From Candidatus Gastranaerophilales bacterium (lineage in GTDB: Bacteria; Cyanobacteriota; Vampirovibrionia; Gastranaerophilales; Gastranaerophilaceae), in NCBI GenBank assembly GCA_944323035.1, contig CALUQY010000005.1, positions 1 through 64,000 on the forward strand: a stretch of 64,000 bases of DNA, in the 5' to 3' direction. Position 1 is the first letter of the stretch. Each line of letters opens with the position of its first letter. Shown here one piece after another: positions 1 to 64,000 of the stretch. Both the position numbers and the translations under genes were made by a program. The notes below the pieces were generated by a model. The model saw only the letters and a program-made list of their open reading frames with translations, was not told where the DNA came from and did not search any database.

Positions 1-870
1 GGTGTGGTTGCGGCGATTACACTTCCGAGCCTTACCGGTAACATAAACGAGCGTACATGGAACACCCAGCGTAAAGCGTTATATGCCAGAATGAGTCAGG
101 TAATCCCGCTTATGGGAAGCATCAACGGTTATTCCAGCGCTGAAACATTCGTTACCGCCGGATTATCTAAGGTTTTAAAAATTAATAATATTTGCAATAA
201 TGACCATTTGCAGGATTGCGGGATCGCCTCAAAGTTTGTTAAGTTGAATGCTTCTACAATGACTACTCCGACGACAATGGCTGAGTTGAATTCCAGAATG
301 GTTAGCGTTTCTACTTATGATGCGGCGAGTAATCCTCTAAATTATTCTCAAGCCGATACTGATGCTGCTGCGTTTGAAACAGCTAATGGTGAAAGTATTT
401 TGGCTTTTTACAACCCTAATTGCCGGCCGGATTTGAACGAAAATTCTATGTTTTACTTTCAAAGCAAACTGTGCGCGAATTTTGTGTATGATTTAAATGG
501 CAGTAAGGGGCCAAATACTGTTGGTAAAGATATCGGGTTTCTCTCGGTATTTTATCCGTCAGATTCTGTTATCGCTGCACCGTATCCGGCATTTAGGGCT
601 TTACCGAGCCAGTATTCGCATTATGATGCCGGCGGCGCCTGTACGGAATTTGATCCGGAATATAGAATTGCTAACCGTGAAGAAATGGCTTCTCTGTTCG
701 TTAATATGTTTTTAATTCAGGACGGCAATGAATCATTATGGGATTCGCTCTACTGGACATCATCTCTAATATCGTCAAGTAAAGCCTGGTATTTTCAGTT
801 TGAAGCCGGTTATGCGAATAACTCTCAACCGCGGAGTTTGCCAATGAGCGTTCTGTGTATTAAACGTTAA
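1..870 (+). CDS. Pilin-like protein, 5' end outside window
   Basis: Type IV pilin-like (class III signal) surface or secreted protein. The window opens inside the hydrophobic N-terminal helix (GVVAAITLPSL), so the start and the prepilin cleavage site lie upstream. What remains matches the four full pilin loci at 46-58 kb: the NINERTWNTQRKALYAR helix continuation, the KVLKINNIC block, AAFETANGESI, FVYDLNGSKGPNTVGKD and a C-terminal Cys-(I/V)-Lys-Arg end. Between these blocks the sequence differs strongly from the paralogues. Many cysteines (NNIC, DCG, NPNC, LCANF, CIKR) suggest disulfides after export. It is convergent with dciA, with a hairpin terminator between. The partner (type IV pilus or type II-like pseudopilus) cannot be told from the window, and whether its upstream part carries a G-tract cannot be seen. 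Confidence 0.85.
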   Translation, partial: GVVAAITLPSLTGNINERTWNTQRKALYARMSQVIPLMGSINGYSSAETFVTAGLSKVLKINNICNNDHLQDCGIASKFVKLNASTMTTPTTMAELNSRMVSVSTYDAASNPLNYSQADTDAAAFETANGESILAFYNPNCRPDLNENSMFYFQSKLCANFVYDLNGSKGPNTVGKDIGFLSVFYPSDSVIAAPYPAFRALPSQYSHYDAGGACTEFDPEYRIANREEMASLFVNMFLIQDGNESLWDSLYWTSSLISSSKAWYFQFEAGYANNSQPRSLPMSVLCIKR

Positions 871-871
871 A

Positions 872-1213
872 TTACTGCGGCCGCTCTATTGCGGCCCATT
901 TTTTTGCATCAAATTTCAGGTCATTTACCGTTATATCAAGTGATTTGGCGTATGGCTGGAATTTTACAAGCAATTGTGTTTTATTTAACAAAAGCTCCTG
1001 TGCAACAATTGCGTTTTCGCACGCTATTACCATAATATTCCCCGGAAGCATTGAATATGGCCGTGAACGATCCGCAAACTTTTTATTTACAACGTTGCGC
1101 CAGAATTTACACAGGTTTGAGCGAGTCATTGCCTTTTTGAACTCCTTTTGTTTTAAAAGTTCGCTGACAAGTTCGTCTACGCCTACAAAATCCGTGTATA
1201 AAACTTTTTCCAT
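872..1213 (-). CDS. dciA: DUF721/DciA family protein
   Basis: Short (113 aa) protein with the DUF721 pattern: a conserved Trp (KFWRNVV), a central strand reading GNIMVIACENAIVAQEL, and a C-terminal strand with LDITVNDLKF. In bacteria that lack DnaC/DnaI, DciA helps load the replicative helicase DnaB at the origin. Small DUF721 proteins of this size are common and not all are proven helicase loaders, so the role is inferred from the family. It stands alone, divergent from nrnA (44 bp apart) and convergent with the preceding pilin gene. Confidence 0.7.
   Translation of the reverse strand: MEKVLYTDFVGVDELVSELLKQKEFKKAMTRSNLCKFWRNVVNKKFADRSRPYSMLPGNIMVIACENAIVAQELLLNKTQLLVKFQPYAKSLDITVNDLKFDAKKWAAIERPQ
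874..908 (+). terminator. Hairpin terminator after the first pilin gene
   Basis: GGCCGC and GCGGCC arms separated by TCTATT, followed by a T-run. It overlaps the last codons of the convergent dciA-like gene. Confidence 0.6.
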
Positions 1214-1245
1214 TTTTCCCCTTGTTTTCTCGTTCTTCTTTGTGG

Positions 1246-1257
1246 TAAAATTTGAGA
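1246..1257 (+). promoter_or_regulatory. Leaderless promoter of nrnA
   Basis: A -10 box TAAAAT at 1246-1251, preceded by TGTGG, is followed by exactly six bases and then the ATG at 1258. No ribosome site fits. Transcription would begin at or next to the start codon. Confidence 0.5.
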
Positions 1258-2223
1258 ATGAGTTTAGATAACAATATTGATTATATCATAAAGAGTTCAA
1301 AAAAAATACTGATTATCTCACATATAAACCCTGACGGCGATACTCTGGGTTCAATGAGCGGGCTTTATTCGTTGATAAGGGAAAATTATAAAAAAGATGC
1401 TGATATGCTGCTGGATAATCTGCCTGCAACTTACGAATTCCTGCCCGCTATAAAGAATGCTAAGTTTTATAACACTATTGATAAATCGCTTGTATATGAT
1501 CTGGTTATAACGGTAGATGTGGCGGCGATTGACAGAATGGATGAGGTAAAAATATTTTTTGAAAAGGCTCATTCAACACTGAATATTGACCACCACGCGA
1601 CTAATAATTCTTATGCGCAGAATAATATTGTTGTGCCGGAGGCAAGTTCTACGGGTGAAGTTATTGCGTCACTGGCACAGGAAAATGGCTGGAAAATGAA
1701 TTATGACGCCGCACTTGCTCTTTATACGGCAATCTTAACGGATACAGGCTCTTTTAAATTCAGCAACACTTCCCCGAAAACATTTGAAACCGCAGCAAAA
1801 CTTCTTGAATACGGAGTTAAACCGCACGATGTTTATAAATGGTGTTATGAGTCTTATCCTAAAAACTTCTTTCTGTTCCAGAATTATTGCTTGAATAAAG
1901 CTGTTTTTCTGAAAAATGACAGGGTAGTTTATACGGAAATTTACAAAAAAGATGTGGAAAAATTTGCTGTCGGCCCAGATTGTACGGAAGGCTTGACTGA
2001 AAAATTGCGTGCAATCTCATCGACTGAAATCGCCTTTATTGCAAAAGAGATTGCACCGGGGATGACAAAGTTTTCAATGCGAAGCAAAAATGCCGATGTT
2101 TCCGCCATCTGTGCGATGTTTGGCGGCGGGGGACATAAATTCGCTGCCGGATGCGTTGTGAAATCTTCTGTAAAAACTGCGGTTGAGAAAGTTCTGGCTC
2201 AAATAGAAAATTTAGAATTATGA
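1258..2223 (+). CDS. nrnA: DHH-family phosphoesterase, oligoribonuclease / pAp phosphatase
   Basis: 321-aa NrnA-type DHH/DHHA1 phosphoesterase. It degrades very short RNA (and cyclic-dinucleotide breakdown products such as pGpG) and dephosphorylates pAp. Motifs in order: HINPDGD near residues 22-28 (metal site), DVAAIDRMDE, NIDHHATNN near residue 112 (the DHH motif), STGEVI, and the DHHA1 substrate loop FGGGGHKFAAG near the C-terminus. The start is placed at the ATG at 1258, six bases after a -10 box, not at the TTG two codons upstream. The stop overlaps the next start by four bases (ATGA), so it is co-transcribed with the membrane protein. Confidence 0.92.
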   Translation: MSLDNNIDYIIKSSKKILIISHINPDGDTLGSMSGLYSLIRENYKKDADMLLDNLPATYEFLPAIKNAKFYNTIDKSLVYDLVITVDVAAIDRMDEVKIFFEKAHSTLNIDHHATNNSYAQNNIVVPEASSTGEVIASLAQENGWKMNYDAALALYTAILTDTGSFKFSNTSPKTFETAAKLLEYGVKPHDVYKWCYESYPKNFFLFQNYCLNKAVFLKNDRVVYTEIYKKDVEKFAVGPDCTEGLTEKLRAISSTEIAFIAKEIAPGMTKFSMRSKNADVSAICAMFGGGGHKFAAGCVVKSSVKTAVEKVLAQIENLEL

Positions 2224-3122
2224 GAAAATACAAACATTTTATTATTGGTATAAGAAGATTAATAAAATCGGTTATAAGAAATGATTTCTGCGGAATGGCT
2301 GCGGAAATGGGCTTTATGATGGTTATCGGGATTTTTCCGTTTATGCTTTTTTTAATGGCTGTTTTTGGCTGGATGGGGCATAAATCTATGATAGAACCTA
2401 TTTTACTTTTCCTGAACAATGTCATGCCGGCGCAGGCAATTAATTTGATTAAATCTGTTTTAAATGAAGTGATGATTTTTTCAAACGCGGATATTATGGC
2501 GGTAGTTGGCTTTTGCGTTACGTTGTTCCTTTCGACAAACAGTATTGCGGTTGTGCTGAAAGGGTTAAACAGGGCTTACAAAGTTGATGAAACCCGAAAT
2601 TTTATTTATACAAGACTGTTATCATTAATAATGGTTTTTGTGGATACAATGGTTTTATTCCTTAGTATAAACCTTATTGTCTTTGGTAAACTTATTATAA
2701 CAACGCTGGTCAATTCGCTGCATATTTCAATTCCGACCGCGACTGTAATCCTTATTATGCGCTGGCCGGTAGCGTTTATGGCGTTATTTTTAATGGCGTT
2801 TTTAAGCTACTATGTTCTGCCTAACCTGAAGGGAAATGAAAAATTCAAGATGAAAAGCGCTCTTGCCGGAACCTGGTTTTTCTGTATTTTCTGGTTAATA
2901 GGTTCGTGGGGATTTTCAATTTATGTCAATAACCTTAACACTTATAACATGGTTTACGGTACAATTGGAGCGTTTGCGGTGCTAATGGTTTGGTTATACT
3001 ATACGTCATTGCTGATTCTCATCGGCGGAGAGATTAACTCACAGGTTTATAACCAGCTGGAGAAGAAGGCTTGTGAAATTCAGGCCGATATTGATAATCT
3101 GAGAGGGATTAATAAAAATTAA
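2220..3122 (+). CDS. YihY/BrkB family integral membrane protein
   Basis: 300-aa polytopic inner-membrane protein with about six hydrophobic helices (for example MGFMMVIGIFPFMLFLMAV near the N-terminus and GAFAVLMVWLYYTSLLILIGG near the end). The family was once mis-named ribonuclease BN; its biochemical role is not settled and some members are proposed transporters. Family hallmarks seen are the N-terminal AAEMGFMMVIGIFPF segment, the YKVDETRNF motif and the final GGEIN. It overlaps nrnA by 4 bp, so it is translationally coupled. Confidence 0.85.
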   Translation: MRKYKHFIIGIRRLIKSVIRNDFCGMAAEMGFMMVIGIFPFMLFLMAVFGWMGHKSMIEPILLFLNNVMPAQAINLIKSVLNEVMIFSNADIMAVVGFCVTLFLSTNSIAVVLKGLNRAYKVDETRNFIYTRLLSLIMVFVDTMVLFLSINLIVFGKLIITTLVNSLHISIPTATVILIMRWPVAFMALFLMAFLSYYVLPNLKGNEKFKMKSALAGTWFFCIFWLIGSWGFSIYVNNLNTYNMVYGTIGAFAVLMVWLYYTSLLILIGGEINSQVYNQLEKKACEIQADIDNLRGINKN

Positions 3123-3139
3123 AATTTACCTTAATATAT

Positions 3140-3168
3140 TTGCAAAAGGTTTTTGCTGATATTATAAT
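3140..3168 (+). promoter_or_regulatory. Sigma-70-type promoter TTGCAA-N17-TATAAT
   Basis: Near-consensus -35 (3140-3145) and -10 (3163-3168) with a 17-bp spacer, followed by a GGAGG-type ribosome site (TGGAGGAAAT) before the ATG at 3187. It should drive the three-gene unit ending with ribF. Confidence 0.65.
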
Positions 3169-3186
3169 CTTATTAGTGGAGGAAAT

Positions 3187-4377
3187 ATGCCGCAACCGGC
3201 TTATAGGGATAGTAATTATTATAACAGAGCTTTAAGTATGCCTGAAATGCGCACTGTTTACCCTAAAGAGGTGTACAGACAGCCTAATTATGTCACGCCT
3301 GAACAATTCAGACAGCGCGTGCCTAACCAGAAGAAAATAAAGAGAAATCTTTTGATTCATAAAGTTATTTCTATATTATTCTTTACGCTTGTCGCAATTT
3401 TTATACTGCCTGCAATGTTTAACAAGTACATAAAACCATTGCCGCACGGGTCTAATTATCCGAATATTACTATGGATTATAATAATCTGGTGCACCCGAT
3501 TGAAAATTATCTGGCAAATGATCTCTCGCTCGGTGTAAGAACAATTTTAGGCGCAAATACAAAAAATCCTAAAATGCTTCCGCTCAAAGAAAATAATCAA
3601 ATGACTGTTTTGAAAAACAGACTTATAAATTTGCAGCAGCAATATCCGACTATTCATTCTGCCATATATGTTTGGGATTACAGTGATAACAACTATGTGG
3701 ATATCAATGCGGATGAAATTTTTTCCGCTGCAAGTATTATAAAATTACCGGTTCTGGTTGCGTTGTTTAAGAATATTGAATACGGTCAAACTTCTATTTA
3801 TGATGAAATGACCCTGACAGATTTATTCCGCGCGGAAGGTTCCGGCTCACTCCAGTATAAAGCTGAAAATTCTAAGTATTCAATTGATACACTTGCGCGG
3901 CTTATGATTACGAATTCCGACAATTCCGCGACAAACATGCTTATGACAAAGATTGGTGGTATGCCGTCTGTTAACCGCCAAATTAAGGACTGGGGGCTTG
4001 CAAATACCTATGTAAACAACTGGCTTCCGGATATGGAAGGAACGAACTATATTACGGCAAGGGATATGGGCAGATTGCTTTATAACCTTGATAACCCTAA
4101 ATTCCTTACAGGTTCCTCAAGAGAAAAGATTTTTTCTTATATGTCACATGTTAAAAATGACCGATTAATTCCGGCTGGCTTGGGGGCTGGTGCTGATTTT
4201 ATGCACAAAACAGGCGATATCGGCAAAATGCTCGGTGATGCGGGTATAGTTTATGCGCCTAACGGGAAAAAATATATTGTCGTAATCCTTGCAAACCGCC
4301 CGTATAACTCTGTTAAAGGTAAAGAGTTTATTGTAGAAGCCTCTGATATGATTTATAGATATTTGGTTAAAGGCTGA
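3187..4377 (+). CDS. Membrane-anchored serine hydrolase of the class A beta-lactamase fold
   Basis: 396-aa protein with a cytoplasmic N-terminus rich in Pro/Tyr/Gln, one membrane helix at about residues 56-78 (VISILFFTLVAIFILPAMF) and an extracytoplasmic beta-lactamase2-type domain. Active-site motifs are all present: S183-I-I-K186, S244-D-N and K341-T-G. It may be a penicillin-interacting enzyme or beta-lactamase-like hydrolase acting on peptidoglycan peptides. An authentic class A lactamase would normally lack a membrane anchor, so a cell-wall role is preferred but not proven. Its stop overlaps the start of the ldpA-like gene by one base (TGATGC). Confidence 0.8.
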   Translation: MPQPAYRDSNYYNRALSMPEMRTVYPKEVYRQPNYVTPEQFRQRVPNQKKIKRNLLIHKVISILFFTLVAIFILPAMFNKYIKPLPHGSNYPNITMDYNNLVHPIENYLANDLSLGVRTILGANTKNPKMLPLKENNQMTVLKNRLINLQQQYPTIHSAIYVWDYSDNNYVDINADEIFSAASIIKLPVLVALFKNIEYGQTSIYDEMTLTDLFRAEGSGSLQYKAENSKYSIDTLARLMITNSDNSATNMLMTKIGGMPSVNRQIKDWGLANTYVNNWLPDMEGTNYITARDMGRLLYNLDNPKFLTGSSREKIFSYMSHVKNDRLIPAGLGAGADFMHKTGDIGKMLGDAGIVYAPNGKKYIVVILANRPYNSVKGKEFIVEASDMIYRYLVKG

Positions 4378-5279
4378 TGCTGGAAGATTTATTAAAAGAA
4401 CATAGATGCTTTAAACTCGTGTGCGGCGCGGGAAATGAAAATGAGGAAGAGGTTTATAACCTTGTAAAACTTTACGCGCAGGCCGGCTGTAAGTTCTTTG
4501 ATCTTTCTGCTAAAACGGAAATAGTTCTTGCTGCAAAACGTGCACTGGCAGATGCCGGCGTTGATGATGCTTATCTTTGCGTGAGTGTAGGGATAAAAAA
4601 TGATCCGCATGTATCTAAAGCGCGGATTGATTATGAAAAATGCGTTCAGTGCGGTAAATGTCAGGAAATTTGTCCGCAAAAAGCAATTAAATACTTTAAG
4701 GTTAAGCCGCAAAATTGTATCGGCTGCGCGAAATGTTATAAGGTTTGTAATAAGGGAGCAATTTCTTTTTACTCACAGGAAAAAAATCTGACAGAAGTTC
4801 TGCCGCCTATTGTGGAGCTTGGTATTGACTGTATTGAATTCCACGCTATGGGGCTTAATGAGGAAGAAATTGCGGAAAAGTGGAGTTATATTAATTCAAT
4901 TTATTCCGGCATGTTGAGTATTTGCACGAGCCGTGGCAGGCTTGGGGACGAACAGGTGACAGCACGCATAAAGAAGATGATTGAAAACCGTGCCCCTTAT
5001 ACAACAATAGTTCAGGCTGACGGGTTTCCTATGAGCGGCGGTGAAGATGATTTTAAAACAACACTTCAAACAGTTGCCACGGCTGAAATCGTACAAAATG
5101 CTAAACTTCCTGTATATCTTTTGCTGTCAGGCGGGACCAATTCTAAAACCGCAGAGCTGGCTAAAATGTGCGGTATTAATTATCACGGTATTGCTATTGG
5201 CTCTTTTGCGCGTAAAATAGTAAAAAATACTCCTAATCCGCTTGATGCGGCAAAAAATCTTATACATTCAACTTTATGA
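4377..5279 (+). CDS. ldpA: LdpA-like protein with two 4Fe-4S clusters
   Basis: 300-aa protein with an N-terminal barrel-like half (FKLVCGAGNENEEEV, AGCKFFDLSAKTEIV), two ferredoxin motifs (Cys 89/92/95/99 and Cys 114/117/120/124, each CxxCxxCxxxC) and a C-terminal domain with QADGFPMSGG and LLSGGTNSKTAELAK. This order matches cyanobacterial LdpA, known in Synechococcus as an iron-sulfur protein that feeds redox state into circadian period. No clock or photosynthesis gene is seen here, so in this organism it is probably a general redox sensor or an enzyme of unknown substrate. It sits between the serine hydrolase (1-bp overlap) and ribF (4-bp overlap), so it is coupled to flavin supply. Confidence 0.8.
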   Translation: MLEDLLKEHRCFKLVCGAGNENEEEVYNLVKLYAQAGCKFFDLSAKTEIVLAAKRALADAGVDDAYLCVSVGIKNDPHVSKARIDYEKCVQCGKCQEICPQKAIKYFKVKPQNCIGCAKCYKVCNKGAISFYSQEKNLTEVLPPIVELGIDCIEFHAMGLNEEEIAEKWSYINSIYSGMLSICTSRGRLGDEQVTARIKKMIENRAPYTTIVQADGFPMSGGEDDFKTTLQTVATAEIVQNAKLPVYLLLSGGTNSKTAELAKMCGINYHGIAIGSFARKIVKNTPNPLDAAKNLIHSTL

Positions 5280-6175
5280 AAATCCTCACGCAAATCAATG
5301 ATGAATATAAGAATTTAGCACTTGCTCTGGGCTTTTTTGACGGAGTTCACCCCGGACATAAAAAGGTTATCTCTTCTGCTGTTGAGTTTTCGCGTAAAAA
5401 CGGAACTCAATCGGCTGTGATAACGTTTAAAGAGCACCCGCAGGTGCTTTTGCGCGGTGTTGCTCCGGAATATATTCTGACAGATACTGCCCGTCGGGAA
5501 AAAATCGCAGAACTTGGCGTTGATTTCCTTTATGAACTTGACTTTAAAGAGTTTGCGCAGCTTTCAGGGGAGGAATATATTCGCAACGTTTTAGTGAAGA
5601 ACTTTGCGCCGGTTTCTATTTCTACAGGCTTTAACCACTATTTTGGCGTGCATAAGAGCGGAACTCCGGAGCTTTTAGAAGAATGTGCACCCGCCTATGG
5701 CTATAAATATTTTAAAATTCCGCCTGTAGAGCTTAATGGCGAAATAGTTAGCAGCTCTTTGATAAGAAAAAGACTTGCAGAAGGTAACATACAATGTGCA
5801 AATGATTTTCTCGGTTATAAATTTTTCACAGAAGGAACGGTTCAGCGCGGCGCGCATCTGGCGTCTAAAATTGGGTTTAAAACGGCGAATATTCACTATC
5901 CGCAAGAATTAGTAAAACTTCCGTTCGGAGTTTATTCCGTGCTCGCAAACGGACTTCCGGCGATAGCAAATTTCGGGGTTAAGCCAACTTTTGAAGGGCT
6001 TGCGTCAAAACCTGTTCTTGAAGTGCATATCCTGAATTTTGATAAAGATATTTACGGCGAAACCTTGCGTGTTGAATTTCTGGATTTTATCAGAGCAGAA
6101 AGAAAATTTGATTCGGTTGATGCGCTGATTGTTCAGATAAAATCTGATATTGACATGGTGCAAAATATAGATTAA
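5276..6175 (+). CDS. ribF: Bifunctional riboflavin kinase / FAD synthetase
   Basis: 299 aa. The N-terminal FAD synthetase half carries the nucleotidyltransferase signature GFFDGVHPGHKKV and the ISTGFNHYFG strand; the C-terminal riboflavin kinase half carries GFKTANI and PFGVYSV. It converts riboflavin to FMN and FMN to FAD. The start overlaps the ldpA-like stop by four bases. The last 30 bases contain a TTGACA that, with a TAAACT 17 bp on, could act as a promoter for the orphan pilin leader downstream. Confidence 0.95.
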   Translation: MKILTQINDEYKNLALALGFFDGVHPGHKKVISSAVEFSRKNGTQSAVITFKEHPQVLLRGVAPEYILTDTARREKIAELGVDFLYELDFKEFAQLSGEEYIRNVLVKNFAPVSISTGFNHYFGVHKSGTPELLEECAPAYGYKYFKIPPVELNGEIVSSSLIRKRLAEGNIQCANDFLGYKFFTEGTVQRGAHLASKIGFKTANIHYPQELVKLPFGVYSVLANGLPAIANFGVKPTFEGLASKPVLEVHILNFDKDIYGETLRVEFLDFIRAERKFDSVDALIVQIKSDIDMVQNID

Positions 6176-6199
6176 ACTGAAAATGTATATGAATTGAGA

Positions 6200-6265
6200 A
6201 AGGATAGAAAGATGAAAAAACGAAGTAATGTAAGTATTATGACGGGGGGGGGGGGGGCCGGCTGA
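6200..6265 (+). pseudogene. Orphan pilin leader with 14-G tract, no pilin body
   Basis: A ribosome site (AAAGGATAGAAAG) is followed by ATG at 6212 and the codons MKKRSNVSIMT, then 14 G (6244-6257) and an immediate stop (TGA 6263-6265) inside a CCGGCTGAGCCGG palindrome. This is the same start module as at 46218 (MKKQRSVKIMT plus 14 G), but no pilin reading frame follows: after about 320 bp of repeats comes folE2. It is best read as the front end of a pilin locus that lost its body, or a spare leader cassette. Confidence 0.65.
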
Positions 6266-6590
6266 GCCGGTTCTACGAAGTGAATGCGTGCTCACGGACA
6301 ACGTAAAATTTTTTGTCACCCTGAACTTGATTCAGGGTCTGTCCAGCGATGCGAGCTATCGGTAACGCCTGTCAGATTCCGAAACGGTCTTGCTCGACTC
6401 GCGAAAAACGGCACCGCGAAAAGCGTGGTTTTCGCTTAGTGCCTCCGCTCGCTCGCGCAGTTCGGAATGACATTAAAGGAAATACTGTCATTGCGAGGGG
6501 TCGCAGACCGCGTGGCTATCCGGTTGAGGATACGGCGTCTTTGCCTGGATCGCCACAGGCTTCTCCCTCGTAATGACATAGAAAGCAACA
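6258..6590 (+). repeat. Cluster of palindromic repeats
   Basis: No gene is seen here. Units recognised in order: CCGGCTGAGCCGG palindrome (6258-6270); an inverted pair GTCACCCTGAAC / TTCAGGGT (6316-6340); a complex palindromic element on the minus strand (about 6380-6470) with a GAGCGAGCGGAG arm and a CGCGAGTCGAGCAAGA arm; and units of the type TCATTGCGAG...CGTGGC-ATCC (6488-6525, and in reverse 6548-6577). The same units recur in the pilin loci at 46-58 kb. Confidence 0.7.
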
Positions 6591-6604
6591 TTTGCGCTCC
6601 TTTC

Positions 6605-6638
6605 TTGCAAGTAATGCTTTTTATGTTATCATTAACTT
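6605..6638 (+). promoter_or_regulatory. Leaderless promoter of folE2
   Basis: TTGCAA at 6605-6610, a 16-bp spacer, TATCAT at 6627-6632, then exactly six bases to the ATG at 6639. There is no ribosome site. Confidence 0.55.
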
Positions 6639-7430
6639 ATGAAAGATGTTCAAAAATTTAAAGACAACAGGGAAGTTGATATTCAAAAAGTAGGGATTAA
6701 GGATTTTGAACTCCCGCTGTTAATTCAGCGCAAAGACAGCTCTCAACCGCAAATCGTCTGTGCAAAAGCTAAGGTTAATGTTTCCCTGCCGCGTGATTAC
6801 AAGGGCACGCACATGTCGCGCTTCGTTGAAATCCTAACCGAATGGCAAACGAAAAATCTTGCCGGTTTTGATATCAAAGTTTGTCTTGAAAAAATAGTTA
6901 AGCATCTTGAAGCTGAAAGCGGCGATTTGGAATTCCGGTTTAAATATTTTATCAATAAAAAATCGCCGGTAACAAAGAATGTTGCTGCAATGGCCTATGA
7001 TTGCTCGTTTGAAGGAAGAATTGAAAACGGGGATTTTAAATTCGTTCTGGGTGTAGTTGTTCCGGTAACTACTCTTTGCCCTTGCTCTAAAGAAATTTCC
7101 GAAAATGGAGCACATAACCAGCGTGCATTGATTTCTGTTAAAGTTTCTTATGATGAAGAATCACAAAGTATCTGGCTTGAAGATTTGATAAGTATGGTTG
7201 AAGCCTGTGCATCCTGCGAGGTTTATCCTCTATTGAAACGTGAAGATGAAAAATTTGTTACGGAAAAAGCCTGGAATAATCCGAAATTTGTGGAAGATGT
7301 TCTGCGCGATGTCGTTGTTGAACTGAGAAAATCTCCGCGCGTTAGAGAGTTTGAAGTTGAATGCGAGGCTTTTGAAAGTATCCATAACCATTCAGCGTGG
7401 GCTTATCAGAAAGAAAGTAAAAGGAGTTAA
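6639..7430 (+). CDS. folE2: GTP cyclohydrolase I type 2 (FolE2)
   Basis: 263-aa GTP cyclohydrolase IB. It makes 7,8-dihydroneopterin triphosphate from GTP, the first step toward folate or queuosine. Family features seen: GIKDFELPLLIQRKD near the N-terminus, VNVSLPRDYKGTHMSR, the metal-site segment VVPVTTLCPCSKEIS, and the C-terminal ESIHNHSAWA. FolE2 can use metals other than zinc, unlike FolE1. It is first in a tight unit with rpiB (2-bp gap) and rsfS (9-bp gap). Confidence 0.95.
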   Translation: MKDVQKFKDNREVDIQKVGIKDFELPLLIQRKDSSQPQIVCAKAKVNVSLPRDYKGTHMSRFVEILTEWQTKNLAGFDIKVCLEKIVKHLEAESGDLEFRFKYFINKKSPVTKNVAAMAYDCSFEGRIENGDFKFVLGVVVPVTTLCPCSKEISENGAHNQRALISVKVSYDEESQSIWLEDLISMVEACASCEVYPLLKREDEKFVTEKAWNNPKFVEDVLRDVVVELRKSPRVREFEVECEAFESIHNHSAWAYQKESKRS

Positions 7431-7432
7431 TT

Positions 7433-7864
7433 GTGAAAATCGCATTAGGTGCTGATCACGGCGGGTTCAATTATAAAAATAAAATCAAAGAATATCTGGC
7501 ATCTGCCGGTATAGAAGTTCAGGATGTTGGAACTTTTAGCGCAGAATCGTGCGATTATCCGGATATTGCGCATAAGGTCGCAAAACTTGTTGCCTCCGGT
7601 GAGGCTGAAAAAGGAATTCTTGTCTGCGGAACAGGTATCGGAATGTCAATCGCTGCAAATAAAATTTCAGGAATTCGAGCAGCACTTTGTTCTGACACCT
7701 TTTCCGCCAAAGCAACGCGCGAGCATAACGATTCAAACATTCTCTGCCTTGGAGAGCGTGCTATTGGCGAAGGTTTGATGCTGGAAATAGTGAAAGTTTG
7801 GCTGGAAACCACGTTCTCAAATGAAGATCGCCACAAAAGAAGAATTGATAAAATAGAAATATAG
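7433..7864 (+). CDS. rpiB: Ribose 5-phosphate isomerase B
   Basis: 143-aa LacA/RpiB family enzyme interconverting ribose 5-phosphate and ribulose 5-phosphate in the pentose phosphate pathway. Motifs: GADHGGFNYKNKIK at the N-terminus, DYPDIAHKVA, the catalytic-loop region VCGTGIGMSIAANK (active-site Cys and phosphate-binding glycines) and REHNDSNILCLG. The start is a GTG at 7433 with AAGGAG six bases upstream. It lies in the folE2-rpiB-rsfS unit. Confidence 0.95.
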   Translation: MKIALGADHGGFNYKNKIKEYLASAGIEVQDVGTFSAESCDYPDIAHKVAKLVASGEAEKGILVCGTGIGMSIAANKISGIRAALCSDTFSAKATREHNDSNILCLGERAIGEGLMLEIVKVWLETTFSNEDRHKRRIDKIEI

Positions 7865-7873
7865 GAATTAGTA

Positions 7874-8263
7874 ATGGAAAATTTAGATTCAAAAAAACTG
7901 GCATGCGTTATTGCAAGAACTTTAGATGATAATTTGGGCAAAAATATCGCGGTGCTTAATATAAGCAATGTTTCTTCCCTTGCAGATTATTTCGTAATCG
8001 TTACGGGCGATTCAACCCCTCAGGTCAGAGCGCTTACTGAAAACACTTCTTTGCGTATAAAAGAACTCTTTCAGCGCCTGCCTCTAAAAACCGAAAATGA
8101 CGCCAAAAATCGCTGGAATTTAATTGATTACGGTGATGTCGTTGTTCATATCCTTCACAGAGATGAGCGGGAAGCTTATGCTATAGAAAAATTCTGGAAT
8201 AATGCCTTCTGCGTTTCAGAAGAAGAATGGAAAGAATTGTCTAAAGAATATTCTAAATATTAA
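7874..8263 (+). CDS. rsfS: Ribosomal silencing factor RsfS
   Basis: 129-aa RsfS/YbeB/Iojap protein. It binds uL14 of the 50S subunit and blocks subunit joining when nutrients are short. Seen: the N-terminal helix (KLACVIARTLDDNLGKNIAVLNIS), the conserved LADYFVIVTGDS, and WNLIDYGDVVVHILHRDEREAYAIEKFW. Last gene of the folE2 unit; a new promoter follows. Confidence 0.95.
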   Translation: MENLDSKKLACVIARTLDDNLGKNIAVLNISNVSSLADYFVIVTGDSTPQVRALTENTSLRIKELFQRLPLKTENDAKNRWNLIDYGDVVVHILHRDEREAYAIEKFWNNAFCVSEEEWKELSKEYSKY

Positions 8264-8267
8264 TATC

Positions 8268-8295
8268 TTGCAAATCTCTGAAAATAATGTATAAT
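8268..8295 (+). promoter_or_regulatory. Promoter TTGCAA-N16-TATAAT upstream of the PilZ gene
   Basis: TTGCAA at 8268-8273 and TATAAT at 8290-8295, spacer 16 bp. A leader of about 50 bases and an AAGGAAG ribosome site precede the ATG at 8350, which supports that start over an ATG at 8287 that overlaps the -10 box. Confidence 0.6.
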
Positions 8296-8349
8296 CAGTA
8301 TAGGTTTGTGCGATTTATCACCTGCAAACCCTGTAAAAAAGGAAGAATT

Positions 8350-8937
8350 ATGAGAGAATTATTGGAAAAAGGTAAAAGAATAACTGTCGTACCTACAGAT
8401 TTTAGAAATGCTAATAAAGGCACTATTCAAGAAGTTTCGCCGGAAGGCTTTATTGTTGAATTGGATTACGAACCTAAAGGTATGTTAAAACGTAATTATT
8501 GCGAGTTTTTTACGCAAAATCAGTACGGTACGCTCTATTTTACTTCCTTTCCGCACGAAATAAAGGGTAAAACTTTAAGAATTGCTAATCCTGCAAAACA
8601 TAAATACTTGCAGCGTCGTCAGTTTACGCGTGTTAAATATAACTATGATCTTGAACTGAGAAACGGTGATGATATCCATAGAATTTATACTTTTGACGTT
8701 TCCGCAGGCGGTATGAAATTTAAATGCTCTGAAGCTATTAATCTGGATGCTGAATACTCTATTACGCTACCTCTATCTTCGGTTCAATCGGTAAAATGTA
8801 ACTTCCTGCCTATCAGAATTGAAAAAAATGATTCATCTTACACCGTTTCCGGAAAATTTTCGTTCCTCTCCGAACGGGATAAAATGGTGTTAATTCAATA
8901 CTGTGCAAAAAGAAGTATTGAAATCAGAAATAAGTAG
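8350..8937 (+). CDS. PilZ-domain c-di-GMP-binding protein
   Basis: 195 aa with an N-terminal YcgR-like beta domain (KGKRITVVPTDFRN) and a C-terminal PilZ domain. The c-di-GMP-binding motifs are intact: R90-QFT-R94 (RxxxR) and D116-VSAGG (DxSxxG). Such proteins pass the c-di-GMP signal to motility, pili or exopolysaccharide. In this window it is the only clear c-di-GMP receptor, and pilin-like genes abound, but no direct link is shown. It is followed after 6 bp by the PLP enzyme. Confidence 0.88.
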   Translation: MRELLEKGKRITVVPTDFRNANKGTIQEVSPEGFIVELDYEPKGMLKRNYCEFFTQNQYGTLYFTSFPHEIKGKTLRIANPAKHKYLQRRQFTRVKYNYDLELRNGDDIHRIYTFDVSAGGMKFKCSEAINLDAEYSITLPLSSVQSVKCNFLPIRIEKNDSSYTVSGKFSFLSERDKMVLIQYCAKRSIEIRNK

Positions 8938-8943
8938 ATAATA

Positions 8944-10053
8944 ATGGGATTACTGAGTTTATTCAAACATAAAAATAGAAAAGTTCTGTTTACGACGCCG
9001 TCGCATTCTCAGAGCTTTTTTATTGTGAATAAATTCAGACAGTTTTATAAGTTTGACATCTCGGAAACTGATGCGCACGACCCTGTGACAGCGTTAGAGG
9101 AAGCTGAACATTGGGCTGCCGGTGTGTATGGAGTTAAGTACACAAAATTCCTTGCGAATGGCTCTACCTCCGGTATTATTGCGGCAGTGCTCGCTTCTAT
9201 CAAGCAGGGTGAAAAAGTTTTGCTCTGGAAAAACGCGCATCCATGTCATTTGAATGCGGTGAAACTTGCCGGAGCTGAATCTGTTTTCTATGATTTACCC
9301 TTTATTAATGATTGGGGAATTTACGGTAAATTCGAACCGGAAATTCTAAAAATGACACTAAATAGTGAAAAAATCTCCGCAATTATCATTACTTCCCCGA
9401 GTTATGAAGGCATTGTTTCTAATATTTCACTAATTAGTGACATCTGTAGAGAAAATAATGTTAAGCTTATTGTTGATGAAGCACACGGGGCATTGTATCC
9501 GTTTTCGGATAAGCTGCCGGAATCTTCTGTTGGTATTGCGGATTTTACTGTGCAATCTCTGCATAAGACTGCCGGCGGACTTAACCCGACAGCTCTTTTG
9601 CATTCGCGCGAAATTAATCCGGCGCCGGCGCTTGCAATGATTAATACAACATCACCTTCCTATCCGCTTTTGATGACGATTGAAGCGAATATAAAATTTC
9701 TCAATTCATCCCGCGGACGCAAAAAACTTGATGAACTGATAACAAACCTGGAAGCTTTGCGTTCTGAATGTAAAAATGTTCAATTTTACGGGGATGATAT
9801 AACTAAAATTTTGATAAAAAAGGAAGGCTTGAGCGGGTTTGAACTCTCCGAACTCCTTTTTGATAAATACGGTATTGAGGATGAAAAAACTAATGCTATA
9901 TCAACGATGCTTTTATGCGGTATCGGAACTTCTAAAAAGAAAATAGAAAAATTAAAAACCGCCCTTCAATATTATCCGAGAAAGACTCGCGATAAGGAAC
10001 GTGGCGTGAATGAGTTGCGTAGCAACTCCCGCTCACGCAAGCGAGGCTTTTGA
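8944..10053 (+). CDS. PLP-dependent Orn/Lys/Arg decarboxylase-fold enzyme with repeat-derived tail
   Basis: 369-aa fold-type I PLP protein related to the major domain of Orn/Lys/Arg decarboxylases. Seen: the N-terminal TTPSHSQSFF region, FLANGSTSGIIAAV, HPCHLNAVKLAG, IVDEAHGALYP (the Asp-x-Ala-His pair) and the cofactor lysine in SLHKTAGGL. It lacks the large C-terminal domain of full decarboxylases, as in the short cyanobacterial and Gram-positive forms. From about residue 346 (position 9976) the frame runs into a dispersed repeat, so the last 25 residues (arginine- and serine-rich) are repeat-encoded and probably not original. Confidence 0.75.
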   Translation: MGLLSLFKHKNRKVLFTTPSHSQSFFIVNKFRQFYKFDISETDAHDPVTALEEAEHWAAGVYGVKYTKFLANGSTSGIIAAVLASIKQGEKVLLWKNAHPCHLNAVKLAGAESVFYDLPFINDWGIYGKFEPEILKMTLNSEKISAIIITSPSYEGIVSNISLISDICRENNVKLIVDEAHGALYPFSDKLPESSVGIADFTVQSLHKTAGGLNPTALLHSREINPAPALAMINTTSPSYPLLMTIEANIKFLNSSRGRKKLDELITNLEALRSECKNVQFYGDDITKILIKKEGLSGFELSELLFDKYGIEDEKTNAISTMLLCGIGTSKKKIEKLKTALQYYPRKTRDKERGVNELRSNSRSRKRGF

Positions 10054-10269
10054 GTGGCATATTAGACAGCACTCTGCCGAGCAAAACAATCCAGTGAATT
10101 GTTTTGCTCGAGGAAAGCGGGTTGACCTGCGTTATCCCGCCTGACAAATCAAAGATTAGAAACGGCGGAGATATTATGCTCGCCTGCTCCCCTCGTTCTC
10201 ACGAGGTGACACCGCGAGCATCGGCTTACGCTTTGAGCAGGGCAAGCAGGCGACGGAGAACTGCTTTAT
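9976..10269. repeat. Dispersed palindromic element, copy 1
   Basis: Starts with CCGAGAAAGACTCGCG and ends with a 34-bp block finishing GAACTGCTTTAT; both ends recur at 60431-60607. The interior holds several stem-loops (for example GTTGCGTAGCAAC at about 10015 and CAAAACAAT / ATTGTTTTG at 10083-10108). The left end is inside the 3' part of the PLP gene and supplies its stop codon. Confidence 0.7.
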
Positions 10270-10287
10270 CAAAGCCGGTTTTTGTGG

Positions 10288-10299
10288 TATGATATTTTT
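10288..10299 (+). promoter_or_regulatory. Leaderless promoter of the HTH/zinc-ribbon gene
   Basis: TATGAT at 10288-10293 followed by six bases and the ATG at 10300; no ribosome site. Confidence 0.45.
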
Positions 10300-10704
10300 A
10301 TGAAAACATTAGCGCAATTTATTCAGAAAAAACGTGACAATTTAGGACTTTCAGCCAAAGGCCTTGCCATGAAGTCGCATTTGGCACTTCAGGTTATTGA
10401 AGATATTGAAGCCGGAAAAGATTTGTTTCTTTCTGTGCCGGTAAGACAAAATCTTGCTAAAGCTCTGAAATGTCAGCCGGAAGAGATTAAGGCATTAGAA
10501 AAAGAATTTAACCTGCCTGTGACATCGGTTGAGATTATTGACAGTCTTAAAGAGTTAATTTTGAACGGGGCCGGAGGGCTGAAATGTCCGGTCTGCGGGG
10601 CAAACCTTGTAACTAAAGTTGAGAGGATGTATGATTTAGAGGATAATCTCGTGCTGCATCCTAAGGCGCATTGTTCCAAATGCGCATTCCAAATTACGCA
10701 TTAG
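10300..10704 (+). CDS. XRE-type HTH protein with C-terminal zinc ribbon
   Basis: 134 aa. The N-terminal HTH has the Cro/CI layout (AQFIQKKRDNLGLSAKGLAMKSHLALQVIEDIEAG). The C-terminal part has a CPVCG...CSKC pair of Cys-x2-Cys motifs, a probable zinc ribbon. It is probably a DNA-binding regulator; its target is unknown. The start at 10300 is set by the -10 box six bases before it. It is convergent with the next HTH gene, with which it shares four bases at the 3' ends. Confidence 0.75.
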   Translation: MKTLAQFIQKKRDNLGLSAKGLAMKSHLALQVIEDIEAGKDLFLSVPVRQNLAKALKCQPEEIKALEKEFNLPVTSVEIIDSLKELILNGAGGLKCPVCGANLVTKVERMYDLEDNLVLHPKAHCSKCAFQITH

Positions 10705-11264
10705 TCTACAAGAATTTCTTTTTTTGCGCATTCAAACATAGCGTTGATAAGTCCTGAATTGGCGTAAATGTTCATGCCATTTGTTTCCAGAACATCTTTC
10801 ATTCGTTTTTCCCAGAGGGTGTAAACATCCTTTTTGCTCAAGTTGAGGGTTTGACCAATCATATTTAATTCTTGAAAATCAAGCGGTATCGGCATTGCTC
10901 CTCTTAAAATATCCACAATTTCCAAACGTTTTTTTCGCGGGAAAGATTTCAAAAAGTTTACCACCGATGTTTTAGAATCCTTGAGTACATCTTTTATAAA
11001 TAATACCGAATCATCAATAAATCGCGGTTCTTGCGGGATTTTGTATTCCTCAAAAACTTCCGGTTCAATTTCCATAACAGTTGCGATACGCTCTAAAGTT
11101 GTTCCTCTTGTTGAAAACGGGATTGACTCATCTATCAGATTGTAAACATAAGATAATGTTACCCCAATCATTTCTGCAAAGTCTTTTTTGTGCAATGCGT
11201 TTTTTTCTAAAAAATCATTGACAATTTTCGCACTTTTTTTCTCTGTTGTTGATTTATTTTTCAT
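10701..11264 (-). CDS. HTH-domain transcriptional regulator
   Basis: 187 aa with an N-terminal helix-turn-helix (KKDFAEMIGVTLSYVYNLI) and a loop reading FSTRGTTLERIATVMEI, typical of XRE proteins. The remainder is helical with no known ligand domain. It is read toward the HTH/zinc-ribbon gene and overlaps it by 4 bp at the ends. The long AT-rich gap upstream (11265-11394) is shared with pth and holds both promoters; autoregulation is possible but not shown. Confidence 0.75.
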   Translation of the reverse strand: MKNKSTTEKKSAKIVNDFLEKNALHKKDFAEMIGVTLSYVYNLIDESIPFSTRGTTLERIATVMEIEPEVFEEYKIPQEPRFIDDSVLFIKDVLKDSKTSVVNFLKSFPRKKRLEIVDILRGAMPIPLDFQELNMIGQTLNLSKKDVYTLWEKRMKDVLETNGMNIYANSGLINAMFECAKKEILVD

Positions 11265-11394
11265 GGCTTTTATTCAACTCCTTTGTTCATTACTAATTTA
11301 TGAATATTTTTTCTTTTTGTTAAGCGAAAAATTACTAATCTAAACAGGTAATTTATATTTGCGGTAAAATTATAGTTATAAAAGGAGCGGGTTC

Positions 11395-11952
11395 GTGAAA
11401 CTGATTTTAGGGCTTGGAAATGTTGGAGAAAAGTATCTGTTTACGCGTCATAATGTAGGGTTTATGGCGTTGGACAGGCTCGCTGTGAAAGAAAAATTTT
11501 CTTTTCGCGAGGAGAAAAAATTAAAGTCTTTTATTGCAAAAGTTCGTCTGGACGGTGAGGAGTTTTTACTTGCTAAACCGACTACTTTTATGAACCTTTC
11601 GGGCGAAGCGTTGCGGGCTGTTATTGATTATTACAAGATAGATGTTAAGGATATTCTGGTAATTTATGATGATTTATCGCTGGAACTGGGGCGGATACGT
11701 TTTCGCGCAAGCGGCTCCGACGGTGGGCATAACGGAATTAAGTCGATTATTCAGCACTTGGGCGGGAACAAATTTGCCAGATTAAAAGTTGGAATCGGCC
11801 CGCAGCAGCCCATTCCTGCCGAAAATTTTGTGCTGCAAAATTTTTCTAAAGAACAGCTTGTAACCCTAAAAACTGTATTGGATACATCTATTGAAGCTGC
11901 ATTATACTATTTTAAAGAAGGCATAGAAAAAGCCCAGAATAAATTTAATTAG
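11395..11952 (+). CDS. pth: Peptidyl-tRNA hydrolase
   Basis: 185-aa Pth that recycles peptidyl-tRNA released from stalled ribosomes. Motifs: GLGNVGEKYLFTRHNVGFMALD (catalytic Asn and His), KPTTFMNLSGEA, the catalytic Asp in IYDDLSLELGRIRFR, and GGHNGIKSI. GTG start with a strong AAAGGAGCGG ribosome site. Single gene; a pilin relic with its own promoter follows. Confidence 0.95.
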   Translation: MKLILGLGNVGEKYLFTRHNVGFMALDRLAVKEKFSFREEKKLKSFIAKVRLDGEEFLLAKPTTFMNLSGEALRAVIDYYKIDVKDILVIYDDLSLELGRIRFRASGSDGGHNGIKSIIQHLGGNKFARLKVGIGPQQPIPAENFVLQNFSKEQLVTLKTVLDTSIEAALYYFKEGIEKAQNKFN

Positions 11953-11954
11953 TC

Positions 11955-11983
11955 CTGACTAAAGAGAAAACATGTTACATAAT
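11955..11983 (+). promoter_or_regulatory. Pilin-family promoter (relic locus)
   Basis: CTGACT (11955-11960), 17 bp, CATAAT (11978-11983), same layout and spacer text as the promoters of the four full pilin loci. Confidence 0.6.
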
Positions 11984-12040
11984 GGAAGAGGCAATAAGTG
12001 AATAAGGCAAAGAGTCGTTATTGTCGAAAGGACGATATAA

Positions 12041-12151
12041 GTTAATATGTTAAAGAGTTAATAAGTTAATAAGGGATATGACCGAAATAGACGAAAATAA
12101 ACCCGGGTTAAATTCCATAATCCTAATTAACTAATTAACTAATTAACATAT
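12041..12151 (+). repeat. Long inverted repeat of tandem TTAAT units in the pilin-type leader
   Basis: 5' arm (12041-12080) made of repeats of about 8 bases containing AGTTAATA, 3' arm (12113-12151) of the complementary CTAATTAA repeats. They can pair into a hairpin. The same architecture lies at 49911-50027. Confidence 0.65.
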
Positions 12152-12169
12152 GTCTAGCGATGTGAGCTA

Positions 12170-12350
12170 TCGGTAACGTTGGACAGATCCCGAACTAAAT
12201 TCGGGATGACACCGGCAGAGCCGAGCGCAGAGCGGCATCCCCGACTGGTTGAACATGACTTTTTAACGCCCAACCAATTAGGAAGCCGGTTTGACCGCCG
12301 GTGGATTGCCACACTCCCGTTGGTCGTTCAATGACGCCGGCGGTCGAGCC
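12170..12350. repeat. Palindromic repeat cluster replacing the front of a pilin gene
   Basis: Holds a GATCCCGAAC / TTCGGGATG pair (12189-12210), a GGATTGCCAC...CAATGACG unit (12302-12338) and GCCGGTTTGACCGGC-like palindromes. It occupies the place where leader and pilin N-terminus would be. Confidence 0.6.
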
Positions 12351-12575
12351 GGTCTGCCTTGTATATCTGTTTCTAATACAAAAGCCGTTGCGTTTGAAAC
12401 TGTTAATGACGAATCTGTGTTAGGATTTTACAATCCGTGTGGTGTTTCAAAAGATGTTCTTAGCAATGGCAGTGATGCTTACGGGAAACACTGGCGATTA
12501 TTCGGATGGACTATTGGGCTGAAATACGAGCTGCCTAAAAGTGATTCTTATTTTATCCAGTGTGTAAAACGTTAA
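12350..12575 (+). pseudogene. Pilin-like gene relic
   Basis: Only fragments of the pilin body remain: SNTKAVAFETVNDESVLGFYNPC (compare AAFETANGESI...FYNP in the others) and the C-terminal YFIQCVKR. The FTMAE helix, the NNIC block and the DLNGxKGPN block are absent. The open frame runs back to 12291 but enters repeat DNA, so the gene is broken by a large internal deletion. The pilin-type promoter and leader hairpin are still upstream. A hairpin AAAGAC...GTCTTTTT at 12582-12604 may end the transcript. Confidence 0.75.
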
Positions 12576-12602
12576 GATAAAAGACCTGCGATGCGTGTCT
12601 TT

Positions 12603-14600
12603 TTACATATAAATTCTTGCGTAGTTCCAGTAGGTGCGGAAAACTTTTTTTACATAATTCTGAGTTTCAGGGTATGGAATTTTTTCGACAAATTCATCAA
12701 TATCACGGTACTCAAGGCCCTCTTTCCAGCGGTTAATAGAACCTATTCCGCCATTGTAAGACGCAACTGATAAAATGTTATTCTGACCAAGATTGTTAAG
12801 CAGGAAGTTATAATAGAAATTCCCCAGCTTCATATTGGTGTCAGAGTCCTTTAATTCCTCCAGTGACTGCATTCCAAGCGAACGGATACGGTTAATTTCT
12901 TTTGCCGTTTCCGGCATTAGCTGCATTAAACCGACCGCGCCTACATAACTTTGCGCATTAGGGTTGAAATAACTTTCTTCACGGGTCAGTGCAAGCATTA
13001 AAACTGCGTTGTTGCCGGCCATTTTTGCATAAGTTTTGATATCTTCATAGAGGAATGCCGGATATACAAGGCGCCAGCGCAGGTCGGTCTTTTCCGGTTT
13101 CGGTTCCAGAACTTGCATTGCATCGCGCGCTATGCACATTGCATGTGATTTATCGCCCTTTTCATACAAAATCCAGCTTTGCACAAATTTATCCTGTTCA
13201 TAGATTTGCGACAGAATTTCGTAATCCTTGTATTCTACAAGTTTGATTATTTTGGCATTTGTCTTGCCGTAGTACGGGAAAATTACCTCTTTAGGCTCAA
13301 TAATAGTCGTTATTATAGAATTTTTAATATCATTAAGCTGTAAATAGCTTCTAAAAGCGTAATATGAATCCGGATAGTTTATGATTACGTTTTTAAAGTA
13401 TTCTTCGGCTTCGGCTCTGTGGCCGGAGGTTTTGTAAATTTTCCCCATCCAGTAACTGATTATCGGAGTGTTTTCGGTTGACGGAAATTTTTCCAGGTAG
13501 TGAAGCCCTATCCTTTTGGCGTTTGAAAACTGGCCGTTTGTAACGTTTTCCATAAAGAGTTCTGTGAGGTCGGCTTCTGTGAAATTTGAAAGTTCGTTGT
13601 ATTTTAAAATATTTGCATAGCATACCTGAGCCGCATTTTGGTTTGAAGTGTATTTGCAGCGCTGCATCTTCAGGTAAATATCATTTGGCTTTGAGGTAGC
13701 CTTAAAGAAATCGTCTACGATTTTGTCTTTATTTTTTTGAGTTTGGAGAAAACGGTTTATAATCTGGCGTCTGTTTTCTTCTGGGACTTTAGAACTCTTC
13801 TGCTTTAAACCGGTTTCGATAAGTGCTTTTGCCTTGCCGTATTCGCCTTTGAGCAGCGCAAGTTTAGCCTTTTTCTCCCAGGTGATGTTTAAATCGGTAT
13901 TGTTAAGTATTTCTTCCGCCTGTCCGAGCATATTGTAGGTGAAATAGGTTTCTGCGATAATATTTTTATCTTCCGGCGCTATATCAGAATTGATATTCTG
14001 CCAGAGTTCTGCGGATTTTAGCGCCCACCTGCCGGACGGTGCTCCAACAAGATAATCACGTAACAGATTTTCAATTTCTTTTCTCTCTACAAGCGTTGAA
14101 GTCGAGGATTCCTCATATTTTTTGTTAAGTATTACGGCAAGCTGGTATTTCGCACCGAGTGCATAGTCTGTATCCGGATTTTTCCTGATGATTTCTTCAA
14201 AATATTTTTGTGCCAGACGGGGGCTGCTTTCTGCAATATCTATTGCATAGAGGTATTTTGCCCTTAGCGACAGTTCATTTTTAGGATAAATATTAAAAAG
14301 CAGGAAATACTGTTTGTTTTCGGATTTGTAATCATTTAAAATTTTTGCGCATTCTGCTCTGTGGTAAATTGCATAAGGTTTTAAATCCGATAAGTATGAA
14401 ACTTTGGAGAATTGGAAATAGGCGTTTGAATAATTTTGTGCATTCAAATCCGCCAGAGCCTGTTGATAAATCTCGTCAGCCCTAAATGGATCTCCGACAA
14501 AGTCAAAGAACATTTTTACGCCGAATATGAGCGCAAAAAGTAACAAGACTCCGCCGGAGATAAGCAAACCAAATTTTACCTTCTCCTTATTAAACTGCAT
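12603..14600 (-). CDS. slt: Membrane-anchored lytic transglycosylase with TPR-like repeats (Slt70 type)
   Basis: 665 aa. One membrane helix or uncleaved signal at residues 9-33, a long alpha-helical superhelix of TPR-like repeats (residues 40-500), then a C-terminal SLT domain. The catalytic glutamate is E542 in TREES, followed by GAVGLMQLMPETAKEI and ASYNGGIGSINRW. It cleaves peptidoglycan glycan strands with 1,6-anhydro product. The layout matches Slt70. It is the last gene of a minus-strand run hypothetical - hisS - small gene - slt. The stop is at the end of the pilin relic's terminator, so the two converge. Confidence 0.88.
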   Translation of the reverse strand: MQFNKEKVKFGLLISGGVLLLFALIFGVKMFFDFVGDPFRADEIYQQALADLNAQNYSNAYFQFSKVSYLSDLKPYAIYHRAECAKILNDYKSENKQYFLLFNIYPKNELSLRAKYLYAIDIAESSPRLAQKYFEEIIRKNPDTDYALGAKYQLAVILNKKYEESSTSTLVERKEIENLLRDYLVGAPSGRWALKSAELWQNINSDIAPEDKNIIAETYFTYNMLGQAEEILNNTDLNITWEKKAKLALLKGEYGKAKALIETGLKQKSSKVPEENRRQIINRFLQTQKNKDKIVDDFFKATSKPNDIYLKMQRCKYTSNQNAAQVCYANILKYNELSNFTEADLTELFMENVTNGQFSNAKRIGLHYLEKFPSTENTPIISYWMGKIYKTSGHRAEAEEYFKNVIINYPDSYYAFRSYLQLNDIKNSIITTIIEPKEVIFPYYGKTNAKIIKLVEYKDYEILSQIYEQDKFVQSWILYEKGDKSHAMCIARDAMQVLEPKPEKTDLRWRLVYPAFLYEDIKTYAKMAGNNAVLMLALTREESYFNPNAQSYVGAVGLMQLMPETAKEINRIRSLGMQSLEELKDSDTNMKLGNFYYNFLLNNLGQNNILSVASYNGGIGSINRWKEGLEYRDIDEFVEKIPYPETQNYVKKVFRTYWNYARIYM

Positions 14601-14620
14601 TTTGCGGGTATAACCTTCCC

Positions 14621-14806
14621 TTAGTGAACGTCATCTTTCACAACAATCAGGTTGTTCATAATTTTCATTGCGCAAGTAGGCAGAACAACGTGTGATAAGC
14701 CGTCTGCGATGCTTATAATCTTGCCTGCGCCGAGAACTACATCTTCACCTTTGTACTGGAATTTGTAGTCAGTTTTTCTGTCAGATCTGATTGTAACTTT
14801 GTCCAT
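14621..14806 (-). CDS. Small uncharacterised protein
   Basis: 61 aa, not recognised. It is beta-rich (KVTIRSDRKTDYKFQYKGEDVVLGAGK), ending in a hydrophobic MNNLIVVKD. It has a clear ribosome site (AAGGAG) and lies 10 bp after hisS and 20 bp before slt on the same strand, so it is very likely translated from that mRNA. The lack of membrane or signal sequence suggests a cytoplasmic protein. Confidence 0.65.
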   Translation of the reverse strand: MDKVTIRSDRKTDYKFQYKGEDVVLGAGKIISIADGLSHVVLPTCAMKIMNNLIVVKDDVH

Positions 14807-14816
14807 GGTTTTCTCC

Positions 14817-16058
14817 TTAGATGTTTTTTATAATGTTTAATAATTCTTCTTTTGTAGTGGTCGTTTGCGTGGCGGTTGAAAGGTTCTTGAGCGTAATATA
14901 ATTATTTTTAAGCTCATCCTCGCCGAGGAAAATTGCAAAATTTGCGCATTTTGCAGCTTTTTCAAGCTGCTTGTTGAATTTCTTATTTGACAGGTCAAAC
15001 TCGACACTGATATTTTTTGAACGTAGTTCCTGAGCCAGTTTCAAAGCCTCCGGCATGTTATTTGAAACGATATAGGCATCAAGTTTTTTCGGTTCAATTG
15101 AAGGCAGTAATGAATTTAAACGTTCCATACCCATAGCCCAACCTACAGCCGGCGTATCTTCTCCGCCGAGATTTTTTACGAGGCTGTCATATCGTCCGCC
15201 GCCGCAAACCGCGTTTTGTGAACCAAGATTGTTTGATTTAATCTCAAAAACCGTACGGTTGTAATAATCCAGCCCGCGTACGAGAAGTTTATTTTCTTCG
15301 TATTTAACGCCGGCAGCATCAAGATATTCCTTTAAAGTTTTAAAGTGTTGTGCACAGTCGTCGCAAATAAAATCTGATTGAATAACAGCTTTGATTTCAG
15401 GGCGTTGGAAGATAGCTTTGCAGGAGTCGACTTTGCAGTCAAGAAGCCGCAGTGGATTTTTTTCGTAGCGTGATTTGCAATCCTCGCAGAGGTTGTCAAA
15501 TTCCGGTTTTAAAACTTCTTTAATCCGTTTCTTATATTCTTCGCGGCATTCAGGACAGCCGAGAGAATTTATTTCAACTGTTAAATCGTTCAAGCCAAGA
15601 GATTTTAAATATTCTGTTGCAAGAAGAATAGCTTCTGCATCTGCCGTTGGCTCTGAAATCCCGAACATTTCAACACCTATCTGGTGAAATTGTCTTTGGC
15701 GTCCTGCCTGCGGACGTTCGTAGCGGAACATAGGGCCTTTATACCAGAGTTTGACAGGCATTGGCTGTCTGAACATTCCGTTTTCAATAAATGAGCGGAC
15801 GACTCCGGCTGTATTTTCCGGTCTGAGAGTTATTGAACGGTCGCTCTTTTCAAAGGTGTACATTTCTTTATTCACAATATCTGTTGTATCGCCTACACCC
15901 CTTGCAAAGAGTTCTGTAGCCTCAAAAATCGGAGTTCTTATCTCTTTGTAGCCGTAATTGGTAAAAAGCTCAAGTGCTTTGGCTTCCAGATTATGCCACG
16001 ATTCGATTTCCTGAGGCAAAATATCTTTTGTCCCTTTTTGTACTTTAATTATTGCCAT
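14817..16058 (-). CDS. hisS: Histidyl-tRNA synthetase
   Basis: 413-aa class II synthetase charging tRNA-His. Seen: GTKDILPQE at the N-terminus, motif 2 (MFRYERPQAGRQRQFHQIG), the histidine-binding LVRGLDYYNRTVFE, and motif 3 (AVGWAMGMERL), then the anticodon-binding domain (DAYIVSNNMPEALKLAQELR). A zinc-type Cys cluster (CPEC...CEDC) lies in the insertion. Second gene of the minus-strand unit. Confidence 0.96.
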   Translation of the reverse strand: MAIIKVQKGTKDILPQEIESWHNLEAKALELFTNYGYKEIRTPIFEATELFARGVGDTTDIVNKEMYTFEKSDRSITLRPENTAGVVRSFIENGMFRQPMPVKLWYKGPMFRYERPQAGRQRQFHQIGVEMFGISEPTADAEAILLATEYLKSLGLNDLTVEINSLGCPECREEYKKRIKEVLKPEFDNLCEDCKSRYEKNPLRLLDCKVDSCKAIFQRPEIKAVIQSDFICDDCAQHFKTLKEYLDAAGVKYEENKLLVRGLDYYNRTVFEIKSNNLGSQNAVCGGGRYDSLVKNLGGEDTPAVGWAMGMERLNSLLPSIEPKKLDAYIVSNNMPEALKLAQELRSKNISVEFDLSNKKFNKQLEKAAKCANFAIFLGEDELKNNYITLKNLSTATQTTTTKEELLNIIKNI

Positions 16059-16103
16059 ATTTTATCTAATCCCATATAACGTTTCCAGTCGCCTGTAAGC
16101 CGG

Positions 16104-16451
16104 TTAAAACGGTTTTGTCTGGTTAAGTTTCAGCCTTAAATCTCTGAATCTTGCCACATCTTCCTGAGTTTTGCCTGTTGACTGGAATACTGCCTGGGAC
16201 GACGGGTGAACCATTAACACATAATCCATATGGATTTCTAAGAAATTATATTTTCTCGGAGGCTGATTTGTGTTGCGCGGATAAATTTCAGCATTCGTAA
16301 CCGCCAGAAAACGGCGTTCTTTATCGTTTAATAAATCGGTTAGTTCACGGTTAGTGTTTGTATATTTTGAAACGTGTACAACTCCTTTGATATCGTGATC
16401 TGATGTCAGAATACTTACTTCTATAGGAACTGTGTCAATATTTTTACTCAT
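16104..16451 (-). CDS. Uncharacterised protein upstream of hisS
   Basis: 115 aa; I do not recognise it with confidence. It has alternating strands (VPIEVSILTSDHDIKGVVHV, RRFLAVTNAEIYP, NFLEIHMDYVLMVHPSS), suggestive of a small beta-barrel of the kind annotated as DUF6812. The start is placed at the ATG at 16451 because AGAGGA sits at the right distance; a longer frame back to 16499 would run through the promoter region shared with pncC. Confidence 0.65.
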   Translation of the reverse strand: MSKNIDTVPIEVSILTSDHDIKGVVHVSKYTNTNRELTDLLNDKERRFLAVTNAEIYPRNTNQPPRKYNFLEIHMDYVLMVHPSSQAVFQSTGKTQEDVARFRDLRLKLNQTKPF

Positions 16452-16492
16452 GCTTATTATCCTCTTACCATATCTTTTATAATAATATATTT

Positions 16493-16527
16493 TTGACAAA
16501 ATGGCAATCTTTTTTTACAATGAATTT
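16493..16527 (+). promoter_or_regulatory. Leaderless promoter of pncC
   Basis: TTGACA (16493-16498), 17-bp spacer, TACAAT (16516-16521), six bases, then ATG 16528. The upstream ATG at 16501 lies inside the promoter, so it is not the start. Confidence 0.65.
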
Positions 16528-17007
16528 ATGATAGAGGAAAAAATCGGCCGGATTTTAAGGGCAAAAGGTAAAAAGCTTTCAATGGCAGAATCCTGCACCG
16601 GCGGGCTTGTGAGTTCCCGTTTAACTGATGTTGCGGGGAGTTCTGATTATATTACGCTTAACTTTGTTACCTATGCGTATGAGGCAAAGGAACATATTCT
16701 GGGCGTGAAGCACGAAACGCTTATGAAATTTGGTGCTGTAAGTGAAGAGTGTGTAATTGAGATGGCGCGCGGAACTTTAAAGGCAACCGGTTCGGATGTT
16801 GTTCTGTGCACCTCGGGTGTCGCCGGCCCGGGCGCAAGCGAAAGTAAACCCGCCGGAACCCTGTGGATTTCCGCGGCAATCGGCGATAATATTTATACTA
16901 AGCGCGTACAATTGAATCCTGAAACACCCCGTGTTGAGATGAAACAGAAGTTCGCACAGGCAGCTCTTGAATTCCTTTATGAAAAACTTATGTTGAACCT
17001 GCAATAA
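16528..17007 (+). CDS. pncC: Nicotinamide-nucleotide amidohydrolase (CinA C-terminal family)
   Basis: 159-aa stand-alone CinA-C domain. It deamidates nicotinamide mononucleotide to nicotinate mononucleotide in NAD recycling. Motifs: the active-site MAESCTGGLVSSRLTDVAGSSD, YAYEAKE, GAVSEECVIEMARG, TSGVAGPGASESKPAGT. The start is decided by the promoter: the -10 box lies six bases upstream, giving a leaderless message. It is convergent with the next gene, overlapping 20 bp at the 3' ends. Confidence 0.92.
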   Translation: MIEEKIGRILRAKGKKLSMAESCTGGLVSSRLTDVAGSSDYITLNFVTYAYEAKEHILGVKHETLMKFGAVSEECVIEMARGTLKATGSDVVLCTSGVAGPGASESKPAGTLWISAAIGDNIYTKRVQLNPETPRVEMKQKFAQAALEFLYEKLMLNLQ

Positions 17008-17905
17008 TTTGCGCCATTACTTCAGGGTTTTCTTTCATCAGAATTTCAGAGAACTTATCTACATCCATTTGCGCAATGACCAGTGATAGTAAGTCTTCCG
17101 GAAGTTCTTTAATCATTTCTTCAATATTATCTTCTTCCAGAACATTCATTGCTTTGACGACTTCGGATTTGTCTTTGTAGGTGTTTATCATATTTGTGTA
17201 GGCGTGAGCGTCGAACAGTTCCATATATTCCGGATGCTCTTTGGAAAGTGACAAAACAAGCTGCTGCTTCGGCGTTGACTGCATATTTATCAGCGCATCT
17301 TTAAATTCGTGCGGGTTAAAATCCCTTAATGTCTTAATCATATCCAGCTGATTGGTATCTTCAACTTCTTCGCCTGTAACGCTTTCTATCATCTGGCTTA
17401 AATATTCCGGCGGAATAGATTTCAAATGCTGTAAAAGTTTACCTTTATCCATTTCTGTGCTGGTAAGTAGTTTATCAAGCTGATCCTCCGGCAGGAGCCG
17501 CATAACTTCTTCTTTTGAAAACATTTCCAGTACAACTTTTACCAGATCTTCCGGCTCAACACCTTCAAGCATTTTTAAGAGTTTGTCCTGCGTGAAGAAA
17601 TTTAATCCCTGAACGAGGTCAGTTTTTTCCATTTCAGGCAGGAATTTGTTTAACTGCTCGTCAGTCATCTCGCTCATAATTTCTAACCTGTTTTCAGGGT
17701 TGGCAAGCGAGAAAATCTCTCTTACAAGATTATAGTCATTCAAAAGTTCGCCGGCAAGAGCAATAGCCAGCTGGTTGCCGCTTCGTGCTTCTTCTTTGAT
17801 TACATCGGAAACACTCATATTCGCGTATTTTTCGGAATACTTGGCGGCGCTGATGCCCAGCATGTTTTGTATGTATGCTAAATTTGTGTCAACCTGAATA
17901 CTCAT
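16988..17905 (-). CDS. Uncharacterised all-helical repeat protein
   Basis: 305 aa, acidic, with no signal peptide or membrane helix. It consists of about a dozen short helices with recurrent LP-E-(D/E)-L-(D/L)-LL patterns (for example LPEDQLDKLLTST, IPPEYLSQMIESV, LPEDLLSLVIAQM), resembling the superhelix of MgtE-N or FliG-type domains. No catalytic motif is seen. It is a likely scaffold or adaptor. It follows two small genes on the same strand with about 50-bp gaps, and the three may form one unit. Confidence 0.65.
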   Translation of the reverse strand: MSIQVDTNLAYIQNMLGISAAKYSEKYANMSVSDVIKEEARSGNQLAIALAGELLNDYNLVREIFSLANPENRLEIMSEMTDEQLNKFLPEMEKTDLVQGLNFFTQDKLLKMLEGVEPEDLVKVVLEMFSKEEVMRLLPEDQLDKLLTSTEMDKGKLLQHLKSIPPEYLSQMIESVTGEEVEDTNQLDMIKTLRDFNPHEFKDALINMQSTPKQQLVLSLSKEHPEYMELFDAHAYTNMINTYKDKSEVVKAMNVLEEDNIEEMIKELPEDLLSLVIAQMDVDKFSEILMKENPEVMAQIIAGST

Positions 17906-17954
17906 AAATTTTTCTCTTTTATTTTAACTCTTTTTTCTCTGATGGTAAAGTTGA

Positions 17955-18323
17955 TTAACAATAACAATCCATTTTTGAAGGTGCAAAATACAGGTGTCTG
18001 TCCGGAACGGTCATCCATGATGCTTCAGGATCGTTTTCGTTCATACCCTGCTGCATTGTTCTTATGTGCTGTCCGGGTGCAGCATTACTTGCTCTTGAAG
18101 TGGTTGATAAATCCAGATACGCAAGTGTTTCCGGATTTGAACTTGAGAATAAATCTTTCCATCCGTTAAATCCTGCAGCAATTGCTGCCTGAATATTTGA
18201 ACGAATTTCAAGCAATTCTTCTTTCGGTCTTTTATACGGTACATTCTTCGGGTTAATGACAGGATTAGTTGTTGTCGTTGCTGTTGTTTTATTTGTTGTT
18301 GTAACTGCCGGTGTGTCAACCAT
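17955..18323 (-). CDS. Uncharacterised small protein with Thr-rich N-terminus
   Basis: 122 aa. Residues 1-25 are a low-complexity Thr/Asn/Ala tract, followed by a helical ELLEIRSNIQAAIAAGFNGWKDLF segment and a C-terminal CYC. No known family is recognised. It lies 10 bp after the 110-aa gene on the same strand. Its flexible N-terminus resembles those of the other uncharacterised genes nearby. A shifted-frame 85-aa reading within the same stretch is regarded as a shadow. Confidence 0.55.
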   Translation of the reverse strand: MVDTPAVTTTNKTTATTTTNPVINPKNVPYKRPKEELLEIRSNIQAAIAAGFNGWKDLFSSSNPETLAYLDLSTTSRASNAAPGQHIRTMQQGMNENDPEASWMTVPDRHLYFAPSKMDCYC

Positions 18324-18333
18324 AATCTTTTAC

Positions 18334-18666
18334 TTACCCTCTCTTATTTACAGATACAAAACCGTAAACCCCGAGTGCGCCCATGAGCTTATCGTTGTTT
18401 GCATACTGTTCTTCTTTAGTATAGTGCTTTACAGATCTTTTAAGAGCTTCCTGCTCTTCTTTACCTTTTTGGGAATTATCTCTGTCAAAATATTTATCGC
18501 CGTTGCCACGTCCGTCACGTTCGGTTTCCTTGTTGTTTTGAGTATAACCGACGGAAGTCGAACAATTTTGGCTCGGCGGTGGTGTATTACCAAGAGAGCT
18601 TGCAGCGGCCGCACTTGCGGATACTGTATTTTGAACTGCATTTATACCCTGTGAATGATATGCCAT
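18334..18666 (-). CDS. Uncharacterised small hydrophilic protein
   Basis: 110 aa. Ser/Ala/Asn-rich start (INAVQNTVSASAAAASS), a central strongly charged stretch (KETERDGRGNGDKYFDRDN) and a helical KGKEEQEALKRSVKHYTKEEQYA. No family recognised. It has an AGAGAGG ribosome site and no signal peptide, and is first of a three-gene minus-strand run. The disordered, polar composition would suit a secreted or structural protein, but this is a guess. Confidence 0.55.
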   Translation of the reverse strand: MAYHSQGINAVQNTVSASAAAASSLGNTPPPSQNCSTSVGYTQNNKETERDGRGNGDKYFDRDNSQKGKEEQEALKRSVKHYTKEEQYANNDKLMGALGVYGFVSVNKRG

Positions 18667-18765
18667 GGTATTATACCTCTCTCAATAATTCTCTCTTTAT
18701 ATATTAAGTATATAATTGCGCTAAAATTGCTTTTTTTATCAGGTAAATGTTTACAAATGTTAACA

Positions 18766-18800
18766 AAAATGGCAGGGCTTTAAAACCCTGCCATTTAAAG
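18766..18800 (-). terminator. Hairpin terminator after the membrane pyrophosphatase
   Basis: AAATGGCAGGG / CCCTGCCATTT arms around TTTAAAA (18767-18797), at the 3' end of the minus-strand gene. Confidence 0.75.
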
Positions 18801-18818
18801 ATTTGCAACCCTAAAGTT

Positions 18819-21245
18819 TTACTTGGTTGGTATTCTCATTGCATAGAATGAGCGGATTACAAAGATTAATGCGATAACGAGAAGCACCCAGCCTGCGATT
18901 GGCGCAAATGCTTTGAAGGATTCGTTAATTGCAATTTCCATTGCAAGAAGTCCGAATAAAGTTGTGAACTTGATAATCGGGTTCATCGCAACGGAAGAGG
19001 TATCTTTGAACGGATCACCAACTGTGTCGCCGACAACGGTTGCATCGTGAAGTGGTGTTCCTTTTTCTTTCAGGTCAACTTCAACGATTTTCTTTGCGTT
19101 ATCCCAGCAGCCGCCTGCATTAGCCATAAATACAGCCTGGAACAGCCCGAATACAGCAATCGCAATCAGATAACTTACGAAGTAAGAAACCGGCGCGTTT
19201 GTATTCGCGTTTGGTGCTGAAAGACATGCAAATGCCAGTGCAAATGCAAAGAGTGCAATAAAGATGTTAACCATACCTTTTTGAGCGTATTGGGTACAAA
19301 TTTTTACAACTTCTTTTGAATTTGCAAGGTTTGCGGATTTTTCATCAGCTTCGCCGAGTTTAATATGGTTTTTGATGTATTCAACGGCTCTGTATGCACC
19401 TGTTGTAACAGCCTGCATAGAAGCACCTGAGAACCAGTAAATTACTGCACCGCCGGTTAAGAAACCAAGGATTGTGTAAGGATTTAACAGGTTCAAAATA
19501 GCTTCCGGTGTAACACCGAGTGTATTTTGAATAACTAGAATCAATGAGAAAATCATCGTAGTAGCACCAACAACCGCCGTACCGATAAGAACCGGTTTAG
19601 AAGTTGCTTTGAAGGTGTTACCTGCACCGTCATTTTCTTCTAAGTATTGTTTTGCAACATCAAAGTTTGCATCAAATCCGAAATCTTTTTTGATTTCTTC
19701 TTTAACATTCGGAACCTCTTCAATTAAAGAAAGTTCGTAAACTGATTGAGCGTTGTCAGTTACAGGCCCGTAGCTGTCAACAGCGATTGTAACAGGTCCC
19801 ATTCCAAGGAAACCGAATGCTACCAGACCGAAAGCAAATACTGACGGATATACCATGAATTTGTCCGGAATATAAAGACTTGCTACATAAGATAATGCCA
19901 TTAAAAGAACAATTACCATGCCAATCCAGAAGCCGGAGAAGTTCCCTGCAACAATACCGGAAAGGATTGTTAAGGAAGCGCCGCCTTCTTTAGAAGCTGT
20001 TACAACTTCTTCAGTGTGTTTTGCTTTAGGAGATGTGAAGATTTTTGTAAATTCAGGAATCAACGCAGCGCCTAAGGTACCGCAAGAAATGATTGTCGCA
20101 AGGACAAGCCATAATTTGTTCAACATGCAGCATTCACCGCCGATATTGCCTAATAACGCATAACTTACTCCGTAAGTCATCGCAATTGAAAGAATTGATG
20201 TTAACCAAACAAGATTTGTTAAAGGTTGTTCAAAATCGAATTTTTCAACTTTTTTCGCATAGAAGATGTTAACGATTCCGTTAATCCAGTATGCAATAAC
20301 TGACGTTACAATCATTAAGAATCTCATAACGAAAATCCATGTAAGAAGCTGGATTTGATAATCTTGAGCTACGCCGAGCAAGATGAAAGAAACAAGGGCA
20401 ACCCCTGTAACACCGTAAGTTTCAAACCCGTCAGCCGTAGGCCCGATAGAATCGCCTGCGTTGTCACCGGTGCAATCTGCGATAACTCCAGGGTTTCTCG
20501 GATCATCTTCTTTGATGCCGAATTGGATTTTCATCAGGTCAGAACCGATATCGGCAATTTTTGTAAAGATACCGCCTGCAACACGAAGTGCAGAAGCACC
20601 AAGAGATTCCCCGATAGCGAAACCAATAAAGCAAGCGCCTGCGATTTCACCAGGTACGAATAATAAAATAATTAACATCATAATTAATTCTACTGAAACC
20701 AATAAAACACCAATGCTCATGCCGGCTTTCAGAGGAATATTCATAATGTTGAGAGGCTCGCCTTTTAAAGATGCGAATGCCGTTCTTGAGTTAGCAAGTG
20801 TGTTCATTCTGATACCGAACCAGGCAACACCGTAGGATCCCAAAATACCGATTACTGACCAGCCGAGAATGGTTAAAACACCTGCTGTGCCCATGTGTTG
20901 CAGGTATCCAAAGTAAAATGCAATACACAGACCAATTAAGATTTCTAATACAATAAGGAATTTACCTTGCTGCACTAAATAGGTTTTGCAGGTTTCAAAA
21001 ATTGTGTTTCCAACGTCAGACATAACTGTGTGAACCGGAAGCTTTTTGATTTTAAGAAACTCAATAAAACCGAAAATGACCCCGAGAACTGAAATAACCA
21101 GCCCGATAACGAGATAGTTAAAGCTTTCCGGGGATGAGCTGATATCAGGAACGATTAAATCAGCTTCTCCTGCAAAAGCAGAACTGCATCCCATAAAAAC
21201 CATTGCAAAAAATGCAAAAAGGGGAGCGAATAGTTTTTTTAACAT
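18819..21245 (-). CDS. hppA: Membrane-bound ion-translocating pyrophosphatase
   Basis: 808-aa mPPase with about 16 membrane helices, preceded by a signal-like N-terminus (MLKKLFAPLFAFFAMVFMG). It couples PPi hydrolysis to pumping of H+ and/or Na+. Substrate-site motifs are recognisable but divergent: GIFTKIADIGSDLMK (usual DVGADLVGK), EDDPRNPGVIAD, CTGDNAGDSIGPTADGFETYG (usual DNVGDNVGD...), DNAQSVYE, and GGCWDNAKKIVE near the end. The residue following GNTF is Lys (GNTFKATSK), the state associated with K+-independent enzymes, which have Lys where K+-dependent ones have Ala. Pumped ion uncertain. Strong ribosome site (AGGAGAAGGAG). Single gene. Confidence 0.92.
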   Translation of the reverse strand: MLKKLFAPLFAFFAMVFMGCSSAFAGEADLIVPDISSSPESFNYLVIGLVISVLGVIFGFIEFLKIKKLPVHTVMSDVGNTIFETCKTYLVQQGKFLIVLEILIGLCIAFYFGYLQHMGTAGVLTILGWSVIGILGSYGVAWFGIRMNTLANSRTAFASLKGEPLNIMNIPLKAGMSIGVLLVSVELIMMLIILLFVPGEIAGACFIGFAIGESLGASALRVAGGIFTKIADIGSDLMKIQFGIKEDDPRNPGVIADCTGDNAGDSIGPTADGFETYGVTGVALVSFILLGVAQDYQIQLLTWIFVMRFLMIVTSVIAYWINGIVNIFYAKKVEKFDFEQPLTNLVWLTSILSIAMTYGVSYALLGNIGGECCMLNKLWLVLATIISCGTLGAALIPEFTKIFTSPKAKHTEEVVTASKEGGASLTILSGIVAGNFSGFWIGMVIVLLMALSYVASLYIPDKFMVYPSVFAFGLVAFGFLGMGPVTIAVDSYGPVTDNAQSVYELSLIEEVPNVKEEIKKDFGFDANFDVAKQYLEENDGAGNTFKATSKPVLIGTAVVGATTMIFSLILVIQNTLGVTPEAILNLLNPYTILGFLTGGAVIYWFSGASMQAVTTGAYRAVEYIKNHIKLGEADEKSANLANSKEVVKICTQYAQKGMVNIFIALFAFALAFACLSAPNANTNAPVSYFVSYLIAIAVFGLFQAVFMANAGGCWDNAKKIVEVDLKEKGTPLHDATVVGDTVGDPFKDTSSVAMNPIIKFTTLFGLLAMEIAINESFKAFAPIAGWVLLVIALIFVIRSFYAMRIPTK

Positions 21246-21598
21246 AATTTAGACTCCTTCTCCTTTAAAAAATCATGTTCACTTCGTATTTTAAACTCAA
21301 TTAACAAATATGACAAATTTGTGAAGAAAATTTTATAAAATGTTACAGATGCAAAATTTTCGGGCATAGTATAATCAGCAGGTATTTAATCCTGAAATTT
21401 AGTTCATTTATTAGAATGGAAAGGGGTGAAGAGCCCCTTTCCTTCTTTATGTTTGTGATTAAGACAAAACGCTCCCGGAAAATAAAATTAGAGTAAATAC
21501 AGTATGTTAATAAAAACCGCTTTTCAATAGAGGAGTAAAAATGGGAGAAGCTTTAAAGGAGCAAATGGAAAGTCAGGAGTTTCCGGCATGAGTAAGTA
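21246..21598. other. Intergenic region with a hairpin and two tiny open frames
   Basis: A -10-like TATAAT at about 21370, a perfect AAAGGGG/CCCCTTT hairpin at 21419-21442, then AGAGGAG and a 16-codon frame (21541-21591) that overlaps by ATGA a second 16-codon frame starting at 21588 and ending at 21638 inside the opposite-strand gene. This looks like the decayed front of a two-gene unit. No larger gene is seen. Confidence 0.4.
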
Positions 21599-21802
21599 TT
21601 ATCCGCCGCATTTTTTGCAGGCTCTGCCGCCCTTTTGAATAGCGATTTGTTTTTCGATTTTTATGCAAACCTTGCAAATTTTAGCACTTTGACAAGTTGG
21701 ATTGTGAAATATTTTGCTGTTCGGGTTGTAAATAACGGTTTCGGCGTGTGCCATGCCGGCAAACCCTACAAGTAGCGCAAGTAATAAAATAATCTTTTTC
21801 AT
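21599..21802 (-). CDS. Small exported cysteine-rich protein
   Basis: 67 aa with a clear signal peptide (MKKIILLLALLVGFAGMAHA) and a mature part with NPNSKIFHNPTC and GGRACKKCGG. This His-Cys...Cys-x2-Cys layout resembles the small tail domain found at the C-terminus of some secreted thermonuclease-like proteins, where it probably binds zinc. Here the domain is alone. It overlaps the DUF3800 gene by four bases (ATGA), so the two are co-translated. Confidence 0.6.
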   Translation of the reverse strand: MKKIILLLALLVGFAGMAHAETVIYNPNSKIFHNPTCQSAKICKVCIKIEKQIAIQKGGRACKKCGG

Positions 21803-22497
21803 ATTGTATCCTTATTGAATTGAATTTTTACGATGTGTTTGAGATAATTCTTTTTGAGTTTTTGCGCAGACCCAAAAAATTTATTTTCTGAATTTGTTAA
21901 AGGTTTCTTGTTCCTTAATTTCTTTTCAAGTAATGATATTGTACATATCAAGTCCGCAGATTGATATAATCTATATCTTTCAGGTGTTGCATTCCTATAT
22001 TCAATATTTTCTTCATTAAAAAATGTACTGAATACGGAAATTATAATATTCGTCAACTGAATTTGACCATTATCGTAATAGATTATGATATTGTCAAAGG
22101 CTGTAAAGTAGCTTAAGTTTTCTCTTATAAAGTCGGCTAATTGTTTTGATAGTAATTGATTTATTTTTAAGCTACTGCCAGTATGTTTTTTATCAACTAC
22201 AAGGTTTTTGTATTTTATCGGTACATTCCGAGTAAAGGAAAATAATTTTCCAAAAATTTTAAATCGTGTTTTTATATCTTCAAGTTTATATTGTCCTTCC
22301 CGGCGAATTAATGGACCCGTGTGTACAGTATGATTTTGTAAGCCAATTTCAGATAATGCACTATCTAAGTTTTGCACTTCCTTTTTGATGCAGTTCGCTT
22401 GTTCATGCATAACTAATGACACGATGTAATAAGGACAGTTTTCATCATACTTCCCAAAATCTCCCGATTCATCAATAAAAATGCTTAATTCACTCAC
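21799..22497 (-). CDS. DUF3800 family protein
   Basis: 232 aa with the DUF3800 opening IFIDESGDFG (acidic residues of an RNase H-like fold), later YYDNGQIQ and YQSADLICTISLLEK. Members are found among mobile and defence genes; the substrate is unknown. Its codon use is more AT-rich than its neighbours and it lies between mPPase and a disturbed tRNA locus, which suggests acquisition. Likely promoter in the AT-rich region 22580-22690. Confidence 0.8.
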   Translation of the reverse strand: MSELSIFIDESGDFGKYDENCPYYIVSLVMHEQANCIKKEVQNLDSALSEIGLQNHTVHTGPLIRREGQYKLEDIKTRFKIFGKLFSFTRNVPIKYKNLVVDKKHTGSSLKINQLLSKQLADFIRENLSYFTAFDNIIIYYDNGQIQLTNIIISVFSTFFNEENIEYRNATPERYRLYQSADLICTISLLEKKLRNKKPLTNSENKFFGSAQKLKKNYLKHIVKIQFNKDTI

Positions 22498-22584
22498 TTA
22501 ATCCCCTTTTACTAATAAAAATGGCGAGGTGTATCCCCCGCCGTGGTGGACCGAGGTCAATTTGACCAGCCCGTTACTTTATTA

Positions 22585-22690
22585 TAATACATATTTTTTG
22601 TAATTTCAAGTGTTTTGTTGTAATTTCTTGTAATCTTTTGTAATGTATATTAATTTTTAGTATTTTGTCAAGTCCCCAATTTTGGGGACA
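22585..22690. promoter_or_regulatory. AT-rich region with TTGTAAT iterations and a perfect palindrome
   Basis: Four near copies of TTGTAAT within about 60 bp (22600-22645), then the perfect 18-bp palindrome GTCCCCAATTTTGGGGAC (22671-22688). It is upstream of the DUF3800 gene; the palindrome has the form of an operator. No gene is seen between 22498 and 23047. Confidence 0.4.
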
Positions 22691-22807
22691 ATAGGTAATA
22701 AATTTCTTTTGCATTTCTCGCATTTTTCAAAATGGTAAATATTTGAAAAATTACAAATAAATTTTTACTGTACCTTTGGGGTAAAAATGAGGTAAATTTT
22801 GATAATA

Positions 22808-22836
22808 GAAAAGAGGGTTAAAACCCTCTTGATAAT
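22808..22836 (-). terminator. Hairpin terminator downstream of the tRNA-Lys 3' fragment
   Basis: AGAGGGTT / AACCCTCT arms, with a T-run on the minus strand. It would have ended the transcript of the broken tRNA copy at 22839-22858. Confidence 0.6.
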
Positions 22837-22838
22837 TA

Positions 22839-22858
22839 AATTTGGGCTCAGTGGGACT
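22839..22858 (-). pseudogene. tRNA-Lys 3'-end fragment
   Basis: Twenty bases identical to 23044-23063, the acceptor and T-stem end of the intact tRNA-Lys, in the same orientation. The match stops inside the T-arm, where palindromic repeat DNA (22859-22953) begins. Confidence 0.7.
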
Positions 22859-22955
22859 GTCTTGCTCCCTCGCGTTTAACGGCAATTCCGCGTTTTGTTT
22901 TTGCGATTTTATCGCTTCAAACAAAAACGCTCCAGCCTCAGCTCGTTCGCGCTCG
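22859..22955 (-). repeat. Palindromic element next to the tRNA fragment
   Basis: On the minus strand it reads GCGCGAACGAGCTGAGGC..., a central GCGTTTTTGTTTG / CAAAAACAAAACGC hairpin, then TGCCGTTAAACGCGAG and GAGCAAGAC. The same outer arms with different central hairpins occur at about 6380-6470, 46102-46165 and 53755-53830. Confidence 0.6.
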
Positions 22956-23009
22956 AACCAAATGACAAGGCATAGACTTGTGTGGGTTCGTATGTTCTTT
23001 ATATTACAA

Positions 23010-23046
23010 AAAAATTACCCCGACAACCTGCAGTTATCGGGGTAAT
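23010..23046 (-). terminator. Terminator of tRNA-Lys
   Basis: Minus-strand hairpin TACCCCGATAAC / GTTGTCGGGGTA followed by seven T. It directly follows the tRNA 3' end. Confidence 0.75.
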
Positions 23047-23047
23047 T

Positions 23048-23120
<73 letters not shown>

Positions 23121-23145
23121 ATTACTATTAAATTTTAAAATTTCC

Positions 23146-23241
23146 CTCAGTTGGTAGAGCAGTATTATGAGAACCGCTCCGTCATTTTTTGCCAACCGGT
23201 AGTAAAATGACTCCGCTGGGGCAACTGAGCTATAAGCCCAT
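23146..23241. pseudogene. tRNA-Lys 5' fragments as an inverted pair around a palindrome
   Basis: 23222-23241 is identical over 20 bases to the 5' end of the intact tRNA (23103-23122), same orientation. 23146-23163 is an 18-base D-arm copy in the opposite orientation. Between them lie imperfect inverted segments (GTCATTTTTTGCC / GTAAAATGAC). Confidence 0.65.
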
Positions 23242-23321
23242 ATTTATTAAACTAATCTTGATTTTTATTTTACTCCTAAAAAAAAATTTTTTCAATACAG
23301 GCAAAATTTATTTTGTTTAGT

Positions 23322-23333
23322 TATTATATTTCT
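23322..23333 (+). promoter_or_regulatory. Leaderless promoter of the L,D-transpeptidase gene
   Basis: TATTAT (23322-23327), six bases, ATG 23334. No ribosome site. Confidence 0.45.
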
Positions 23334-23960
23334 ATGAAAATCTTTCCGGTAAGTATATTTAAAAGAGCCATTGGTACAGCTGCAATTGCAGCCGGTACCT
23401 ATTTCCTGCCGGCGGCCTTTAATTTAAATGCTCAAGAACGTAGCTTAACACAGGATACATTTTCACGTGTTGAGAAAGTTCCGGTGAGCGGAACGTCTGA
23501 TACAACTGTTCTGGCATGTGCGCCCAGCCCTAAAATAACTGTAGCGGGTGAAAAGAAGCTTGCTGCAATCGTCGTTGATTTATCTCAGAATGTTTTATAT
23601 CATTATAATGACAAAGGGGAGGCTGTTGCTGCATATCTGGTCGCCAGCGGGAAAAAGTCAACACCGACCGATAAGGGTTTACGAATTGTTACTCATATTG
23701 AATCCTATCCGTATAAATCCGCCCCTGCCGGCACTAAACGCAGACGAAATCCCGGAAATTACGGCCCGAGAATTATTTGTCTTGAAACAGTTAATCCAAA
23801 AACCGGTGCCAGAGGCAAAACCGGTGAATTTATCCATGGTAACAGCAATCCAAAGACATTAGGCAAATATGCTTCACTCGGGTGTATCAGAATGGATAAT
23901 GAAGTTATAAAAAAACTTGCCAGAGAAATAAAACGGGGAGCTTTCGTTCTTATCAAATAA
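23334..23960 (+). CDS. Secreted L,D-transpeptidase (YkuD domain)
   Basis: 208 aa with a signal peptide (KRAIGTAAIAAGTYFLPAAF) and a YkuD domain. The catalytic motif is HGNSNPKTLG...SLGCIRM, with the nucleophile Cys in GCIRM. It forms 3-3 peptidoglycan cross-links or attaches proteins to peptidoglycan. The start at 23334 is fixed by a -10 box six bases upstream. The pre-domain segment contains QDTFSR, a motif also present as QDTFVR in the next gene. Confidence 0.9.
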   Translation: MKIFPVSIFKRAIGTAAIAAGTYFLPAAFNLNAQERSLTQDTFSRVEKVPVSGTSDTTVLACAPSPKITVAGEKKLAAIVVDLSQNVLYHYNDKGEAVAAYLVASGKKSTPTDKGLRIVTHIESYPYKSAPAGTKRRRNPGNYGPRIICLETVNPKTGARGKTGEFIHGNSNPKTLGKYASLGCIRMDNEVIKKLAREIKRGAFVLIK

Positions 23961-24003
23961 TGAAAAAAATAGCAAAATTTATTTTTAGATGTTTTATACC
24001 TGT

Positions 24004-24771
24004 ATGAGGATTACAAGTTTGCACTCTTTTATAAATTTTAGAAGCCGTGAGGGTAGTGATACAACTGTACCTCAATTTAGATTGCTTCCACAAAAATGTT
24101 TGGACATGAAGCCTCAGGATACTTTCGTCCGTCAGCCTCATTCATTAAATGTTGTACAGCTTAAAATCCTTGATTTACCTAATTTTAGATTGATAGATTC
24201 TAATTCAGTAAGAGGCGGTTGTCTTGCCGCAAAATCTGCTGATACTTTTAAAGAATTAAAATCTGCCGGCATTGAAACAATTATAGATCTCCGTAAAGAG
24301 GGCGGCTATGATTCCAAGTATGCGCAAAAGTGTAATCAGTCCGGACTGAACTATTTTAATTTTAAGCTTAAAGAGAACATGGCAGCTTTTAATCCGCCTT
24401 TGACAACAAAGTTACATACTGATGAATTTAGCGACATGATGAATTCTTTTGTAAAACAGCTCGGGTATTTCTTTAACCTTATGAATGAAGGCAGGGTTTA
24501 TATGGGCTGCCTGCTTGGGCTGCACAGAACGGATCTGGCTGTGTCGATGAATTATTTGCTAAACCCGAAAGAACCGCAGTCCCCGCCGGTTTTATCGCAT
24601 ATGTTCATTAAAGACGAAACGAACTTTACAAATAAGCGTATAGGTTCGGTTAAAAATTTGATAAAGAATTTAACGCCTGAGCATATTAAAGAGCTTTGTC
24701 TTGCAGAGGACTTCAAAGAAATTTTTGATGAAAGAGTTTTGAAACTCCGGTTAATGAATTTAGTTAAGTAA
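24004..24771 (+). CDS. Protein tyrosine / dual-specificity phosphatase-like protein
   Basis: 255 aa. Its central part follows the DSP/PTP fold: NSVRGGCLAAKSADTFKELKSAGIETIIDLRKE, then the P-loop YMGCLLGLHRTDLA (Cys-x5-Arg, Cys in the catalytic position). The N-terminal 60 residues hold QDTFVRQ, shared in part with the preceding secreted enzyme, but there is no signal peptide. It could dephosphorylate phosphotyrosine proteins or inositol phosphates; substrate unknown. The start is placed at the ATG at 24004, six bases after a weak TTTTAT box; an ATG at 23989 is possible. Convergent with the next gene, 12-bp overlap. Confidence 0.75.
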   Translation: MRITSLHSFINFRSREGSDTTVPQFRLLPQKCLDMKPQDTFVRQPHSLNVVQLKILDLPNFRLIDSNSVRGGCLAAKSADTFKELKSAGIETIIDLRKEGGYDSKYAQKCNQSGLNYFNFKLKENMAAFNPPLTTKLHTDEFSDMMNSFVKQLGYFFNLMNEGRVYMGCLLGLHRTDLAVSMNYLLNPKEPQSPPVLSHMFIKDETNFTNKRIGSVKNLIKNLTPEHIKELCLAEDFKEIFDERVLKLRLMNLVK

Positions 24772-26232
24772 TTCTTCATTTAAGTACTGTGTAACCCGTT
24801 CTAAAAGTTCATTCCAGCTTTCCCGCTTGCCGAGCCGGAAAATTTTTACACTGTCGTACCAGTCGCAATGCGTTAAATCCATGTGCCATCTCCAGTTATA
24901 TTGATAAGGCAGCAATACTATGCAGGGTTTATTCATTGCGCCGGCAAGGTGTGCAAGTGATGTGTCATTACAGATTACCAGATCCAAGTTCGCTATCGCG
25001 CCGGCTGTGTATGAAAAATCCTTGAAACTGTGGCTTAAATCTGTTATGTCGTATTTCGCGGCGAGTTTCTGGTATTCTTCGGCGCCCTGAAAGGTTTGCG
25101 CAGAATAAATCTTTACATTAGGAAGCCCGAATAATGGCGCAAATGCATCAACATTTATAACCCTGTCTGTTTCATAATAAGTATTACCCTGCCATTTTAT
25201 AGCTATTTTGAACTTATCATTATTGAAAAAGTTTTCTTTGTAATATTGAATTTTATCAGGAGTCGCCCTGAGATAACCTTCATGCCGCATAAACATGTCT
25301 TTTGTTTCTAAGCCTAGTACATAAGGTACGCTTAAAAACGGAATGTGAACGTCAAAATGGGTTTTGTCCTCATCATAGAATAAATCCATGACTTCGGCTT
25401 CGGGGAAACTGTCGCGCAGAAGCTGTGATAATTCTTTCTGTGGTTTTATCAGGAGCTTTTTGCAGCGTTTTAGAAGTTCCGGAATATATCTTGCAAACAT
25501 TATCATATCGCCGAACCCTGCTTCATAATAGGTATAAAGAACTTTATCTTTAATATCTTCACCTTTCCACAGCGGTGCTTTTTCCATAATTTTAGGGTAT
25601 GTAACCTGCTGGGTTGTAATGGCTGTTTGCCTGCACAGACGATTTTCAAAATATTTTAGTCCGGTGTCGTAATCTTTTATTCTGAAATACGCAATCCCGA
25701 GAAAATATAATGTTTCAACTTTTCCCGGTGTGATTTCCAGACATTTTTTGAAGTATTCTATGGCTTTTTCAGGGTTATTCAAAAACAGATATAAACTCGC
25801 AAGGTTATAGCAGGCAGGTTCTGATTGCGGTTGAAGTTCCAGCGCTTTTAAATAAGCTTTTTCTGCCTTTTCGTACTCAATAGAATTTTTGCATGCAAGC
25901 CCGAGATAAAAGTAGATTTCAAACCCGCATTTGACTGTGTTAATTGCTTCTTCAAGGAGTGAACATGCCTTTTGATATTGCTTTTCTGCTATATATACCC
26001 GTGCAAGCGATTCATAGTAATATGCATCTTTTTCTATTTCAAGAGCATGCTTTAGATAGTGCTCTGCCGCAGTCAAATCATTCTGTGCAAGTTTTAATAG
26101 ACCAATAAGATTTAAAATCCGGGCGTTTTCAGGATTTTCTTCTAGTATTTCAATATAAAGCTTTTCAGCTTCCTCAAGTTTACCGCTGTTGTGCAGGTTA
26201 AACGCCTGTTTTTCTTTTTCTGATGTCGTCAT
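24760..26232 (-). CDS. TPR protein with C-terminal glycosyltransferase-like domain
   Basis: 490 aa. Residues 5-190 form about five tetratricopeptide repeats (for example AFNLHNSGKLEEAEKLYIEI, ACYNLASLYLFLNNPEKAIE). Residues 220-490 form a GT-B-like domain with YYEAGFGDMIMFARYIPEL and CNDTSLAHLAGAMNKPC, typical of the heptosyltransferase-like family that follows TPRs in O-GlcNAc-transferase-like bacterial proteins. A protein or surface glycosyltransferase is likely. Start at 26232: a perfect TATAAT lies six bases upstream (leaderless); an ATG five codons earlier lies across the -10 box. Confidence 0.82.
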   Translation of the reverse strand: MTTSEKEKQAFNLHNSGKLEEAEKLYIEILEENPENARILNLIGLLKLAQNDLTAAEHYLKHALEIEKDAYYYESLARVYIAEKQYQKACSLLEEAINTVKCGFEIYFYLGLACKNSIEYEKAEKAYLKALELQPQSEPACYNLASLYLFLNNPEKAIEYFKKCLEITPGKVETLYFLGIAYFRIKDYDTGLKYFENRLCRQTAITTQQVTYPKIMEKAPLWKGEDIKDKVLYTYYEAGFGDMIMFARYIPELLKRCKKLLIKPQKELSQLLRDSFPEAEVMDLFYDEDKTHFDVHIPFLSVPYVLGLETKDMFMRHEGYLRATPDKIQYYKENFFNNDKFKIAIKWQGNTYYETDRVINVDAFAPLFGLPNVKIYSAQTFQGAEEYQKLAAKYDITDLSHSFKDFSYTAGAIANLDLVICNDTSLAHLAGAMNKPCIVLLPYQYNWRWHMDLTHCDWYDSVKIFRLGKRESWNELLERVTQYLNEELLN

Positions 26233-26267
26233 ACGCTTATTATACACATTTTTTCAAAAAAGCAATA

Positions 26268-26304
26268 CTCTGAATAAAAAAAAGAGTCTGTGTACAGACT
26301 CTTG
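26268..26304 (-). terminator. Terminator of the serine dehydratase unit
   Basis: AAGAGTCTGTGTACAGACTCTT palindrome (22 bp, split here as AAGAGTCTGTG / TACAGACTCTT) with nine T following on the minus strand. Confidence 0.75.
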
Positions 26305-26427
26305 GAATTAAGAATAGCTGGAAGTATGAAAAAGATTTAATTATATATAACCAAAATCAAATCCTTTTGCCAATTAGCCATTCAGCCTAAATTGTAATCT
26401 GTACACTTGTGCTATTGTGTAGGTCTG

Positions 26428-27303
26428 TTATTTAGCGTAAAATTCTTCTTCAAGTTTCAAACCGGTTTTTGTTTTAGCGAGTCCGGCCTGTGAACTTTCT
26501 TTAAGTGCCGGTGACATGAGCTGTCCGGTTTGCTCAAGAGTATCGATTATTTCATCGAGAGGTATTTTTGATTGGATTCCTGCAGAGGCAAGCTCATAGG
26601 CCGTAACGGCATGGACTGCAAGAAACGGATTTCGCTTGATACATGGAACTTCAACCAGTCCGCAAACAGGATCGCAGGTTAAACCGAGCAGGTTTTTCAT
26701 TGCAAGAGCCACAGCATAAAGGATATTTTCGGTACCTTCTCCTCTTAACTGGGCGAGAGCACCGGCAGCCATAGCTGAAGCGACCCCGCATTCAGCCTGA
26801 CAACCTGCAACAGCACCTGCAAGCTGAACTTTATTTGATATTATCCTTCCGATTTCACCGGCTGTAATCAGCGCGTTAATTTGTTCATCTTCCATAGCGC
26901 CGGTTTCTTCTGAAACCGCAACGAGAACTGAGGGTACAATTCCGCAGGAGCCGGCAGTAGGGCAGGCAACGATTTTACCCATTCGCGCGTTTTCCTCGGA
27001 AGTTGCAAGCGCGTATGTTGTAATTTTTTCAAAAATGACACCTAATAGTGACGGCTTGTTGTTGAATTTTGCCTGTAATTTCTGGCAATCACCGCCGCTC
27101 ATACCGCTGAAGGACTTTTCAGAGGAGTTTAAACCGCTGCGGATTGCGTCTTTCATTGCGTCAAGATTACGTTTTACAATTTTGCGTAATTCTTCAACTG
27201 TCATTTCATTCTTTTGCGCTTCTATTTCCTGCGCTGCTTCAAATATTTTTTTATTTTCTTTTTCGCAATATGCTTTAAGTTCGTCAAAAGTATTTATGTT
27301 CAA
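26428..27303 (-). CDS. sdaAA: L-serine dehydratase, alpha chain
   Basis: 291-aa iron-sulfur (4Fe-4S) serine dehydratase alpha chain, converting L-serine to pyruvate and ammonia. Cluster ligands are seen in CPTAGSCGIVPSV and CDPVCGLVEVPC; the SGGDCQKL segment is also typical. It overlaps sdaAB by four bases. The two-chain, oxygen-sensitive form fits an anaerobe. A hairpin terminator follows at 26268-26304. Confidence 0.95.
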   Translation of the reverse strand: MNINTFDELKAYCEKENKKIFEAAQEIEAQKNEMTVEELRKIVKRNLDAMKDAIRSGLNSSEKSFSGMSGGDCQKLQAKFNNKPSLLGVIFEKITTYALATSEENARMGKIVACPTAGSCGIVPSVLVAVSEETGAMEDEQINALITAGEIGRIISNKVQLAGAVAGCQAECGVASAMAAGALAQLRGEGTENILYAVALAMKNLLGLTCDPVCGLVEVPCIKRNPFLAVHAVTAYELASAGIQSKIPLDEIIDTLEQTGQLMSPALKESSQAGLAKTKTGLKLEEEFYAK

Positions 27304-27968
27304 TTTTCCAGTTTCCTTACGTATCTGACCATATCAAGGTGTTCAATTGTTTTAATTTTATCAATTGCGGATTGTTTTAAATCGCCGTCTATACAAATGC
27401 ACATGGAGGCAGTTTCACCTTTGCCGCTTCTGTCACAATGCAGTGACGCAATATTTACGTCTTCTGCCTGAATAATAGTACTGACGCGGGATATCATACC
27501 TTTAACATCTTGATATACAAGTAGTAATGTGTTGTATTTTCCTGTAAATTTTACGGAAAATTCGTTAATTTTTCGTATAGCGATTTCGCCGGCGCCGATT
27601 GAATCGCCTGAGATTTGCATTTTATTTTTACCGTCAAAGATGAAATCTACGGCGTTCGGGTGGCGGTTAAAATCGTTGTAGTATTCAAATTTGTAGTCAA
27701 TATTTTTTGCCAGTTCCGAATGAAAAATATCACGAATTCTGACATCATCAACCCCAAGCCCCAGAACTCCTGCAAGAAGTCCTTTGTCGGTTCCGTGGCC
27801 TTTGCCTGTCTGGGCATAAGAATTATAAAGCCTGAAAGTGATTTTTTCAACCGGATTATCGTAGACGTTTCGAGCAAGAAGTCCCAGCCGGACAGCACCT
27901 GCTGTGTGTGAACTCGACGGTCCAACCATTATCGGCGAAATTATATCTAAAAGTGATGATTGTCGCAT
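27300..27968 (-). CDS. sdaAB: L-serine dehydratase, beta chain
   Basis: 222 aa. N-terminal SDH-beta domain with ISPIMVGPSSSHTAGAVRLG, then a C-terminal ACT domain (LLLVYQDVKGMISRVSTIIQ) that likely senses serine. It is first of the two-gene unit, with a TATAAT about 25 bases upstream and an AGAGGG ribosome site. Confidence 0.95.
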   Translation of the reverse strand: MRQSSLLDIISPIMVGPSSSHTAGAVRLGLLARNVYDNPVEKITFRLYNSYAQTGKGHGTDKGLLAGVLGLGVDDVRIRDIFHSELAKNIDYKFEYYNDFNRHPNAVDFIFDGKNKMQISGDSIGAGEIAIRKINEFSVKFTGKYNTLLLVYQDVKGMISRVSTIIQAEDVNIASLHCDRSGKGETASMCICIDGDLKQSAIDKIKTIEHLDMVRYVRKLEN

Positions 27969-28026
27969 GCTTTTCCCTCTTATCTTAATTGTATTATAGC
28001 ATAGCGTAGATTTTTAGCATAACGTT

Positions 28027-28551
28027 TTAGTAACTTTTAACAGCGCCCCAGGCTCTAATTGTTCCGCGCTCATATTTGATTAAGAAATAATCGCCGTCGG
28101 GAATATATTCTATGCTTGCTTCCATGTAAATTTTTTCTTCATCCTCGCTCATGCCGGCAGCACGGCGTTTTTTATTAACTTTTTCTCTCTCTTTTTGCTG
28201 CTTTTTCTTAAGCTTCTGGTATTCTTTGTCGTTAGCTCTTTCCTGTTCCGAGAGATCTTCTTCTATTTTAAAAACCGGAAAAATTGCCAGCGGATTTTTG
28301 GATTGCATCAGGATAAAATAATCTCTTAAATCAGAAATAGCCAGTTCATAGTGTCCGGGGATAAGGACATTTCCGTTTTCATCTTTCAGAGGATCGGTGA
28401 GAATTAGTGTGGGGTAATCGGATTCTTTAAGTGAGTATTTGTATATAGAATCACCGCCCAGCGAGGTCGCGAAATCGCTGGAGGGCGTAACCGCGTAGTA
28501 GCGCAGGTTGTCGAATTTGAATGCGTGATCAACGAATTGTCCTTCCAGCAT
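28027..28551 (-). CDS. Uncharacterised protein downstream of rnpA
   Basis: 174 aa, no family recognised. The N-terminal half is beta-rich (FDNLRYYAVTPSSDF, YPTLILTDPLKDENG), followed by a highly charged helix of Lys/Glu/Gln (EYQKLKKKQQKEREKVNKKRR), then a short beta end (GDYFLIKYERGTIRAWGAV). No signal or membrane segment. Its first base overlaps the last of rnpA (TAATG), so it is translated as the third gene of rpmH-rnpA. In most bacteria that position holds yidD, to which it shows no resemblance. Confidence 0.65.
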   Translation of the reverse strand: MLEGQFVDHAFKFDNLRYYAVTPSSDFATSLGGDSIYKYSLKESDYPTLILTDPLKDENGNVLIPGHYELAISDLRDYFILMQSKNPLAIFPVFKIEEDLSEQERANDKEYQKLKKKQQKEREKVNKKRRAAGMSEDEEKIYMEASIEYIPDGDYFLIKYERGTIRAWGAVKSY

Positions 28552-28904
28552 TACAACCTCTTTAAAAGTTCGTCTACTATGCTTTGAATTTCCTGAAACG
28601 ATTTTCCAAGCGCGTGTTCTGTCCCGACAAAAATCAGTGACATATATTCTTGCGAGCTGCCAAGAGCATTCTTTTTTTGCAAAAGCCTGTAGCTTTCTCT
28701 CATAAGTCTGCGGAGCCGGTTACGTTTTACCGCGCGTTTATGAGTTTTTTTGCTAACAACAAACCCTACTCTGGTAGGTTGTTCCGTGTCTTTTTTCTTA
28801 ATCCCTGCAAACAAAGATACTCCGCCCTTATGGGTGGAGTTTCTCAGTTTGTAAATTGCATTAAATGCTTTTTTATTTTTTAAACGATATTGCTTTTTGA
28901 GCAT
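28551..28904 (-). CDS. rnpA: Ribonuclease P protein component
   Basis: 117-aa RnpA, protein subunit of RNase P, which trims tRNA 5' leaders. Seen: the N-terminal KKQYRLKNKKAFNAIY, the RNR motif KRAVKRNRLRRLMRESYR, and LIFVGTEHALGKSFQEI. It lies 60 bp downstream of rpmH on the same strand, the near-universal arrangement. Confidence 0.95.
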   Translation of the reverse strand: MLKKQYRLKNKKAFNAIYKLRNSTHKGGVSLFAGIKKKDTEQPTRVGFVVSKKTHKRAVKRNRLRRLMRESYRLLQKKNALGSSQEYMSLIFVGTEHALGKSFQEIQSIVDELLKRL

Positions 28905-28964
28905 TTGTGCGCCTCTCTGTAAAATCTTGCCATTAACCCAAGTAAGAGGGGCGGTTGACCCCGC

Positions 28965-29117
28965 CTATGCACGTTCTTTAGCTGTGATTGCTAATTGGTG
29001 ACGACCTTTTGCACGGCGTCTGTTCAAAACTTCGCGGCCGCCAGGAGTCGCCATTCTTGCTCTAAAACCGCTTACCATTTGTCTTTTTCTTTTAGTTCCT
29101 TCTAGTGTACGTTTCAT
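28965..29117 (-). CDS. rpmH: 50S ribosomal protein L34
   Basis: 50-aa bL34: starts [20 protein letters not shown] and continues [20 protein letters not shown]. It has about six extra C-terminal residues (ITAKERA) relative to the common form. First gene of rpmH-rnpA. An AT-rich gap with an AAAGGAAAT ribosome site precedes it. Divergent from proC. Confidence 0.97.
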
Positions 29118-29212
29118 TTTATTATTTCCTTTGCTAGTTTATTCAGATTTATTTTTATGCTATAACAAAAAAAATCATTAGTCAACAAAATGGGAATATG
29201 AGGTTAAATTTT

Positions 29213-30025
29213 ATGAACAAAGGTGTTTTAAAGTTAGGTTTTATAGGGTGCGGTAAAATGGCCGGTGCTATTATAAAGGGGATTTCAGGCTCTTGCAGTG
29301 CTAAAAATTTTGAGCTTATAGGCTCGGAGATTAATTCTGAAATTGCCCAGCTTGCATCTGACAGACTCGGAATAGAGGTTATTTCTGATAATATGGAACT
29401 GGCAAAACGTGCGGATGTTTTGTTGATTGCGACAAAACCGGCGTATGTATTGAATGTTCTTGAAGAAATCAAGCCGGTTTTTGCTTCTGACAAACTTTTA
29501 ATCTCGATTGCGGCCGGTGTTTCTACCTCTAAAATTAATTTAGTGCTGCCGCAGCAGCGTGTTGTGAGGGTTATGCCTAACACTCCGGCGCTGCTCGGGC
29601 TGGGAATGGCAGGTGTTGTAAAGGGGGCGCTTGCAACAGATGCTGATGCAGAATTCGTTTTGAATTTGATGTCAACTGTTGGGAAAGCCATTCTGGTGGA
29701 CGAAAAACAGATAGACATAATTACTGCGATTTCCGGTTCCGGCCCTGCGTTTTTCTATCAGGTTATTGAAGATATGGCGCGTGCTGGTGAAAAGCTGGGG
29801 CTTGATTATGAAAAATCGCTGCTTCTTGCAACTCAAACCGCGCTGGGTTCTGCCAAAATGGTTGAAAACCGCGGTGAATTGACTGTTCAAAACCTTATTG
29901 ATAATGTCGCAACCAAAGGCGGCTGCACATTTGTCGGAATCTCGACAATGAAAGAAGAAAATTCTGACAAAATGTTTGAAAAAGTTATTGCAGATACTGC
30001 TAAAAAAGCCTCAGAACTTGGTTAA
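29213..30025 (+). CDS. proC: Pyrroline-5-carboxylate reductase
   Basis: 270 aa. N-terminal Rossmann fold (KLGFIGCGKMAGAIIKG), middle VRVMPNTPALLGLGMAG, C-terminal dimerisation domain with ITAISGSGPAFFYQVIEDMA. It reduces pyrroline-5-carboxylate to proline. The start at 29213 is preferred for the GAGG nine bases upstream; an ATG at 29198 is in frame. It is convergent with gshB (4-bp overlap). Confidence 0.95.
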   Translation: MNKGVLKLGFIGCGKMAGAIIKGISGSCSAKNFELIGSEINSEIAQLASDRLGIEVISDNMELAKRADVLLIATKPAYVLNVLEEIKPVFASDKLLISIAAGVSTSKINLVLPQQRVVRVMPNTPALLGLGMAGVVKGALATDADAEFVLNLMSTVGKAILVDEKQIDIITAISGSGPAFFYQVIEDMARAGEKLGLDYEKSLLLATQTALGSAKMVENRGELTVQNLIDNVATKGGCTFVGISTMKEENSDKMFEKVIADTAKKASELG

Positions 30026-30978
30026 ACCGCAGCAGGCGCAAAAGACATCAGATAATCAACCAGCCTTTCGTTGAGATTAATTCCGAAGTGCTGGTTGATT
30101 TCTCTTATAAAGTAACACGGACTTGTCACGTTGATTTCAATAATCTTGCCGTCAATAACATCCAGCCCGACCATAGAAAGCCCCATTTCATTTAACTCTT
30201 TTGCAACCGGTGTGAAATCAGCTTTTTCTTTTTCACTCAGTTCTGCGCGGATAATGTTTTTGTCGCAGTGCTCGTTGAATTTAAAATCATTCTTACCCGG
30301 AAGCTTTTGTACGCAGTAGTCCAGAACTTCACCGCCTAAAAAAAGTACCCTTTTATCGCCGAATTTGGCTTTTTCAATATATTTTTGAACCATTATCATA
30401 CGCGTTCCGCCGGCTGTCATTGTGTTGATAATTGCGGTTATATTAGGGTCCTTTTCGTTTAAGAGCATTACGCCCTGACCGAAGCAGGCATTCAGCGGTT
30501 TTAAAACAAGGTGTTTTTCCTCTTTTAAAAATTCAAGAATATCGTCTTTTGAACTTGTAACGATGTTCTTGGGCATAAGATGTCTGAATTTAAGTGTATG
30601 GAGCTTTTCGTTAAAGTTCCGGATTGCTTTTGGCGAATTTATAACGTGCGTTTTGTTTTCATCAACGAAGTCGAAAACATAAGTCGCATTAATATAATCT
30701 AAGTCTACCGGCGGATCAGGTCTGAACATTACAAGATTATAGCTTTCGATTTCTTTATGTGAAAACTCTTTTTCATAGAAGATATTTTCGTCTTTCAGAT
30801 AGCTTTTTCTTGCATTCGCGCAGGCAATGCCGTCTTTCAGCCCCAGATTGTCAATCGTTGCAATGTCGACTTCTGCGCCTTTTTCAAGCAGCCCTTTAAT
30901 AAACCAGAAATTCGTCACTAAATCATTGAATTCAAAATATTTCAATTCAATTCTGTCAATTATAAATAAGACTTTCAT
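30022..30978 (-). CDS. gshB: Glutathione synthetase-type ATP-grasp ligase
   Basis: 318 aa. N-terminal GSH-synth domain (KVLFIIDRIELKYFEFND, MFRPDPPVDLDYINATYV) and an ATP-grasp domain (HLVLKPLNACFGQGVMLL, IMVQKYIEKAKFGDKRVLFLGGEV, GLDVIDGKIIEINVTSPC). This is the prokaryotic GshB layout joining gamma-glutamylcysteine and glycine. No gshA is in the window. AGAGGGG ribosome site. Confidence 0.88.
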   Translation of the reverse strand: MKVLFIIDRIELKYFEFNDLVTNFWFIKGLLEKGAEVDIATIDNLGLKDGIACANARKSYLKDENIFYEKEFSHKEIESYNLVMFRPDPPVDLDYINATYVFDFVDENKTHVINSPKAIRNFNEKLHTLKFRHLMPKNIVTSSKDDILEFLKEEKHLVLKPLNACFGQGVMLLNEKDPNITAIINTMTAGGTRMIMVQKYIEKAKFGDKRVLFLGGEVLDYCVQKLPGKNDFKFNEHCDKNIIRAELSEKEKADFTPVAKELNEMGLSMVGLDVIDGKIIEINVTSPCYFIREINQHFGINLNERLVDYLMSFAPAAV

Positions 30979-31030
30979 TTTCCCCTCTTTTTCAACATGA
31001 AAGATTAAAAGTTTTTACGGTTCAATAGCC

Positions 31031-31687
31031 TTATTGTTTATTCGGGTCGAGGGCGAAAAGCATGGAATTGTTATTTTGCAAAAGCATTGCAAAACGTTCC
31101 AGATCAGCCTTAATTTCAGGGAAAGTATTGTAATGCATCGGAACAATTCTTTGCGCGCCAATCCATTGTGCGGCAATTGCTGCGTGTTCAATATCCATAG
31201 TAAATTTCCCGCCTATCGGAAGCATTGCAATCTGCGGACGGTAAAGCTCTTTGACGGCTTTCATTTCCTGATGCAGGCAGGTATCTCCTGCGTGGTAAAT
31301 TCTTACATTGTCGATATCAAAAAGAATTGCCGCGGCATGTCCTGCGTAACGGCCGTCAGGCAGTGAGCTTGAGTGAAACGCCGGTAAAAATATTGCGCTT
31401 CCCCAGTCATAAACAACCCTGCCGCCAAGGTTTACTGAATTGACCTTGCAGCCCTGTTCGGCACAGTAGTTTGCTAGTTCAAAAATTGCTGTAATTGTCG
31501 CATTTTTTTCTTTTGCTATTTCTATAGCCTGCCCAAGGTGGTCGCTGTGGGCATGTGTTAGAAAAATGTCCGTGATATTGCGTTCATGCCAGTTGTAGTT
31601 TTCTATTGTAAGGTACGGGTCAACTAAAATTTGTGTGTCTTTATTCGTAAATTCAAATGCGCTGTGGCCTAAGTATCTGATGTCCAT
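31031..31687 (-). CDS. Metallo-beta-lactamase-fold hydrolase (UPF0173 family)
   Basis: 218 aa. Metal motif LTHAHSDHLGQ (HxHxDH), then AFHSSS, YHAGDTCLHQEMK and VPMHYNTFPEI, as in UPF0173 proteins annotated as metal-dependent hydrolases. Substrate unknown. Cytoplasmic. It has an AAGGAGATAAAAT ribosome site and is divergent from ribD, 58 bp apart. Confidence 0.88.
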   Translation of the reverse strand: MDIRYLGHSAFEFTNKDTQILVDPYLTIENYNWHERNITDIFLTHAHSDHLGQAIEIAKEKNATITAIFELANYCAEQGCKVNSVNLGGRVVYDWGSAIFLPAFHSSSLPDGRYAGHAAAILFDIDNVRIYHAGDTCLHQEMKAVKELYRPQIAMLPIGGKFTMDIEHAAIAAQWIGAQRIVPMHYNTFPEIKADLERFAMLLQNNNSMLFALDPNKQ

Positions 31688-31709
31688 ATTTTATCTCCTT
31701 GTTAAACTT

Positions 31710-31745
31710 TTGCAATAATAGCATTTTTTGTAGTAGAATTCAATT
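31710..31745 (+). promoter_or_regulatory. Leaderless promoter of ribD
   Basis: TTGCAA (31710-31715), 18-bp spacer, TAGAAT (31734-31739), six bases, ATG 31746. There is no room for an FMN riboswitch. Confidence 0.55.
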
Positions 31746-32777
31746 ATGCAAAGATATATGAACATTTGTTTAGAATTAGCAGGCAAGGGAACCGGTAAAA
31801 CTTCGCCAAATCCGCTTGTGGGATGCGTTGTTCTGGATAGGAACGGTGAAATTATTTCTACCGGATACCATGCAAAATGCGGTGAAAACCATGCCGAGAG
31901 GGATGCGCTTACTAAATTACCTGTTGGCGCGGCAGAGGGCGGAACTTTATATGTTAATCTTGAACCGTGTTCTCATTACGGCAAAACCCCGCCCTGTACT
32001 GATTTAATTATAGAACACGGGATAAAAAAAGTTGTTATTGGTATGCGGGATCCCAATCCGAAAGTTGACGGGATATCAAAACTTAAAGAGGCAGGTATTG
32101 AAGTAATTGAGGGCGTTATGGAAAAAGAGTGTAAAAAGTTAAATGAAATTTTTATTGTTAATCAGGAAGAAAAAAGGACTTTTGTGGCGATAAAAACGGC
32201 TACGACGCTTGACGGTAAAATCGCAACGTCAAACGGTTCTTCAAAATGGATTACCTCTGAAAGATCGCGTATGGAAGTCCGGAATATCCGCGAAAAATAC
32301 GACGCGATTTTGACTTCCAGCGTTACTGTCAATTCCGATAACCCGATAATGCACCATGCTAAAAAGGTTATTCTTGATAGAAATTTAACTACAGATCTGG
32401 CTTCAACTATTTACGGGCAGGGTGAAATTTTCGTTTTTTATGATGAAAAGAAAACGCCTAAAAGTGCAGATAATGTAACATATATTCCGGCACCTGTTGT
32501 AGACGGCGCTCTGGATGTTGAATTTATTCTTAATAAACTTTACGAACTGGGCATAATGTCGGTGATAGTTGAGAGCGGCGGCAAGCTGAGCGGAGCATTC
32601 CTCCCTTATGCGGATAAAATTTATAATTTTATAGCGCCAAAAATCGTCGGTGATAACAGCGCAAAATCCTCGTTTGACTATAGAAAAGTTTTTGATATTA
32701 ATGAATCGGAAGAATTTGTCATAACTGATGTCGTGAAATTCCTGCCTGATATTCTATTAATCCTGCATAAAAAATAA
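31746..32777 (+). CDS. ribD: Bifunctional riboflavin deaminase/reductase
   Basis: 343 aa. The deaminase half has the zinc site NHAERDA and EPCSHYGKTPPCTDLI; the reductase half has KTATTLDGKIATSNGSSKWIT and SVIVESGGKLSGAFL. It carries out the second and third steps of riboflavin synthesis from GTP. The other rib synthesis genes are not nearby, while ribF is at 5276. Leaderless start. Confidence 0.93.
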   Translation: MQRYMNICLELAGKGTGKTSPNPLVGCVVLDRNGEIISTGYHAKCGENHAERDALTKLPVGAAEGGTLYVNLEPCSHYGKTPPCTDLIIEHGIKKVVIGMRDPNPKVDGISKLKEAGIEVIEGVMEKECKKLNEIFIVNQEEKRTFVAIKTATTLDGKIATSNGSSKWITSERSRMEVRNIREKYDAILTSSVTVNSDNPIMHHAKKVILDRNLTTDLASTIYGQGEIFVFYDEKKTPKSADNVTYIPAPVVDGALDVEFILNKLYELGIMSVIVESGGKLSGAFLPYADKIYNFIAPKIVGDNSAKSSFDYRKVFDINESEEFVITDVVKFLPDILLILHKK

Positions 32778-32815
32778 TTAGACTTCTTTCTGATTTATTT
32801 GCCTTTTCGCAAATT

Positions 32816-32827
32816 TATAATCTGAAT
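32816..32827 (+). promoter_or_regulatory. Leaderless promoter (TATAAT six bases before ATG)
   Basis: Perfect TATAAT at 32816-32821, six bases, ATG 32828. Confidence 0.5.
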
Positions 32828-33751
32828 ATGTTTACCTTTTCAGTATCAGATTCTTTTTATCGTTTCAATTGCCAGAGCGGTATCTCATTTGATAGCGGCA
32901 TCCGCGGCGTTACAAAAATGCTCATTTTGCCCTATGGAAATAGGCAATTAACTAACATTTGCGAGTGTGCATATAAGACTCTTGATAAGGATTTGAAAAA
33001 AGTTGTTATATATTCACCTACAAACGATGATATATCTGAGCATCTTGACCTTTTGAACGATAGAGAAGTTATTGTTAAAACCTGCAGTGAAGATATTAAC
33101 CCGAATATTATTGAAAATGACACTGCACTTGTAATTTTGACTACTTTAAGCCGCGGGTTTAACTATAACGATGCCCGTGATATAGATTCTTTTACTGCCG
33201 GAAATATTGAAGAAAATAAGATTAATAAGGATATAACATTTGAAGAGTTTTCAGCATTTGAGGTCTTACCGTTGCTGCTGGGTTACGCGTCTGATAAAGG
33301 GTATTCGTTTATCAGGCTTGAACTTGCCAATTCTGCGGATTTTAATACTAATTTTGCCTCAACGTTAGGCTACGGTGCGTGGATGCTGTACGAAGGTTCA
33401 AGTGCCGGTTATGTTAAAAAATATTATTCTGATACTGTTATTGATTTTGTTAAGTTTAATTTGAAAAACAATATGCATATTGCCTGCTCGGAATGTTTTA
33501 ACTTTCCGGAAGTTTTCAATCAGGAGTTTAAAATAATAATTTCTCTTGAAAAAGACGGGTTTGTCCGCGGCGTCAGCGGTTCTTTTAAAACGCGGGAAAA
33601 ACTTTTTAAAGCTCTTGTCAAACGTTCTTTTGGCGTTGCGTTTTCAGACAATCGTTTTGCACCGGTACAGCCGGATGAAATTGACCGGTTAAAGATTAAT
33701 GTTGTGCTGCTTGAAAATAATTTGATGAATTCCGTATTGATTGAGTCCTGA
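32828..33751 (+). CDS. Divergent MEMO / AMMECR1-like two-domain protein
   Basis: 307 aa. The C-terminal about 100 residues (EFKIIISLEKDGFVRGVSGSF, LFKALVKRSFGVAFSDNRFAPVQPDEIDRLKINVVLLE) follow the AMMECR1 pattern, in which a small-hydrophobic-RGC-x-G loop and a DxRFxPl motif are standard; here the RGC cysteine is replaced (VRGVSGS). The N-terminal 200 residues (MLILPYGNRQLTNICECAYKTL) are MEMO-like in order but poorly conserved. In the AMMECR1-MEMO-radical SAM system a third gene is expected; none is here. Treat as a degenerate relative. Leaderless start; next gene 52 bp on. Confidence 0.5.
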   Translation: MFTFSVSDSFYRFNCQSGISFDSGIRGVTKMLILPYGNRQLTNICECAYKTLDKDLKKVVIYSPTNDDISEHLDLLNDREVIVKTCSEDINPNIIENDTALVILTTLSRGFNYNDARDIDSFTAGNIEENKINKDITFEEFSAFEVLPLLLGYASDKGYSFIRLELANSADFNTNFASTLGYGAWMLYEGSSAGYVKKYYSDTVIDFVKFNLKNNMHIACSECFNFPEVFNQEFKIIISLEKDGFVRGVSGSFKTREKLFKALVKRSFGVAFSDNRFAPVQPDEIDRLKINVVLLENNLMNSVLIES

Positions 33752-33803
33752 TTAATTTCGTGCTACAATTTCCCTTATAAAGGGAATGGAAGGAGATTTG
33801 AGC

Positions 33804-34382
33804 ATGATTAATTTTGAAGAAGGAATAGAGTTTGACCCGGGGTTTACAATACATTTATCTTTGATTTCGCGCGATATTGAAAGCTTTTATTATAATCTTT
33901 CAGGTTATGCTTTTGCGCAGAAAAAACAGCAATTTAAGGCTTATAACGCAAAACTTCTGCGTCTGGTTGAAAGGAATATCGGCTTCTATGCCGCTTGTAT
34001 TCTGTGGGCTGATATTGCAAAGATTTATCCGGATAAATTAATTTTGAATAATATTTGTTTTGGCGGCGAATACAGTGAAGAAGAGAATGTCGCGGAAGTT
34101 CAATTCGTAAGAAATTATCTGCAGCAGTACGCTAAAGATTTGAAATATTATACAGGGCAAAACTGGCAGGTGCCGGAACTTTATAACACTATCCTGAATG
34201 ATTATGAGGAATTTTTAAAGGTTAATGAAGGCTTTATAAAGGTTAGTAAAGCTGCTGATTTGAAGCTGCCAGCTGGTGTTAAACAGTTGAAAGACGATAA
34301 AGAACCGCTGGCTTTAATAGAAAAAGTTGTTGAAACCGGTAATTTTAAACCTATGCTTGAAACATATTCTATGGTGAAATAA
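33804..34382 (+). CDS. Uncharacterised protein before nagZ
   Basis: 192 aa, no family recognised. It is helical, with aromatic-rich segments (SFYYNLSGYAFAQKKQQFKAY, IGFYAACILWADIAKIYP) and no membrane helix or signal. Start at 33804 (MINFEEG) because a GGAGATTTGAG ribosome site lies just upstream; a weaker ATG is at 33786. It ends exactly at the nagZ start (TAATG), so it is co-translated with it. Confidence 0.65.
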   Translation: MINFEEGIEFDPGFTIHLSLISRDIESFYYNLSGYAFAQKKQQFKAYNAKLLRLVERNIGFYAACILWADIAKIYPDKLILNNICFGGEYSEEENVAEVQFVRNYLQQYAKDLKYYTGQNWQVPELYNTILNDYEEFLKVNEGFIKVSKAADLKLPAGVKQLKDDKEPLALIEKVVETGNFKPMLETYSMVK

Positions 34383-35338
34383 TGCTGCGTGAAAAAGTTT
34401 ATCAAATGTTTATACTTGGTACAGACGGCGGAGGCTGGAAGGATGCGCTAAAGCTCGGGCTTGGCGGGATGATATTCTTTACCCGCGATATTCAAAGTGT
34501 CGAACAATTTAAGGCTCTTGTAGATGAGTGTCGAAAACTTGCTCTGCTACCTCCGTTTTTATCAATTGATCAGGAGGGCGGCAGGGTCGAGCGCACAGAG
34601 AATATTCACGGCGGGAAAAAATATCTATCTGCCCGTTACGCTTTTGAGAAAGGTATTTTGAAAGAACAGACAACAGCAATTGCGCAAGAATTGAAAGAAT
34701 ACGGGCTTAATTTGAATTTTGCGCCCTGCATTGATGTAAATACAAATCCCCTGAATCCAATAATCGGCGAACGTGCATTTTCTGATAAGCCGGAAGAGGT
34801 TATGGAGGCAGAAAAAATCGTTTCACGTACATACGAAAAAAACGGAATTATCCCGTGTGTTAAACATTTTCCGGGACATGGCGATGCCTGTGTTGACAGC
34901 CACCTGGGGTTGCCGGAAATCACACTGCCGCTTGAGGAAATGGAACGGCTCCATATAGCACCGTTTAAATCTGCGATTGAAGGCGGAATTGGCATGGTTA
35001 TGGTTGCCCACCTTCATTGCAGATGTTTTGATAAAGATATTGTTCCGACTTCGCTTAGTGAAAACGCCTTAAACTATTTGCGCAATAACCTTGGTTTTAA
35101 TGGTGTCGCGATTTCTGACGATATGATTATGAAAGGTGTTTCAGAGCTTTATACACCATTTGAAGCCTGTGTTAAAGGTATTCGTGCAGGATTAAATATG
35201 TTTATCTACCGCAATTCTACCCCTGAAATTATTGATACAATCGAAAAAATCGCAAAATTGGCAGAACACGATGCAGAACTGCGCGCAAAAATTGATAAAT
35301 CTTTTGAACGGATTATGGCATTAAAACAAAAATTATAA
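34382..35338 (+). CDS. nagZ: Beta-N-acetylglucosaminidase (NagZ, GH3)
   Basis: 318-aa single-domain glycoside hydrolase family 3. Motifs: SIDQEGGRVERTE, NFAPCIDVNTNPLNPIIGERAF, the catalytic-loop KHFPGHGDACVDSHLGLPE, and the nucleophile Asp in GVAISDDMIMKG. It releases GlcNAc from anhydromuropeptides in cell-wall recycling, which fits with slt and the L,D-transpeptidase in this window. Bidirectional terminator follows. Confidence 0.93.
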   Translation: MLREKVYQMFILGTDGGGWKDALKLGLGGMIFFTRDIQSVEQFKALVDECRKLALLPPFLSIDQEGGRVERTENIHGGKKYLSARYAFEKGILKEQTTAIAQELKEYGLNLNFAPCIDVNTNPLNPIIGERAFSDKPEEVMEAEKIVSRTYEKNGIIPCVKHFPGHGDACVDSHLGLPEITLPLEEMERLHIAPFKSAIEGGIGMVMVAHLHCRCFDKDIVPTSLSENALNYLRNNLGFNGVAISDDMIMKGVSELYTPFEACVKGIRAGLNMFIYRNSTPEIIDTIEKIAKLAEHDAELRAKIDKSFERIMALKQKL

Positions 35339-35340
35339 AA

Positions 35341-35368
35341 AAATCCCGCCTTTTGGGCGGGATTTTTG
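35341..35368. terminator. Bidirectional hairpin terminator
   Basis: AAATCCCGCC / GGGCGGGATTT arms around TTTT with A-run and T-run on both sides, between convergent nagZ and thrS. Confidence 0.85.
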
Positions 35369-35370
35369 TT

Positions 35371-37164
35371 TTATGCTTTTGCAAATGAGTCAATCTTTCT
35401 GGTCTTAATTTCTTCCTCGATTTTGTCGATAAAGTCATCAACCTTGAATGTTCCGATTTGACCTATTCCGCGGGCGCGGACTGCAACAGAATTAGTTTCA
35501 ATTTCCTTGTCGCCGACTACGACAACGTAAGGAATTTTCTTATCTTGCAGGCTTTCGCGGATTTTGTAGTTCATGCTTTCGGAACGGTCATCAAGTTTTG
35601 CACGAATTCCGGCAGCACGCATTTTTTTGTAGACTTCTTCCGCGAAATCTGTATGCTTGTCGTTTGAAATCGGTACGATTGCGACCTGTGTAGGTGCAAG
35701 CCATGTCGGGAACGCACCGGCAAAGTGTTCTATTAATATTCCGTGGAAACGTTCCATTGAACCAAAGATTACGCGGTGAAGCATTACAGGCGTTTTCATA
35801 GAACCGTCTTTGTCCTGATATTTGATGCCAAATCTTTCAGGAAGGTTAAAGTCGAGCTGAATCGTTGCACATTGCCATGTCCTGCCGATTGCATCTTTTA
35901 CTTTGAAGTCGATTTTCGGGCCGTAGAATGCGCCGTCACCTTCGTTAATATCATATTTCATACCGCGTTTGTCCATTGCTTCTTTCAATCCGGCTTCGGC
36001 TCTGTTCCAGTTTTCAATTTCGCCGACGTAACTTTCCGGTCTTGTTGAAAGCTCAACTTCAAAACTCATATTGAATAACGCCATAGTATCCGCTACAAAA
36101 TCAATAATTTCGTTGATTTCGCCGACGAGTTGTTCAGGTGTACAGAATACGTGCGCATCGTCTTGAGTGAAACCTTGTACACGGGTTAAACCTGATAGCG
36201 CGCCGGATTTTTCTTTTCTGTAAACAGTACCGAGTTCAGCCATTCTTAAAGGCAATGAACGGTATGAGTGTCTTGTTGCCTGATAAATCAAAATGTGGAA
36301 CGGACAGTTCATCGGTTTTACGATATATTGATCGTCAGAATCTTCGTCTTTTTGAATAAAGAACATATTTTCTTTGTAGTGATCAATGTGTCCGGAAAGC
36401 TCCCAGAGTCTTGATTTCGCGATTTGCGGCGAATGAACAATAACGTATCCGCGCTTTCTGTGTTCAGATCTCCAGTAGTTTTCAATTTCTTCGCGCACAG
36501 TTGCAAGGTTCGGATGCCACAATACAAGCCCGCCGCCGATTTCTTCTCTTACAGAGAACAGATCAAGCTGGGTGCCCAGTTTTCTGTGGTCGCGTTTTTC
36601 TGCTTCCTCAAGGAAATTGAGGTATGCTTGAAGATCTTCCTTGTTCCAGAATGCTGTAGCATAAATTCTTTGAAGCATTTTATTTTTTTCGTTGCCTCTC
36701 CAGTACGCACCTGCAACTTTCAATAATTTGAATGCATTTGGTTTAATGTATGTTGTGTTTGGAATATGTGGCCCTGCGCAAAGGTCGTTAAAGAGGACAT
36801 TCCCGTCTTTGTCTTTTGTTAAGTAAAGCGTAGGATTGTCGTTTCTGTGCTCTTCCAATAATTCTGCTTTGTAAATTTCGCCTTCTGATTTAAATTCGGC
36901 AATTTGTTTGTCAACATCAGGAATTTCGTATTTTTCAAAAGTTAAATTTTGTTTTACGATATTTTTCATTTCTTCTTCGATTTTTGTGAGGTCATCTTCT
37001 GTGAATGCGTGCCCGTCCGTTAAATCGAAATCATAATAGAAGCCTGTATCAGTAGCCGGCCCGATTGCCAACTTTGCATTCGGAAACAACTTTTGAACGG
37101 CTTGAGCCAGAATGTGTGATGTTGAGTGCCTCAACACGTGTAATGTTGAATTGTCTTTTTCCAT
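35371..37164 (-). CDS. thrS: Threonyl-tRNA synthetase lacking the TGS domain
   Basis: 597 aa. It starts directly at the editing domain (LRHSTSHILAQAVQKLFPNA, with H-x3-H zinc-type motif), then the class II core (MRIYATAF-type junction, MAELGTVYRKEKSGALSGLTRVQGFTQDDAHVF, IDFKVKDAIGRTWQCATIQLDFNLPERF) and the anticodon domain. E. coli ThrRS is about 642 aa; the missing part is the N-terminal TGS domain. Start at 37164: the preceding AGGAGG is the ribosome site; a TTG seven codons upstream would read through it. Confidence 0.95.
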   Translation of the reverse strand: MEKDNSTLHVLRHSTSHILAQAVQKLFPNAKLAIGPATDTGFYYDFDLTDGHAFTEDDLTKIEEEMKNIVKQNLTFEKYEIPDVDKQIAEFKSEGEIYKAELLEEHRNDNPTLYLTKDKDGNVLFNDLCAGPHIPNTTYIKPNAFKLLKVAGAYWRGNEKNKMLQRIYATAFWNKEDLQAYLNFLEEAEKRDHRKLGTQLDLFSVREEIGGGLVLWHPNLATVREEIENYWRSEHRKRGYVIVHSPQIAKSRLWELSGHIDHYKENMFFIQKDEDSDDQYIVKPMNCPFHILIYQATRHSYRSLPLRMAELGTVYRKEKSGALSGLTRVQGFTQDDAHVFCTPEQLVGEINEIIDFVADTMALFNMSFEVELSTRPESYVGEIENWNRAEAGLKEAMDKRGMKYDINEGDGAFYGPKIDFKVKDAIGRTWQCATIQLDFNLPERFGIKYQDKDGSMKTPVMLHRVIFGSMERFHGILIEHFAGAFPTWLAPTQVAIVPISNDKHTDFAEEVYKKMRAAGIRAKLDDRSESMNYKIRESLQDKKIPYVVVVGDKEIETNSVAVRARGIGQIGTFKVDDFIDKIEEEIKTRKIDSFAKA

Positions 37165-37302
37165 AATTTTTTCCTTCCTCCTCAAGCAACAACATTTGCA
37201 AGAGGTAATATCTACGTTAGAAATTATATCACAAAGGGGGTTAACTTCAATAATGTGAGCGCAAGCAATATTACGAAATATGTATAGAGCCGGCTCAGCC
37301 GG

Positions 37303-37331
37303 TTGAAAAAAATTTTTCAGCGTTTTATATT
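37303..37331 (+). promoter_or_regulatory. Promoter TTGAAA-N17-TATATT before the His-rich peptide
   Basis: -35 at 37303-37308 and -10 at 37326-37331, spacer 17 bp. A CCGGCTCAGCCGG palindrome (37290-37302) abuts the -35 box. Confidence 0.55.
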
Positions 37332-37363
37332 AGAGGTGTAGTAGATAAAAGGAAAAGATTTAC

Positions 37364-37417
37364 ATGTTTACTCCAAGCGTAAAACGACATCATCATAGCC
37401 ATCATCATTGCCATTAA
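37364..37417 (+). CDS. 17-residue His-rich leader peptide
   Basis: MFTPSVKRHHHSHHHCH: seven of the last nine residues are His, one Cys and one Ser. An AAAAGGAAAAG ribosome site lies seven bases upstream, and a good promoter 33 bases upstream of the ATG. The last codon and stop form the 5' arm of a 19-bp hairpin (37413-37489). Order promoter - peptide with a run of one codon type - hairpin - gene is that of an attenuator such as the his operon leader. A metal-binding peptide is an alternative. Too short for comparison with known families. Confidence 0.55.
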   Translation: MFTPSVKRHHHSHHHCH

Positions 37418-37489
37418 GGCGTGGTTATAATGTGTTTTGCGCAAAAAATGTTATGCACCCCACAATTTCACATTACCCACGGCCTTAAT
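37413..37489 (+). promoter_or_regulatory. Long hairpin overlapping the leader-peptide stop
   Basis: Arms ATTAAGGC-GTGG-TTA-TAATGTG (37413-37434) and CACATTA-C-CCAC-G-GCCTTAAT (37469-37489) pair over 19 bp with one internal loop and one bulge. No T-run follows, so it may act on translation or anti-termination, not as a simple terminator. Confidence 0.55.
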
Positions 37490-37535
37490 CGGTTAAATTT
37501 TAGTGGTTTGATAGTGAAATTGGAGAAAATTAAAA

Positions 37536-38825
37536 ATGTCGATTATAAATATAATTTCAGCGATAGGCAATAATAACAGCGTTTACCCTTTACTTGTCCG
37601 CGATTGCGGTATAGAGGTTCCGACAAAAGTTGCGCTGACTTATAACCAGAACAAAGATGATAAAGAGGTTGCGTGGCTTGCAACGCGTGAGCGTCTTGTT
37701 GATGAATATACGGTTTCTGCGGTGTGGCTTGGCGGAATCCCGCTTCTTGAACGGATTAATGCTAAAATCCTTAAAAACAGAGGCTTTAATCCGTCTATCA
37801 GCACAAAATTGATGAAAGAAGAGGCAGAGCAAGGCCTTGAATTTAACATTAAGAAATTCAAAAATCTGGCACCTGAGGCGGTTAAAGATCTTGAATTCTT
37901 AAAAGCTAATCAGGCTAAGTACAAAAAACTTATCGGCTCTAAAATTCTGGCTGAAACAGCTATCCCGATTGCATTAATGGGATTTATTATTCCTAAACTT
38001 ATCTTTGCGTGGACTGCTAATACAAAAAAAGAACTTGCTAAAAAGAAAGAAACGTCACGTATTAGTGAAAATATTAATAAAATGTCACCAAATAGTGATG
38101 TTTATATTCCAAAAATGAAAAATATGTCTGATTTTGCGAACAATGCACAGGGTTTGACTTTTGGTAACGGAATTCTTTCTAGCATGGCTAATTTGTCTAC
38201 AGTTCAGAAAATGGCTCTGACTGACGGCGGTTATGCTGTCGGGCGTATTGCGACTGCGCGTAAGAAAAATGAAGCCTATGATATCGGGTTTAAAATGGCC
38301 GGTATGATGTTTTTGAACTTTGTGTTCCCGAAATATCTTGCGAAATTTCTTGATAAGACCACCGGACGCGCTATTAAGTCCAATCTCAATCTGGATATTA
38401 AAATGCTTGATGACAAGGAATTTATTGACGCTATAAAAAATAAGAAACTTGCGCTTCCTGACGCTAAAAGCGGTAAAGAACTTCTTGATTTTGTCGACAA
38501 AAATCCGGATAGTTTATTCGTAAAATATGCGAATAAGTATAAAAAGGTTACAATGCTTGAAAACGGTGTTCGCGATCCCCGCCGTTACGTTGATTTGAAT
38601 GCATTGAAAGGCTTCCGCGATGATATTGCCGAAATTTCACAAAATGCGCTGAAAACCGGTGATATAACTAAATTTATGAAAAAGGCAAAAATTATGAAAG
38701 GGGTTAATATCCTTGCAAACGTTGGAATAAGCAGCTTCCTGCTTGCCTATGGACTTCCGAAAGCACAGTTCGCATTCAGAAAATTAATAACAGGTTCCGA
38801 ACTTGAACCGGGAATTATTGACTAA
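37536..38825 (+). CDS. Uncharacterised membrane-associated protein
   Basis: 429 aa; family not recognised. Hydrophobic segments at about residues 140-160 (AETAIPIALMGFIIPKLIFAW), 245-265 (MAGMMFLNFVFPKYLAKF) and near the end (GVNILANVGISSFLLAYGLP); the rest is basic and helical. The repeated Ile/Val-Pro-Lys turns after hydrophobic runs are notable. It has a GGAGAAAATT ribosome site and is preceded by the His-rich leader and hairpin, which may control it. Two uncharacterised genes follow on the same strand. Confidence 0.6.
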   Translation: MSIINIISAIGNNNSVYPLLVRDCGIEVPTKVALTYNQNKDDKEVAWLATRERLVDEYTVSAVWLGGIPLLERINAKILKNRGFNPSISTKLMKEEAEQGLEFNIKKFKNLAPEAVKDLEFLKANQAKYKKLIGSKILAETAIPIALMGFIIPKLIFAWTANTKKELAKKKETSRISENINKMSPNSDVYIPKMKNMSDFANNAQGLTFGNGILSSMANLSTVQKMALTDGGYAVGRIATARKKNEAYDIGFKMAGMMFLNFVFPKYLAKFLDKTTGRAIKSNLNLDIKMLDDKEFIDAIKNKKLALPDAKSGKELLDFVDKNPDSLFVKYANKYKKVTMLENGVRDPRRYVDLNALKGFRDDIAEISQNALKTGDITKFMKKAKIMKGVNILANVGISSFLLAYGLPKAQFAFRKLITGSELEPGIID

Positions 38826-38907
38826 TTTTGTAATAATCTGTTACAAAATAGCACTTTTTTTAGCGTAAAATACTTTTTTAATTATAGCTATTTTTTAGAG
38901 AGTATTT

Positions 38908-39570
38908 ATGCAGGATAAGTCTAAACCAAATTCATATCTAAATCAGCGTACTTTAGTTACAGAGCCGAATGAAACCTCCGGAGTTCAAACGGAAGTTTTG
39001 ACGCAGGCGACTGTAAAAATTACCGCTGATATTGCAGCGTTTGCAAATCCGTATTCAATATTAACAAATGAATTTAGCAGCGCGAAATTACGTGCCGTTG
39101 AGGTTAGTTTTGTCATTGATCCGGCTGAACTTTCAAAAAATACTGTTAAACTTCCTAGCATTAAGCTGGAAGTGAAACCTATTGAAGAGCAAAAAACAGA
39201 AATCAAAGAAAAATCGCAGACGAAAGAAAAAGAATACAAAATTCCGCAAGAATCTGCGACGAAACCGGAAGCTCCGCAGATGAGTGATATGGAAATTCTT
39301 AACAGACTTGCGCAATATCAATCTGCACCGGAACAGAAATCTCAGGTTCCGGAAGAAATATTTGAAGTGCCGAAAGACGCAGAATTTACGGTCAAACCGC
39401 AGGAAGAAACAAATGATTTACAGGTTCTTAATGAGCTTCAATCAGAAGAAACAGAAAATAAAAAATCTAAGACAACAAAAGAAGAAATTAGTTCTGCAAT
39501 GAACGGTCTTGAAGGACTGCTTGCCGAATTGTCGGATGACGAAGACCACAAAGATCTTGGTATGGGCTAG
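38908..39570 (+). CDS. Uncharacterised protein with LNQR...GVQT N-terminal motif
   Basis: 220 aa. Residues 9-33 contain SYLNQRTL...SGVQTEVLTQ, shared in order and spacing with the next protein (SLLNQRVY...GGVQTNALIQ). The remainder is acidic, low-complexity and Glu/Lys/Pro-rich (PIEEQKTEIKEKSQTKEK), likely disordered, ending in a helix (SSAMNGLEGLLAELSDDEDH). No signal peptide or membrane helix. AGAGAG ribosome site. Function unknown; the shared N-terminus may be a targeting or docking signal. Confidence 0.65.
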   Translation: MQDKSKPNSYLNQRTLVTEPNETSGVQTEVLTQATVKITADIAAFANPYSILTNEFSSAKLRAVEVSFVIDPAELSKNTVKLPSIKLEVKPIEEQKTEIKEKSQTKEKEYKIPQESATKPEAPQMSDMEILNRLAQYQSAPEQKSQVPEEIFEVPKDAEFTVKPQEETNDLQVLNELQSEETENKKSKTTKEEISSAMNGLEGLLAELSDDEDHKDLGMG

Positions 39571-39731
39571 TGTTAACGCCATTTAGAAATGTGGCATAAT
39601 TTTAATATGGAAAAGATTTACCCTTTTGTAAAGTTATGTAACAAATCTCTTTATTATTGAATTTGCAGGAAATTTAAATACTTTATTTATTTGTATAGTA
39701 ATAAAAAAATAATAAAAGAGAGAGTATAACA

Positions 39732-41645
39732 ATGGGCGGCAATGGCGTAACTACAGGTTCGTTGTTAAATCAACGGGTTTATAGTAAAAAGACGGCTACC
39801 ACCTCCGGAGCAAAAAAAGGAGGCGGCGTACAAACGAACGCGCTTATTCAAACCCGTGTTACTCTTGCAAACCGGTCAGGGAATGGTAAAAGGGCCGGAT
39901 TGTATACCTCTTTAAGTAACCAGATAAACGGACGTAAAGAAGTTATTTATGTCGGCGGCCAATCCTGCTGCGGTCAGGCTAAGATGAGTACTGCAGATAA
40001 GATTGCAATGTATATGTCTATTGCTCAGGCCGGAGTACAACTGGGTCAGGGTATTGCTGATATTGTCGGCGCGTTTAAGGCGGATAAGTCTGACGGTACA
40101 ACACCTAGACAAACAGTTACTCCGGATTCTACCCCTAAAGTCGATAACGGATTAGCCTCCACGCTAGACTCTTTGGGCTTTGCCGATATTGAATTTACTG
40201 ATGTTAATTATAAAGAAGCGGCTAATGACTTCATGAGTCAAATGAAGAAGGCTGATAATTCTCAGGATTTATATCAGGCATTGCAAGGTGCAAAAGCATA
40301 TAAGGCACAGGTTGATTCCCGTATGTCAAGGATTAATATTGGTAGTCTGAACACACAATTGGAAACCTTAAAAGGTGAAGCGGAAGGCTCAATAGATATG
40401 GCTGAAAAGAAGGTAAGCAATGCTGATAAAGGAGTCAGAGATGCCGAAAGTAATGTAAAACAAGGCCAAAGACAGGTAGATAGCGCACGTGACAGTTATG
40501 ATGCAGCTAGACAAAGTGTAAAAACTGACAATAAGGCTTATAATGATGCATCAAAAGCTGTTGATGAAAAAACTAGTGAATATGACAAAGCTGGTAAAGC
40601 ATTAGATACAGCAAGGAAAAATTATAGCACAGCTCAAACCGCTACTAAAGAATGTACGCAAGCCTGGGAAACCGCGAAATTAAATACTTCTCAAGCTTTG
40701 GCTAACCTCAATGCACTGAAGGCTCAACAGGGATTGGGTACGGATGGTGTTGCATTGCAAGCTCAAATAGCTGACGCTCAGGCTCAATATGATGCGGCAG
40801 TTCAAGCTGAAAAATCTGCTGAAGAAGCTAAAAATCAGGCGGAAGCAAATGAAGCTAAAGCCAAAGATGCACTTGGTGATGACAGCAAAGGTGCAGTACA
40901 GGCCTTTAATAATGCTAAATCTCAATTAGCTACTGCAAGAGATGAATTGAAAGCGGCGGCTGAGCAACTCAAAAACAGTAAAGAGATTACGCAAGACCAA
41001 TATGATTTATTGACTAATCGACAAGAGTCAGTTAGTAAAGCTGAAACAAATTTAGAAACTCAAAATGAGGCCTTAACACAAGCTAAGGAACAGCAAGCTG
41101 GTGCACAGGCTAAACTGGATGAGCTTAATGATGAACGTGATCGAATCAAAACACAAATTAGTGATTATAACGAAATGAAGGAGGCTTCTGAAAAATTAAG
41201 CGATTTGAGTCAATATGAAACTAAGTTACAGGATATGATGAAGAAAGAAGGCATCGAACGTGATGAATTGACTAGAAAGTTGAATGAACGTGATGCTGAA
41301 TCTAATAATACGGAAGGTGTCAGCGCCAAAGGTCGTAGAAAAGCTGAAAAGAAAGAAGATAAGCTGACAGATAAATTAACTGAATTAAATGCCGGTGATG
41401 CAACAGATGATATTGCTAGAGATAAAAAGACACAAATTAGTAATGCTCTTGATAAAATGGCAGACATTTCTTCAGGTATAGGTTTAATGGGCGGTACAAA
41501 TAAACGAACTATAAACGGTCATACAGTTGAATATAAGAATAACCAATATTTTGTTGACGGTGGTACGCAGGGTATGGACAAGGCCAGCGCCGAAATGTTA
41601 GTTAACATGCAGGCTTTTACTAAACCAAAAATGCCGTTTGCATAG
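39732..41645 (+). CDS. Long coiled-coil protein with LNQR...GVQT N-terminal motif
   Basis: 637 aa. N-terminal targeting-like motif SLLNQRVY...GGVQTNALIQ (residues 10-42), a SCCGQAK pair of cysteines near residue 77, then an amphipathic segment (KIAMYMSIAQAGVQLGQGIAD). Residues about 190-560 are a long Ala/Lys/Glu/Gln coiled coil with heptads (DARRSVK-like and AQADAQYDAAVQA-like periods), ending in a short globular C-terminus. Its composition and layout recall bacterial coiled-coil surface or secretion-substrate proteins, but no family is recognised. No Sec signal. GAGAGAG ribosome site; a strong terminator follows. Confidence 0.65.
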   Translation: MGGNGVTTGSLLNQRVYSKKTATTSGAKKGGGVQTNALIQTRVTLANRSGNGKRAGLYTSLSNQINGRKEVIYVGGQSCCGQAKMSTADKIAMYMSIAQAGVQLGQGIADIVGAFKADKSDGTTPRQTVTPDSTPKVDNGLASTLDSLGFADIEFTDVNYKEAANDFMSQMKKADNSQDLYQALQGAKAYKAQVDSRMSRINIGSLNTQLETLKGEAEGSIDMAEKKVSNADKGVRDAESNVKQGQRQVDSARDSYDAARQSVKTDNKAYNDASKAVDEKTSEYDKAGKALDTARKNYSTAQTATKECTQAWETAKLNTSQALANLNALKAQQGLGTDGVALQAQIADAQAQYDAAVQAEKSAEEAKNQAEANEAKAKDALGDDSKGAVQAFNNAKSQLATARDELKAAAEQLKNSKEITQDQYDLLTNRQESVSKAETNLETQNEALTQAKEQQAGAQAKLDELNDERDRIKTQISDYNEMKEASEKLSDLSQYETKLQDMMKKEGIERDELTRKLNERDAESNNTEGVSAKGRRKAEKKEDKLTDKLTELNAGDATDDIARDKKTQISNALDKMADISSGIGLMGGTNKRTINGHTVEYKNNQYFVDGGTQGMDKASAEMLVNMQAFTKPKMPFA

Positions 41646-41684
41646 TAAAACTCGGTACCTTCAAAAGGTACCGAGTTTTTTAGT
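41646..41684. terminator. Bidirectional hairpin terminator
   Basis: AAAACTCGGTACCTT / AAGGTACCGAGTTTT arms followed by T, between the convergent coiled-coil gene and ileS. Confidence 0.85.
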
Positions 41685-44527
41685 TATTCATTTATTGCTT
41701 CGTAGCATTCAGAACAAATCGTTTCTGCGCCCGCGTGTTCGCCTAGTTTTCGGTACTTCCAGCAGCGTTCGCATTTTTCACCTTCCGCTTTCGTTACCCA
41801 GACGGTGTAGCCTTCTTCCTTGTGTTCGTTTAAAACTCCAGCCGGTGCGCTATCGGCAACGTAAGCCTGCGAAGTAATAAAGATGTTGCAAAGTTCGCTT
41901 TCGTTTGCTTTCAGGACGGAATTGTCCTCTGCCTTAATCCAAACCGCTACTTCAAGTGAACTTCCGACCTTTTTATCGGCTCTCAACGGTTCAATCGCAC
42001 GGGTTACGACTTCACGGGCTTTTAAGATTTTTGTGAAATCTTCTTCAAGCTGCGCGTTTGACCATTGCGGGTTCACTTTCACCCAGTCTGAAAGAAGTAT
42101 ACTTTCTAAGCCGCCGCGCTGCGTTTCAGGAACACTCATCCACATATCTTCTGCCTGATGCGGCATTACAGGGGTAAGCATTCTGATTAAGCTTTGAGAA
42201 ATTTCATACAGAACAGTCTGGCATGCTCTGCGGGAAAGCGATTTCTTACCTGCTGTGTAGAGTCTGTCTTTTACAATATCAAGATAGAATGCGCTTAAAT
42301 CTACTGCCGCAAAGTTTTGAAGTGTTTGGAAATATTTGTAGAATTCGTAGTTTTCAAAACTTTCACTCACCTGTTCAACGACCTGATTAAGTTTATGGAG
42401 CGCAAATTTGTCGATATTTTTCAGGTCTTTATATTCAACATAATCTACAGCAGGGTCAAAGTCAAAGAGGTTACCCAGTAAAAATCTTACGGTGTTACGG
42501 GTCTTTTTAAAGATTTCGACAAGCTGTTTGATGATGTTGTCGCCGATTTTGGTATCATTTCTGTAATCAACGGATGCTGCCCAGAGTCTTAGAACATCTG
42601 CCCCGTAGTTTTTGATGATATCATCCGGTCTGATATAGTTGCCAAGTGATTTTGACATTTTTCTTCCGTCCTCGCCGAATACAAAACCGTGGGTAAGAAC
42701 TGTTTTATAAGGCGCTTTCCCTTCTGTCGCAACAGAGGTTAAAAGTGAGGACTGGAACCAGCCGCGGTGTTGGTCGGAACCTTCCAGATACATTTCAACA
42801 GGAGTATGGCCGAGTTCTTCGCTGCGTTTTTCAACTACAGCTCTCCAGCTTATGCCTGAATCAAACCAGACATCCATAATATCGATTTCTTTTGTTATAT
42901 GAATGCTGCCGCATTTAGGGCATTTGAATCCTTTTGGAAGAAGTTCGGCGGTTGATCGTTTAACCCAAGCGTCAGAACTTTCTTTTTCAAAGATTTCCGC
43001 AACGTGGTTGATTGTTTCGTCCGTTACGATAACTTCGCCGCAGTCCTCGCAGTAGAAAACAGGGATTGGAACGCCCCAGGCACGTTGTCTTGAAATACAC
43101 CAGTCTGTGCGGTTTTGAACCATGTTTGAAATACGGGCTTCACCGCTTGCAGGAATCCATTTTACGCCTTTTATTGCATTCAGGGTTTCTTCTCTGAATT
43201 TGTCCACTTTAACGAACCATTGTGGTGTTGCACGGTAGATAACAGGGTTTTTACATCTCCAGCAGTGCGGGTAGCTGTGTTGAATATCCTGCTGTGCAAG
43301 AAGAGCACCGCACTTTTGAAGCTTTTCTATTACAATAGCATTGCCTTTGTAGTAAGGAATTCCTTCTAAATCCTTATCCTGAACCGCGTCTGTCCAAACT
43401 CCGCGGCTATCTAACGGTGAAAATACTTCAATACCGTATTTGCAGCCGACTTCATAGTCCTCAAGACCGTGTCCCGGAGCTGTGTGAACCGCACCGGTTC
43501 CGGCATCAAGCGTAACGTGTTCGCCTAAGATAATCGGGGATTTTCTATCTACAAGAGGGTGTTTTGTTGATAGAAGTTCCAATTCCGCACCTGTAGAGGA
43601 ACCAATTACATTTATGTCTGCTTCTTCCCACGCAACATCTGCAAGGAAGTTTGCCAGTAAGCCCTGAGCAATAACATAAACATCACCTTTGTATTCAAAG
43701 AAGGTGTATTCAAATTTCGGATGCATGGAAATTGCCATATTGGAAGGAATCGTCCACGGGGTTGTCGTCCAGATTACCGAGTAAACCGACTGAGTCGGAG
43801 CTATATTTGAATTATTGGTAAGAATTTCACGTTTGATTTTTTCTGTAGATTCGTCATCAAATTTAAATCTTACATAAATAGAGGTTGAAGTGTGATCTGC
43901 GTATTCAACTTCTGCTTCGGCAAGAGCTGTTTCGCAGGATGCGCACCAGTAAACCGGTTTCATACCTTTTTCGATGTAGCCTTTTTTATACATTTCACCG
44001 AAAACTCTTACCTGTTCGGCTTCATACGCAGGGTCAATTGTCAAATAAGGGTGATCCCAGTCGCCCCAGACGCCTAAACGTTTGAATTCACTTTCCTGAC
44101 CTTTGAGGTTTTTGTGTGCGAATTCGCGGCATTTTTCTCTGAGTTCTGCCGGAGTAAGCGCGCTTCTGCCGCCTTTGATATTTTTCACTACGGCGTTTTC
44201 AATCGGAAGCCCGTGCCCGTCGTAGCCCGGAACATAAGGCGCATAGAAACCTTTCTGCGCTTTATATTTTGTCAAAATGTCTTTTAAAATTTTGTTAAGA
44301 GCAGTACCAACGTGAATTTTTTCAGAACTCAGGTAAGGCGGGCCGTCGTGAAGAATAAATTTGTTAGCCTTATCTTTGCTCGCAATATTTTTTTCATAGA
44401 TTTTGTTTTCTTCCCAGAATTTTTGGATTTCCGGCTCTCTTGCGGTAGCGTTTGCACGCATTGCAAGGGTAGTCTGCGGAAGGTTCAAGGTGTCTTTGTA
44501 ATCTGTTTTTGTTGCTTCATTGCTCAT
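41684..44527 (-). CDS. ileS: Isoleucyl-tRNA synthetase
   Basis: 947-aa class I synthetase. Motifs: the HIGH-equivalent HVGTALNK, the editing domain (TTPWTIPSNMAIS, DAGTGAVHTAPGHGLEDY), KMSKSLGNY, and the C-terminal zinc knuckle CERCWKYRKLG...CSECYEA. It charges tRNA-Ile and edits valine. The zinc tail is that of the bacterial, mupirocin-sensitive type. Confidence 0.97.
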   Translation of the reverse strand: MSNEATKTDYKDTLNLPQTTLAMRANATAREPEIQKFWEENKIYEKNIASKDKANKFILHDGPPYLSSEKIHVGTALNKILKDILTKYKAQKGFYAPYVPGYDGHGLPIENAVVKNIKGGRSALTPAELREKCREFAHKNLKGQESEFKRLGVWGDWDHPYLTIDPAYEAEQVRVFGEMYKKGYIEKGMKPVYWCASCETALAEAEVEYADHTSTSIYVRFKFDDESTEKIKREILTNNSNIAPTQSVYSVIWTTTPWTIPSNMAISMHPKFEYTFFEYKGDVYVIAQGLLANFLADVAWEEADINVIGSSTGAELELLSTKHPLVDRKSPIILGEHVTLDAGTGAVHTAPGHGLEDYEVGCKYGIEVFSPLDSRGVWTDAVQDKDLEGIPYYKGNAIVIEKLQKCGALLAQQDIQHSYPHCWRCKNPVIYRATPQWFVKVDKFREETLNAIKGVKWIPASGEARISNMVQNRTDWCISRQRAWGVPIPVFYCEDCGEVIVTDETINHVAEIFEKESSDAWVKRSTAELLPKGFKCPKCGSIHITKEIDIMDVWFDSGISWRAVVEKRSEELGHTPVEMYLEGSDQHRGWFQSSLLTSVATEGKAPYKTVLTHGFVFGEDGRKMSKSLGNYIRPDDIIKNYGADVLRLWAASVDYRNDTKIGDNIIKQLVEIFKKTRNTVRFLLGNLFDFDPAVDYVEYKDLKNIDKFALHKLNQVVEQVSESFENYEFYKYFQTLQNFAAVDLSAFYLDIVKDRLYTAGKKSLSRRACQTVLYEISQSLIRMLTPVMPHQAEDMWMSVPETQRGGLESILLSDWVKVNPQWSNAQLEEDFTKILKAREVVTRAIEPLRADKKVGSSLEVAVWIKAEDNSVLKANESELCNIFITSQAYVADSAPAGVLNEHKEEGYTVWVTKAEGEKCERCWKYRKLGEHAGAETICSECYEAINE

Positions 44528-44538
44528 ATTTATTCCCT

Positions 44539-45813
44539 CTATTCGATTTTTAATAGGTCTACATCTTCTCTTTTTTGTTGTTCTATATAATTTTTCATTT
44601 TATCATAATCAAACTGATTTTCCCAGCGTGCGATAACGACGGTTGCGATACAGTTTCCGATAAGGTTAACCGTAGTTCTTCCCATATCAAGAATCTGGTC
44701 TATTCCGAGTAAAATTGCCACGCCGATAATTGGAATATCAAAGCTTGCGAGTGTTCCGGCAAGTACAATCAATGAAACCCTCGGAACTCCGGCTATCCCT
44801 TTGCTTGTAAGCATCAGGGCCAGCATAATGATTATTTGCTGTTCAAAGCCCAGATGAATCCCTGCGATTTGCGCGGAAAACATAACGCCTATAGCAAGAT
44901 AAAGCGTACTTCCGTCTAGGTTAAAGGTGTATCCGGTAGGCATTACAAAGCCTACAATATTTTTCGGAACTCCGAAATCTTCCATGATTTCGATAGCTTT
45001 AGGGAACGCAGCTTCGGAACTTGCAGTTGAAAAGGCCAGTAACGCCGGTTCTTCCAGCGTTCTGATTAGTGCGCGGAAGGATATTTTTGCTATTTTACAT
45101 GCAATTATCAGAACTAGTACGACAAAGATTGCCAGTGCCGCGTAAAGACTGAATATTACTTTAAAATAGCTTCCCAGAACTTTTATTCCGTTCGTGCCGA
45201 TTGTGTATGAAATCGCGCCGAAGATACCGATTGGTGCAAAATACATAACGTATTCGGTAAATTTAAACATAATTTTACTGAGTGATTTCAAAAGGTCAAG
45301 AACCGGCTCCGCTGCTTTGCCCACCGTACATATTGCAAGTGCAAAAACTATTGAAAATACTACAATCTGCAAGAGATTTCCGGTTGCCATAGCGTCAACT
45401 ATGCTGGTCGGAAATATGTTTATAATCATTTCGTGTATTGAGGTGTGGGTATCTGTTGCAGCCATAAGCCCCGCGACTTTGAGATTTCCTGCTGTGGCTC
45501 CCAGATTAAAACCGACGCCGGGTTTGAAAATGTTACCTGCAATTAACCCTATAAATAGAGCCAGAGTTGTTACGATTTCAAAGTAAACAAGCGTTTTAAT
45601 CCCAATTTTGCTAAGCTGTTTGACATCCCCGTGGCCCGCGATTCCGACGACAAGTGTTGCAAAGAGCAGCGGGGCGATAATCATTTTTACCATTCTGAGA
45701 AAAATCGTTGCAAACGGCTGCATTTTTACCGCCCAATCAGGAGCTACGCAACCAAAAATTATTCCAAGAATTAGAGCTATAAAAATTAAAGACGTTAATT
45801 TGCTATGTTTCAA
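44539..45813 (-). CDS. gltP: Dicarboxylate/amino acid:cation symporter
   Basis: 424-aa DAACS-family carrier (GltP/DctA/GltT fold) with eight helices and two re-entrant loops. Signature pieces: the serine-rich loop FSTASSEAAFPKA, MPTGYTFNLDGSTLYLAIG and SKGIAGVPRVSLIVL, and the C-terminal Asp/Asn GIDQILDMGRTTVNLIGN. It imports glutamate, aspartate or C4-dicarboxylates with H+ or Na+. The start is assigned to a TTG (45813) with GAGGT seven bases upstream; a frame 58 codons longer lacks a ribosome site and is not membrane-protein-like. It ends 11 bp before ileS. Confidence 0.88.
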   Translation of the reverse strand: MKHSKLTSLIFIALILGIIFGCVAPDWAVKMQPFATIFLRMVKMIIAPLLFATLVVGIAGHGDVKQLSKIGIKTLVYFEIVTTLALFIGLIAGNIFKPGVGFNLGATAGNLKVAGLMAATDTHTSIHEMIINIFPTSIVDAMATGNLLQIVVFSIVFALAICTVGKAAEPVLDLLKSLSKIMFKFTEYVMYFAPIGIFGAISYTIGTNGIKVLGSYFKVIFSLYAALAIFVVLVLIIACKIAKISFRALIRTLEEPALLAFSTASSEAAFPKAIEIMEDFGVPKNIVGFVMPTGYTFNLDGSTLYLAIGVMFSAQIAGIHLGFEQQIIIMLALMLTSKGIAGVPRVSLIVLAGTLASFDIPIIGVAILLGIDQILDMGRTTVNLIGNCIATVVIARWENQFDYDKMKNYIEQQKREDVDLLKIE

Positions 45814-45906
45814 ACTCGTGTACCTCAAAATTATTATATTATAAACATGGTTCAATACAATAAAATGAGTGTCATTGTTACATTTTTTATAATTTGTTTG
45901 GTAGTA

Positions 45907-45935
45907 TTGACGAAATATAAAAAATGTTACATAAT
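45907..45935 (+). promoter_or_regulatory. Pilin-family promoter, locus A
   Basis: TTGACG (45907-45912), 17 bp, CATAAT (45930-45935). Confidence 0.65.
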
Positions 45936-45940
45936 GAAAG

Positions 45941-46045
45941 AGGCAATAAGGCAATAAGAGAATAAGGCAATGAGTCGTAATGACCAAAAGGAAGAAAAAA
46001 AGAATAGTCTTATTGCCATAATGACCTAATGACCTATTGCCTTAT
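45941..46045 (+). repeat. Leader hairpin of tandem GGCAATAA units, locus A
   Basis: 5' arm (45941-45967) with three ATAAGGCAAT-type repeats and 3' arm (46009-46045) with TCTTATTGCC and TATTGCCTTAT. It can form a long hairpin in the mRNA leader. Confidence 0.6.
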
Positions 46046-46079
46046 ACCAGTAGTTTGGGCTTGCCAGCCCAACGGAACA

Positions 46080-46190
46080 AAAAGAAAGGACCGGCGGTCG
46101 GCGCGCGAGCCGAGAGTGGAGTGCGTGACGCACGTAACTCGTTTTCGGCGAGTCGAGCAAGAAAAGCCGGTATCATAATTAGACAATGGC
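46080..46190 (+). repeat. Palindromic element in the locus A leader
   Basis: GCGCGAGCCGAGAGTGGAG arm, a GTGCGTGACGCAC hairpin, and a TTTTCGGCGAGTCGAGCAAGA arm (46102-46165); it separates the leader hairpin from the ribosome site. Same element type as at 6380-6470, 22859-22955 and 53755-53830. Confidence 0.65.
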
Positions 46191-46199
46191 GGGAAGCCA

Positions 46200-46292
46200 G
46201 AAAGGATAGAAGAACTTATGAAAAAACAGAGAAGTGTAAAGATTATGACGGGGGGGGGGGGGGCCGGCCTCATCCGCCCGATTAGGAATTGA
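46200..46292 (+). other. Pilin leader module with 14-G tract, locus A
   Basis: Ribosome site AAAGGATAGAAG, ATG 46218, codons MKKQRSVKIMT, 14 G (46250-46263), stop TGA at 46290-46292 in the present register. The pilin frame downstream is also closed by TGA 46372-46374, so no change in G number can join this leader to the pilin. Confidence 0.7.
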
Positions 46293-46446
46293 GGACACCT
46301 TAGCGTCATCACGAGGAGCGAACGAAAGAGAGCGACGTGGTGATCCAGTCAAAAACGTAGCGTTCTCAAGTTGATTGCCACGCTCCCGTTGGTCGCTCGC
46401 AATGACACCGACTGAGTCGGTTCTATGTTTGGTCAACAGGCTGTCG
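46264..46446 (+). repeat. Repeat DNA between G-tract and pilin, locus A
   Basis: Contains a TCATCACGAGGAGCG...CGACGTGGTGATCC unit (46308-46346), its reverse ATTGCCACGCTCCCG...CAATGACACC (46374-46409) and a CCGACTGAGTCGG palindrome (46408-46420). From 46402 to 46604 the sequence is identical to 50346-50548 of locus B. Confidence 0.75.
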
Positions 46447-47415
46447 GTCAAGAAATGTGCATTTACCATGGCTGAAATATTATTATCCCTGACGATAATC
46501 GGTGTGGTGGCTGCGATAACGCTTCCGAGCCTAACCGGAAATATCAATGAACGCACATGGAATACGCAAAGAAAAGCCCTTTATGCGCGCTTTAGTCAGG
46601 CAATAGCGCTCATGCCTGCATTAAATGGCTACGGAACACTCACCGAAGGAAACTCTTCAGCTTCTGCTGTCGATACTGCTGCCGAAACTTTCATAACCAG
46701 CGGGCTTTCAAAAGTTTTAAAAATTAACAATATTTGTGACAGTGAACACCTTGAGGATTGCGGAATTACCTCTGAATTTATTAATTTAACAGGCAGCAAA
46801 ATGTCTATGCCTGCAATGTTATCTGTGCTTAATTCAAGAATGACAAATATGTCTTTTGTTGATATTTTAGGCGGAAATTATTCATATTCGCAACTGGATA
46901 GCAAATCTGCTGCTTTTGAAACCCAAAATGGAGAAAGTATTAATCTCTTTTATAACCCGCATTGCGTTTCAAATATGAACGAAACGAAATCATTCTATTC
47001 GCAGAATAAATTTTGCGTTAATATGATTTATGATTTGAATGGTTTGAAAGGCCCGAATACTGTCGGCAAAGATATCGGATTTATTAGTGTGTTCTACCCG
47101 ACGGACAGCGTAGTTGTTGCACCGAATGTGTTTTTCAGGAATAATGCAAAGATTGCAGCAGGTGTAGAAGGGCGCTATGACCAGCTTCTTAAACTTTGTA
47201 CTGCTCAGGATAAAGATTTAAGGCTGCCGAATATTGACGAAGCAAACTCCATGTTTATCAATTCGGAGTTAATAGGGCTTGATGGTAATTCCTGGGCACT
47301 GGCGACATCATCTAAGATAGATTCTTCTTACCATTGGGAGATGAATTTTTCTACAGGAATGCGTGCAGTTGTTGATGATGAGCATACAGGTGGCTCTCGT
47401 TGTATTGGCAGGTAA
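46375..47415 (+). CDS. Pilin-like protein, locus A
   Basis: The mature protein begins at the prepilin site KKCA/FTMAEILLSL (Phe+1, Glu+5) at about 46448, followed by the hydrophobic N-terminal helix, the NINERTWNTQRKALYARFSQ stretch and a variable C-terminal domain with NNIC, CVNMIYDLNGLKGPNTVGKD and a closing CIGR. It is likely cleaved by a prepilin peptidase and assembled in a type IV pilus or pseudopilus. The true start is unclear: the open frame begins with TTG 46375; an ATG at 46403 would give an 18-residue basic leader (MTPTESVLC...SVKKCA), but neither has a ribosome site. It is convergent with ruvB. Confidence 0.75.
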   Translation: MPRSRWSLAMTPTESVLCLVNRLSVKKCAFTMAEILLSLTIIGVVAAITLPSLTGNINERTWNTQRKALYARFSQAIALMPALNGYGTLTEGNSSASAVDTAAETFITSGLSKVLKINNICDSEHLEDCGITSEFINLTGSKMSMPAMLSVLNSRMTNMSFVDILGGNYSYSQLDSKSAAFETQNGESINLFYNPHCVSNMNETKSFYSQNKFCVNMIYDLNGLKGPNTVGKDIGFISVFYPTDSVVVAPNVFFRNNAKIAAGVEGRYDQLLKLCTAQDKDLRLPNIDEANSMFINSELIGLDGNSWALATSSKIDSSYHWEMNFSTGMRAVVDDEHTGGSRCIGR

Positions 47416-47417
47416 AC

Positions 47418-48506
47418 TTAAAACAATGACTGCTGAAAATTAAAACTATTTACATCGTATCCCAGATGACGGTAAGCTTCCGGTGAAACTTTCCGTCCTC
47501 TCGGGGTTCGTTGTAATAACCCTGCCTGTAATAAATAAGGTTCACAAACATCTTCAATTGTACGGACATCTTCGCCTATTGCAGCTGCAATTGTTTCTAT
47601 ACCGACAGGGCCGCCGTTGTACTTTTCAATAATAAGTTTCAAAAGGCATCTGTCTGTGTTATCAAGTCCGTATTTGTCAATTTTTAAAACTTCAAGCGCT
47701 TCGTTTGCCACTTCTTCGGTGATTTCTTCGTTGTATTTCACAAGGGCAAAATCGCCCGCGCGTTTTACAAGTCTGTTCGCAATACGCGGGGTGCCGCGGG
47801 AACATTTGGCAATTGCTTTTGCGCCTCCGTCCGTAATTTTTATATCTAAAATTCCCGCCGTGCGTTTTACGACCTGCGTTAATTCTTCAATTGTGTAAAA
47901 TTCAAGCCGGTTTATAATCCCGAACCTGTCACGCAAGGGGCTGGAAAGCTCTCCGGCTTTTGTCGTTGCTCCGATTAGCGTGAATTTAGGCAGCGGAACC
48001 CGCAATGTTTTGACCGTCTGGCTTTTGCCGGTTGTCATATCAAGATAAAAATCTTCCATTGCAGGGTAAAGAATTTCTTCCGTAACTCTGTTTAAACGGT
48101 GGATTTCATCAATAAACAGGATTTCACCGCCTTTTAATGACATCAAAATTCCGATAATATCGCGCGGCCGCTCAAGTGCCGGCGCAGATGTTATTTTAAT
48201 ATCAACGCCCATTTCTTCCGCAATAACCCCTGCAATAGTCGTTTTGCCAAGCCCCGGCGGCCCGTAAAAAAGCAGGTGATCAAGCGGCATGTTCCGTTTC
48301 TTTGCCGCTTCCGTTGCAATTTTAAGGTTTCCCTTGAGCGCGCTCTGGCCTATATAACTGTCAAATGTTTTCGGACGGATAGAATTTTCAAAATTCCGGT
48401 CAAAGTCCGTGTCCTCGGCTGTGACAGGTGTTTCTTTTTTTGCCTGTTCTATACTTTTTACTGGTTGTGAATTGCAAAAGCATTCATCATCGGAAATTAT
48501 ACTCAT
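47418..48506 (-). CDS. ruvB: Holliday junction ATP-dependent DNA helicase RuvB
   Basis: 362 aa. Walker A GPPGLGKT, Walker B LFIDEIHR, sensor 1 [10 protein letters not shown], arginine finger region SPLRDRFG, and the C-terminal winged helix ([20 protein letters not shown]). It drives branch migration with RuvA. It has an extra N-terminal stretch of about 25 residues with two Cys (ECFCNS). GAGGT ribosome site. Single gene. Confidence 0.96.
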
Positions 48507-48576
48507 TGAAAAACCTCTTATTTTATGATAGCATAAACGGTATTAAACGGGCATTTTTATTAAGAGGAGTAAATAA

Positions 48577-49746
48577 ATGAAAGTATCTGAAAGATTAGAA
48601 AAAATTCCGCCGTACCTTTTTGCCGAAATTGACAGAAAAATTGCAGAGGCAAAAGCTAAAGGCGCTGATGTTATAAGTCTTGGGATAGGTGATCCTGACA
48701 CCCCGACGCTTCCGCCGGTTGTAGAGGCTATGCATAAAGCCATTGACAACCCTGCAAACCATGATTATCCTCCTTATAACGGCACTCCGGCGTTTAGAAA
48801 GGCTGCGTGTGACTGGATGAATAAACGTTTCGGCGTTGAACTGGATCCTGATACTGAAATGCTTGCAAATATCGGGTCAAAAGAAGCAATTGCGCACGTA
48901 TTTTTTGCATTTGTTGATAAAGGAGATTATACACTGATTCCTGACCCGGGGTATCCGGTTTATAAAAATGCGACGATTTTTGCGGGCGGAACTCCTTTTT
49001 CAATGCCGCTTCTGGAAGAAAACGGCTACTTACCTGATTTTGATAAAATTCCGGAAGATGTTGCAAAAAAATCAAAACTTATGTTCTTAAATTATCCGAA
49101 CAACCCGACCGGTGCTGTTTGTGATTTGGAATTCCTTAAAAAAGCCGTTGATTTTTGTAAAAAATATGACATTCTGCTGTGTTCAGATCAGGCATACTGC
49201 GAAATGACTTATGACGGATATATTGCACCGTCTGTTTTACAGGTAGAAGGCGGCAAAGACGTTGCGCTGGAATTCTATTCGCATTCAAAATCTTATAATA
49301 TGACCGGCTGGCGTGTCGGCTGGGTTTGCGGGAATAAGGATGCTGTAAAAGCGCTCGGTACAATCAAAAATAATATCGACAGCGGTACGTTTAAAGCTAT
49401 TCAGGAAGCCGCAATTGCAGCGTTTAATGTTGATAAGTCATATATAGATAAGTTGAATAAAATGTATCAGGAACGTCGTGATGCCGCAGAAGAAGGGCTG
49501 CGGGAACTCGGTTGGAATATCAAACCTTCAAAAGCGACTTTCTACCTCTGGCTTCCGGTGCCGAAAGGTATGACAAGCGAGGAATTTGTAACATTGATGC
49601 TTGAAAAAGCAAGTATTGTCGTTCCGCCGGGAAATGGTTACGGTAAATACGGGGAAGGCTATTTCCGTGTAGCGCTTACAAAAGATGTTGATACAATTAA
49701 AAAATGTATTCAACGTATGAAAGATGCAGGAATAAGGTATGAATAG
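48577..49746 (+). CDS. dapL: LL-diaminopimelate aminotransferase
   Basis: 389 aa, fold-type I PLP aminotransferase. Start LEKIPPYLFAEIDRKIAEAK and GADVISLGIGDPDTPTLPPV are typical of DapL; cofactor lysine in SHSKSYNMTGWRVG; NYPNNPTGAVC present. It makes LL-diaminopimelate from tetrahydrodipicolinate in one step (cyanobacteria, plants, chlamydiae), for lysine and peptidoglycan. AAGAGGAG ribosome site; hairpin terminator follows. Confidence 0.92.
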   Translation: MKVSERLEKIPPYLFAEIDRKIAEAKAKGADVISLGIGDPDTPTLPPVVEAMHKAIDNPANHDYPPYNGTPAFRKAACDWMNKRFGVELDPDTEMLANIGSKEAIAHVFFAFVDKGDYTLIPDPGYPVYKNATIFAGGTPFSMPLLEENGYLPDFDKIPEDVAKKSKLMFLNYPNNPTGAVCDLEFLKKAVDFCKKYDILLCSDQAYCEMTYDGYIAPSVLQVEGGKDVALEFYSHSKSYNMTGWRVGWVCGNKDAVKALGTIKNNIDSGTFKAIQEAAIAAFNVDKSYIDKLNKMYQERRDAAEEGLRELGWNIKPSKATFYLWLPVPKGMTSEEFVTLMLEKASIVVPPGNGYGKYGEGYFRVALTKDVDTIKKCIQRMKDAGIRYE

Positions 49747-49768
49747 GCGGCTAATCCCGCCTATTCTC
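49742..49768 (+). terminator. Terminator of dapL
   Basis: AATAGGCGG / CCGCCTATT arms around CTAATC; the T-rich end runs into the pilin promoter of locus B. Confidence 0.65.
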
Positions 49769-49869
49769 TTGACATAACTAAAAATATGGTACATAACCGC
49801 CGGTCAAGGCGGTTTCCTAATTAGACCCTTGCTATCGGTATTGACTAAAATTGAAAAATGGTAAATAAT
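49769..49869 (+). promoter_or_regulatory. Two tandem pilin-family promoters, locus B
   Basis: Promoter 1: TTGACA (49769-49774), 17 bp, CATAAC (49792-49797). Promoter 2: TTGACT (49841-49846), 17 bp, AATAAT (49864-49869). A short palindrome (CCGCCGGTCAAGGCGG, 49798-49813) and a further insert lie between, as if repeat DNA had entered a duplicated promoter. Confidence 0.6.
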
Positions 49870-49910
49870 AGAATAGGCAATAAGTCGTTATTGTCGAATG
49901 GACGATAAAA

Positions 49911-50030
49911 GTTAATAAGTTAATCAGTTAAAAAGTTAATAAGGAAAATAAGGAATATGACGGAATTGACGAGAATAAATCCGGATAAAATTCCATAATC
50001 CTAATTAACTGATTAACTCATTAACTAGAA
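49911..50030 (+). repeat. Leader hairpin of tandem TTAAT units, locus B
   Basis: 5' arm GTTAATAAGTTAATCAGTTAA-type repeats broken by short spacers (49911-49945) and 3' arm TTAACTGATTAACTCATTAA-type repeats (50006-50027); GTTAATCAGTTAA and TTAACTGATTAAC are exact complements. Confidence 0.7.
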
Positions 50031-50035
50031 AAAAA

Positions 50036-50096
50036 GAAAGGATGGAAGAACTTATGAAAAACCGAAGAGTAAGCATTAATGCAGGGGGGGGGGGGG
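50036..50096 (+). other. Pilin leader module with 13-G tract, locus B
   Basis: AAAGGATGGAAG ribosome site, ATG 50054, codons MKNRRVSINA, 13 G (50084-50096). In this register it stops at a TGA soon after the tract. Loss of one G or gain of two would join it to the long open frame that runs into the pilin. Confidence 0.75.
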
Positions 50097-51353
50097 CCTC
50101 TCTTAACAGGCACAATTGAGGAGTCGCAAGCCTTTAATTGTCATGCTGAACTCCGCTCGCTCGCGCAATTCGGGATGACACTGGCCGAGCCAGTTCTACA
50201 ATTGGCACCGAGCGACTGTACGACGAAAGAAGTAAGCGTGAAGGCTGAAAAGTATTTGTCATTGCGAGCCGACGAATGTCGGCGTGGCAATCCAGTTGAG
50301 GTCGCCACGAGATTGACTGGATCGCCACGGGCTTCCGCCCTCGCGATGACACCGACTGAGTCGGTTCTATGTTTGGTCAACAGGCTGTCGGTCAAGAAAT
50401 GTGCATTTACCATGGCTGAAATATTATTATCCCTGACGATAATCGGTGTGGTGGCTGCGATAACGCTTCCGAGCCTAACCGGAAATATCAATGAACGCAC
50501 ATGGAATACGCAAAGAAAAGCCCTTTATGCGCGCTTTAGTCAGGCAATTGCCCTGATGCCGGCGTTGAATGGTTATGGAACTCTTACAGAGGATGCGTCA
50601 GGAAGCGTGATTGAAGACACTGCCGCAGAAACATTTGTAACAAACGGGCTTGCTAAAGTTCTTAAAATTAATAATATTTGTGACAGCGAACACCTGCCGG
50701 ATTGCGGACTTCCGGACAAAATTACACCTTTTGCCGGAACACAAATTGATTTCCCGCAGGATTTGGCTGAACTGAATCCGCAAAATACCAGTGTATATGT
50801 GACGGATGTTCCTTCCGGCGGGTATACCACCTGGTCTTATTCCCAAATTAACTCAAAAGCTGCCGGTTTCGAAACCGCAAACGGGGAAAGCATTGCGGTT
50901 TATTATAATCCAAGATGTACAACACTGCTTGCAGAAGCAAATGATGTTTATGCTCAGCAAAAAATGTGTGCAAATTTTGTATATGACCTTAATGGACGAA
51001 AAGGCCCGAATACATTTGGTAAGGATATTGGTGTGATTTCGGTGCTTTATCCGACTGACAGTCTTGTGGTTGCACCTATTCCGCATACGCAGGATGCATC
51101 TGGTGCGGTTACGCCTGACGCTATAAGCGGGGTTTGTAAAAATCAGGATGCTGAATACCGGATGCCTACAAAAGAAGAATTGGCTTCGTTATTCTTTAAT
51201 AAGAATATTATTGGTAATATGAATGCAGTAAGATACTGGTCATCTTCGCTGTCGTCGTCAATTGATGAAGCATGGTATACAAGTTTTATAACAGGTTTGA
51301 TGCGGCATGATCCTCATTGGCCTAATAATCCGGTACGCTGCGTAAAACGGTAA
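50079..51353 (+). CDS. Pilin-like protein with in-frame repeat hinge, locus B
   Basis: Open frame of 424 aa beginning at ATG 50079, a weak start at the edge of the G-tract. Residues 3-6 are Gly; residues 7 to about 108 are encoded by repeat DNA (hinge, no stop); then SVKKCA/FTMAEILLSL at about 50402 starts the pilin proper. The body has NINERTWNTQRKALYAR, NNICDSEHLPDCG, FVYDLNGRKGPNTFGKD and the closing VRCVKR. A prepilin leader over 100 residues long would be extraordinary. It is more likely that the leader ATG at 50054 and the pilin are parts of one gene split by an insertion, perhaps rejoined by frameshift. Confidence 0.72.
   Translation: MQGGGGPLLTGTIEESQAFNCHAELRSLAQFGMTLAEPVLQLAPSDCTTKEVSVKAEKYLSLRADECRRGNPVEVATRLTGSPRASALAMTPTESVLCLVNRLSVKKCAFTMAEILLSLTIIGVVAAITLPSLTGNINERTWNTQRKALYARFSQAIALMPALNGYGTLTEDASGSVIEDTAAETFVTNGLAKVLKINNICDSEHLPDCGLPDKITPFAGTQIDFPQDLAELNPQNTSVYVTDVPSGGYTTWSYSQINSKAAGFETANGESIAVYYNPRCTTLLAEANDVYAQQKMCANFVYDLNGRKGPNTFGKDIGVISVLYPTDSLVVAPIPHTQDASGAVTPDAISGVCKNQDAEYRMPTKEELASLFFNKNIIGNMNAVRYWSSSLSSSIDEAWYTSFITGLMRHDPHWPNNPVRCVKR
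50097..50395 (+). repeat. Repeat hinge between G-tract and pilin, locus B
   Basis: Units in order: CCTCTCTTAACAGGCAC just after the G-tract (shared with locus C), an inverted unit with AATTGTCAT...AATTCGGGATGACA (50136-50180), TCATTGCGAGCCGACGAATG / CGGCGTGGCAATCCAG (50260-50297), a reversed unit (50322-50353) and CCGACTGAGTCGG (50352-50364). It is entirely open in the pilin frame. Confidence 0.75.
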
Positions 51354-51385
51354 TAAAAAAGCCCCGAAGGAATCGGGGCTTTTGT
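51354..51385. terminator. Bidirectional hairpin terminator
   Basis: AAAAAAGCCCCGA / TCGGGGCTTTT arms between convergent pilin locus B and proS. Confidence 0.85.
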
Positions 51386-53122
51386 TTATTTTGCCAGTGC
51401 TTTTTGAACTTCTGTTACAACTTTTTCGATTGCAGCCTCAGGCTTTAAATTTTCCATTTCGCCGGTTGAACGGGTTTTGAATTCTACAAGACCGTCCGCT
51501 ATCGTTTTCCCGACTGTAATTCTAAATGGGAAGCCGATTAAATCTGCATCTTTGAATTTAACCCCCGGTCTTTCGTCACGGTCGTCAATGACAGCTTCAA
51601 TTCCGGCTTTTAAAAGATTATTGTAAATCTCTTCTGCTACTTTCATCTGGGTTTCGTCTTTAACGCTTACCGGAATTACTATTGCATGATATGGCGCAAT
51701 TGCAATCGGCCATTTGATACCATGTTCATCGTTATGTGCTTCAACTGCCGCAGCTGCGGTTCTTGAAATCCCGATACCGTAGCAGCCCATAATATAAGGT
51801 TTGGTTTTGCCGTCTACATCTGCATAAACTGCATTCATCGGTTTTGAATATTTAGTTCCAAGCTTGAAGATGTTGCCGACTTCTATGCCTTTTGTAACGA
51901 AAAGCGGTTGACCGCATTGAGGGCAGAAATCCCCCTTTTCAACAAGTCTTATGTCTGTAACGATTTCCGGCATTTCAATATCAACTCCGAAATTCGCGCC
52001 GGCCATGTGTTTGTCTTTCCGGTTTACTCCGACAACAAAATTTTTCATCCCGCGAACGGTTTCATCGGCAACAATTGTTACATTTTTCATTCCGTTCGGT
52101 CCGATGAAGCCTTTTTCTGCATCAAATCCGTTTTGCTGCATTAATTCTTCAATTTCACCGGCAACGGCAATTCTGATATCATTAGCGCCGACGGCGTTCA
52201 TTAATTTTGTTTCCTCGACGGTTCTATCTGCGCGAATTAGTGCTAAAACAGGTTTTTTGTCCGCAATATAGACAAGAGTTTTTAATATTACGGTCGGCTC
52301 AATATTTAAAAATTCGCACAATTCCTCTATTGAATGCGTATTTGGCGTGTCAATAATTTCAGCTTTTTCCCATTTTCCGACAGTATTCACCGGAGGAAGT
52401 TTAGATATTGCATGGTTGGAGTTCGCGGAATAGTCGCAGGAATTGCAATAGAAAACATCATTTTCGCCGGCGTCACCGTCAGTGATTACCATAAATTCGT
52501 GCGAAACGCTTCCGCCGATTGCGCCTGAATCTGACTGAACCATTTTTGTATCAAGTCCGCAGCGTTTGAAAATTCTTGTGTAAGCGCGTGCCATATTTTG
52601 ATATTCTTTATCCAGTCCTTCTTCTGTTGTATCAAAACTGTAGGCGTCTTTCATAATAAATTCTCTGCCTCTCAAAAGTCCGTATCTCGGGCGTACTTCA
52701 TCGCGGAATTTGGACTGAATTTGATATAAGTTAACAGGCATTTGCTTGTAAGATTTTATGATATCGCGTGCAATTGAGGTGATGACCTCTTCGTGTGTTG
52801 GTCCAAGGCACATAACACGGTCGTGGCGGTCTTTAAGCCGCATAAGTTCTTTACCGTAAGCATCCCACCTGCCGGATTCCTGCCAGAGTTCCTGCGGCTG
52901 AACAAACGGCATTAAAAGTTCCTGCGCGCCTGCATCGTCCATTTCTTCGCGTACAATAGTTTCAACCTTTTTTAACACTCTCCACATAAGCGGTAAAAAG
53001 TTATATACACCGCTGGTGAGTTTTCTGATGTAGCCTGCGCGTGCAAGCATCTTATGTGAAATAACTTCCGCATCTGACGGAAATTCTCTCAAAGTTTGTA
53101 CGAATAATTTTGACATTTTCAT
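51386..53122 (-). CDS. proS: Prolyl-tRNA synthetase (bacterial type)
   Basis: 578-aa class II ProRS with the editing INS domain between motifs 2 and 3. Motif 2 KFRDEVRPRYGLLRGREFIMKDAYSF, INS domain (TVILKTLVYIADKKPVLALIRADRTVEE), motif 3 MGCYGIGISRTAAAAVEAH, then the anticodon domain. AGAGGA ribosome site supports the ATG at 53122. Single gene. Confidence 0.96.
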   Translation of the reverse strand: MKMSKLFVQTLREFPSDAEVISHKMLARAGYIRKLTSGVYNFLPLMWRVLKKVETIVREEMDDAGAQELLMPFVQPQELWQESGRWDAYGKELMRLKDRHDRVMCLGPTHEEVITSIARDIIKSYKQMPVNLYQIQSKFRDEVRPRYGLLRGREFIMKDAYSFDTTEEGLDKEYQNMARAYTRIFKRCGLDTKMVQSDSGAIGGSVSHEFMVITDGDAGENDVFYCNSCDYSANSNHAISKLPPVNTVGKWEKAEIIDTPNTHSIEELCEFLNIEPTVILKTLVYIADKKPVLALIRADRTVEETKLMNAVGANDIRIAVAGEIEELMQQNGFDAEKGFIGPNGMKNVTIVADETVRGMKNFVVGVNRKDKHMAGANFGVDIEMPEIVTDIRLVEKGDFCPQCGQPLFVTKGIEVGNIFKLGTKYSKPMNAVYADVDGKTKPYIMGCYGIGISRTAAAAVEAHNDEHGIKWPIAIAPYHAIVIPVSVKDETQMKVAEEIYNNLLKAGIEAVIDDRDERPGVKFKDADLIGFPFRITVGKTIADGLVEFKTRSTGEMENLKPEAAIEKVVTEVQKALAK

Positions 53123-53174
53123 AATGTGTATTCCTCTGTTTCTATTTTAATATTTTAATGTTAACACAAAAATA

Positions 53175-53203
53175 TTGACATAACCTAAAACATGTTACAT
53201 AAT
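53175..53203 (+). promoter_or_regulatory. Pilin-family promoter, locus C
   Basis: Consensus TTGACA (53175-53180), 17 bp, CATAAT (53198-53203). Confidence 0.7.
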
Positions 53204-53208
53204 GAAGA

Positions 53209-53310
53209 AGGCAATAAGGCAATAAGAGAATAAGGCAATAAGTCGTAATGACCGAATGGAAGAAAAATAGTCCTATTGCCATAATGCCCTATTGACCTAT
53301 TGCCTTATAA
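53209..53310 (+). repeat. Leader hairpin of tandem GGCAATAA units, locus C
   Basis: 5' arm (53209-53240) GGCAATAAGGCAATAAGAG-type, 3' arm (53270-53309) TCCTATTGCC...CCTATTGCCTTAT. Near-copy of the locus A leader. Confidence 0.65.
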
Positions 53311-53313
53311 CAA

Positions 53314-53375
53314 AGAAAGGATGGAAAGAATGAAAAACCGCAGGAATGTATTAACAAATGCAGGGGGGGGGGGGG
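53314..53375 (+). other. Pilin leader module with 13-G tract, locus C
   Basis: AAAGGATGGAAAG ribosome site, ATG 53330, codons MKNRRNVLTNA, 13 G (53363-53375), then a near stop. As at locus B, one G fewer or two more would put the ATG in frame with the pilin. Confidence 0.75.
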
Positions 53376-55127
53376 CCTCTCTTAACAGGCACAATTGAGG
53401 AGTCGAAAGCCTATAATTGTCATTCTGAACTCTGCTCGCTCGCGCAATTCGGGATGACACCGGCTGAGGCCGCAGAGCGGCATCCACAAAGCGACCCGAG
53501 TGGGAATTTAACGAAAGAAGTAAGCACGAAGGCCGAAAAGTATTTGTCATTGCGAGCCGACGAATGTCGGCGTGGCAATCCAGTCAAAAACGCCTCCCCC
53601 TCATGTCATTCCGAACTTGTTTCGGAATCTGTCCCACGTTACGAGCGGGTATCCAACGTTGGCCAGACCCTGAAACGAGTTCAGGGTGACAATATTTCGT
53701 CATTGCGAGCGGTCGGCGACCGCGCGGCAATCCATTCAACGTTGGTACTGCGCCTCGCGTTTTCTTGTTCGACTCGCGGAAAACGTGCCTACGTGCTTTC
53801 AGCACTCCGCACTCCGCTCGCTCACGCAAACGCTACCGCTCGCGCTTGCGGTCAAAAGCGTGCCGGCCAAGCCGGTCTTATAACGTCGCGTTCAGTCGCT
53901 ACAACGTATTGTGGATGTGCCTCAGGCACGCCGCGTCGCGCGCTCGACTCTACACAAGGCAAGCCTTGTTCTGTGGCTCTGCCCGGCTTGACCTTCACCA
54001 TGGCCGCCCGGCTGAGCCGCTCGACTGAGTCGAGAGCCATAAAGGGTTTATGTGCTTACGGACGACGAATAGCATTTACAATGGCCGCCCGGCTGAGCCG
54101 GTTCCATAATGGGTTGGTCGGCTTACGGTCAGCGTTCACAATGGCAGAGATATTATTATCCCTCACGATAATCGGTGTGGTTGCAGCGATAACGCTTCCG
54201 TCACTTACAGGCAACATTAATGAACGCACGTGGAACACGCAAAGAAAAGCACTTTATGCACGCTTCAGTCAGGCGATAGCCCTGATGCCCTCGTTAAATG
54301 GTTATGGAACTTATTCAGAAGAAACGGATTCTTCCGGTTCAATTTCTATAACAGATAATGTCGCGGAAACCTTTGTCACAGCAGGGCTTTCTAAAGTTCT
54401 AAAAATTAATAACATTTGTGATAGCGACCACATCCGGGATTGCGGTATAGCATCAAAAATTGTTTCACTAAAAGGCACTACTATCGAAACGGAAAATATT
54501 AAAGATCTACAGGGGTTAAATGGCAGCATGGTTGGAAGTATTGCTACTACTTCTACGATAAAGGCAGGCTATAACATAAATAATACAAAGGCTGCGGCCT
54601 TTGAAACTGCAAATGGTGAAAGTATTCTTGTCTATTATGTGCCTAATTGCGTTGGTAATATGAAGGAAACAACATTTACCGGTAATTCTGATACTGGCAG
54701 ATTTTATATTCAACAACGCGTATGTGCTAATTTTATCTTTGATTTGAACGGTAATAAAGGGCCGAACACTGTCGGCAAAGATATCGGGTTTATGACTGCG
54801 TTTTATCCTTATGATGCTCAATTAGCAGCACCATACCCTGCGATAAATTATGTAAACAATTTAGAAATTAATTCCGAAACTTTAACGACTGCACTGAAAT
54901 ATTGTAGTGAAACTTTTAATGGTGAATATCGTCTGGCGAAAATTGATGAATTGTCCTCTATGTTTGTAAATAATAAATTGATTGACGCTCAAAATATTGG
55001 TGGACATTTTGTTTCTTCAGATAAACAGCCGGAAAAATTAAATTCCATTTATCCGCGATATTCGCAATCTTTAACTAGCGGTGAACGCGAAGAAACCGGT
55101 GCTAGAGCGTGGTGTGTAAAACGCTAA
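53358..55127 (+). CDS. Pilin-like protein with very long in-frame repeat hinge, locus C
   Basis: 589-aa open frame beginning at ATG 53358. About 260 residues (Cys/Arg/Ser/Ala-rich, from repeat DNA) precede the prepilin site RSA/FTMAEILLSL at about 54137. The mature body carries NINERTWNTQRKALYARFSQ, NNICDSDHIRDCG, CANFIFDLNGNKGPNTVGKD and AWCVKR. That 770 bp of palindromic repeats stays open in exactly the pilin frame is unexpected by chance, as it is at locus B. Two copies of a PILIN-like TMAARLSR repeat occur within the hinge (around 54000 and 54080), with a third-order GCCGCCCGGCTGAGCC unit. Terminator not seen before the kinase gene. Confidence 0.7.
   Translation: MQGGGGPLLTGTIEESKAYNCHSELCSLAQFGMTPAEAAERHPQSDPSGNLTKEVSTKAEKYLSLRADECRRGNPVKNASPSCHSELVSESVPRYERVSNVGQTLKRVQGDNISSLRAVGDRAAIHSTLVLRLAFSCSTRGKRAYVLSALRTPLAHANATARACGQKRAGQAGLITSRSVATTYCGCASGTPRRALDSTQGKPCSVALPGLTFTMAARLSRSTESRAIKGLCAYGRRIAFTMAARLSRFHNGLVGLRSAFTMAEILLSLTIIGVVAAITLPSLTGNINERTWNTQRKALYARFSQAIALMPSLNGYGTYSEETDSSGSISITDNVAETFVTAGLSKVLKINNICDSDHIRDCGIASKIVSLKGTTIETENIKDLQGLNGSMVGSIATTSTIKAGYNINNTKAAAFETANGESILVYYVPNCVGNMKETTFTGNSDTGRFYIQQRVCANFIFDLNGNKGPNTVGKDIGFMTAFYPYDAQLAAPYPAINYVNNLEINSETLTTALKYCSETFNGEYRLAKIDELSSMFVNNKLIDAQNIGGHFVSSDKQPEKLNSIYPRYSQSLTSGEREETGARAWCVKR
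53376..54135 (+). repeat. Repeat hinge, locus C (about 760 bp)
   Basis: Starts like locus B (CCTCTCTTAACAGGCACAAT). Then TCATTGCGAGCCGACGAATG unit (53548-53585), TGTCATTCCGAAC / GTTTCGGAATC (53604-53632), CAGACCCTGAA / TTCAGGGTGACA (53666-53691), TCATTGCGAGCGGTCGGCGA unit (53699-53735), the complex element on the minus strand (53755-53830), and two GGCCGCCCGGCTGAGCC units (54001-54017, 54081-54098) each preceded by a degenerate TTCACCATGGC / TTTACAATGGC that mimics the pilin FTMA start. Confidence 0.75.
54136..54160 (+). other. Prepilin cleavage motif, locus C
   Basis: GCGTTCACAATGGCAGAG encodes A/FTMAE. The Ala codon marks the right-hand boundary of the inserted repeat DNA; the left boundary is the GCA (Ala) codon just before the G-tract at 53360. 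Confidence 0.6.
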
Positions 55128-55178
55128 ATATAAATGTACCGTAAAAATCGGCGCATTTACTTTTATTGCTAAATTTGT

Positions 55179-55190
55179 TATAATCGGCTT
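55179..55190 (+). promoter_or_regulatory. Leaderless promoter of the histidine kinase gene
   Basis: Perfect TATAAT (55179-55184), six bases, ATG 55191; TTTACT lies 17 bp upstream of the -10 box. Confidence 0.6.
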
Positions 55191-55910
55191 ATGAGTGAGA
55201 ATTTTCAAGAGGATTTTATTTCAACTGTAAGCCACGAGCTTAGAACCCCTCTGACTTCTATCAGGGGGTTTTCTCAAACCATGCTTAATTCATGGGATAA
55301 GCTTGACGATGACAGCAAGAAAAAATTTCTGAAAATCATTGAGGAACAATCTAACCGTTTAATTCACCTTGTTGAAAATATGCTTGCCGTTACCAAACTA
55401 CAGGCCTGCCATGAAAAGTTTCTTTTAAAAGAGGTTCATCCGCGGCAAATTATTGATACTGTTGTTGCAATTGTCAGCAATCAGTACAAAAACAGAAAAT
55501 TTTTGATTAATCAGTATAAAAATCTGCCTTCAATTCTCGTTGATGAGGATAAATTTCAACAGGTAATGACTAATTTAATTGAAAATTCTGCAAAATATTC
55601 CTTTGAAAATACAACGATTACAGTTGATTTAACGCTTAAAGGTGATTTTGTTTCTATAAAAGTTTCAGATAACGGCTACGGCATTGACGAGAAAGATTAT
55701 AAAAAAATTTTTGAAAAGTTTTCACGGCTCGACAACCCGCTTACACGTCATGTGCAGGGCAACGGGCTGGGACTTTATATTACGAAAAATCTCGTTGATA
55801 AAATGAACGGGAAAATTTTTGTAACTTCAAAAGACAATTTGACTACCTTTGAAGTTCTTTTTCCGGTTTATAGTATTGAAAGGCAGGCGGGTTCTAAATG
55901 CATACAGTAA
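55191..55910 (+). CDS. Soluble sensor-less histidine kinase
   Basis: 239 aa: HisKA domain with H-box FISTVSHELRTPLTS near residue 16 and HATPase with N-box LIENSAKYS, G1 DNGYGIDEKDY and G2 GNGLGLYITKNLV. No input domain and no membrane helix precede the H-box, so signal input must come through a partner. It overlaps the next gene by 13 bp and is probably its cognate kinase. Leaderless start. Confidence 0.88.
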   Translation: MSENFQEDFISTVSHELRTPLTSIRGFSQTMLNSWDKLDDDSKKKFLKIIEEQSNRLIHLVENMLAVTKLQACHEKFLLKEVHPRQIIDTVVAIVSNQYKNRKFLINQYKNLPSILVDEDKFQQVMTNLIENSAKYSFENTTITVDLTLKGDFVSIKVSDNGYGIDEKDYKKIFEKFSRLDNPLTRHVQGNGLGLYITKNLVDKMNGKIFVTSKDNLTTFEVLFPVYSIERQAGSKCIQ

Positions 55911-57193
55911 CGTTGATTATTGATAAAAGAAAAGAACTTTCAACAAAATACAAAAGACTTTTGAAAAACAGGCATAATGACTGTTTTGTTACCAAAAATC
56001 TTATTTCTGCAATGAAAACTATTCAGGATTACGAACCGGATTTGATATTGATTTCAGACAGTATTGACAGTGATCTTTCGGATTACTGCAAAAAAATTCG
56101 CGCCCTGACCTACGATACCCGACCGATTATTGTTGCGGTGTCAAAATCTGATGATATCGTTGATAAGCTGGATGTTTTGCGAAGCGGCGCCGATGATTTT
56201 ATTAGTGAACCTGTTAATCCAGAAGAGTTTGTTATGCGTATGAAAGCGCATCTGCGCCGTGAATACGAATCAAATTTGAACCTGAAAAGATTCTTGCCAA
56301 ACCGCAACTATTCAATGCGCGCGCTTAAACGTATGATTTCTTCAAAATCTCAACGTGCGGCTCTGTTGATTAGTATTGATAACTTTTTCAGCTACAAAGA
56401 AAATTACACCGAACTTGCCTCTGACAGACTTGTTCAAACTTATTGGGCCATAATTAAATCTACTATTGAAGAAGAGGACTTCTTTGGTGAAATTCGCGAA
56501 AATGAATTCCTTGTTATCACTGACAGAGATAAGGCGGAAGCCGTTGCAAATTATCTGATTTATGCGTTTGAAACAGTGTCTTCAAAATTTTATTCTATTG
56601 AAGATAATAAGCGCGGTTATATGATGATGAAGGGCGACAATGTTGCCGGAAGGCGTTCCGGTTTTGTTCATACAACGATTGGTATTGTAACGAATGAGTT
56701 TATCAGGCACAAAGAGGCTTCACAGTTGTTTAATGCACTTGTACAGGTTCATAAACTTGCTAAAATGCCGTCAAAATCAAATTATTTGATTGAACGTCCT
56801 AAACTTGCCGGAGATATTACGGCTGATTTTGTCGTAAATAACAGAATTTTAATCAGTGAAAAAGATGAAGCGCTGACTATACTTTTGAAAACAATTCTTG
56901 AGTTGCAGGGTTATGATGTTATCGTTATGCCGGATATCGCTAAAATTTCTAAGATAGAGGAGCCGCCTGCTTTAATTATTCTGGATGCGGGTGAGGTCGA
57001 AACATTAGAAGGGCTTTCGCACTGCAAAGCTCTAAAATCCGATAATAGATTTGCAGATTCTAAGATTATTTTGACGTCGGTGCTTCATGATAAAGAACTT
57101 ATTTTGAATTGCGGGGCTGATTTATACCTGCCCAAACCTTATGAACTGTCGACACTTATCAAATGGGTTGCTACGCTTTTAAAAGAGTCTTGA
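55898..57193 (+). CDS. Response regulator: pseudo-receiver, degenerate GGDEF, receiver
   Basis: 431 aa. Domain 1 (residues 1-120) is receiver-like but lacks the phosphorylation site: Ser replaces the Asp in PDLILIS and Glu the usual Lys (ISEPVNPEE). Domain 2 (140-300) follows a GGDEF fold (RAALLISIDNFFSYKE) with the catalytic motif lost (GEIRENEFLVI). Domain 3 (310-431) is a normal receiver: Asp in ALIILDAGE, Lys in LYLPKPYE, acidic pocket KDEAL. It is likely a signalling scaffold phosphorylated at the C-terminal receiver by the overlapping kinase. No output DNA-binding domain is seen. Confidence 0.82.
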   Translation: MHTVTLIIDKRKELSTKYKRLLKNRHNDCFVTKNLISAMKTIQDYEPDLILISDSIDSDLSDYCKKIRALTYDTRPIIVAVSKSDDIVDKLDVLRSGADDFISEPVNPEEFVMRMKAHLRREYESNLNLKRFLPNRNYSMRALKRMISSKSQRAALLISIDNFFSYKENYTELASDRLVQTYWAIIKSTIEEEDFFGEIRENEFLVITDRDKAEAVANYLIYAFETVSSKFYSIEDNKRGYMMMKGDNVAGRRSGFVHTTIGIVTNEFIRHKEASQLFNALVQVHKLAKMPSKSNYLIERPKLAGDITADFVVNNRILISEKDEALTILLKTILELQGYDVIVMPDIAKISKIEEPPALIILDAGEVETLEGLSHCKALKSDNRFADSKIILTSVLHDKELILNCGADLYLPKPYELSTLIKWVATLLKES

Positions 57194-57221
57194 GTAAGGA
57201 CGGGGCAACCCGCCTTCCCTC

Positions 57222-57250
57222 TTGACTAAACTAAAAACATGCTACATAAT
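57222..57250 (+). promoter_or_regulatory. Pilin-family promoter, locus D
   Basis: TTGACT (57222-57227), 17 bp, CATAAT (57245-57250). Locus D lacks the leader hairpin of A-C. Confidence 0.65.
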
Positions 57251-57263
57251 GAAAAAGTATTAT

Positions 57264-57321
57264 AAAGAAAGGATGGAAAAATTATGAGAAATCGAAGTGT
57301 AACGAATTATGCAGGGGGGGG
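57264..57321 (+). other. Pilin leader module with 8-G tract, locus D
   Basis: AAAGAAAGGATGG ribosome site, ATG 57284, codons MRNRSVTNYA, 8 G (57314-57321). It reads to a TGA at 57362-57364 in the present register. One G more or two fewer would place it in the pilin frame, which is open from here on. Confidence 0.75.
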
Positions 57322-57535
57322 CCTCTTCTTAGCGGATGTGAAGCGCCGGCGCCGGTTCGCGTGAGCGAAACGGGCAGGGCGCGCAACTGGACGATGCCGC
57401 CGTTGCGACTGGAGCGCGAGTGTAAGGAGCACTCTGCCGAACAAAACGATTTATTATCGTTTTGTGAGAGGCGAAATTCTGCAACGATTGATAATCGTTG
57501 CGTAGAATTTGACAGGCGGGAGAACCAACGTTGCG
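57322..57535 (+). repeat. Repeat hinge between G-tract and pilin, locus D
   Basis: Starts CCTCTTCTTAGCGG, then GGCGCCGGCGCC-like palindromes (57343-57355), GCACTCTGCCGAACAAAACGA with a TTTATTATCG / CGTTTTG hairpin (57427-57463; compare 10070-10108), and a CAACGATTGATAATCGTTG palindrome (57481-57499). Open in the pilin frame throughout. Confidence 0.7.
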
Positions 57536-58503
57536 CATTTACGATGGCAGAAATATTACTGTCATTAACAATTATCGGTGTGGTTGCAGCGATAACGCTT
57601 CCGTCACTTACCGGAAACATAAACGAGCGCACCTGGAACACACAGCGCAAAGCTCTTTATGCAAGATTTTCGCAGGCCGTTGCTCTTATGCCTTCTCTAA
57701 ACGGTTTCGGTACACTGGAAGGCACTATTGGCAGCAGCGGCTCTCAATCAATTACAGAGGATAATGTTGCAGAAACTTTTGTGACTGCCGGTCTTTCTAA
57801 AGTTTTAAAAATAAATAATATTTGTGACAATGAACACTTGGCTGATTGTGGCATTCCTGAAAAAGTAACACCGCTATCGGGTACTGCAATATCATTTCCG
57901 GCGAAAATGTCGGAGTTAAACGAAAATAATATATCATTTACTCACCTTGCAGCCGCAGGAAGCAGTTATTCCACTATACAATTTGATAAACTGGATACCA
58001 AAGCTGCGGCTTTTGAAACGGCTAACGGTGAAAGTGTTGCTGTATTTTACAATCCGGTTTGTACTTCATCCATGGATGAATCAAATATGATTTTGATGCA
58101 GAATAAAATGTGTGCCAATTTTGTTTATGACTTGAACGGAACAAAGGGACCTAATACTTATGGCAAGGATGTCGGTGTAATAACGGTTTTTTACCCGACT
58201 GACAGTCTTGTAGTTTCGCCGCAGCCTTACCCGCAGGATGCAGCGTCCGGAACTTCAGCTTCTATTTCGGTATCAGGTGTTTGTAAAAATCTGGATTCTG
58301 AATACAGGCTGCCAACTAAAGAAGATTTAGCTTCACTGGTTATAAACAAAAATATAGTCGGAAACCTTAGTGCACCAAGGTATGTTTCAAGCTCGTTTAC
58401 CTCAAATGCGTCTAACATGTGGTATCTGCATGTTCCGACGATTGGCTGCTACCACATGGAATGGGGTGACGTAGATGTTTCTATCAGATGCGTTAAACGT
58501 TAG
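57361..58503 (+). CDS. Pilin-like protein with repeat hinge, locus D
   Basis: Open frame taken from GTG 57361; it extends back through the G-tract without a start of its own. Prepilin site QRCA/FTMAEILLSL at about 57535. The mature body carries NINERTWNTQRKALYARFSQ, NNICDNEHLADCG, FVYDLNGTKGPNTYGKD, SGVCKNLDSEYRLPTKED and the closing IRCVKR. Its C-terminal half is closest to locus B (TYGKDVGVITVFYPTDSLVV versus TFGKDIGVISVLYPTDSLVV). The natural leader is MRNRSVTNYA at 57284, out of frame by one. Its stop overlaps the convergent SDR gene by 11 bp. Confidence 0.74.
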   Translation: MSETGRARNWTMPPLRLERECKEHSAEQNDLLSFCERRNSATIDNRCVEFDRRENQRCAFTMAEILLSLTIIGVVAAITLPSLTGNINERTWNTQRKALYARFSQAVALMPSLNGFGTLEGTIGSSGSQSITEDNVAETFVTAGLSKVLKINNICDNEHLADCGIPEKVTPLSGTAISFPAKMSELNENNISFTHLAAAGSSYSTIQFDKLDTKAAAFETANGESVAVFYNPVCTSSMDESNMILMQNKMCANFVYDLNGTKGPNTYGKDVGVITVFYPTDSLVVSPQPYPQDAASGTSASISVSGVCKNLDSEYRLPTKEDLASLVINKNIVGNLSAPRYVSSSFTSNASNMWYLHVPTIGCYHMEWGDVDVSIRCVKR

Positions 58504-59305
58504 TTCGCTGCTTTAACTTGTATTTTATTAATTTATTCAATAATCCTTGCGGCAGGTGCGAAATAAGCTCTGCCGCTTTTGCATCCAATCCTACGGTGTA
58601 GCTTGGACGTGGGTTTCTGGCACTGTCTGCTTTGACAACAATTTGTACAACTTTTTCTGCCGGAAGCCCTTTTATCCCGTTTGCTCTGGCATTTTTTACC
58701 ATAAAGTTTATTTCGTTTTGGTAATCCTGACAGGTTGAAAACCCGTTTTCATTTTCTTTGATTGATTTTTCCCATAGAGGTGTTGCGATGACACCGGGTT
58801 TTATTGAGATAATTTTAATATTTTTCTTCATTTCAAGCCCCATAGCATTGAACATAATATCAAGCGCACGTTTTGAGGCCGAATACGGCGCGATAAAAGG
58901 GAAAATTCCAAAGCTCGACATGGAACTTATATTGATAATCCGCCCGCCTTCAAGAAGAGGCAGGAGCCTTTGCGAGAAGTCAATATGTGCAAATACATTA
59001 ACTTCGAACTGTCTGCGCAGTTCGCTAATCGGGAGATGTTCCATTGCACCTGCAACAACGCAGCCTGAAACATTAATCAGTGTATCTATACTGTCCGTTG
59101 TCGATTGGATAAATTTTGCCGCGGCTTCAATGGAGTCAGGTTTCATTGAGTCTATATAAAAAGGTATTACGCCCTCTGGAAGCAGTTTTAATTTATTTTC
59201 ATCCCTGTAGCCGGCGAAAACTTTATTACCTTTTGATATAAAGCATTCTGTTAACGCTTTGCCTATTCCGGAGGTGGCTCCGGTTATTACATAAGTCTTT
59301 TCCAT
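58493..59305 (-). CDS. Short-chain dehydrogenase/reductase
   Basis: 270 aa classical SDR: cofactor loop TGATSGIGKAL, NVSGC (NNAG-equivalent), active-site Ser and YSASKRAL (Tyr-x3-Lys), and KPGVIATPLW. Likely NADP(H)-dependent; substrate unknown, though the layout is like retinol/steroid-type or lipid-modifying SDRs. Cytoplasmic with a possible C-terminal membrane contact (LPQGLLNKLIKYKLK). Single gene. Confidence 0.88.
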   Translation of the reverse strand: MEKTYVITGATSGIGKALTECFISKGNKVFAGYRDENKLKLLPEGVIPFYIDSMKPDSIEAAAKFIQSTTDSIDTLINVSGCVVAGAMEHLPISELRRQFEVNVFAHIDFSQRLLPLLEGGRIINISSMSSFGIFPFIAPYSASKRALDIMFNAMGLEMKKNIKIISIKPGVIATPLWEKSIKENENGFSTCQDYQNEINFMVKNARANGIKGLPAEKVVQIVVKADSARNPRPSYTVGLDAKAAELISHLPQGLLNKLIKYKLKQRTNV

Positions 59306-59332
59306 ATTGCTCCTTGCCTGTACGATATAAGA

Positions 59333-59364
59333 AAAACGGGAATATCATTATTCCCGTTTAATTA
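59333..59364. terminator. Hairpin terminator of rubrerythrin
   Basis: AAACGGGAAT / ATTCCCGTTT arms around ATCATT, between the rubrerythrin and SDR genes on the minus strand. Confidence 0.75.
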
Positions 59365-59385
59365 TAGCACATAGAAAGGATAGAA

Positions 59386-59925
59386 TTAGTAATTTTCGCA
59401 GTGCTCCATAAAATACCCCTGCGGATGATCGCAAACAGGACATTTCTTAGGCGCCTGCTTAGTATGTGAAAGAAATCCGCATTTAGAGCATTCCCAGGTA
59501 ATTTCTTCACTTTTTTCAAACACTTCTTTATTTTCTATATCGTTAAGCAGTGATTGAAATCTTTTCTGGTGCATGCCTTCGATTTCAGCGACATGCTTAA
59601 AGTGCATTGCAATGTCGCGGAATCCCTCTTCCTCGGCTTCTTTGGCAAATGTCGGATACATTGTCAAATGTTCATAAGTTTCATTTTCAATGCAGTCTTT
59701 AAGGTTCGTAATTGTATCGGATATATCGCCGTCGTGCAGATATTCAAACCATATTTTACCGTGTTCTTTCTCGTTATCGGCGGTTTCTTCGTAAATCTTT
59801 GAAAGCTGTACATATCCGGCTTTTTTGGCTTCTTTTGCATAGAATGTGTATTTATTTCTTGCGTGCGATTCTCCTGTAAATGCTGAAAGCAGATTCTTCT
59901 CTGTTTTTGATCCGTGAAATTCCAT
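59386..59925 (-). CDS. rbr: Rubrerythrin
   Basis: 179 aa. Ferritin-like diiron domain with ESHARNKY, ETADNEKEHG, EAEEEGF and EIEGMHQKRF (ExxH-type ligands), then a rubredoxin-like C-terminus CSKCGF...CPVCDHPQGYF. It reduces hydrogen peroxide in anaerobes. Start at 59925: an AGGAGGATAAAA ribosome site lies directly upstream; a frame 13 codons longer runs across that site. Single gene with its own terminator. Confidence 0.95.
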   Translation of the reverse strand: MEFHGSKTEKNLLSAFTGESHARNKYTFYAKEAKKAGYVQLSKIYEETADNEKEHGKIWFEYLHDGDISDTITNLKDCIENETYEHLTMYPTFAKEAEEEGFRDIAMHFKHVAEIEGMHQKRFQSLLNDIENKEVFEKSEEITWECSKCGFLSHTKQAPKKCPVCDHPQGYFMEHCENY

Positions 59926-60035
59926 TTTTATCCTCCTTGTGATAAGAATTATAAAAACTTTCATGCTTTTTTACATAAGTAAGTACAATTAATTAAGGAA
60001 GGCAATTTTTTCCTCTTTGTTGTTTTAAATAATAT

Positions 60036-60314
60036 ATGACGGTAGTGTGTAATAATCCTGTAAATAGCCATATGAAAAATCCGGCGTTAAATGTCGGAAT
60101 CTTAAACGTGCCGAATTCTCATCCGAATGTAGTTTTATATTCGCCAACTCAGGCTGAGAGGGATTTCCAAAAAATGGATCTTGATATATACCAGAGCCGG
60201 AGTAAATATTCTTATCTTGATAACAAAAAAACGCCGAAATCTCTGTGGTATTTCCTTGGTATTGGCGGAAGTTTCGGGATTTATAAGCTGGTTAAATTTT
60301 TGTTGAAAAAATAG
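60036..60314 (+). CDS. Small protein with C-terminal membrane helix
   Basis: 92 aa, not recognised. The N-terminal 60 residues are polar, rich in Asn/Pro/Ser with one Cys (VVCNNPVNSH), followed by KSLWYFLGIGGSFGIYKLVKFLLKK, a likely single tail-anchoring helix with a basic end. The start ATG follows an AT-rich TTTAAATAAT box closely, as in the leaderless genes, and has no ribosome site. Its isolation makes it less certain. Confidence 0.5.
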   Translation: MTVVCNNPVNSHMKNPALNVGILNVPNSHPNVVLYSPTQAERDFQKMDLDIYQSRSKYSYLDNKKTPKSLWYFLGIGGSFGIYKLVKFLLKK

Positions 60315-60364
60315 TTTTTCATGCCCCATTTTTGTGATAGAGTATATACTATAAGAGTTAATAT

Positions 60365-60428
60365 TTTGGGAGCCGATGAATTTTGAGGTATGATTTTGTC
60401 GTACCCGGTTTTTATCGGCTTTTTTTTT
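60365..60428 (+). terminator. GAGCCGAT / ATCGGC hairpin with long T-run
   Basis: AGCCGAT (60371-60377) and ATCGGCT (60414-60420) followed by ten T. A promoter-like TATACTATAAG is at about 60345, so a small transcript of about 65 nt ending here is possible. Confidence 0.45.
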
Positions 60429-60430
60429 GT

Positions 60431-60607
60431 CCGAGAAAGACTCGCGCCCGGCTGAGTCGGAGCCATACTTGTATCAATCACTACCGAGAGCGTATGAACA
60501 AAAAGTGGCCACTCAGTGGCCGAGTCTTTTGAGTGGCGTATTAGAACGGCGTAGTCGCGGGTTGGCCTGCGTGAGCAGGGCAAGCAGGCGACGGAGAACT
60601 GCTTTAT
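60431..60607. repeat. Dispersed palindromic element, copy 2
   Basis: CCGAGAAAGACTCGCG at 60431-60446 and the GGGCAAGCAGGCGACGGAGA...CTGCTTTAT block at 60579-60607 match copy 1 (9976-10269); GAGTGGC-TATTAGA (60529-60545) also matches 10050-10065. The interior differs: CGGCTGAGTCGG and GGCCACTCAGTGGCC palindromes. Confidence 0.7.
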
Positions 60608-60648
60608 TCTATCCTCGGGAAAATGCTTTTTTACTCCTGCGGTTTCTC

Positions 60649-60677
60649 TTGAATATCTGTATATTATATGTTAAAAT
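60649..60677 (+). promoter_or_regulatory. Promoter TTGAAT-N17-TAAAAT of the RNA candidate
   Basis: -35 at 60649-60654, -10 at 60672-60677, spacer 17 bp. Predicted start near 60684. Confidence 0.55.
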
Positions 60678-60683
60678 ATTAGT

Positions 60684-60860
60684 GCTCAGTGCGGATGTTA
60701 ATTTTGTTCCTACATTATTTATAAACGGGAGAATTGACTCTGACGGGACTTGAAGTATACCCACCGATTGAAAAATCGCCAGTGGGAAACGGATTTTCCG
60801 AGGCGTTCACCCACCTGCGAGCCTAGCAGGTAACAAAATCGCGTCCGCTTTGGGCTTTTA
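60684..60860 (+). ncRNA. Structured small RNA candidate, about 175 nt
   Basis: No open frame. A closing stem joins GCGGATG...AATTTTGTT (60691-60708) with AACAAAATCGCGTCCGC (60832-60848). Inside: CCCAC-CGATT / AATCG-GTGGG (60760-60786), GGAAA / TTTCC (60784-60798) and ACCTGC / GCAGGT (60813-60831). Length, own promoter and long closing stem recall 6S RNA, but the branched interior does not fit it well; class uncertain. Confidence 0.5.
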
Positions 60861-60871
60861 TAGGGTATTGT

Positions 60872-61501
60872 GTGAGGTTTAACTTGGGATTAGCTGACAG
60901 ATTTAGTGATAATAGCTTTACCTTTAATGAAAAGGCGCAAACATCGCCTGTTGTTAGTCCGTTTGTTCTTGAACCGGAACCGGTGAGGGAAGTAAACAGG
61001 TTCAACCTGTTGAAAGACATGCTTTTTGAAAAAATCGTTACTGTTCCGTGCTGGTTTGAATACGATTCCAAAACCCAATACGACCTGATAATTAAATTTC
61101 TCCACTCAAAAAATATTAAAACTCCGGAAGTCTTTGCAAAAGTTCTCCAGCATTCAATTCTTGGTTTTGGTATTTTTGATGAGTACCTTTTAAAAAAGGG
61201 CGTGACCTCAATTTTTTATGAAGAAGGCGAACCGCTTCTTTATACTGAAAATAATAGAAATGTTGTGGATATAATTATTTTGCCTTATGCAAAAATTAAA
61301 CTTGCCGTACAAAATATAATCAATATGTCACAATCTTCTGAGAGAAACGGCGTTTTTGATTTTAGAATTGGCGATTTTTGGGTGCAGCTGCGTGCTGTGC
61401 CGCATTCAAGAATAAAACTTTCTATCTCAAAAATTACGGATGAATTTTTGACAAATGAAATTGAAAAAAGTAACCTTGCCCTTTTGTTATCGGATATTTA
61501 G
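60872..61501 (+). CDS. Protein resembling the N-terminal domain of CpaF-type ATPases
   Basis: 209 aa, GTG start. The segment [24 protein letters not shown], then IINMSQ...[29 protein letters not shown], follows the order of the N-domain of CpaF/VirB11-type secretion ATPases (target-DNA-like 'VTDI', 'dariL.dG.Rv', 'isIRKf'). The ATPase domain with Walker motifs is absent. It may be a degenerate or stand-alone regulatory subunit. It sits 2 bp before uvrB and is therefore in the same operon. Confidence 0.45.
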
Positions 61502-61503
61502 TC

Positions 61504-63498
61504 ATGAAAAAACTTTTTAAAATAAATTCTAAATATTCACCTGCCGGCGACCAGCCAAAAGCTATAAAAGAGCTTGTTGACGGGCTGAATGCCGGCATGG
61601 ATTCTCAGACACTGCTCGGTATTACGGGGTCGGGTAAAACTTTTACTATCGCAAATGTTATTGAAAAAATTCAAAAACCTACGCTTATCATTGCGCATAA
61701 TAAAACTCTTGCGGCACAGCTTTATAATGAATTTAAAGAACTTTTTCCTGATAACGCGGTTGAATATTTCATCAGTTATTATGATTATTACCAGCCGGAG
61801 GCTTATATCCCGCGGACTGATACTTATATTGAAAAATCGGCGTCGATTAATGAAGAAATCGACCGGCTCCGGCATAATGCGACTCGCAGCCTGTATGAGC
61901 GGGATGATGTTATAATTGTTGCTTCCGTAAGCTGCATTTACGGCTTGGGACTGCCTGAAAACTATTTCAAAGGCTCGGTGGAAATAAAAGCCGGTGACTG
62001 CATTGACCGCGATGATTTAATAAAACACCTTGTATCTATTCAGTATTCAAGAAACGATTTGGTGCTGGAACGCTCAACCTTCCGCGCGCGCGGTGATGTT
62101 GTCGAAATCATGCCGGCTTACGAAAAAGTTATTACGAGAATTCAGTTTTTCGGCGATGAAATCGAAAAAATTGTCAGAATTGATAATGTCACCGGTGAAA
62201 TTCTGGAAATTTGCGACAGCGTTGTAATTTATCCTGCCGTCCACTATCTTTCTTATGATGAGAATGTTGATGAAACAATTAAACTTATCAGAATGGAACT
62301 TAAAAACAGACTTGCGGAGCTGGAAAGCGAAAATAAACTCGTTGAAGCCCAACGACTTGAGCAGCGTGTGAAATACGATATGGAAATGATTAAAGAAATG
62401 GGTTACTGTTCTGGAATTGAAAACTATTCCCGTATAATAGAACGCCGTCCGCCGGGTTCTGCTCCTGCAACTCTGCTTGACTATTTTCAGGGCGATTTCT
62501 TAACCGTAGTTGATGAAAGCCACGTTACTCTTCCTCAATTAAAAGGTATGTCACATGGTGACGCCGCAAGAAAAGAGGTGCTTGTAAACTACGGATTCCG
62601 GCTCCCCTGTGCGAAAGACAACAGACCGCTTACTAATGATGAATTCTTTGCAAAAGTCGGCCAGAAAATTTATATTTCTGCGACACCCGGGGATTTTGAG
62701 AAATCAACTTCCGCGCAGTGCGTAGAACAAATTATCAGACCGACAGGGCTGGTTGACCCTAAAATTTCTATCCGTCCTATCGCAACGCAGATTAATGACC
62801 TTAAGGCTGAAATTATTAAGCGTGCGGAAAAAGATGAGCGCGTCCTGATTACGACATTGACTAAGCGAATGGCGGAAGATTTAACCGATTTCTTTATTCA
62901 GGAAGGAATTAGGGTCAGATACCTGCACAGTGAAATTCAATCTCTTGAACGCGTTGAAATTCTGCGTGATCTCAGATTGGGCGAGTTTGACGTTTTAATC
63001 GGTGTGAACCTTTTAAGAGAAGGACTTGATATTCCTGAAGTTTCGCTTGTTGCAATTATGGATGCAGATAAAGAAGGCTTCTTGCGCTCTGAAACCAGTT
63101 TAATTCAGACAATAGGGCGTGCCGCAAGAAACGCGTGCGGTGAAGTTATTATGTACGCTGATAAAATAACTGAGTCTATGCAAAAAGCGATTGATGAAAC
63201 GGAACGCCGCCGCGAAATCCAGCTTGCGCATAACAGAAAATACGGAATTGTTCCGCAAACTATCAAAAAACCTATTGAAAATAACCTTTTATCGCTGGTG
63301 GCAAGCTATCGTGACCTTGAAGATGTTGTTGCGGAAGAAATGGTTGAACTTGGTATTGACACAAAAGACTTGCCAAAACTCATTGATAAGCTCGAAAAAG
63401 ATATGCATAAAGCCGCTAAAGTTCTTGATTTTGAGCGCGCGGCAGAAATTCGTGACCAGTTGAAAAAGCTGCGCGAAATGGTTAAAACTAAGAAATAA
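61504..63498 (+). CDS. uvrB: Excinuclease ABC subunit B
   Basis: 664 aa. Walker [10 protein letters not shown], the beta-hairpin region [25 protein letters not shown]-like DESH ([15 protein letters not shown]), helicase motif [11 protein letters not shown] and a C-terminal UVR domain ([26 protein letters not shown]). Damage verification and strand separation in nucleotide excision repair. Overlaps the convergent kinase gene by 11 bp. Confidence 0.97.
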
Positions 63499-64000
63499 CT
63501 ATTCTGAATAAAGCCCCTTTATTTTCTTCGCTTTCAAGTTCTAGCTTCCAGCCGTGCAGGCCGCAGAACTTCTTAACTATCGCAAGCCCCAGTCCTGTAG
63601 AGCTTTCTTTTATCTTATTATTTGCCGCCTGTGTGAATTCTTTAAATATACGTTTCTGGCTTTTTTTAGGAATGCCAATTCCATAATCCTTCACTTCTAT
63701 TATTTTCTTTTTGTCACTAATAAGTGAAAAAAGTTCTATTCTGTCACCAATAAGTGAAAATTTGATTGCGTTTGATAACAAATTTATTAGAGTTTGCGAT
63801 GCTTTTCGATAATCACCTTTTATTTTAAAATTCTCTATTGATTTGACAAGAGTTAAATCTTTTTTCTTCAAAAGCGGCGCAATTGTGTTTGATACCTCAA
63901 AAAATAATCCCTCCACATCAAATTCTGAAATACTAAGTGTACTGATTCCGGAATTAATCTTTGAAAAGTCCAGAATATCATTAATCATATTTAAAAGGTT
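63488..64000 (-). CDS. Sensor histidine kinase, C-terminal part (5' end outside window)
   Basis: The visible part starts in the second HisKA helix ([18 protein letters not shown]) and holds an HATPase domain: N-box [13 protein letters not shown]1 [13 protein letters not shown]2 [13 protein letters not shown]. The H-box and sensor domains lie beyond position 64000. It is convergent with uvrB. It looks like a hybrid-type kinase, but this cannot be decided here. Confidence 0.85.

Follow-up and report, generated by a model that had tools for sequence, protein, structure and literature searches.

A short open reading frame (ORF) rich in histidine codons, together with the RNA that follows it, very probably forms a ribosome-mediated histidine-codon attenuator, through which a starvation protein specific to the lineage is turned on. 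Named relatives of the gene place the DNA in Candidatus Gastranaerophilales. The element lies in the window, that is, the whole stretch of 64,000 nucleotides that was analysed, directly in front of a gene for a histidine-free protein of 429 aa. Sequence comparison among relatives supports the leader, its reading frame, the alternative helices, the strand that pairs with the Shine-Dalgarno (SD) region, the absence of histidine-biosynthesis markers from the genus and the loss of histidine from the product.

Organization of the leader region

The predicted parts of the region and the basis for each are as follows.

37303–37331, + strand: predicted sigma-70-type promoter, TTGAAA-N17-TATATT, with 10 of 12 consensus matches
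37350–37353, + strand: AGGA, at which ribosomes probably bind for the leader ORF, 10 bases upstream of its ATG (sequence)
37364–37417, + strand: predicted leader ORF MFTPSVKRHHHSHHHCH, 17 codons (His frame open from the ATG in 94 of 94 leaders)
37388–37414, + strand: His run HHHSHHHCH, with seven His codons, every one CAT
37377–37390, + strand: 5' arm of hairpin A, spanning the codons before the His run and reaching into it (minimum-energy fold)
37430–37442, + strand: 3' arm of hairpin A (minimum-energy fold; equivalent helix elsewhere without covariation)
37413–37434, + strand: 5' arm of hairpin B, the putative anti-sequestering stem (12-bp inner stem 98.6% paired in six genus sequences)
37469–37489, + strand: 3' arm of hairpin B (sequence, folding and genus alignment)
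37463–37471, + strand: CAATTTCAC, strand predicted to sequester the SD region (stem C), overlapping hairpin B (fold)
37514–37522, + strand: GTGAAATTG, partner of CAATTTCAC, reaching into the SD (fold and sequence)
37522–37525, + strand: GGAG, SD of the 429-aa gene (sequence)
37536–38825, + strand: gene for the 429-aa protein (no His in 429 residues; helical in AlphaFold; no family match)

The leader peptide reads M F T P S V K R H H H S H H H C H stop. The promoter, ribosome site, ATG and peptide ending in HHHSHHHCH that the first-pass annotation had reported are all present in the sequence. Promoter-like matches are frequent by chance (three in the sequence versus a mean of 1.7 in shuffles), and all five genus-mates with a leader show, by eye, a similar promoter upstream of it. 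The annotation had also described a 19-bp hairpin in front of the gene. A hairpin is indeed present at 37413–37434/37469–37489, but our reading of the sequence gives 18 pairs in three blocks (7+4+7) separated by two small internal loops, not 19 pairs in one run. The last leader codons do lie in its 5' arm, which begins inside the final His codon. What had been overlooked is that the 3' arm of this hairpin overlaps CAATTTCAC, the partner of GTGAAATTG at the SD. Stem C, formed by these two strands, is kept in six of six genus sequences, with one one-sided change.

Conservation of the leader across orthologues

Counting paralogues, 64 of 99 genomes contain a relative of the 429-aa protein (E ≤ 0.001). 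The sample for leader comparison combined 30 loci from this search, the top 80 among 258 named loci and one further copy of the window; its 111 loci gave 95 distinct upstream regions and lean to the closest orthologues. An ATG-started His-rich leader, that is, a predicted short ORF in which codons for a single amino acid are clustered as in amino-acid attenuators, was found in 94 of the 95 distinct upstream regions, many of which come from close relatives and are not independent counts. The only exception, L031, belongs to another family and carries another type of leader. The CAT run that the first-pass annotation had singled out is thus conserved in relatives, and no relative was found with the hairpin and without the peptide, the pattern that it had named as refuting its reading. 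Five of the records carrying the 429-aa gene (L035, L068, L061, L095, L100) are titled Fusobacterium, Clostridia, Brachyspira or Clostridiaceae; these are probably mislabelled Gastranaerophilales.

Each leader contains three to seven histidines. An ATG-started open frame exists in the His frame of every leader, compared with three and zero leaders for the other two frames, and this frame is kept while the start position and length of the leader vary. An SD-like triplet precedes 58 of the 94 leaders; in the remaining ones the ATG lies near a promoter-like -10 element (by eye). The residues flanking the His run differ freely among genera, the His codon being the constant feature.

Alternative RNA structures

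The downstream RNA occurs in three sequence versions. Class I comprises the six sequences of the window genus, which have no terminator and only the SD-sequestering strand CAATTTCAC. Seven sequences (L015, L049, L070, L071, L080, L083 and L104) make up class III, where the strand that pairs with the SD region is CTTTTTTCGTT. The other 81 sequences are class II; here the end of the leader ORF (CCTGAAAAGGCTRT and variants) base-pairs with AYAGCCTTTTCAGG, a strand that doubles as the 5' arm of a terminator. By their predicted pairing, the three classes are different in sequence and one in logic.

The terminator score exceeded the 95th percentile of shuffles in 57 of the 94 leaders, of which 56 were kept (L006 was dropped, its match being the class I hairpin). 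Covariation was tested in 34 of these 56 class II leaders, the rest being excluded for another stem length or as near-duplicates. In the antiterminator, 92.2% of cells were paired versus 83.9% in shuffles, with 82 double-changed cells versus 26.8, and none of 500 shuffles did as well. The terminator, on the same strand, had 93.2% of cells paired and 55 double-changed cells versus 14.0, again unequalled in 500 shuffles. Covariation in both helices was far above shuffles and slid controls alike, and RNAalifold recovered the antiterminator unaided. One strand covarying with two partners is the signature of a switch in class II. Pairing of a leader with its own strand also exceeded that with strands swapped between species (30.5 versus 17.0, 56 leaders). 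The pairing of strands 1 and 2 was above the 99th percentile of shuffles in 46 of 56 leaders and failed in ten, the 56 representing 45 distinct stems.

For the SD-sequestering stem, 79 of 94 leaders scored above the 95th percentile of shuffles and 61 above the 99th, with 15 below threshold. Together with the class II covariation, this gives two mutually exclusive structures downstream of the leader, one of which would switch the gene off. The class I stems are kept in all six sequences, which are too invariant for covariation.

In the window, the leader as a whole is more stable than expected by chance (z = -2.83; one of 200 shuffles as good), and the hairpin region alone (37413–37545) is unremarkable (z = -0.67). 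It is the conservation of the leader, in 94 of 95 distinct upstream regions, that raises the observation above chance. When most of the leader ORF was removed, the centroid fold was hairpin B and the minimum-energy fold still sequestered the SD region. In equilibrium folding, mean SD accessibility was 0.433 with a ribosome stalled at the second His codon, 0.363 with a ribosome at the stop codon and 0.397 without a ribosome; these changes are weak (p = 0.008 and 0.39). A plain terminator reading of the window hairpin was rejected, there being no terminator-like site.

Folded at minimum energy, the whole leader has both its His codons and the SD region paired. The first of these features would also suit regulation by a structured RNA, with an incidental ORF and with CAT repeats that serve only for pairing, as would the GATGATG-like stretch that follows the leader stop in many relatives. 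However, an RNA of this kind does not account for a His frame that is open in 94 of 94 leaders despite varying start positions and lengths. Moreover, in other genera the helix that corresponds to hairpin A and covers the His codons does not covary, and hairpin A is thus unsupported as a conserved part. We consider such a purely structural role extremely improbable.

Histidine pathway and composition of the product

The first-pass annotation had left a choice between an unsuspected link of the gene to histidine and a peptide that senses a metal. The first is strongly supported by the in-frame His run, the alternative structures, the lack of pathway markers and the histidine-free product. HisD, HisB and HisG were not found in any of the seven genomes of the window genus, which are 95–99.9% complete. 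All seven gave short, weak matches to PF00977 (HisA/HisF), which we read as other barrel proteins. In family f1, HisD was absent from 27 of the 29 genomes with the gene (strong orthologue, E about 1e-55 or better) and present in two, compared with 16 of 31 genomes without the gene, the other 15 lacking both (p = 0.00018, descent ignored). Counted per genus, HisD was present in two of 17 genera with the gene versus 13 of 24 without it (p = 0.008, descent ignored).

The window protein has no histidine in its 429 residues. Among 94 orthologues, 71 have none, 18 have one, four have two and one has three, which amounts to 29 histidines in 40,780 residues when 722 would be expected at the background frequency (0.07% versus 1.77%). 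The orthologues are also poor in Cys. Histidine-free proteins were not seen among 84 background ORFs of 350–550 aa, nor among 21 paralogues with the other leader, whose histidine content is 0.90%. Low use of the cognate amino acid has been described for biosynthetic enzymes (PMC4209129). Such a composition is what would be expected of a protein made in histidine famine.

For the metal-sensing explanation, a His-rich nascent peptide would bind zinc, copper or nickel, and the ribosome would thereby be stalled or released. Runs of histidine bind metals, and the 90 distinct leaders together have six Cys residues inside their runs. However, the other replacements in these runs are mainly N, L, S, I, Y and Q, mostly non-ligands, and never Asp or Glu. 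A peptide of about 17–25 residues, the length of these leaders, would still be within the ribosome exit tunnel. No metal-related family was recognized in the product or the scanned flanking genes, and the product is nearly free of histidine and poor in Cys, a composition that, like the histidine auxotrophy, fits histidine instead. A metal sensor is therefore unsupported, and we regard it as highly unlikely. Overall, what the first-pass annotation observed is confirmed and its interpretation is partly supported.

Codon choice in the His run

The leader His codons are strongly biased towards CAT (394 CAT versus 26 CAC; 94% of 420 codons at 94 loci), in contrast to the ORFs of loci L037–L111 (1,275 CAT versus 894 CAC; 59% CAT). 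Leader Asn codons show no such shift (50% U-ending versus 64% in ORFs of the same loci). This bias would be consistent with a run that senses how CAU is decoded, with the queuosine state of tRNA-His as one example, instead of or besides the supply of histidine: poorly modified tRNA-His would read CAU slowly and the gene would be turned on. According to PMC9471426, unmodified tRNA-His favours CAC and the queuosine form reads both codons. The queuosine enzyme Tgt was found in 55 of 59 genomes, including all seven of the window genus. However, this explanation leaves both the loss of histidine from the product and the loss of the pathway in the genus unaccounted for, and the choice of CAT could instead serve RNA pairing or merely make the run slow. 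Compared with a leader that gauges histidine supply through charged tRNA-His, we judge it unlikely.

Paralogues and a second type of leader

Paralogues at roughly 25–35% identity have a different leader, ending in N-L-x-W-G-L-stop, which was found in 30 of 31 upstream regions checked (29 distinct); the remaining one, L169, is cut off. These loci are L131–L150, L161–L170 and L031, and the copy in the window's own genome is L131/L196, on contig C19 of G000. One of the seven genomes of the window genus (G005) lacks the gene with the His leader and has only the paralogue with the WGL leader. Since the search pattern fixed W-G-L-stop, the evidence lies in the preceding N and L, which were not searched for and are each present in 29 of 29 leaders. 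The Gly codon of these leaders varies (GGT 12, GGC 8, GGA 5, GGG 4) and the last Leu uses five different codons. Conserved N and L residues along with free synonymous codons indicate selection on the peptide itself, and the NLxWGL-stop leader is a candidate arrest peptide. Limitation of Trp as its signal was disfavoured, Trp content being 0.74 of background in these proteins versus 0.79 in the His branch. In a third, more distant group (L151–L160, ten upstream regions), no NLxWGL-type leader was seen among the short ORFs listed.

In a tree of 47 proteins, one branch with support 1.0 splits the His-leader from the WGL-leader proteins, and a single change of leader thus suffices for the pattern. 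The putative arrest peptides of the paralogues suggest that the His leader itself might act through nascent-chain arrest or as a general sensor of ribosome slowing, its His run being a difficult sequence and not a gauge of tRNA-His. However, the free variation between genera of the residues around the constant His codon argues against it, and a product that has lost its histidines points to histidine. We accordingly give this explanation very little weight.

The 429-aa protein and its surroundings

The 429-aa protein matched no Pfam or NCBIfam family, and its best hit in a sequence-profile search of the PDB had an E value of 0.2, with no family. The AlphaFold model is all helical, with a mean pLDDT of 80.5. 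Foldseek found nothing at E ≤ 0.001 for this model, and the best VIA-align Z score was 7.6, which may mean little for helical models. Two hydrophobic stretches, at about residues 132–163 and 386–408, suggest association with the membrane; a membrane-associated starvation function is our guess from these two predicted helices.

A cluster with RelA/SpoT as its tested member neighbours the gene at 39 of 81 loci (L032–L111 and the window), and one with a sodium:alanine symporter as its tested member does so at 38 of 81, both on the opposite strand; these may reflect mere synteny. Downstream in the window (39732–41645), a 637-aa coiled-coil-rich protein gives weak SMC-like matches and has relatives at six of 81 loci.

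Search for further copies

The covariance model R1, built from class II, matched 24 of 99 genomes, each of them once. By coordinates, each of the 22 strong matches lies directly upstream of its own genome's orthologue; the other two are weak (E about 0.08). A wider regulon was accordingly rejected for the class II model in these 99 genomes. The model finds nothing in the window genus and is silent on further class I copies. Scanning the window's own genome with CAYCAYNNNCAYCAY gave nine matches, none of which, apart from that in the window, lies in a convincing short leader ORF. The Rfam model RF00514 had no match in the window at the gathering score and none among eight loci at E ≤ 10. In the open-access literature searched, we found neither a description of this element nor one of leader-peptide attenuation in Gastranaerophilales or Melainabacteria.

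Proposed mechanism and significance

In the mechanism that we infer, which extends to transcription, ribosome stalling, the direction of control and induction, plentiful charged tRNA-His would allow the ribosome to cross the CAT run to the leader stop, where it would mask the anti-structure's 5' arm. This would leave the downstream strand free to pair with the SD region, and the gene would be off. In most other genera, an intrinsic terminator would form as well, the freed strand pairing with its 3' arm, with the same outcome. When histidine is short, the ribosome would stall within the CAT run and the arm just past the run would stay free, forming hairpin B in the window genus or the antiterminator in other genera. 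Either structure would capture the sequestering or terminating strand, and the gene would be on. Control would be exerted on translation and, in most genera, on transcription too. Since the product has no histidine, its synthesis can go on during the shortage that would induce it.

Leader-peptide attenuation usually serves the making, importing or charging of the same amino acid. Here, most of the bacteria with the element have no histidine pathway, and the element would guard one protein stripped of histidine. The chances seem to us about even that, more broadly, histidine-auxotrophic gut bacteria keep a dedicated famine gene, with paralogues under different stalling leaders, an arrest-like NLxWGL-stop peptide in one branch and, in the other, a CAU-histidine run before a protein purged of histidine; the strongest form of this reading has the leader as a sensor of CAU decoding, the queuosine state of tRNA-His included. 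As part of the same reading, histidine shortage would lead to a membrane-associated response and not to a biosynthetic pathway. The timing of the protein's production, at histidine famine, can be predicted without knowing its function, and an auxotroph's answer to a shortage of the amino acid it cannot make becomes testable. The paralogues suggest that one gene family can bear different sensors.

Comparison with known systems

The closest familiar counterpart is hisL, the leader of the enterobacterial his operon (RF00514), which likewise has a short peptide with a His run and mutually exclusive antiterminator and terminator, the position of the ribosome deciding between them. However, the present element gives no match to that model and lies before a gene outside the his pathway; moreover, SD sequestration is all that the window genus has, the host genus has no his pathway and the product is free of histidine. 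It is thus like a his attenuator in its proposed working, yet outside RF00514. Candidate his attenuators of Firmicutes, with three to five consecutive His codons, a terminator and an antiterminator, are described in PMC9413887, which also mentions attenuators that sequester the ribosome site. They share with the present element the His-run leader peptide and the terminator/antiterminator pair; compared by this description, they precede histidine biosynthesis operons, whereas here the target is a lineage-specific protein without a family. Arrest peptides of the TnaC type resemble the second leader of the paralogues, which is conserved as a peptide up to its stop; for the His leader we propose a different mechanism, and we claim no sequence relation. 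In the translational attenuators of ermC and ermB, a ribosome stalled in the leader by a drug frees the SD of the next gene. The proposed freeing of a downstream SD by a stalled leader ribosome is of the same kind, except that the stall would come from a lack of charged tRNA-His instead of a drug.

Follow-up and report, generated by a model that had tools for sequence, protein, structure and literature searches.

Poly-G tracts in the leaders of a putative lectin-like pilin family: a probable contingency switch recurring across a genus of gut Gastranaerophilales

Locus B, a type IV pilin gene of the uncultured gut bacterium Candidatus Gastranaerophilus (a non-photosynthetic cousin of the cyanobacteria; genome of 1.94 Mb in 41 contigs), carries 13 Gs that set its leader and its pilin one G out of frame, and what reads as the same G-run switch precedes at least 60 sister pilins of the genome, making locus B one member of a genus-wide system that probably gives each of a large number of variable, lectin-like surface fibres its own on/off control. 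We consider it likely, though well short of certain, that the leader peptide of this type IV prepilin contains a slipped-strand contingency switch, namely the G tract. Translation would begin at a strong ribosome binding site (RBS) and the ATG at position 50054; a tract of 12 Gs (9 and 15 are equivalent) would carry the ribosome on through glycines, hinge and pilin to make a prepilin cleavable before FTMAEILL, and a tract of 13 would yield a 21-residue peptide and leave the pilin off. Slippage in replication would alter the tract by one G per step, lengths would vary within a population and expression with them, and, as each of at least 60 pilins would own a copy of the switch, each cell could display a different subset of lectin-like pilins at its surface. 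This reading is built on four observations, namely the anatomy of the loci, the conservation of their reading frame, their recurrence across the genus and the differences in tract length between species at matching loci. The window is the whole stretch of 64,000 nucleotides that was analysed, and coordinates refer to it unless another locus (L) is named; its genome is G000, the nearest relative G003, and the other sister species G001, G002, G004 (Ca. G. phascolarctosicola, koala), G005 and G006.

Locus B and the other tracts of the window

The features of locus B, read directly from the sequence or its translation, are these:

49769-49797, plus strand: candidate promoter TTGACA-N17-CATAAC, 5' of locus B
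50037-50045, plus strand: Shine-Dalgarno-like AAAGGATGG, 5' of ATG 50054
50054-50083, plus strand: prepilin leader MKNRRVSINA, from ATG to tract, with equivalents at 63 loci in the genome
50084-50096, plus strand: tract of 13 Gs, one more than the in-frame length of 12; OFF phase in the consensus
50097-50405, plus strand: hinge, 309 bp of dispersed repeat, open in the pilin frame
50117-50119, plus strand: TGA closing the out-of-frame product
50406-51353, plus strand: mature pilin FTMAEILL..., 315 aa, with a type IV N-terminus and a C-terminal C-type-lectin-like domain of Lcl_C type

Translation from ATG 50054, whose frame is shared by an ATG at 50042, yields MKNRRVSINAGGGGASLNRHN, a product of 21 residues (MKNRRVSINA-GGGG-ASLNRHN) that ends at the TGA, and the pilin frame, whose nearest 5' stop is at 50070-50072, has no further stop between 50073 and the one that ends at 51353. 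Deletion of one G merges leader through pilin into a single open reading frame of 432 aa. The first-pass annotation, which had described a leader ATG and a pilin one G out of frame, a pilin frame open from the tract through some 300 bp of repeats and a continuous protein regained by loss of one G, is thus borne out. Pseudogene decay at locus B was ruled out, the hinge and the pilin being intact. A pilin-frame start 5' of the tract was likewise ruled out for most leaders, where a TGA overlaps the start (ATGA) and more stops follow; an in-frame ATG (50079) does adjoin the tract of locus B, and its equivalent is absent from most paralogues and most leader types. Across the genome, 24 of 61 tract loci have a TTGACR-N17-YATAA no more than 450 bp from their leader ATG, and a motif AAAGGATRGAA lies 5' of nearly all leaders listed.

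The predicted protein has the N-terminus of a type IV pilin, which scores above the cutoff of TIGR02532 (18.4 against 16.3 bits) and below that of Pfam N_methyl (17.7 against 21.2 bits). An AlphaFold2 model (pLDDT 87.7, 42 sequences) consists of a long N-terminal helix (residues 3-50) and a large head, and its last 110 residues match the C-terminal domain of Legionella Lcl (8q4e; Z 12.2, 111 residues, rmsd 4.1), followed by Bd2740, invasin-type adhesins and C-type lectins at Z 6-9.5, values that under 8 are weak alone. The sequence match to Pfam Lcl_C stays below cutoff (29.8 against 34.9 bits), and Lcl_C is matched at E<=0.01 in 25 of 42 paralogues. Fold and family together suggest a lectin-like, adhesive pilin. 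Variability among paralogues is confined to one end, with a mean entropy of 0.03 bits over the first 43 residues and 2.38 bits over the last 65. Genes matching, over cutoff, one Peptidase_A24 (prepilin peptidase), one secretin and four T2SSE ATPases represent the pilus machinery in G000.

Words of nine Gs number 22 in the window against 0.08 expected from dinucleotide shuffles, an excess of about 275-fold; this comparison and the hinge stop counts given below rule out a chance origin of tracts and open hinges. Four further tracts share the leader pattern of locus B, and a pilin follows three of them:

6244-6257, plus strand: locus D, 14-G tract after leader MKKRSNVSIMT, then repeats, with no pilin 3' of it
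46250-46263, plus strand: locus A, 14-G tract after leader MKKQRSVKIMT (ATG 46218)
46264-46461: locus A hinge, containing in-frame stops
46462-47415, plus strand: locus A pilin
53363-53375, plus strand: locus C, 13-G tract, one G in excess
up to 54134: locus C hinge, 759 bp, fully open
54135-55127, plus strand: locus C pilin
57314-57321, plus strand: locus E, tract shortened to 8 Gs, after leader MRNRSVTNYA
57538-58503, plus strand: locus E pilin

The hinge of locus A is accepted as decayed, and the syntenic counterpart of locus E in the nearest species has 13 Gs. At locus D (6244-6600) the leader, 14-G tract and hinge repeats are flanked by unrelated genes, and its syntenic site in G003 (L270) also has a leader and a 14-G tract with no pilin within 1.3 kb. 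Another stretch, 11960-12575, lacks leader, tract and N-terminus but retains repeats of the promoter-like, 5' UTR and hinge kinds together with a small part of a C-terminus (AFETVNDESV...IQCVKR), and here decay into a pseudogene is the accepted reading.

Family, hinge and tract length across the genus

The locus B pilin has 107 matches in G000, a genome with 87 poly-G runs of at least 9. Within the stretches examined, which surround pilins and tracts, 91 pilin starts share a near-invariant N-terminus, and at 63 of them an RBS, an ATG, a leader and a tract, usually of 12-14 Gs, lie at most 1.3 kb upstream. Among 39 genomes searched (G000 and relatives), the family was found at E <= 1e-30 in seven, all of the same genus, and in none of the other genera. 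Each genome of five of the six sister species contains 95-132 poly-G runs, and every poly-G species sampled has both in-frame and out-of-frame loci. The sixth, G005, has no such runs, and its few family members carry short, ordinary leaders with no tract (for example MNNKLA-FTMAEILI); the same pilins occurring there in this plain form speak for a switch. G000 itself has a few family pilins with short, ordinary, tract-less leaders (MDLRVLKNA, MKNLA and MKNIFSKAFGA; L046 minus 15559 on contig C17, L061 minus 1294 on C27 and L006 minus 17291 on C1), which are possibly always on. One genome that carries the family and groups with the genus, JAMPIJ01 (G002), is a public metagenome-assembled genome titled Fusobacterium sp., a title that looks wrong.

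The reading frame of the hinge is strongly conserved and evidently under selection. In 59 hinges of G000, each at least 60 nt long and not independent of one another, as repeat copies are shared between them, stops number 7 in 5,810 codons of the pilin frame against 309 in 5,752 and 337 in 5,757 in the other frames, and the hinge is open in the pilin frame in 56 of 59 cases against 0 of 59. The hinges of G003 have no stops in 1,350 pilin-frame codons against 61 and 72 in the other frames, and the pattern is repeated in five species and many hinge types. Since the hinges are free of stops in the pilin frame only, there is little doubt that ribosomes do at times translate leader, hinge and pilin as the predicted fusion. 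The dispersed repeats that make up the hinges are located almost solely between tract and pilin of this one family, and the 15 copies away from pilin loci are too few for an informative stop test.

The hinge itself is an addition to the basic switch. In G004 and G002 the tract lies within a prepilin leader of normal length (for example MNKKNVLTCT-GGGG-RLLTA-FTMAEILL), 10-15 bp 5' of the mature pilin; in G000 and G003 up to several hundred bases of dispersed repeat separate the two, and the G003 counterpart of locus B (C-terminus 98% identical, also 13 Gs, a different leader) has a hinge of 15 bp. The hinge is therefore repeat DNA inserted later behind the tract in this lineage, and the basic switch is a tract in the leader. 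The stop-free hinge to which the first-pass annotation had drawn attention is real, but it does not belong to the switch proper.

Tract lengths were compared between G000 and G003 at syntenic pairs, each defined by roughly 700 bp of upstream flank that match best in both directions; since the flanks carry repeats, a number of low-identity pairs are perhaps mispaired, and weight is placed mainly on those with upstream identity of at least 92% or a conserved downstream flank. Length differs at 14 of 30 pairs with a pilin in both species and at 3 of the 6 pairs with identical leaders, as slippage predicts. L005 and L246 have 13 and 14 Gs with hinges 99% and pilins 97% identical, L003 and L247 have 13 and 14 with hinges 100% identical, and L022 and L267 have 13 and 12 behind an identical leader. 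Against a switch, several loci are of equal length in both species, among them locus B with 13 Gs in each. The variation seen is variation between species, not within a population. Tract length is not uniform between these species, then, and no in-frame stops were found in the hinges of relatives, two points on which the first-pass annotation had made its reading depend. Tracts of G004 contain NN gaps in many places (for example L083 936 and L089 336) and G006 has extra poly-G runs at contig ends, and tract lengths in these two assemblies therefore need care.

Exchange between loci and a retroelement

Several syntenic loci have kept their surroundings and changed the variable C-terminus of their pilin. 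Flanks are 99% (upstream) and 100% (downstream) identical between L022 and L267, whose C-termini share 49% identity; the corresponding values are 97%, 100% and 54% for L055 and L259, and 93%, 91% and 41% for L002 and L247. The opposite is seen at locus B, among others, where the C-terminus is kept (98%) and leader and hinge are replaced. Gene conversion through the constant N-terminus would explain both patterns.

A further source of variation is a diversity-generating retroelement (DGR) in G000, on contig C16:

L043 3257-7550, minus strand: diversity-generating retroelement
L043 3257-4531, minus strand: reverse transcriptase (RT)
L043 4516-4653, minus strand: template repeat (TR), 138 nt
L043 4927-5295, minus strand: bAvd (Pfam 45.3 bits, cutoff 40)
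L043 6528-6665, minus strand: variable repeat (VR), at the 3' end of a poly-G pilin of the locus B family

The template matches the last 46 codons of this neighbouring pilin, which has a poly-G leader one G too long, at 92%. The element also occurs in G003 (L256), in G004 (template L085, target L082, tens of kilobases apart) and in G005 (L101), and the differences between VR and TR fall at template adenines in 9 of 11 cases in G000, 10 of 11 in G003 and 9 of 10 in G004. Because G005 has the retroelement and no poly-G, the element is probably the older of the two in the genus. Variable positions of the pilins coincide with template adenine codons (mean entropy 3.51 against 1.72, p = 2.5e-4). 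A recent retroelement origin of all pilin C-termini was rejected, since aligned without gaps they reach no more than 45% identity to the template, and no fixation of third bases is seen (65% pyrimidine against 53% and 60%). No trace of recent editing from the C16 template is seen in the other pilins, and the comparisons support a single retroelement target per genome.

Phase bias, competing readings and precedents

For a tract of n Gs, let ON be the nearest shorter in-frame length and ON+1 one G too many. Loci that are in frame, ON+1 and other number 13, 43 and 2 in G000, where 74% are ON+1 (p = 8e-11 against equal thirds), and 10, 35 and 4 in G003 (p = 6e-8), p-values that are inflated by the common ancestry of the cassettes and come to 2e-9 and 3e-8 for distinct leader/hinge types only. 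The corresponding counts are 1, 10 and 0 in G006, where the excess is again strong, 3, 9 and 2 in G001, where the excess is weaker, and 10, 9 and 5 in G002 and 16, 15 and 8 in G004, neither of them significant. The excess tracks frame and not length: where ON is 11 most tracts have 12 Gs, where it is 12 most have 13, and where it is 13 they have 14 or 13 (dependence of length on frame class, p about 1e-14, G000 and G003 pooled). The pilin targeted by the retroelement, with 12 Gs in G000 and 15 in G003, is ON+1 in both. This pattern does not come out of a simple mutation-selection model of slippage, whether or not being ON carries a cost; such a cost drives lengths down and favours the other OFF phase. 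Its possible reasons are selection for an OFF state with a one-step return, recoding at the tract, or an effect of assembly, and we rank the first of these highest. A phase-variable ON/OFF switch, as the first-pass annotation proposed, is the best-supported reading, with lengths that vary between species and stop-free hinges in relatives, but its OFF states are not random, about three quarters of the loci in G000 and G003 being ON+1. Hinges of up to 759 bp also tell against it, as they imply very long prepilin leaders whose processing is assumed.

The likeliest rival is recoding, with the tract held one G long on purpose, RNA polymerase or ribosome slipping to bring a fraction into frame, and the DNA length serving as a set point for low expression. 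This would account for open hinges kept in out-of-frame genes, for the dominance of ON+1 in all three frame classes of G000 and G003 pooled (12 for 11, 13 for 12, 14 for 13) and for the ON+1 state of the retroelement target in both species (12 and 15 Gs); yet G002 and G004 lack the bias, in-frame loci occur and lengths change at matching loci, and we hold recoding to be unlikely. No more probable is its fuller form, in which ON+1 would be the working state and the tract a recoding site common to dozens of pilins, each leaking a small in-frame fraction, such that many lectin-like pilins would be made at a low level and DNA slippage, cassette exchange and the retroelement would add variety. A consensus artefact, the assembler adding one G to lengths that are mostly in frame, is less probable again: poly-G is difficult for sequencing and assembly alike, contigs break off in tracts, NN gaps interrupt those of the koala genome, and G counts in a Bifidobacterium breve reference differed from those measured (PMC9187656), but the usual slippage errors run both ways, and an error of exactly one G at true lengths of 11, 12 and 13, in some three quarters of loci and several independent assemblies, would be hard to produce.

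We give still less credence to the idea that most out-of-frame loci are silent donors, stored for gene conversion into a few expressed pilins as Neisseria pilS cassettes are into pilE. Leader/hinge modules and C-termini have indeed been swapped between loci (L022 and L267; locus B), and such exchange could act together with the switch; most loci, however, have their own RBS, leader and often promoter, donors would not need open hinges, and no single expression locus stands out. Internal initiation within the hinge, by which the pilin would be made whatever the tract, is highly improbable: of the 42 out-of-frame loci, 23 have an in-frame ATG at most 90 nt from FTMAE, such as MTPTESVLCLVNRLSVKKCA in locus B, but a Shine-Dalgarno-like motif accompanies it at only 3 of those 23, such an ATG is missing at 19 of 42, and hinges that are stop-free for hundreds of bases 5' of it would go unexplained.

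The proposed leader switch and the processes around it have separate precedents. Neisseria gonorrhoeae pilE and pilS combine a constant pilin N-terminus with a variable C-terminus and exchange cassettes between loci, a likeness in layout. Here the pilins are complete genes with their own starts and switches, and in place of one expression locus fed by promoterless, truncated cassettes there are 63 loci with an RBS, start and tract each. The palindromic elements of Rickettsia are dispersed repeats that protein genes tolerate in frame, as they do the hinge repeats here; the latter are found almost solely in one family, where they separate tract from pilin. In Campylobacter and Neisseria, poly-G contingency genes also have their tracts in the 5' coding sequence and switch the frame of surface genes; in C. 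jejuni, the 18-39 phase-variable genes (PMC6321876) cover many functions, whereas in Gastranaerophilus one family has most tracts and its phases are strongly biased. Closest is the sortase-dependent pilus of the gut commensal B. breve (bbr_0113, bbr_1889), for which ON/OFF switching by a G tract has been measured: the tract is intragenic, between the secretion signal and the rest of the pilin, its length decides whether two open reading frames are fused, and bbr_1889 is off at its reference length, G10, and on when one G is lost (PMC9187656). That system comprises two loci of sortase pili with measured switching; the present one, in another phylum, comprises at least 60 type IV pilin loci with the tract in the prepilin leader and a switch predicted from sequence. 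Among DGR target domains, DUF1566 is reported to be the most frequent (PMC6642488), and DGRs with DUF1566/Lcl_C targets have, like the one described here, an RT, an Avd, a template and a variable repeat, adenine-specific changes and a target of C-type-lectin fold; the difference lies in the target, one member of a poly-G pilin family.

Mechanism class, fold and retroelement type are each already known. What is undescribed, as far as the literature searched shows, is so large a number of loci within a single family, a tract placed in the prepilin leader, the way the mechanisms are combined, and the ON+1 bias. In that search, largely confined to papers outside subscription, no paper on phase variation in Gastranaerophilales was found, and the accessible part of the genus naming paper does not mention pili. 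If the switch reading is true, roughly 90 genes of a 1.9-Mb genome would be devoted to one family of surface fibres, most of them independently switched, which would allow very many surface states in a commensal lineage that is not a known pathogen, with three mechanisms of variation (switch, cassette exchange, and retroelement hypermutation at one locus) acting on one protein fold. The ON+1 bias makes it testable whether long poly-G tracts are replication switches only or recoding sites too. Annotation pipelines will miscall these pilin genes, most of which are out of frame in the consensus.

Leader and tract also occur outside the family. A different pilin family (FTLAEVLIALAIIG) is likewise preceded by the leader-poly-G module (L013 401, at G000:C3:76980, and L099 15472 in G004), and there 13 Gs are in frame in G000, G003 and G004. 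Poly-G runs of 13-19 at L047 1773, L037 392 and L060 67 stand in another context, AGTAGC or poly-A and then ATTGCTTAACAGGC, with no pilin behind.

Follow-up and report, generated by a model that had tools for sequence, protein, structure and literature searches.

How can 759 nt of palindromic repeats stay free of stop codons in the frame of the pilin gene that follows them, and what becomes of the peptide that they encode? This question is raised by locus C, one of four pilin loci in the window (the whole 64,000-nt stretch of DNA analysed here, part of contig C5 of a 1.94-Mb genome in 41 contigs). Locus C is flanked by proS on the minus strand (51386-53122) and by a histidine kinase gene (55191-55910), both named from our reading of the open reading frames, and all of its own features lie on the plus strand. 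A promoter-like region (53130..53203; TTGACATAACCTAAAACATGTTACATAATG) contains a consensus match, TTGACA...TACATAAT, and the promoter-like motif ACATGnTACATA is found upstream of 23 of the 93 pilin starts of the genome. There follows a 5' untranslated stretch (53204..53308) with AATAAGGCAATAAG repeats and inverted copies (D2, I1, I2 and I4 of our repeat search). The leader starts at ATG 53330 behind a Shine-Dalgarno-like AAAGGATGG and spans 33 nt (53330..53362, MKNRRNVLTNA); leaders like it recur at the 64 loci that were parsed in the genome. Next come 13 G residues (53363..53375), which form a candidate slippage switch, and then the hinge (53376-54134). Its first segment, PLLTG (53376..53390), also opens other hinges of the genome (23 of 64 in all) and is the counterpart of a five-residue short leader end (LLTA/LLTG) in relatives. 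The remainder (53391..54134) is made up of palindromic repeat modules that have been inserted there; it is open in the pilin frame and includes relic FTMA sites at 53994 and 54075. A predicted prepilin-peptidase cut between Ala and Phe (GCG-TTC, 54132..54137) would release a mature pilin of 330 residues (54135..55127, with the stop ending at 55127), which starts with Phe and comprises an N-terminal helix and a C-terminal domain resembling Lcl and C-type lectins.

As assembled, leader, G run and hinge together measure 1 mod 3, and with the present number of G residues the leader and the pilin are in different frames: translation from ATG 53330 yields MKNRRNVLTNAGGGGASLNRHN and then stops. Locus C is thus OFF by one G in excess, and the initial annotation was right that its leader ATG requires one G less or two extra. 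If switched ON, the leader would comprise ~268 residues, the longest among the 64 parsed loci (median 99).

We compared the open frame of the locus C hinge with shuffled versions of the same sequence. As had been pointed out in the initial annotation, the hinge lacks stops in the pilin frame and carries them in the others: we count 0 against 7 and 11 in the other forward frames, and 12, 7 and 9 in the reverse frames. Dinucleotide shuffling left the pilin frame open in 14 of 20000 trials, shuffling of blocks of 20-80 nt in 42 of 20000, and the same with random flips in 6 of 20000. Open frames of this length are thus rare among shuffles, which does not count against the selection for an open, translated hinge that the initial annotation had proposed.

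We extended the analysis to the pilin family. A search with the first 60 pilin residues returned 100 matches in the genome of the window. The 92 stretches fetched, together with the window, hold 93 distinct pilin starts, 64 of which were parsed into leader, G tract and hinge; excluded were one start without a leader at a contig end (L119) and 28 with no G run of at least 7 inside 900 nt, these being contig ends, plain short leaders and decayed copies. Hinges range from 12 to 759 nt, and stops were counted in those of at least 60 nt, which are 60 of the 64. Many contigs of this genome start or end within pilin loci; the family thus fragments the assembly, and its copy number is approximate. Six other genomes of the same genus contain 20-125 matches to the pilin N-terminus. 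The 80 loci retrieved from relatives are the best 80 of 462 matches, a non-random sample, and 56 of them could be parsed with a G tract. The best named pilin relatives are found in Candidatus Gastranaerophilales/Melainabacteria bins, including Ca. Gastranaerophilus phascolarctosicola, and in one bin labelled Fusobacterium. That record (JAMPIJ01, Fusobacterium sp.; L160, L163, L164 and other loci) contains this Gastranaerophilales family of pilins together with a kinase that shares 92% identity with that of the window, and its label looks wrong.

Across the genome, the pilin frame is open in 57 of 60 hinges and each of the other forward frames in none, with 7 stops in 5960 pilin-frame codons against 343 and 313; these hinges are related by descent, have modules in common and are not independent observations. 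Hinge length is 0 mod 3 at 58 of the 64 parsed loci. Among the best 80 of 462 matches from relatives, the pilin frame is open at 54 of the 56 loci with a G tract and, for hinges of at least 60 nt, at 39 of 41, with 0 of 41 and 1 of 41 open in the other forward frames. The nearest sampled relative is stop-free in eight of eight orthologous hinge pairs, and the check for stops in homologues likewise does not count against the proposal. The open frame of the hinge is under selection, since it is open at 57 of 60 loci against none in the other frames and is rarely open in shuffles, and this conclusion is supported far more strongly than it could be from one locus. Chance openness was set aside on the same grounds.

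Repeat copies without a pilin behind them provide natural controls: those at 6258-6595 and 12147-12352 contain stops in six of six frames. A third copy (46101-46162) is stopped in one of six frames and is, at only 62 nt, too short to be informative. The hinge modules occur in either orientation (559 of 1836 matches) and differ in frame (130 of 1277 same-strand matches), and nevertheless remain open. The three own-genome hinges that are not open comprise one that is shifted (L055), one in front of a broken body (L126) and that of locus A, where a single in-frame stop in the hinge (window 46264-46461) precedes an intact pilin body. At 6211-6595, the window contains a leader, a G14 tract and a hinge with no pilin behind them and with every frame stopped; we regard this as a dead locus.

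We assigned a frame state to each parsed locus. By the G counts of a fragmented and possibly biased assembly, the leader is one nucleotide too long at 46 of the 64 loci (state 1), in frame at 13 (ON) and in the third state at 5 (state 2); one locus (L051) is scored as state 2 by the first of two overlapping ATGs, and the second would place it in state 1, for totals of 47, 13 and 4. The in-frame loci run stop-free from ATG to FTMAE in 13 of 13 cases. State 1 is reached by leaders of 0 mod 3 with G13 (30 loci), of 1 mod 3 with G12 (9) and of 2 mod 3 with G14 (4), and the body measures at least 290 residues at 41 of the 46 state-1 loci. At 29 of these 46, the sequence before the hinge has no ATG, GTG or TTG in the pilin frame; expression from the leader therefore needs an altered number of G residues or slippage. 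An alternative ATG-CAG start before the G tract was rejected as a general solution, as it occurs at 17 of the 46 and is missing from 29. With respect to a homopolymer of at least 9 nt in a coding region and a reading that depends on frame, locus C has its G13 tract and 13 of the 64 loci are ON. A leader with the sequence MRNRRVNILS and matching flanks is followed by G12 in one genome (L155) and by G13 in another (L114), being ON with G12 and OFF with G13; this is one clear pair, from different species. Among the best 80 of 462 matches from relatives, states 1, 0 and 2 number 16, 4 and 5 in CALVBO, and JAMPIJ and MOYE are mainly in state 2 (L187 has the same overlapping-ATG ambiguity as L051). 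That silent genes retain conserved bodies and open leaders agrees with reversible phase variation, as far as sequences can indicate. The dominance of state 1 (46/64) departs from an even spread and is not predicted by simple neutral slippage; OFF may be the usual state, one deletion away from ON, or transcriptional slippage may matter.

An intragenic G tract is found outside the pilins as well. On the minus strand of C1:36500-45500 of the same genome (L231) there are three more genes with G13-G14, the G runs being at locus positions 1495, 3310 and 6180. These genes share similar N-terminal parts, and the G-tract switch thus extends beyond pilins. Their products look like cell-surface SGNH/AlgJ-type acetyltransferases.

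We next consider the fate of the hinge peptide. Prepilin leaders are cytoplasmic, end in Gly or Ala and are cleaved on the cytoplasmic side of the membrane (PMC10191384). In all 93 pilin starts of the genome the residue directly ahead of FTMAE is Ala (82) or Gly (11), and Phe1 and Glu5 are invariant among 39 aligned mature pilins. The prepilin N-terminal model TIGR02532 scores 16.5-18.2 bits in four of four window pilins, above its cut-off of 16.3; Pfam N_methyl stays below its cut-off in the same four. Profile matches above cut-off in the genome include one prepilin peptidase (PF01478) and four members of the assembly-ATPase family (PF00437). A transmembrane-like stretch is absent from 59 of 60 hinges, and 48 of 60 have a net positive charge. 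Because the conserved cut site is located C-terminal to it, the most plausible reading of the locus C hinge is as a leader peptide in the cytoplasm that is predicted to be cleaved away. At ~268 residues, such a leader would lie far beyond the 6-51 residues given for described type IV prepilin leaders in the available text of PMC6916266, which is a reported range and not a definition.

Codon positions in hinge and body point in the same direction. Between paralogous hinges the mismatch rates at positions 1, 2 and 3 are.089,.108 and.128, against.132,.032 and.489 in the first 54 mature codons and.122,.068 and.440 in the remaining body. Orthologous loci were compared in eight pairs, the remaining pairs aligning poorly because modules or bodies differ. 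Five well-aligned hinges have 19/452, 20/451 and 18/450 mismatches to the nearest sampled relative by codon position; four well-aligned bodies have 46, 23 and 234 per 1296 each. The hinges keep a weak trend, with position 3 above position 1. As mismatches are spread almost evenly over codon positions in the hinge and skewed in the body, the frame is kept while the hinge peptide looks nearly free to change, and the mature pilin is conserved.

We propose that locus C, OFF as assembled, probably belongs to a very large family of type IV pilin-like adhesins with lectin heads, dispersed over the genome and phase-variable through poly-G tracts, whose leaders collect palindromic modules in frame. Slippage in the G tract at replication would shift the leader ATG into or out of the pilin frame, and as this would happen locus by locus, each could be switched ON and OFF independently. 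Palindromic modules would insert behind the G tract, ahead of the prepilin-peptidase site. An insertion that breaks the frame would kill the gene and be lost; one that keeps it would be tolerated, since cleavage by prepilin peptidase follows the last Ala or Gly and the hinge is left in the cytoplasm. Selection would keep the frame open for expression of the pilin when ON, and not for the hinge peptide.

We weighed this proposal against other explanations. The +1 arrangement could itself be expressed through slippage of RNA polymerase or the ribosome on G13, providing a low and steady amount of pilin with no switch in the DNA. It would suit this idea that the +1 state is common to three leader-length classes and that open hinges and conserved bodies persist there; it is at odds with the 13 loci that are exactly in frame and with the preference of other species for other states, and the nine G12 loci represent one leader family, perhaps by shared descent. 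We thus consider expression by slippage to be unlikely. The leader palindromes could alternatively form mRNA hairpins that tune expression, with the modules kept for RNA structure and the frame for translation. Here, the initial annotation had counted at least seven palindromic units. We do find eight inverted-repeat pairs within the locus C hinge (8-16 nt, 75-100% complementary), several of them with arms 70-76 nt apart. Perfect hairpin arms in this hinge are not in excess of shuffles, with two of arm length 8 (reached by 8 of 60 shuffles) and none of arm length 9; palindromes can therefore be claimed only as imperfect pairs, and their number depends on the definition used. In favour of a role for RNA, the region folds more stably than 20 of 20 shuffles (z -4.5), and the repeat core TCATTGCGAGC has 62 copies in the genome, of which 45 are found in the 800 nt that precede a pilin start, zones that make up ~4% of the genome. 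Against it, hinges vary widely in length and composition, there are differences between orthologous loci, some forms in relatives measure only 15 nt, and an Rfam search of 53100-54300 yielded zero matches. Tuning by RNA structure accordingly appears doubtful to us as the reason why the modules are kept.

Could the hinge be left untranslated altogether, with the pilin beginning at an internal ATG, GTG or TTG near FTMAE and the openness inherited from a few founder modules? Some repeats do contain an ATG closely ahead of FTMAE (GMTKNAA before the FTMAE), and modules are common to several loci. As 57 of 60 hinges are open over their whole length from the G tract onwards, modules occur in several frames and orientations, and copies lacking a pilin are rich in stops, we regard an internal start as very unlikely. 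The hinge would be translated in frame with the pilin whenever the leader is in frame, and the initial annotation envisaged it as a surface spacer retained on the mature pilin after unusual leader processing. We found this to be at odds with the Ala/Gly-FTMAE cut at 93 of 93 starts, with the invariant Glu5, with the nearly unconstrained hinge codons and with the 59 of 60 hinges without a hydrophobic stretch, and a retained spacer is very unlikely. An assembly artefact, in which repeats and G tracts have been mis-joined in a metagenome bin, is similarly remote: many contigs end inside pilin loci, G tracts assemble poorly and MOYE loci have N next to the tract, but the same anatomy is seen in five other assemblies, and mis-joins would not preserve the frame in 57 of 60 hinges.

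The probable phase-variable family outlined above also contains forms that bear on how long leaders may arise. In relatives, we find a short form with MNKKNVLPCT, GGGG and RLLTA directly ahead of FTMAE, in which 15 nt separate the G tract from the pilin start. Locus C retains the end of the short form as PLLTG, with the modules placed after it. Relic starts (TTYACnATGGC) are present in the hinges of 17 of the 93 loci; there are 18, spaced at 60, 81 or 84 nt, and 18 of 18 are in frame, in a search confined to the upstream stretch open in the pilin frame, from which frame-breaking relics would escape. Because of these in-frame relics and the position of 45 of 62 core copies upstream of pilin starts, we tentatively raise the possibility that the pilin start is a self-renewing landing site: incoming modules would bring their own A-FTMA, a copy of the cleavage site with the first four codons of the mature pilin; the old start would become leader, a functional start would be restored behind it, the leader would grow by whole codons, and palindromic elements would be steered there.

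Leader, hinge and body do not always share one history. At one orthologous locus the hinges differ by 1 mismatch in 213 nt and the bodies are only 63% identical; at another the bodies are 92% and the hinges 56% identical. Such discordance at matching flanks suggests that the parts have separate histories, with recombination among loci. In the gap between proS and the kinase gene, the pilin is absent from four of five relatives and present in one (G005), with a much shorter hinge. One relative (G001, L220) has a promoter-like scar, TTGACATATAATG, at the place of locus C in this gap, which suggests loss of a pilin. We considered dating the locus C insertion by the empty site; with the scar in one genome and the pilin in another, gain and loss are both possible, and no direction was drawn. 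Another, longer dispersed repeat (...EPYLYQSLPRAYE...WPSLLSG...) interrupts pilin loci at L137, L138, L232 and at 60427-60753 of the window.

We modelled the mature locus C pilin. The model has a mean pLDDT of 83 and contains a long N-terminal helix. The best structural match of its C-terminal part is the C-terminal domain of Legionella Lcl (PDB 8q4e; Z 9.8, 114 residues, rmsd 4.6); intimin/invasin and C-type lectin domains come next, with Z below 8. VIA-align rows for the mature pilin mostly span residues 211-330 only, a Foldseek search of the PDB with the model gave no match at E <= 0.001, and Pfam Lcl_C matches locus B weakly, below its cut-off. The structural alignment is the one usable lead here, and it leaves room for a pilin fold. 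The pilin may have an adhesive role. The Lcl-like domain is here carried by a type IV pilin-like helix, whereas in Legionella Lcl it belongs to a collagen-like adhesin.

We compared the family with known systems. In Bifidobacterium breve, G-tract switching of sortase pili has been shown experimentally, and in-frame derivatives made pili (PMC9187656). As in locus C, the B. breve tract lies between a signal-peptide part and the pilin body, in a gut bacterium, and is OFF in the reference; the sortase pilin has an apparent downstream start without a Shine-Dalgarno sequence (PMC9187656). As far as the available text of PMC9187656 goes, B. breve differs in having sortase pili, two clusters and no repeat-built leader, whereas we find type IV pilin-like proteins, tens of G-tract loci and an extended leader. 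Among the poly-G/C phase-variable genes of Neisseria, the pilus gene pilC likewise contains a G/C tract (9-20) within the gene; about 15-19 poly-G tracts are reported per Neisseria genome, in various genes (PMC5953494), against at least 64 in one paralogous family here. Rickettsia palindromic elements (RPE) are another parallel, as palindromic repeats in frame within coding genes that survive, but they insert into metabolic genes that are unrelated to one another and remain part of the protein (PMC10969869, in the part available), whereas the modules described here collect in the leader of one family. The likeness is one of description: RPE are recognised by unrelated host genes and a conserved peptide, and our core copies lie mostly upstream of a single family (45 of 62), in several frames and both orientations.

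In pilE/pilS-type variation, one expression locus is fed by silent, promoterless copies. Our pilin bodies, too, are apparently swapped between loci by recombination; unlike pilE/pilS, however, each of 64 loci possesses a leader ATG and a ribosome-binding-like site of its own, and 23 of 93 have the shared promoter-like motif. Antigenic variation of Neisseria pilE/pilS is mentioned in PMC5953494. In the Melainabacteria/Gastranaerophilales literature searched, which covers subscription journals little and includes PMC5877343 in its available part, we found no report of such a switch or pilin family. The ingredients, namely G-tract switches, in-frame palindromic elements and pilin recombination, are known elsewhere; their combination, its scale, the place of insertion and the length of the leader appear to be new.

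If our reading is correct, an uncultured gut lineage related to Cyanobacteria would carry, within 1.9 Mb, ~100 pilin-like copies, of which no fewer than 64 have a G tract, with prepilin leaders far exceeding the lengths reviewed in the accessible part of PMC6916266. Gene callers will mis-set the starts of such genes, and databases are therefore likely to hold fragments or false N-termini. The hinges would constitute a natural experiment, in which coding DNA is selected for its frame alone and its amino acids are nearly free. The family would represent one of the largest single-family phase-variable surface repertoires known to us, and a switchable pilin repertoire of this kind could account for the persistence of these bacteria in their hosts.
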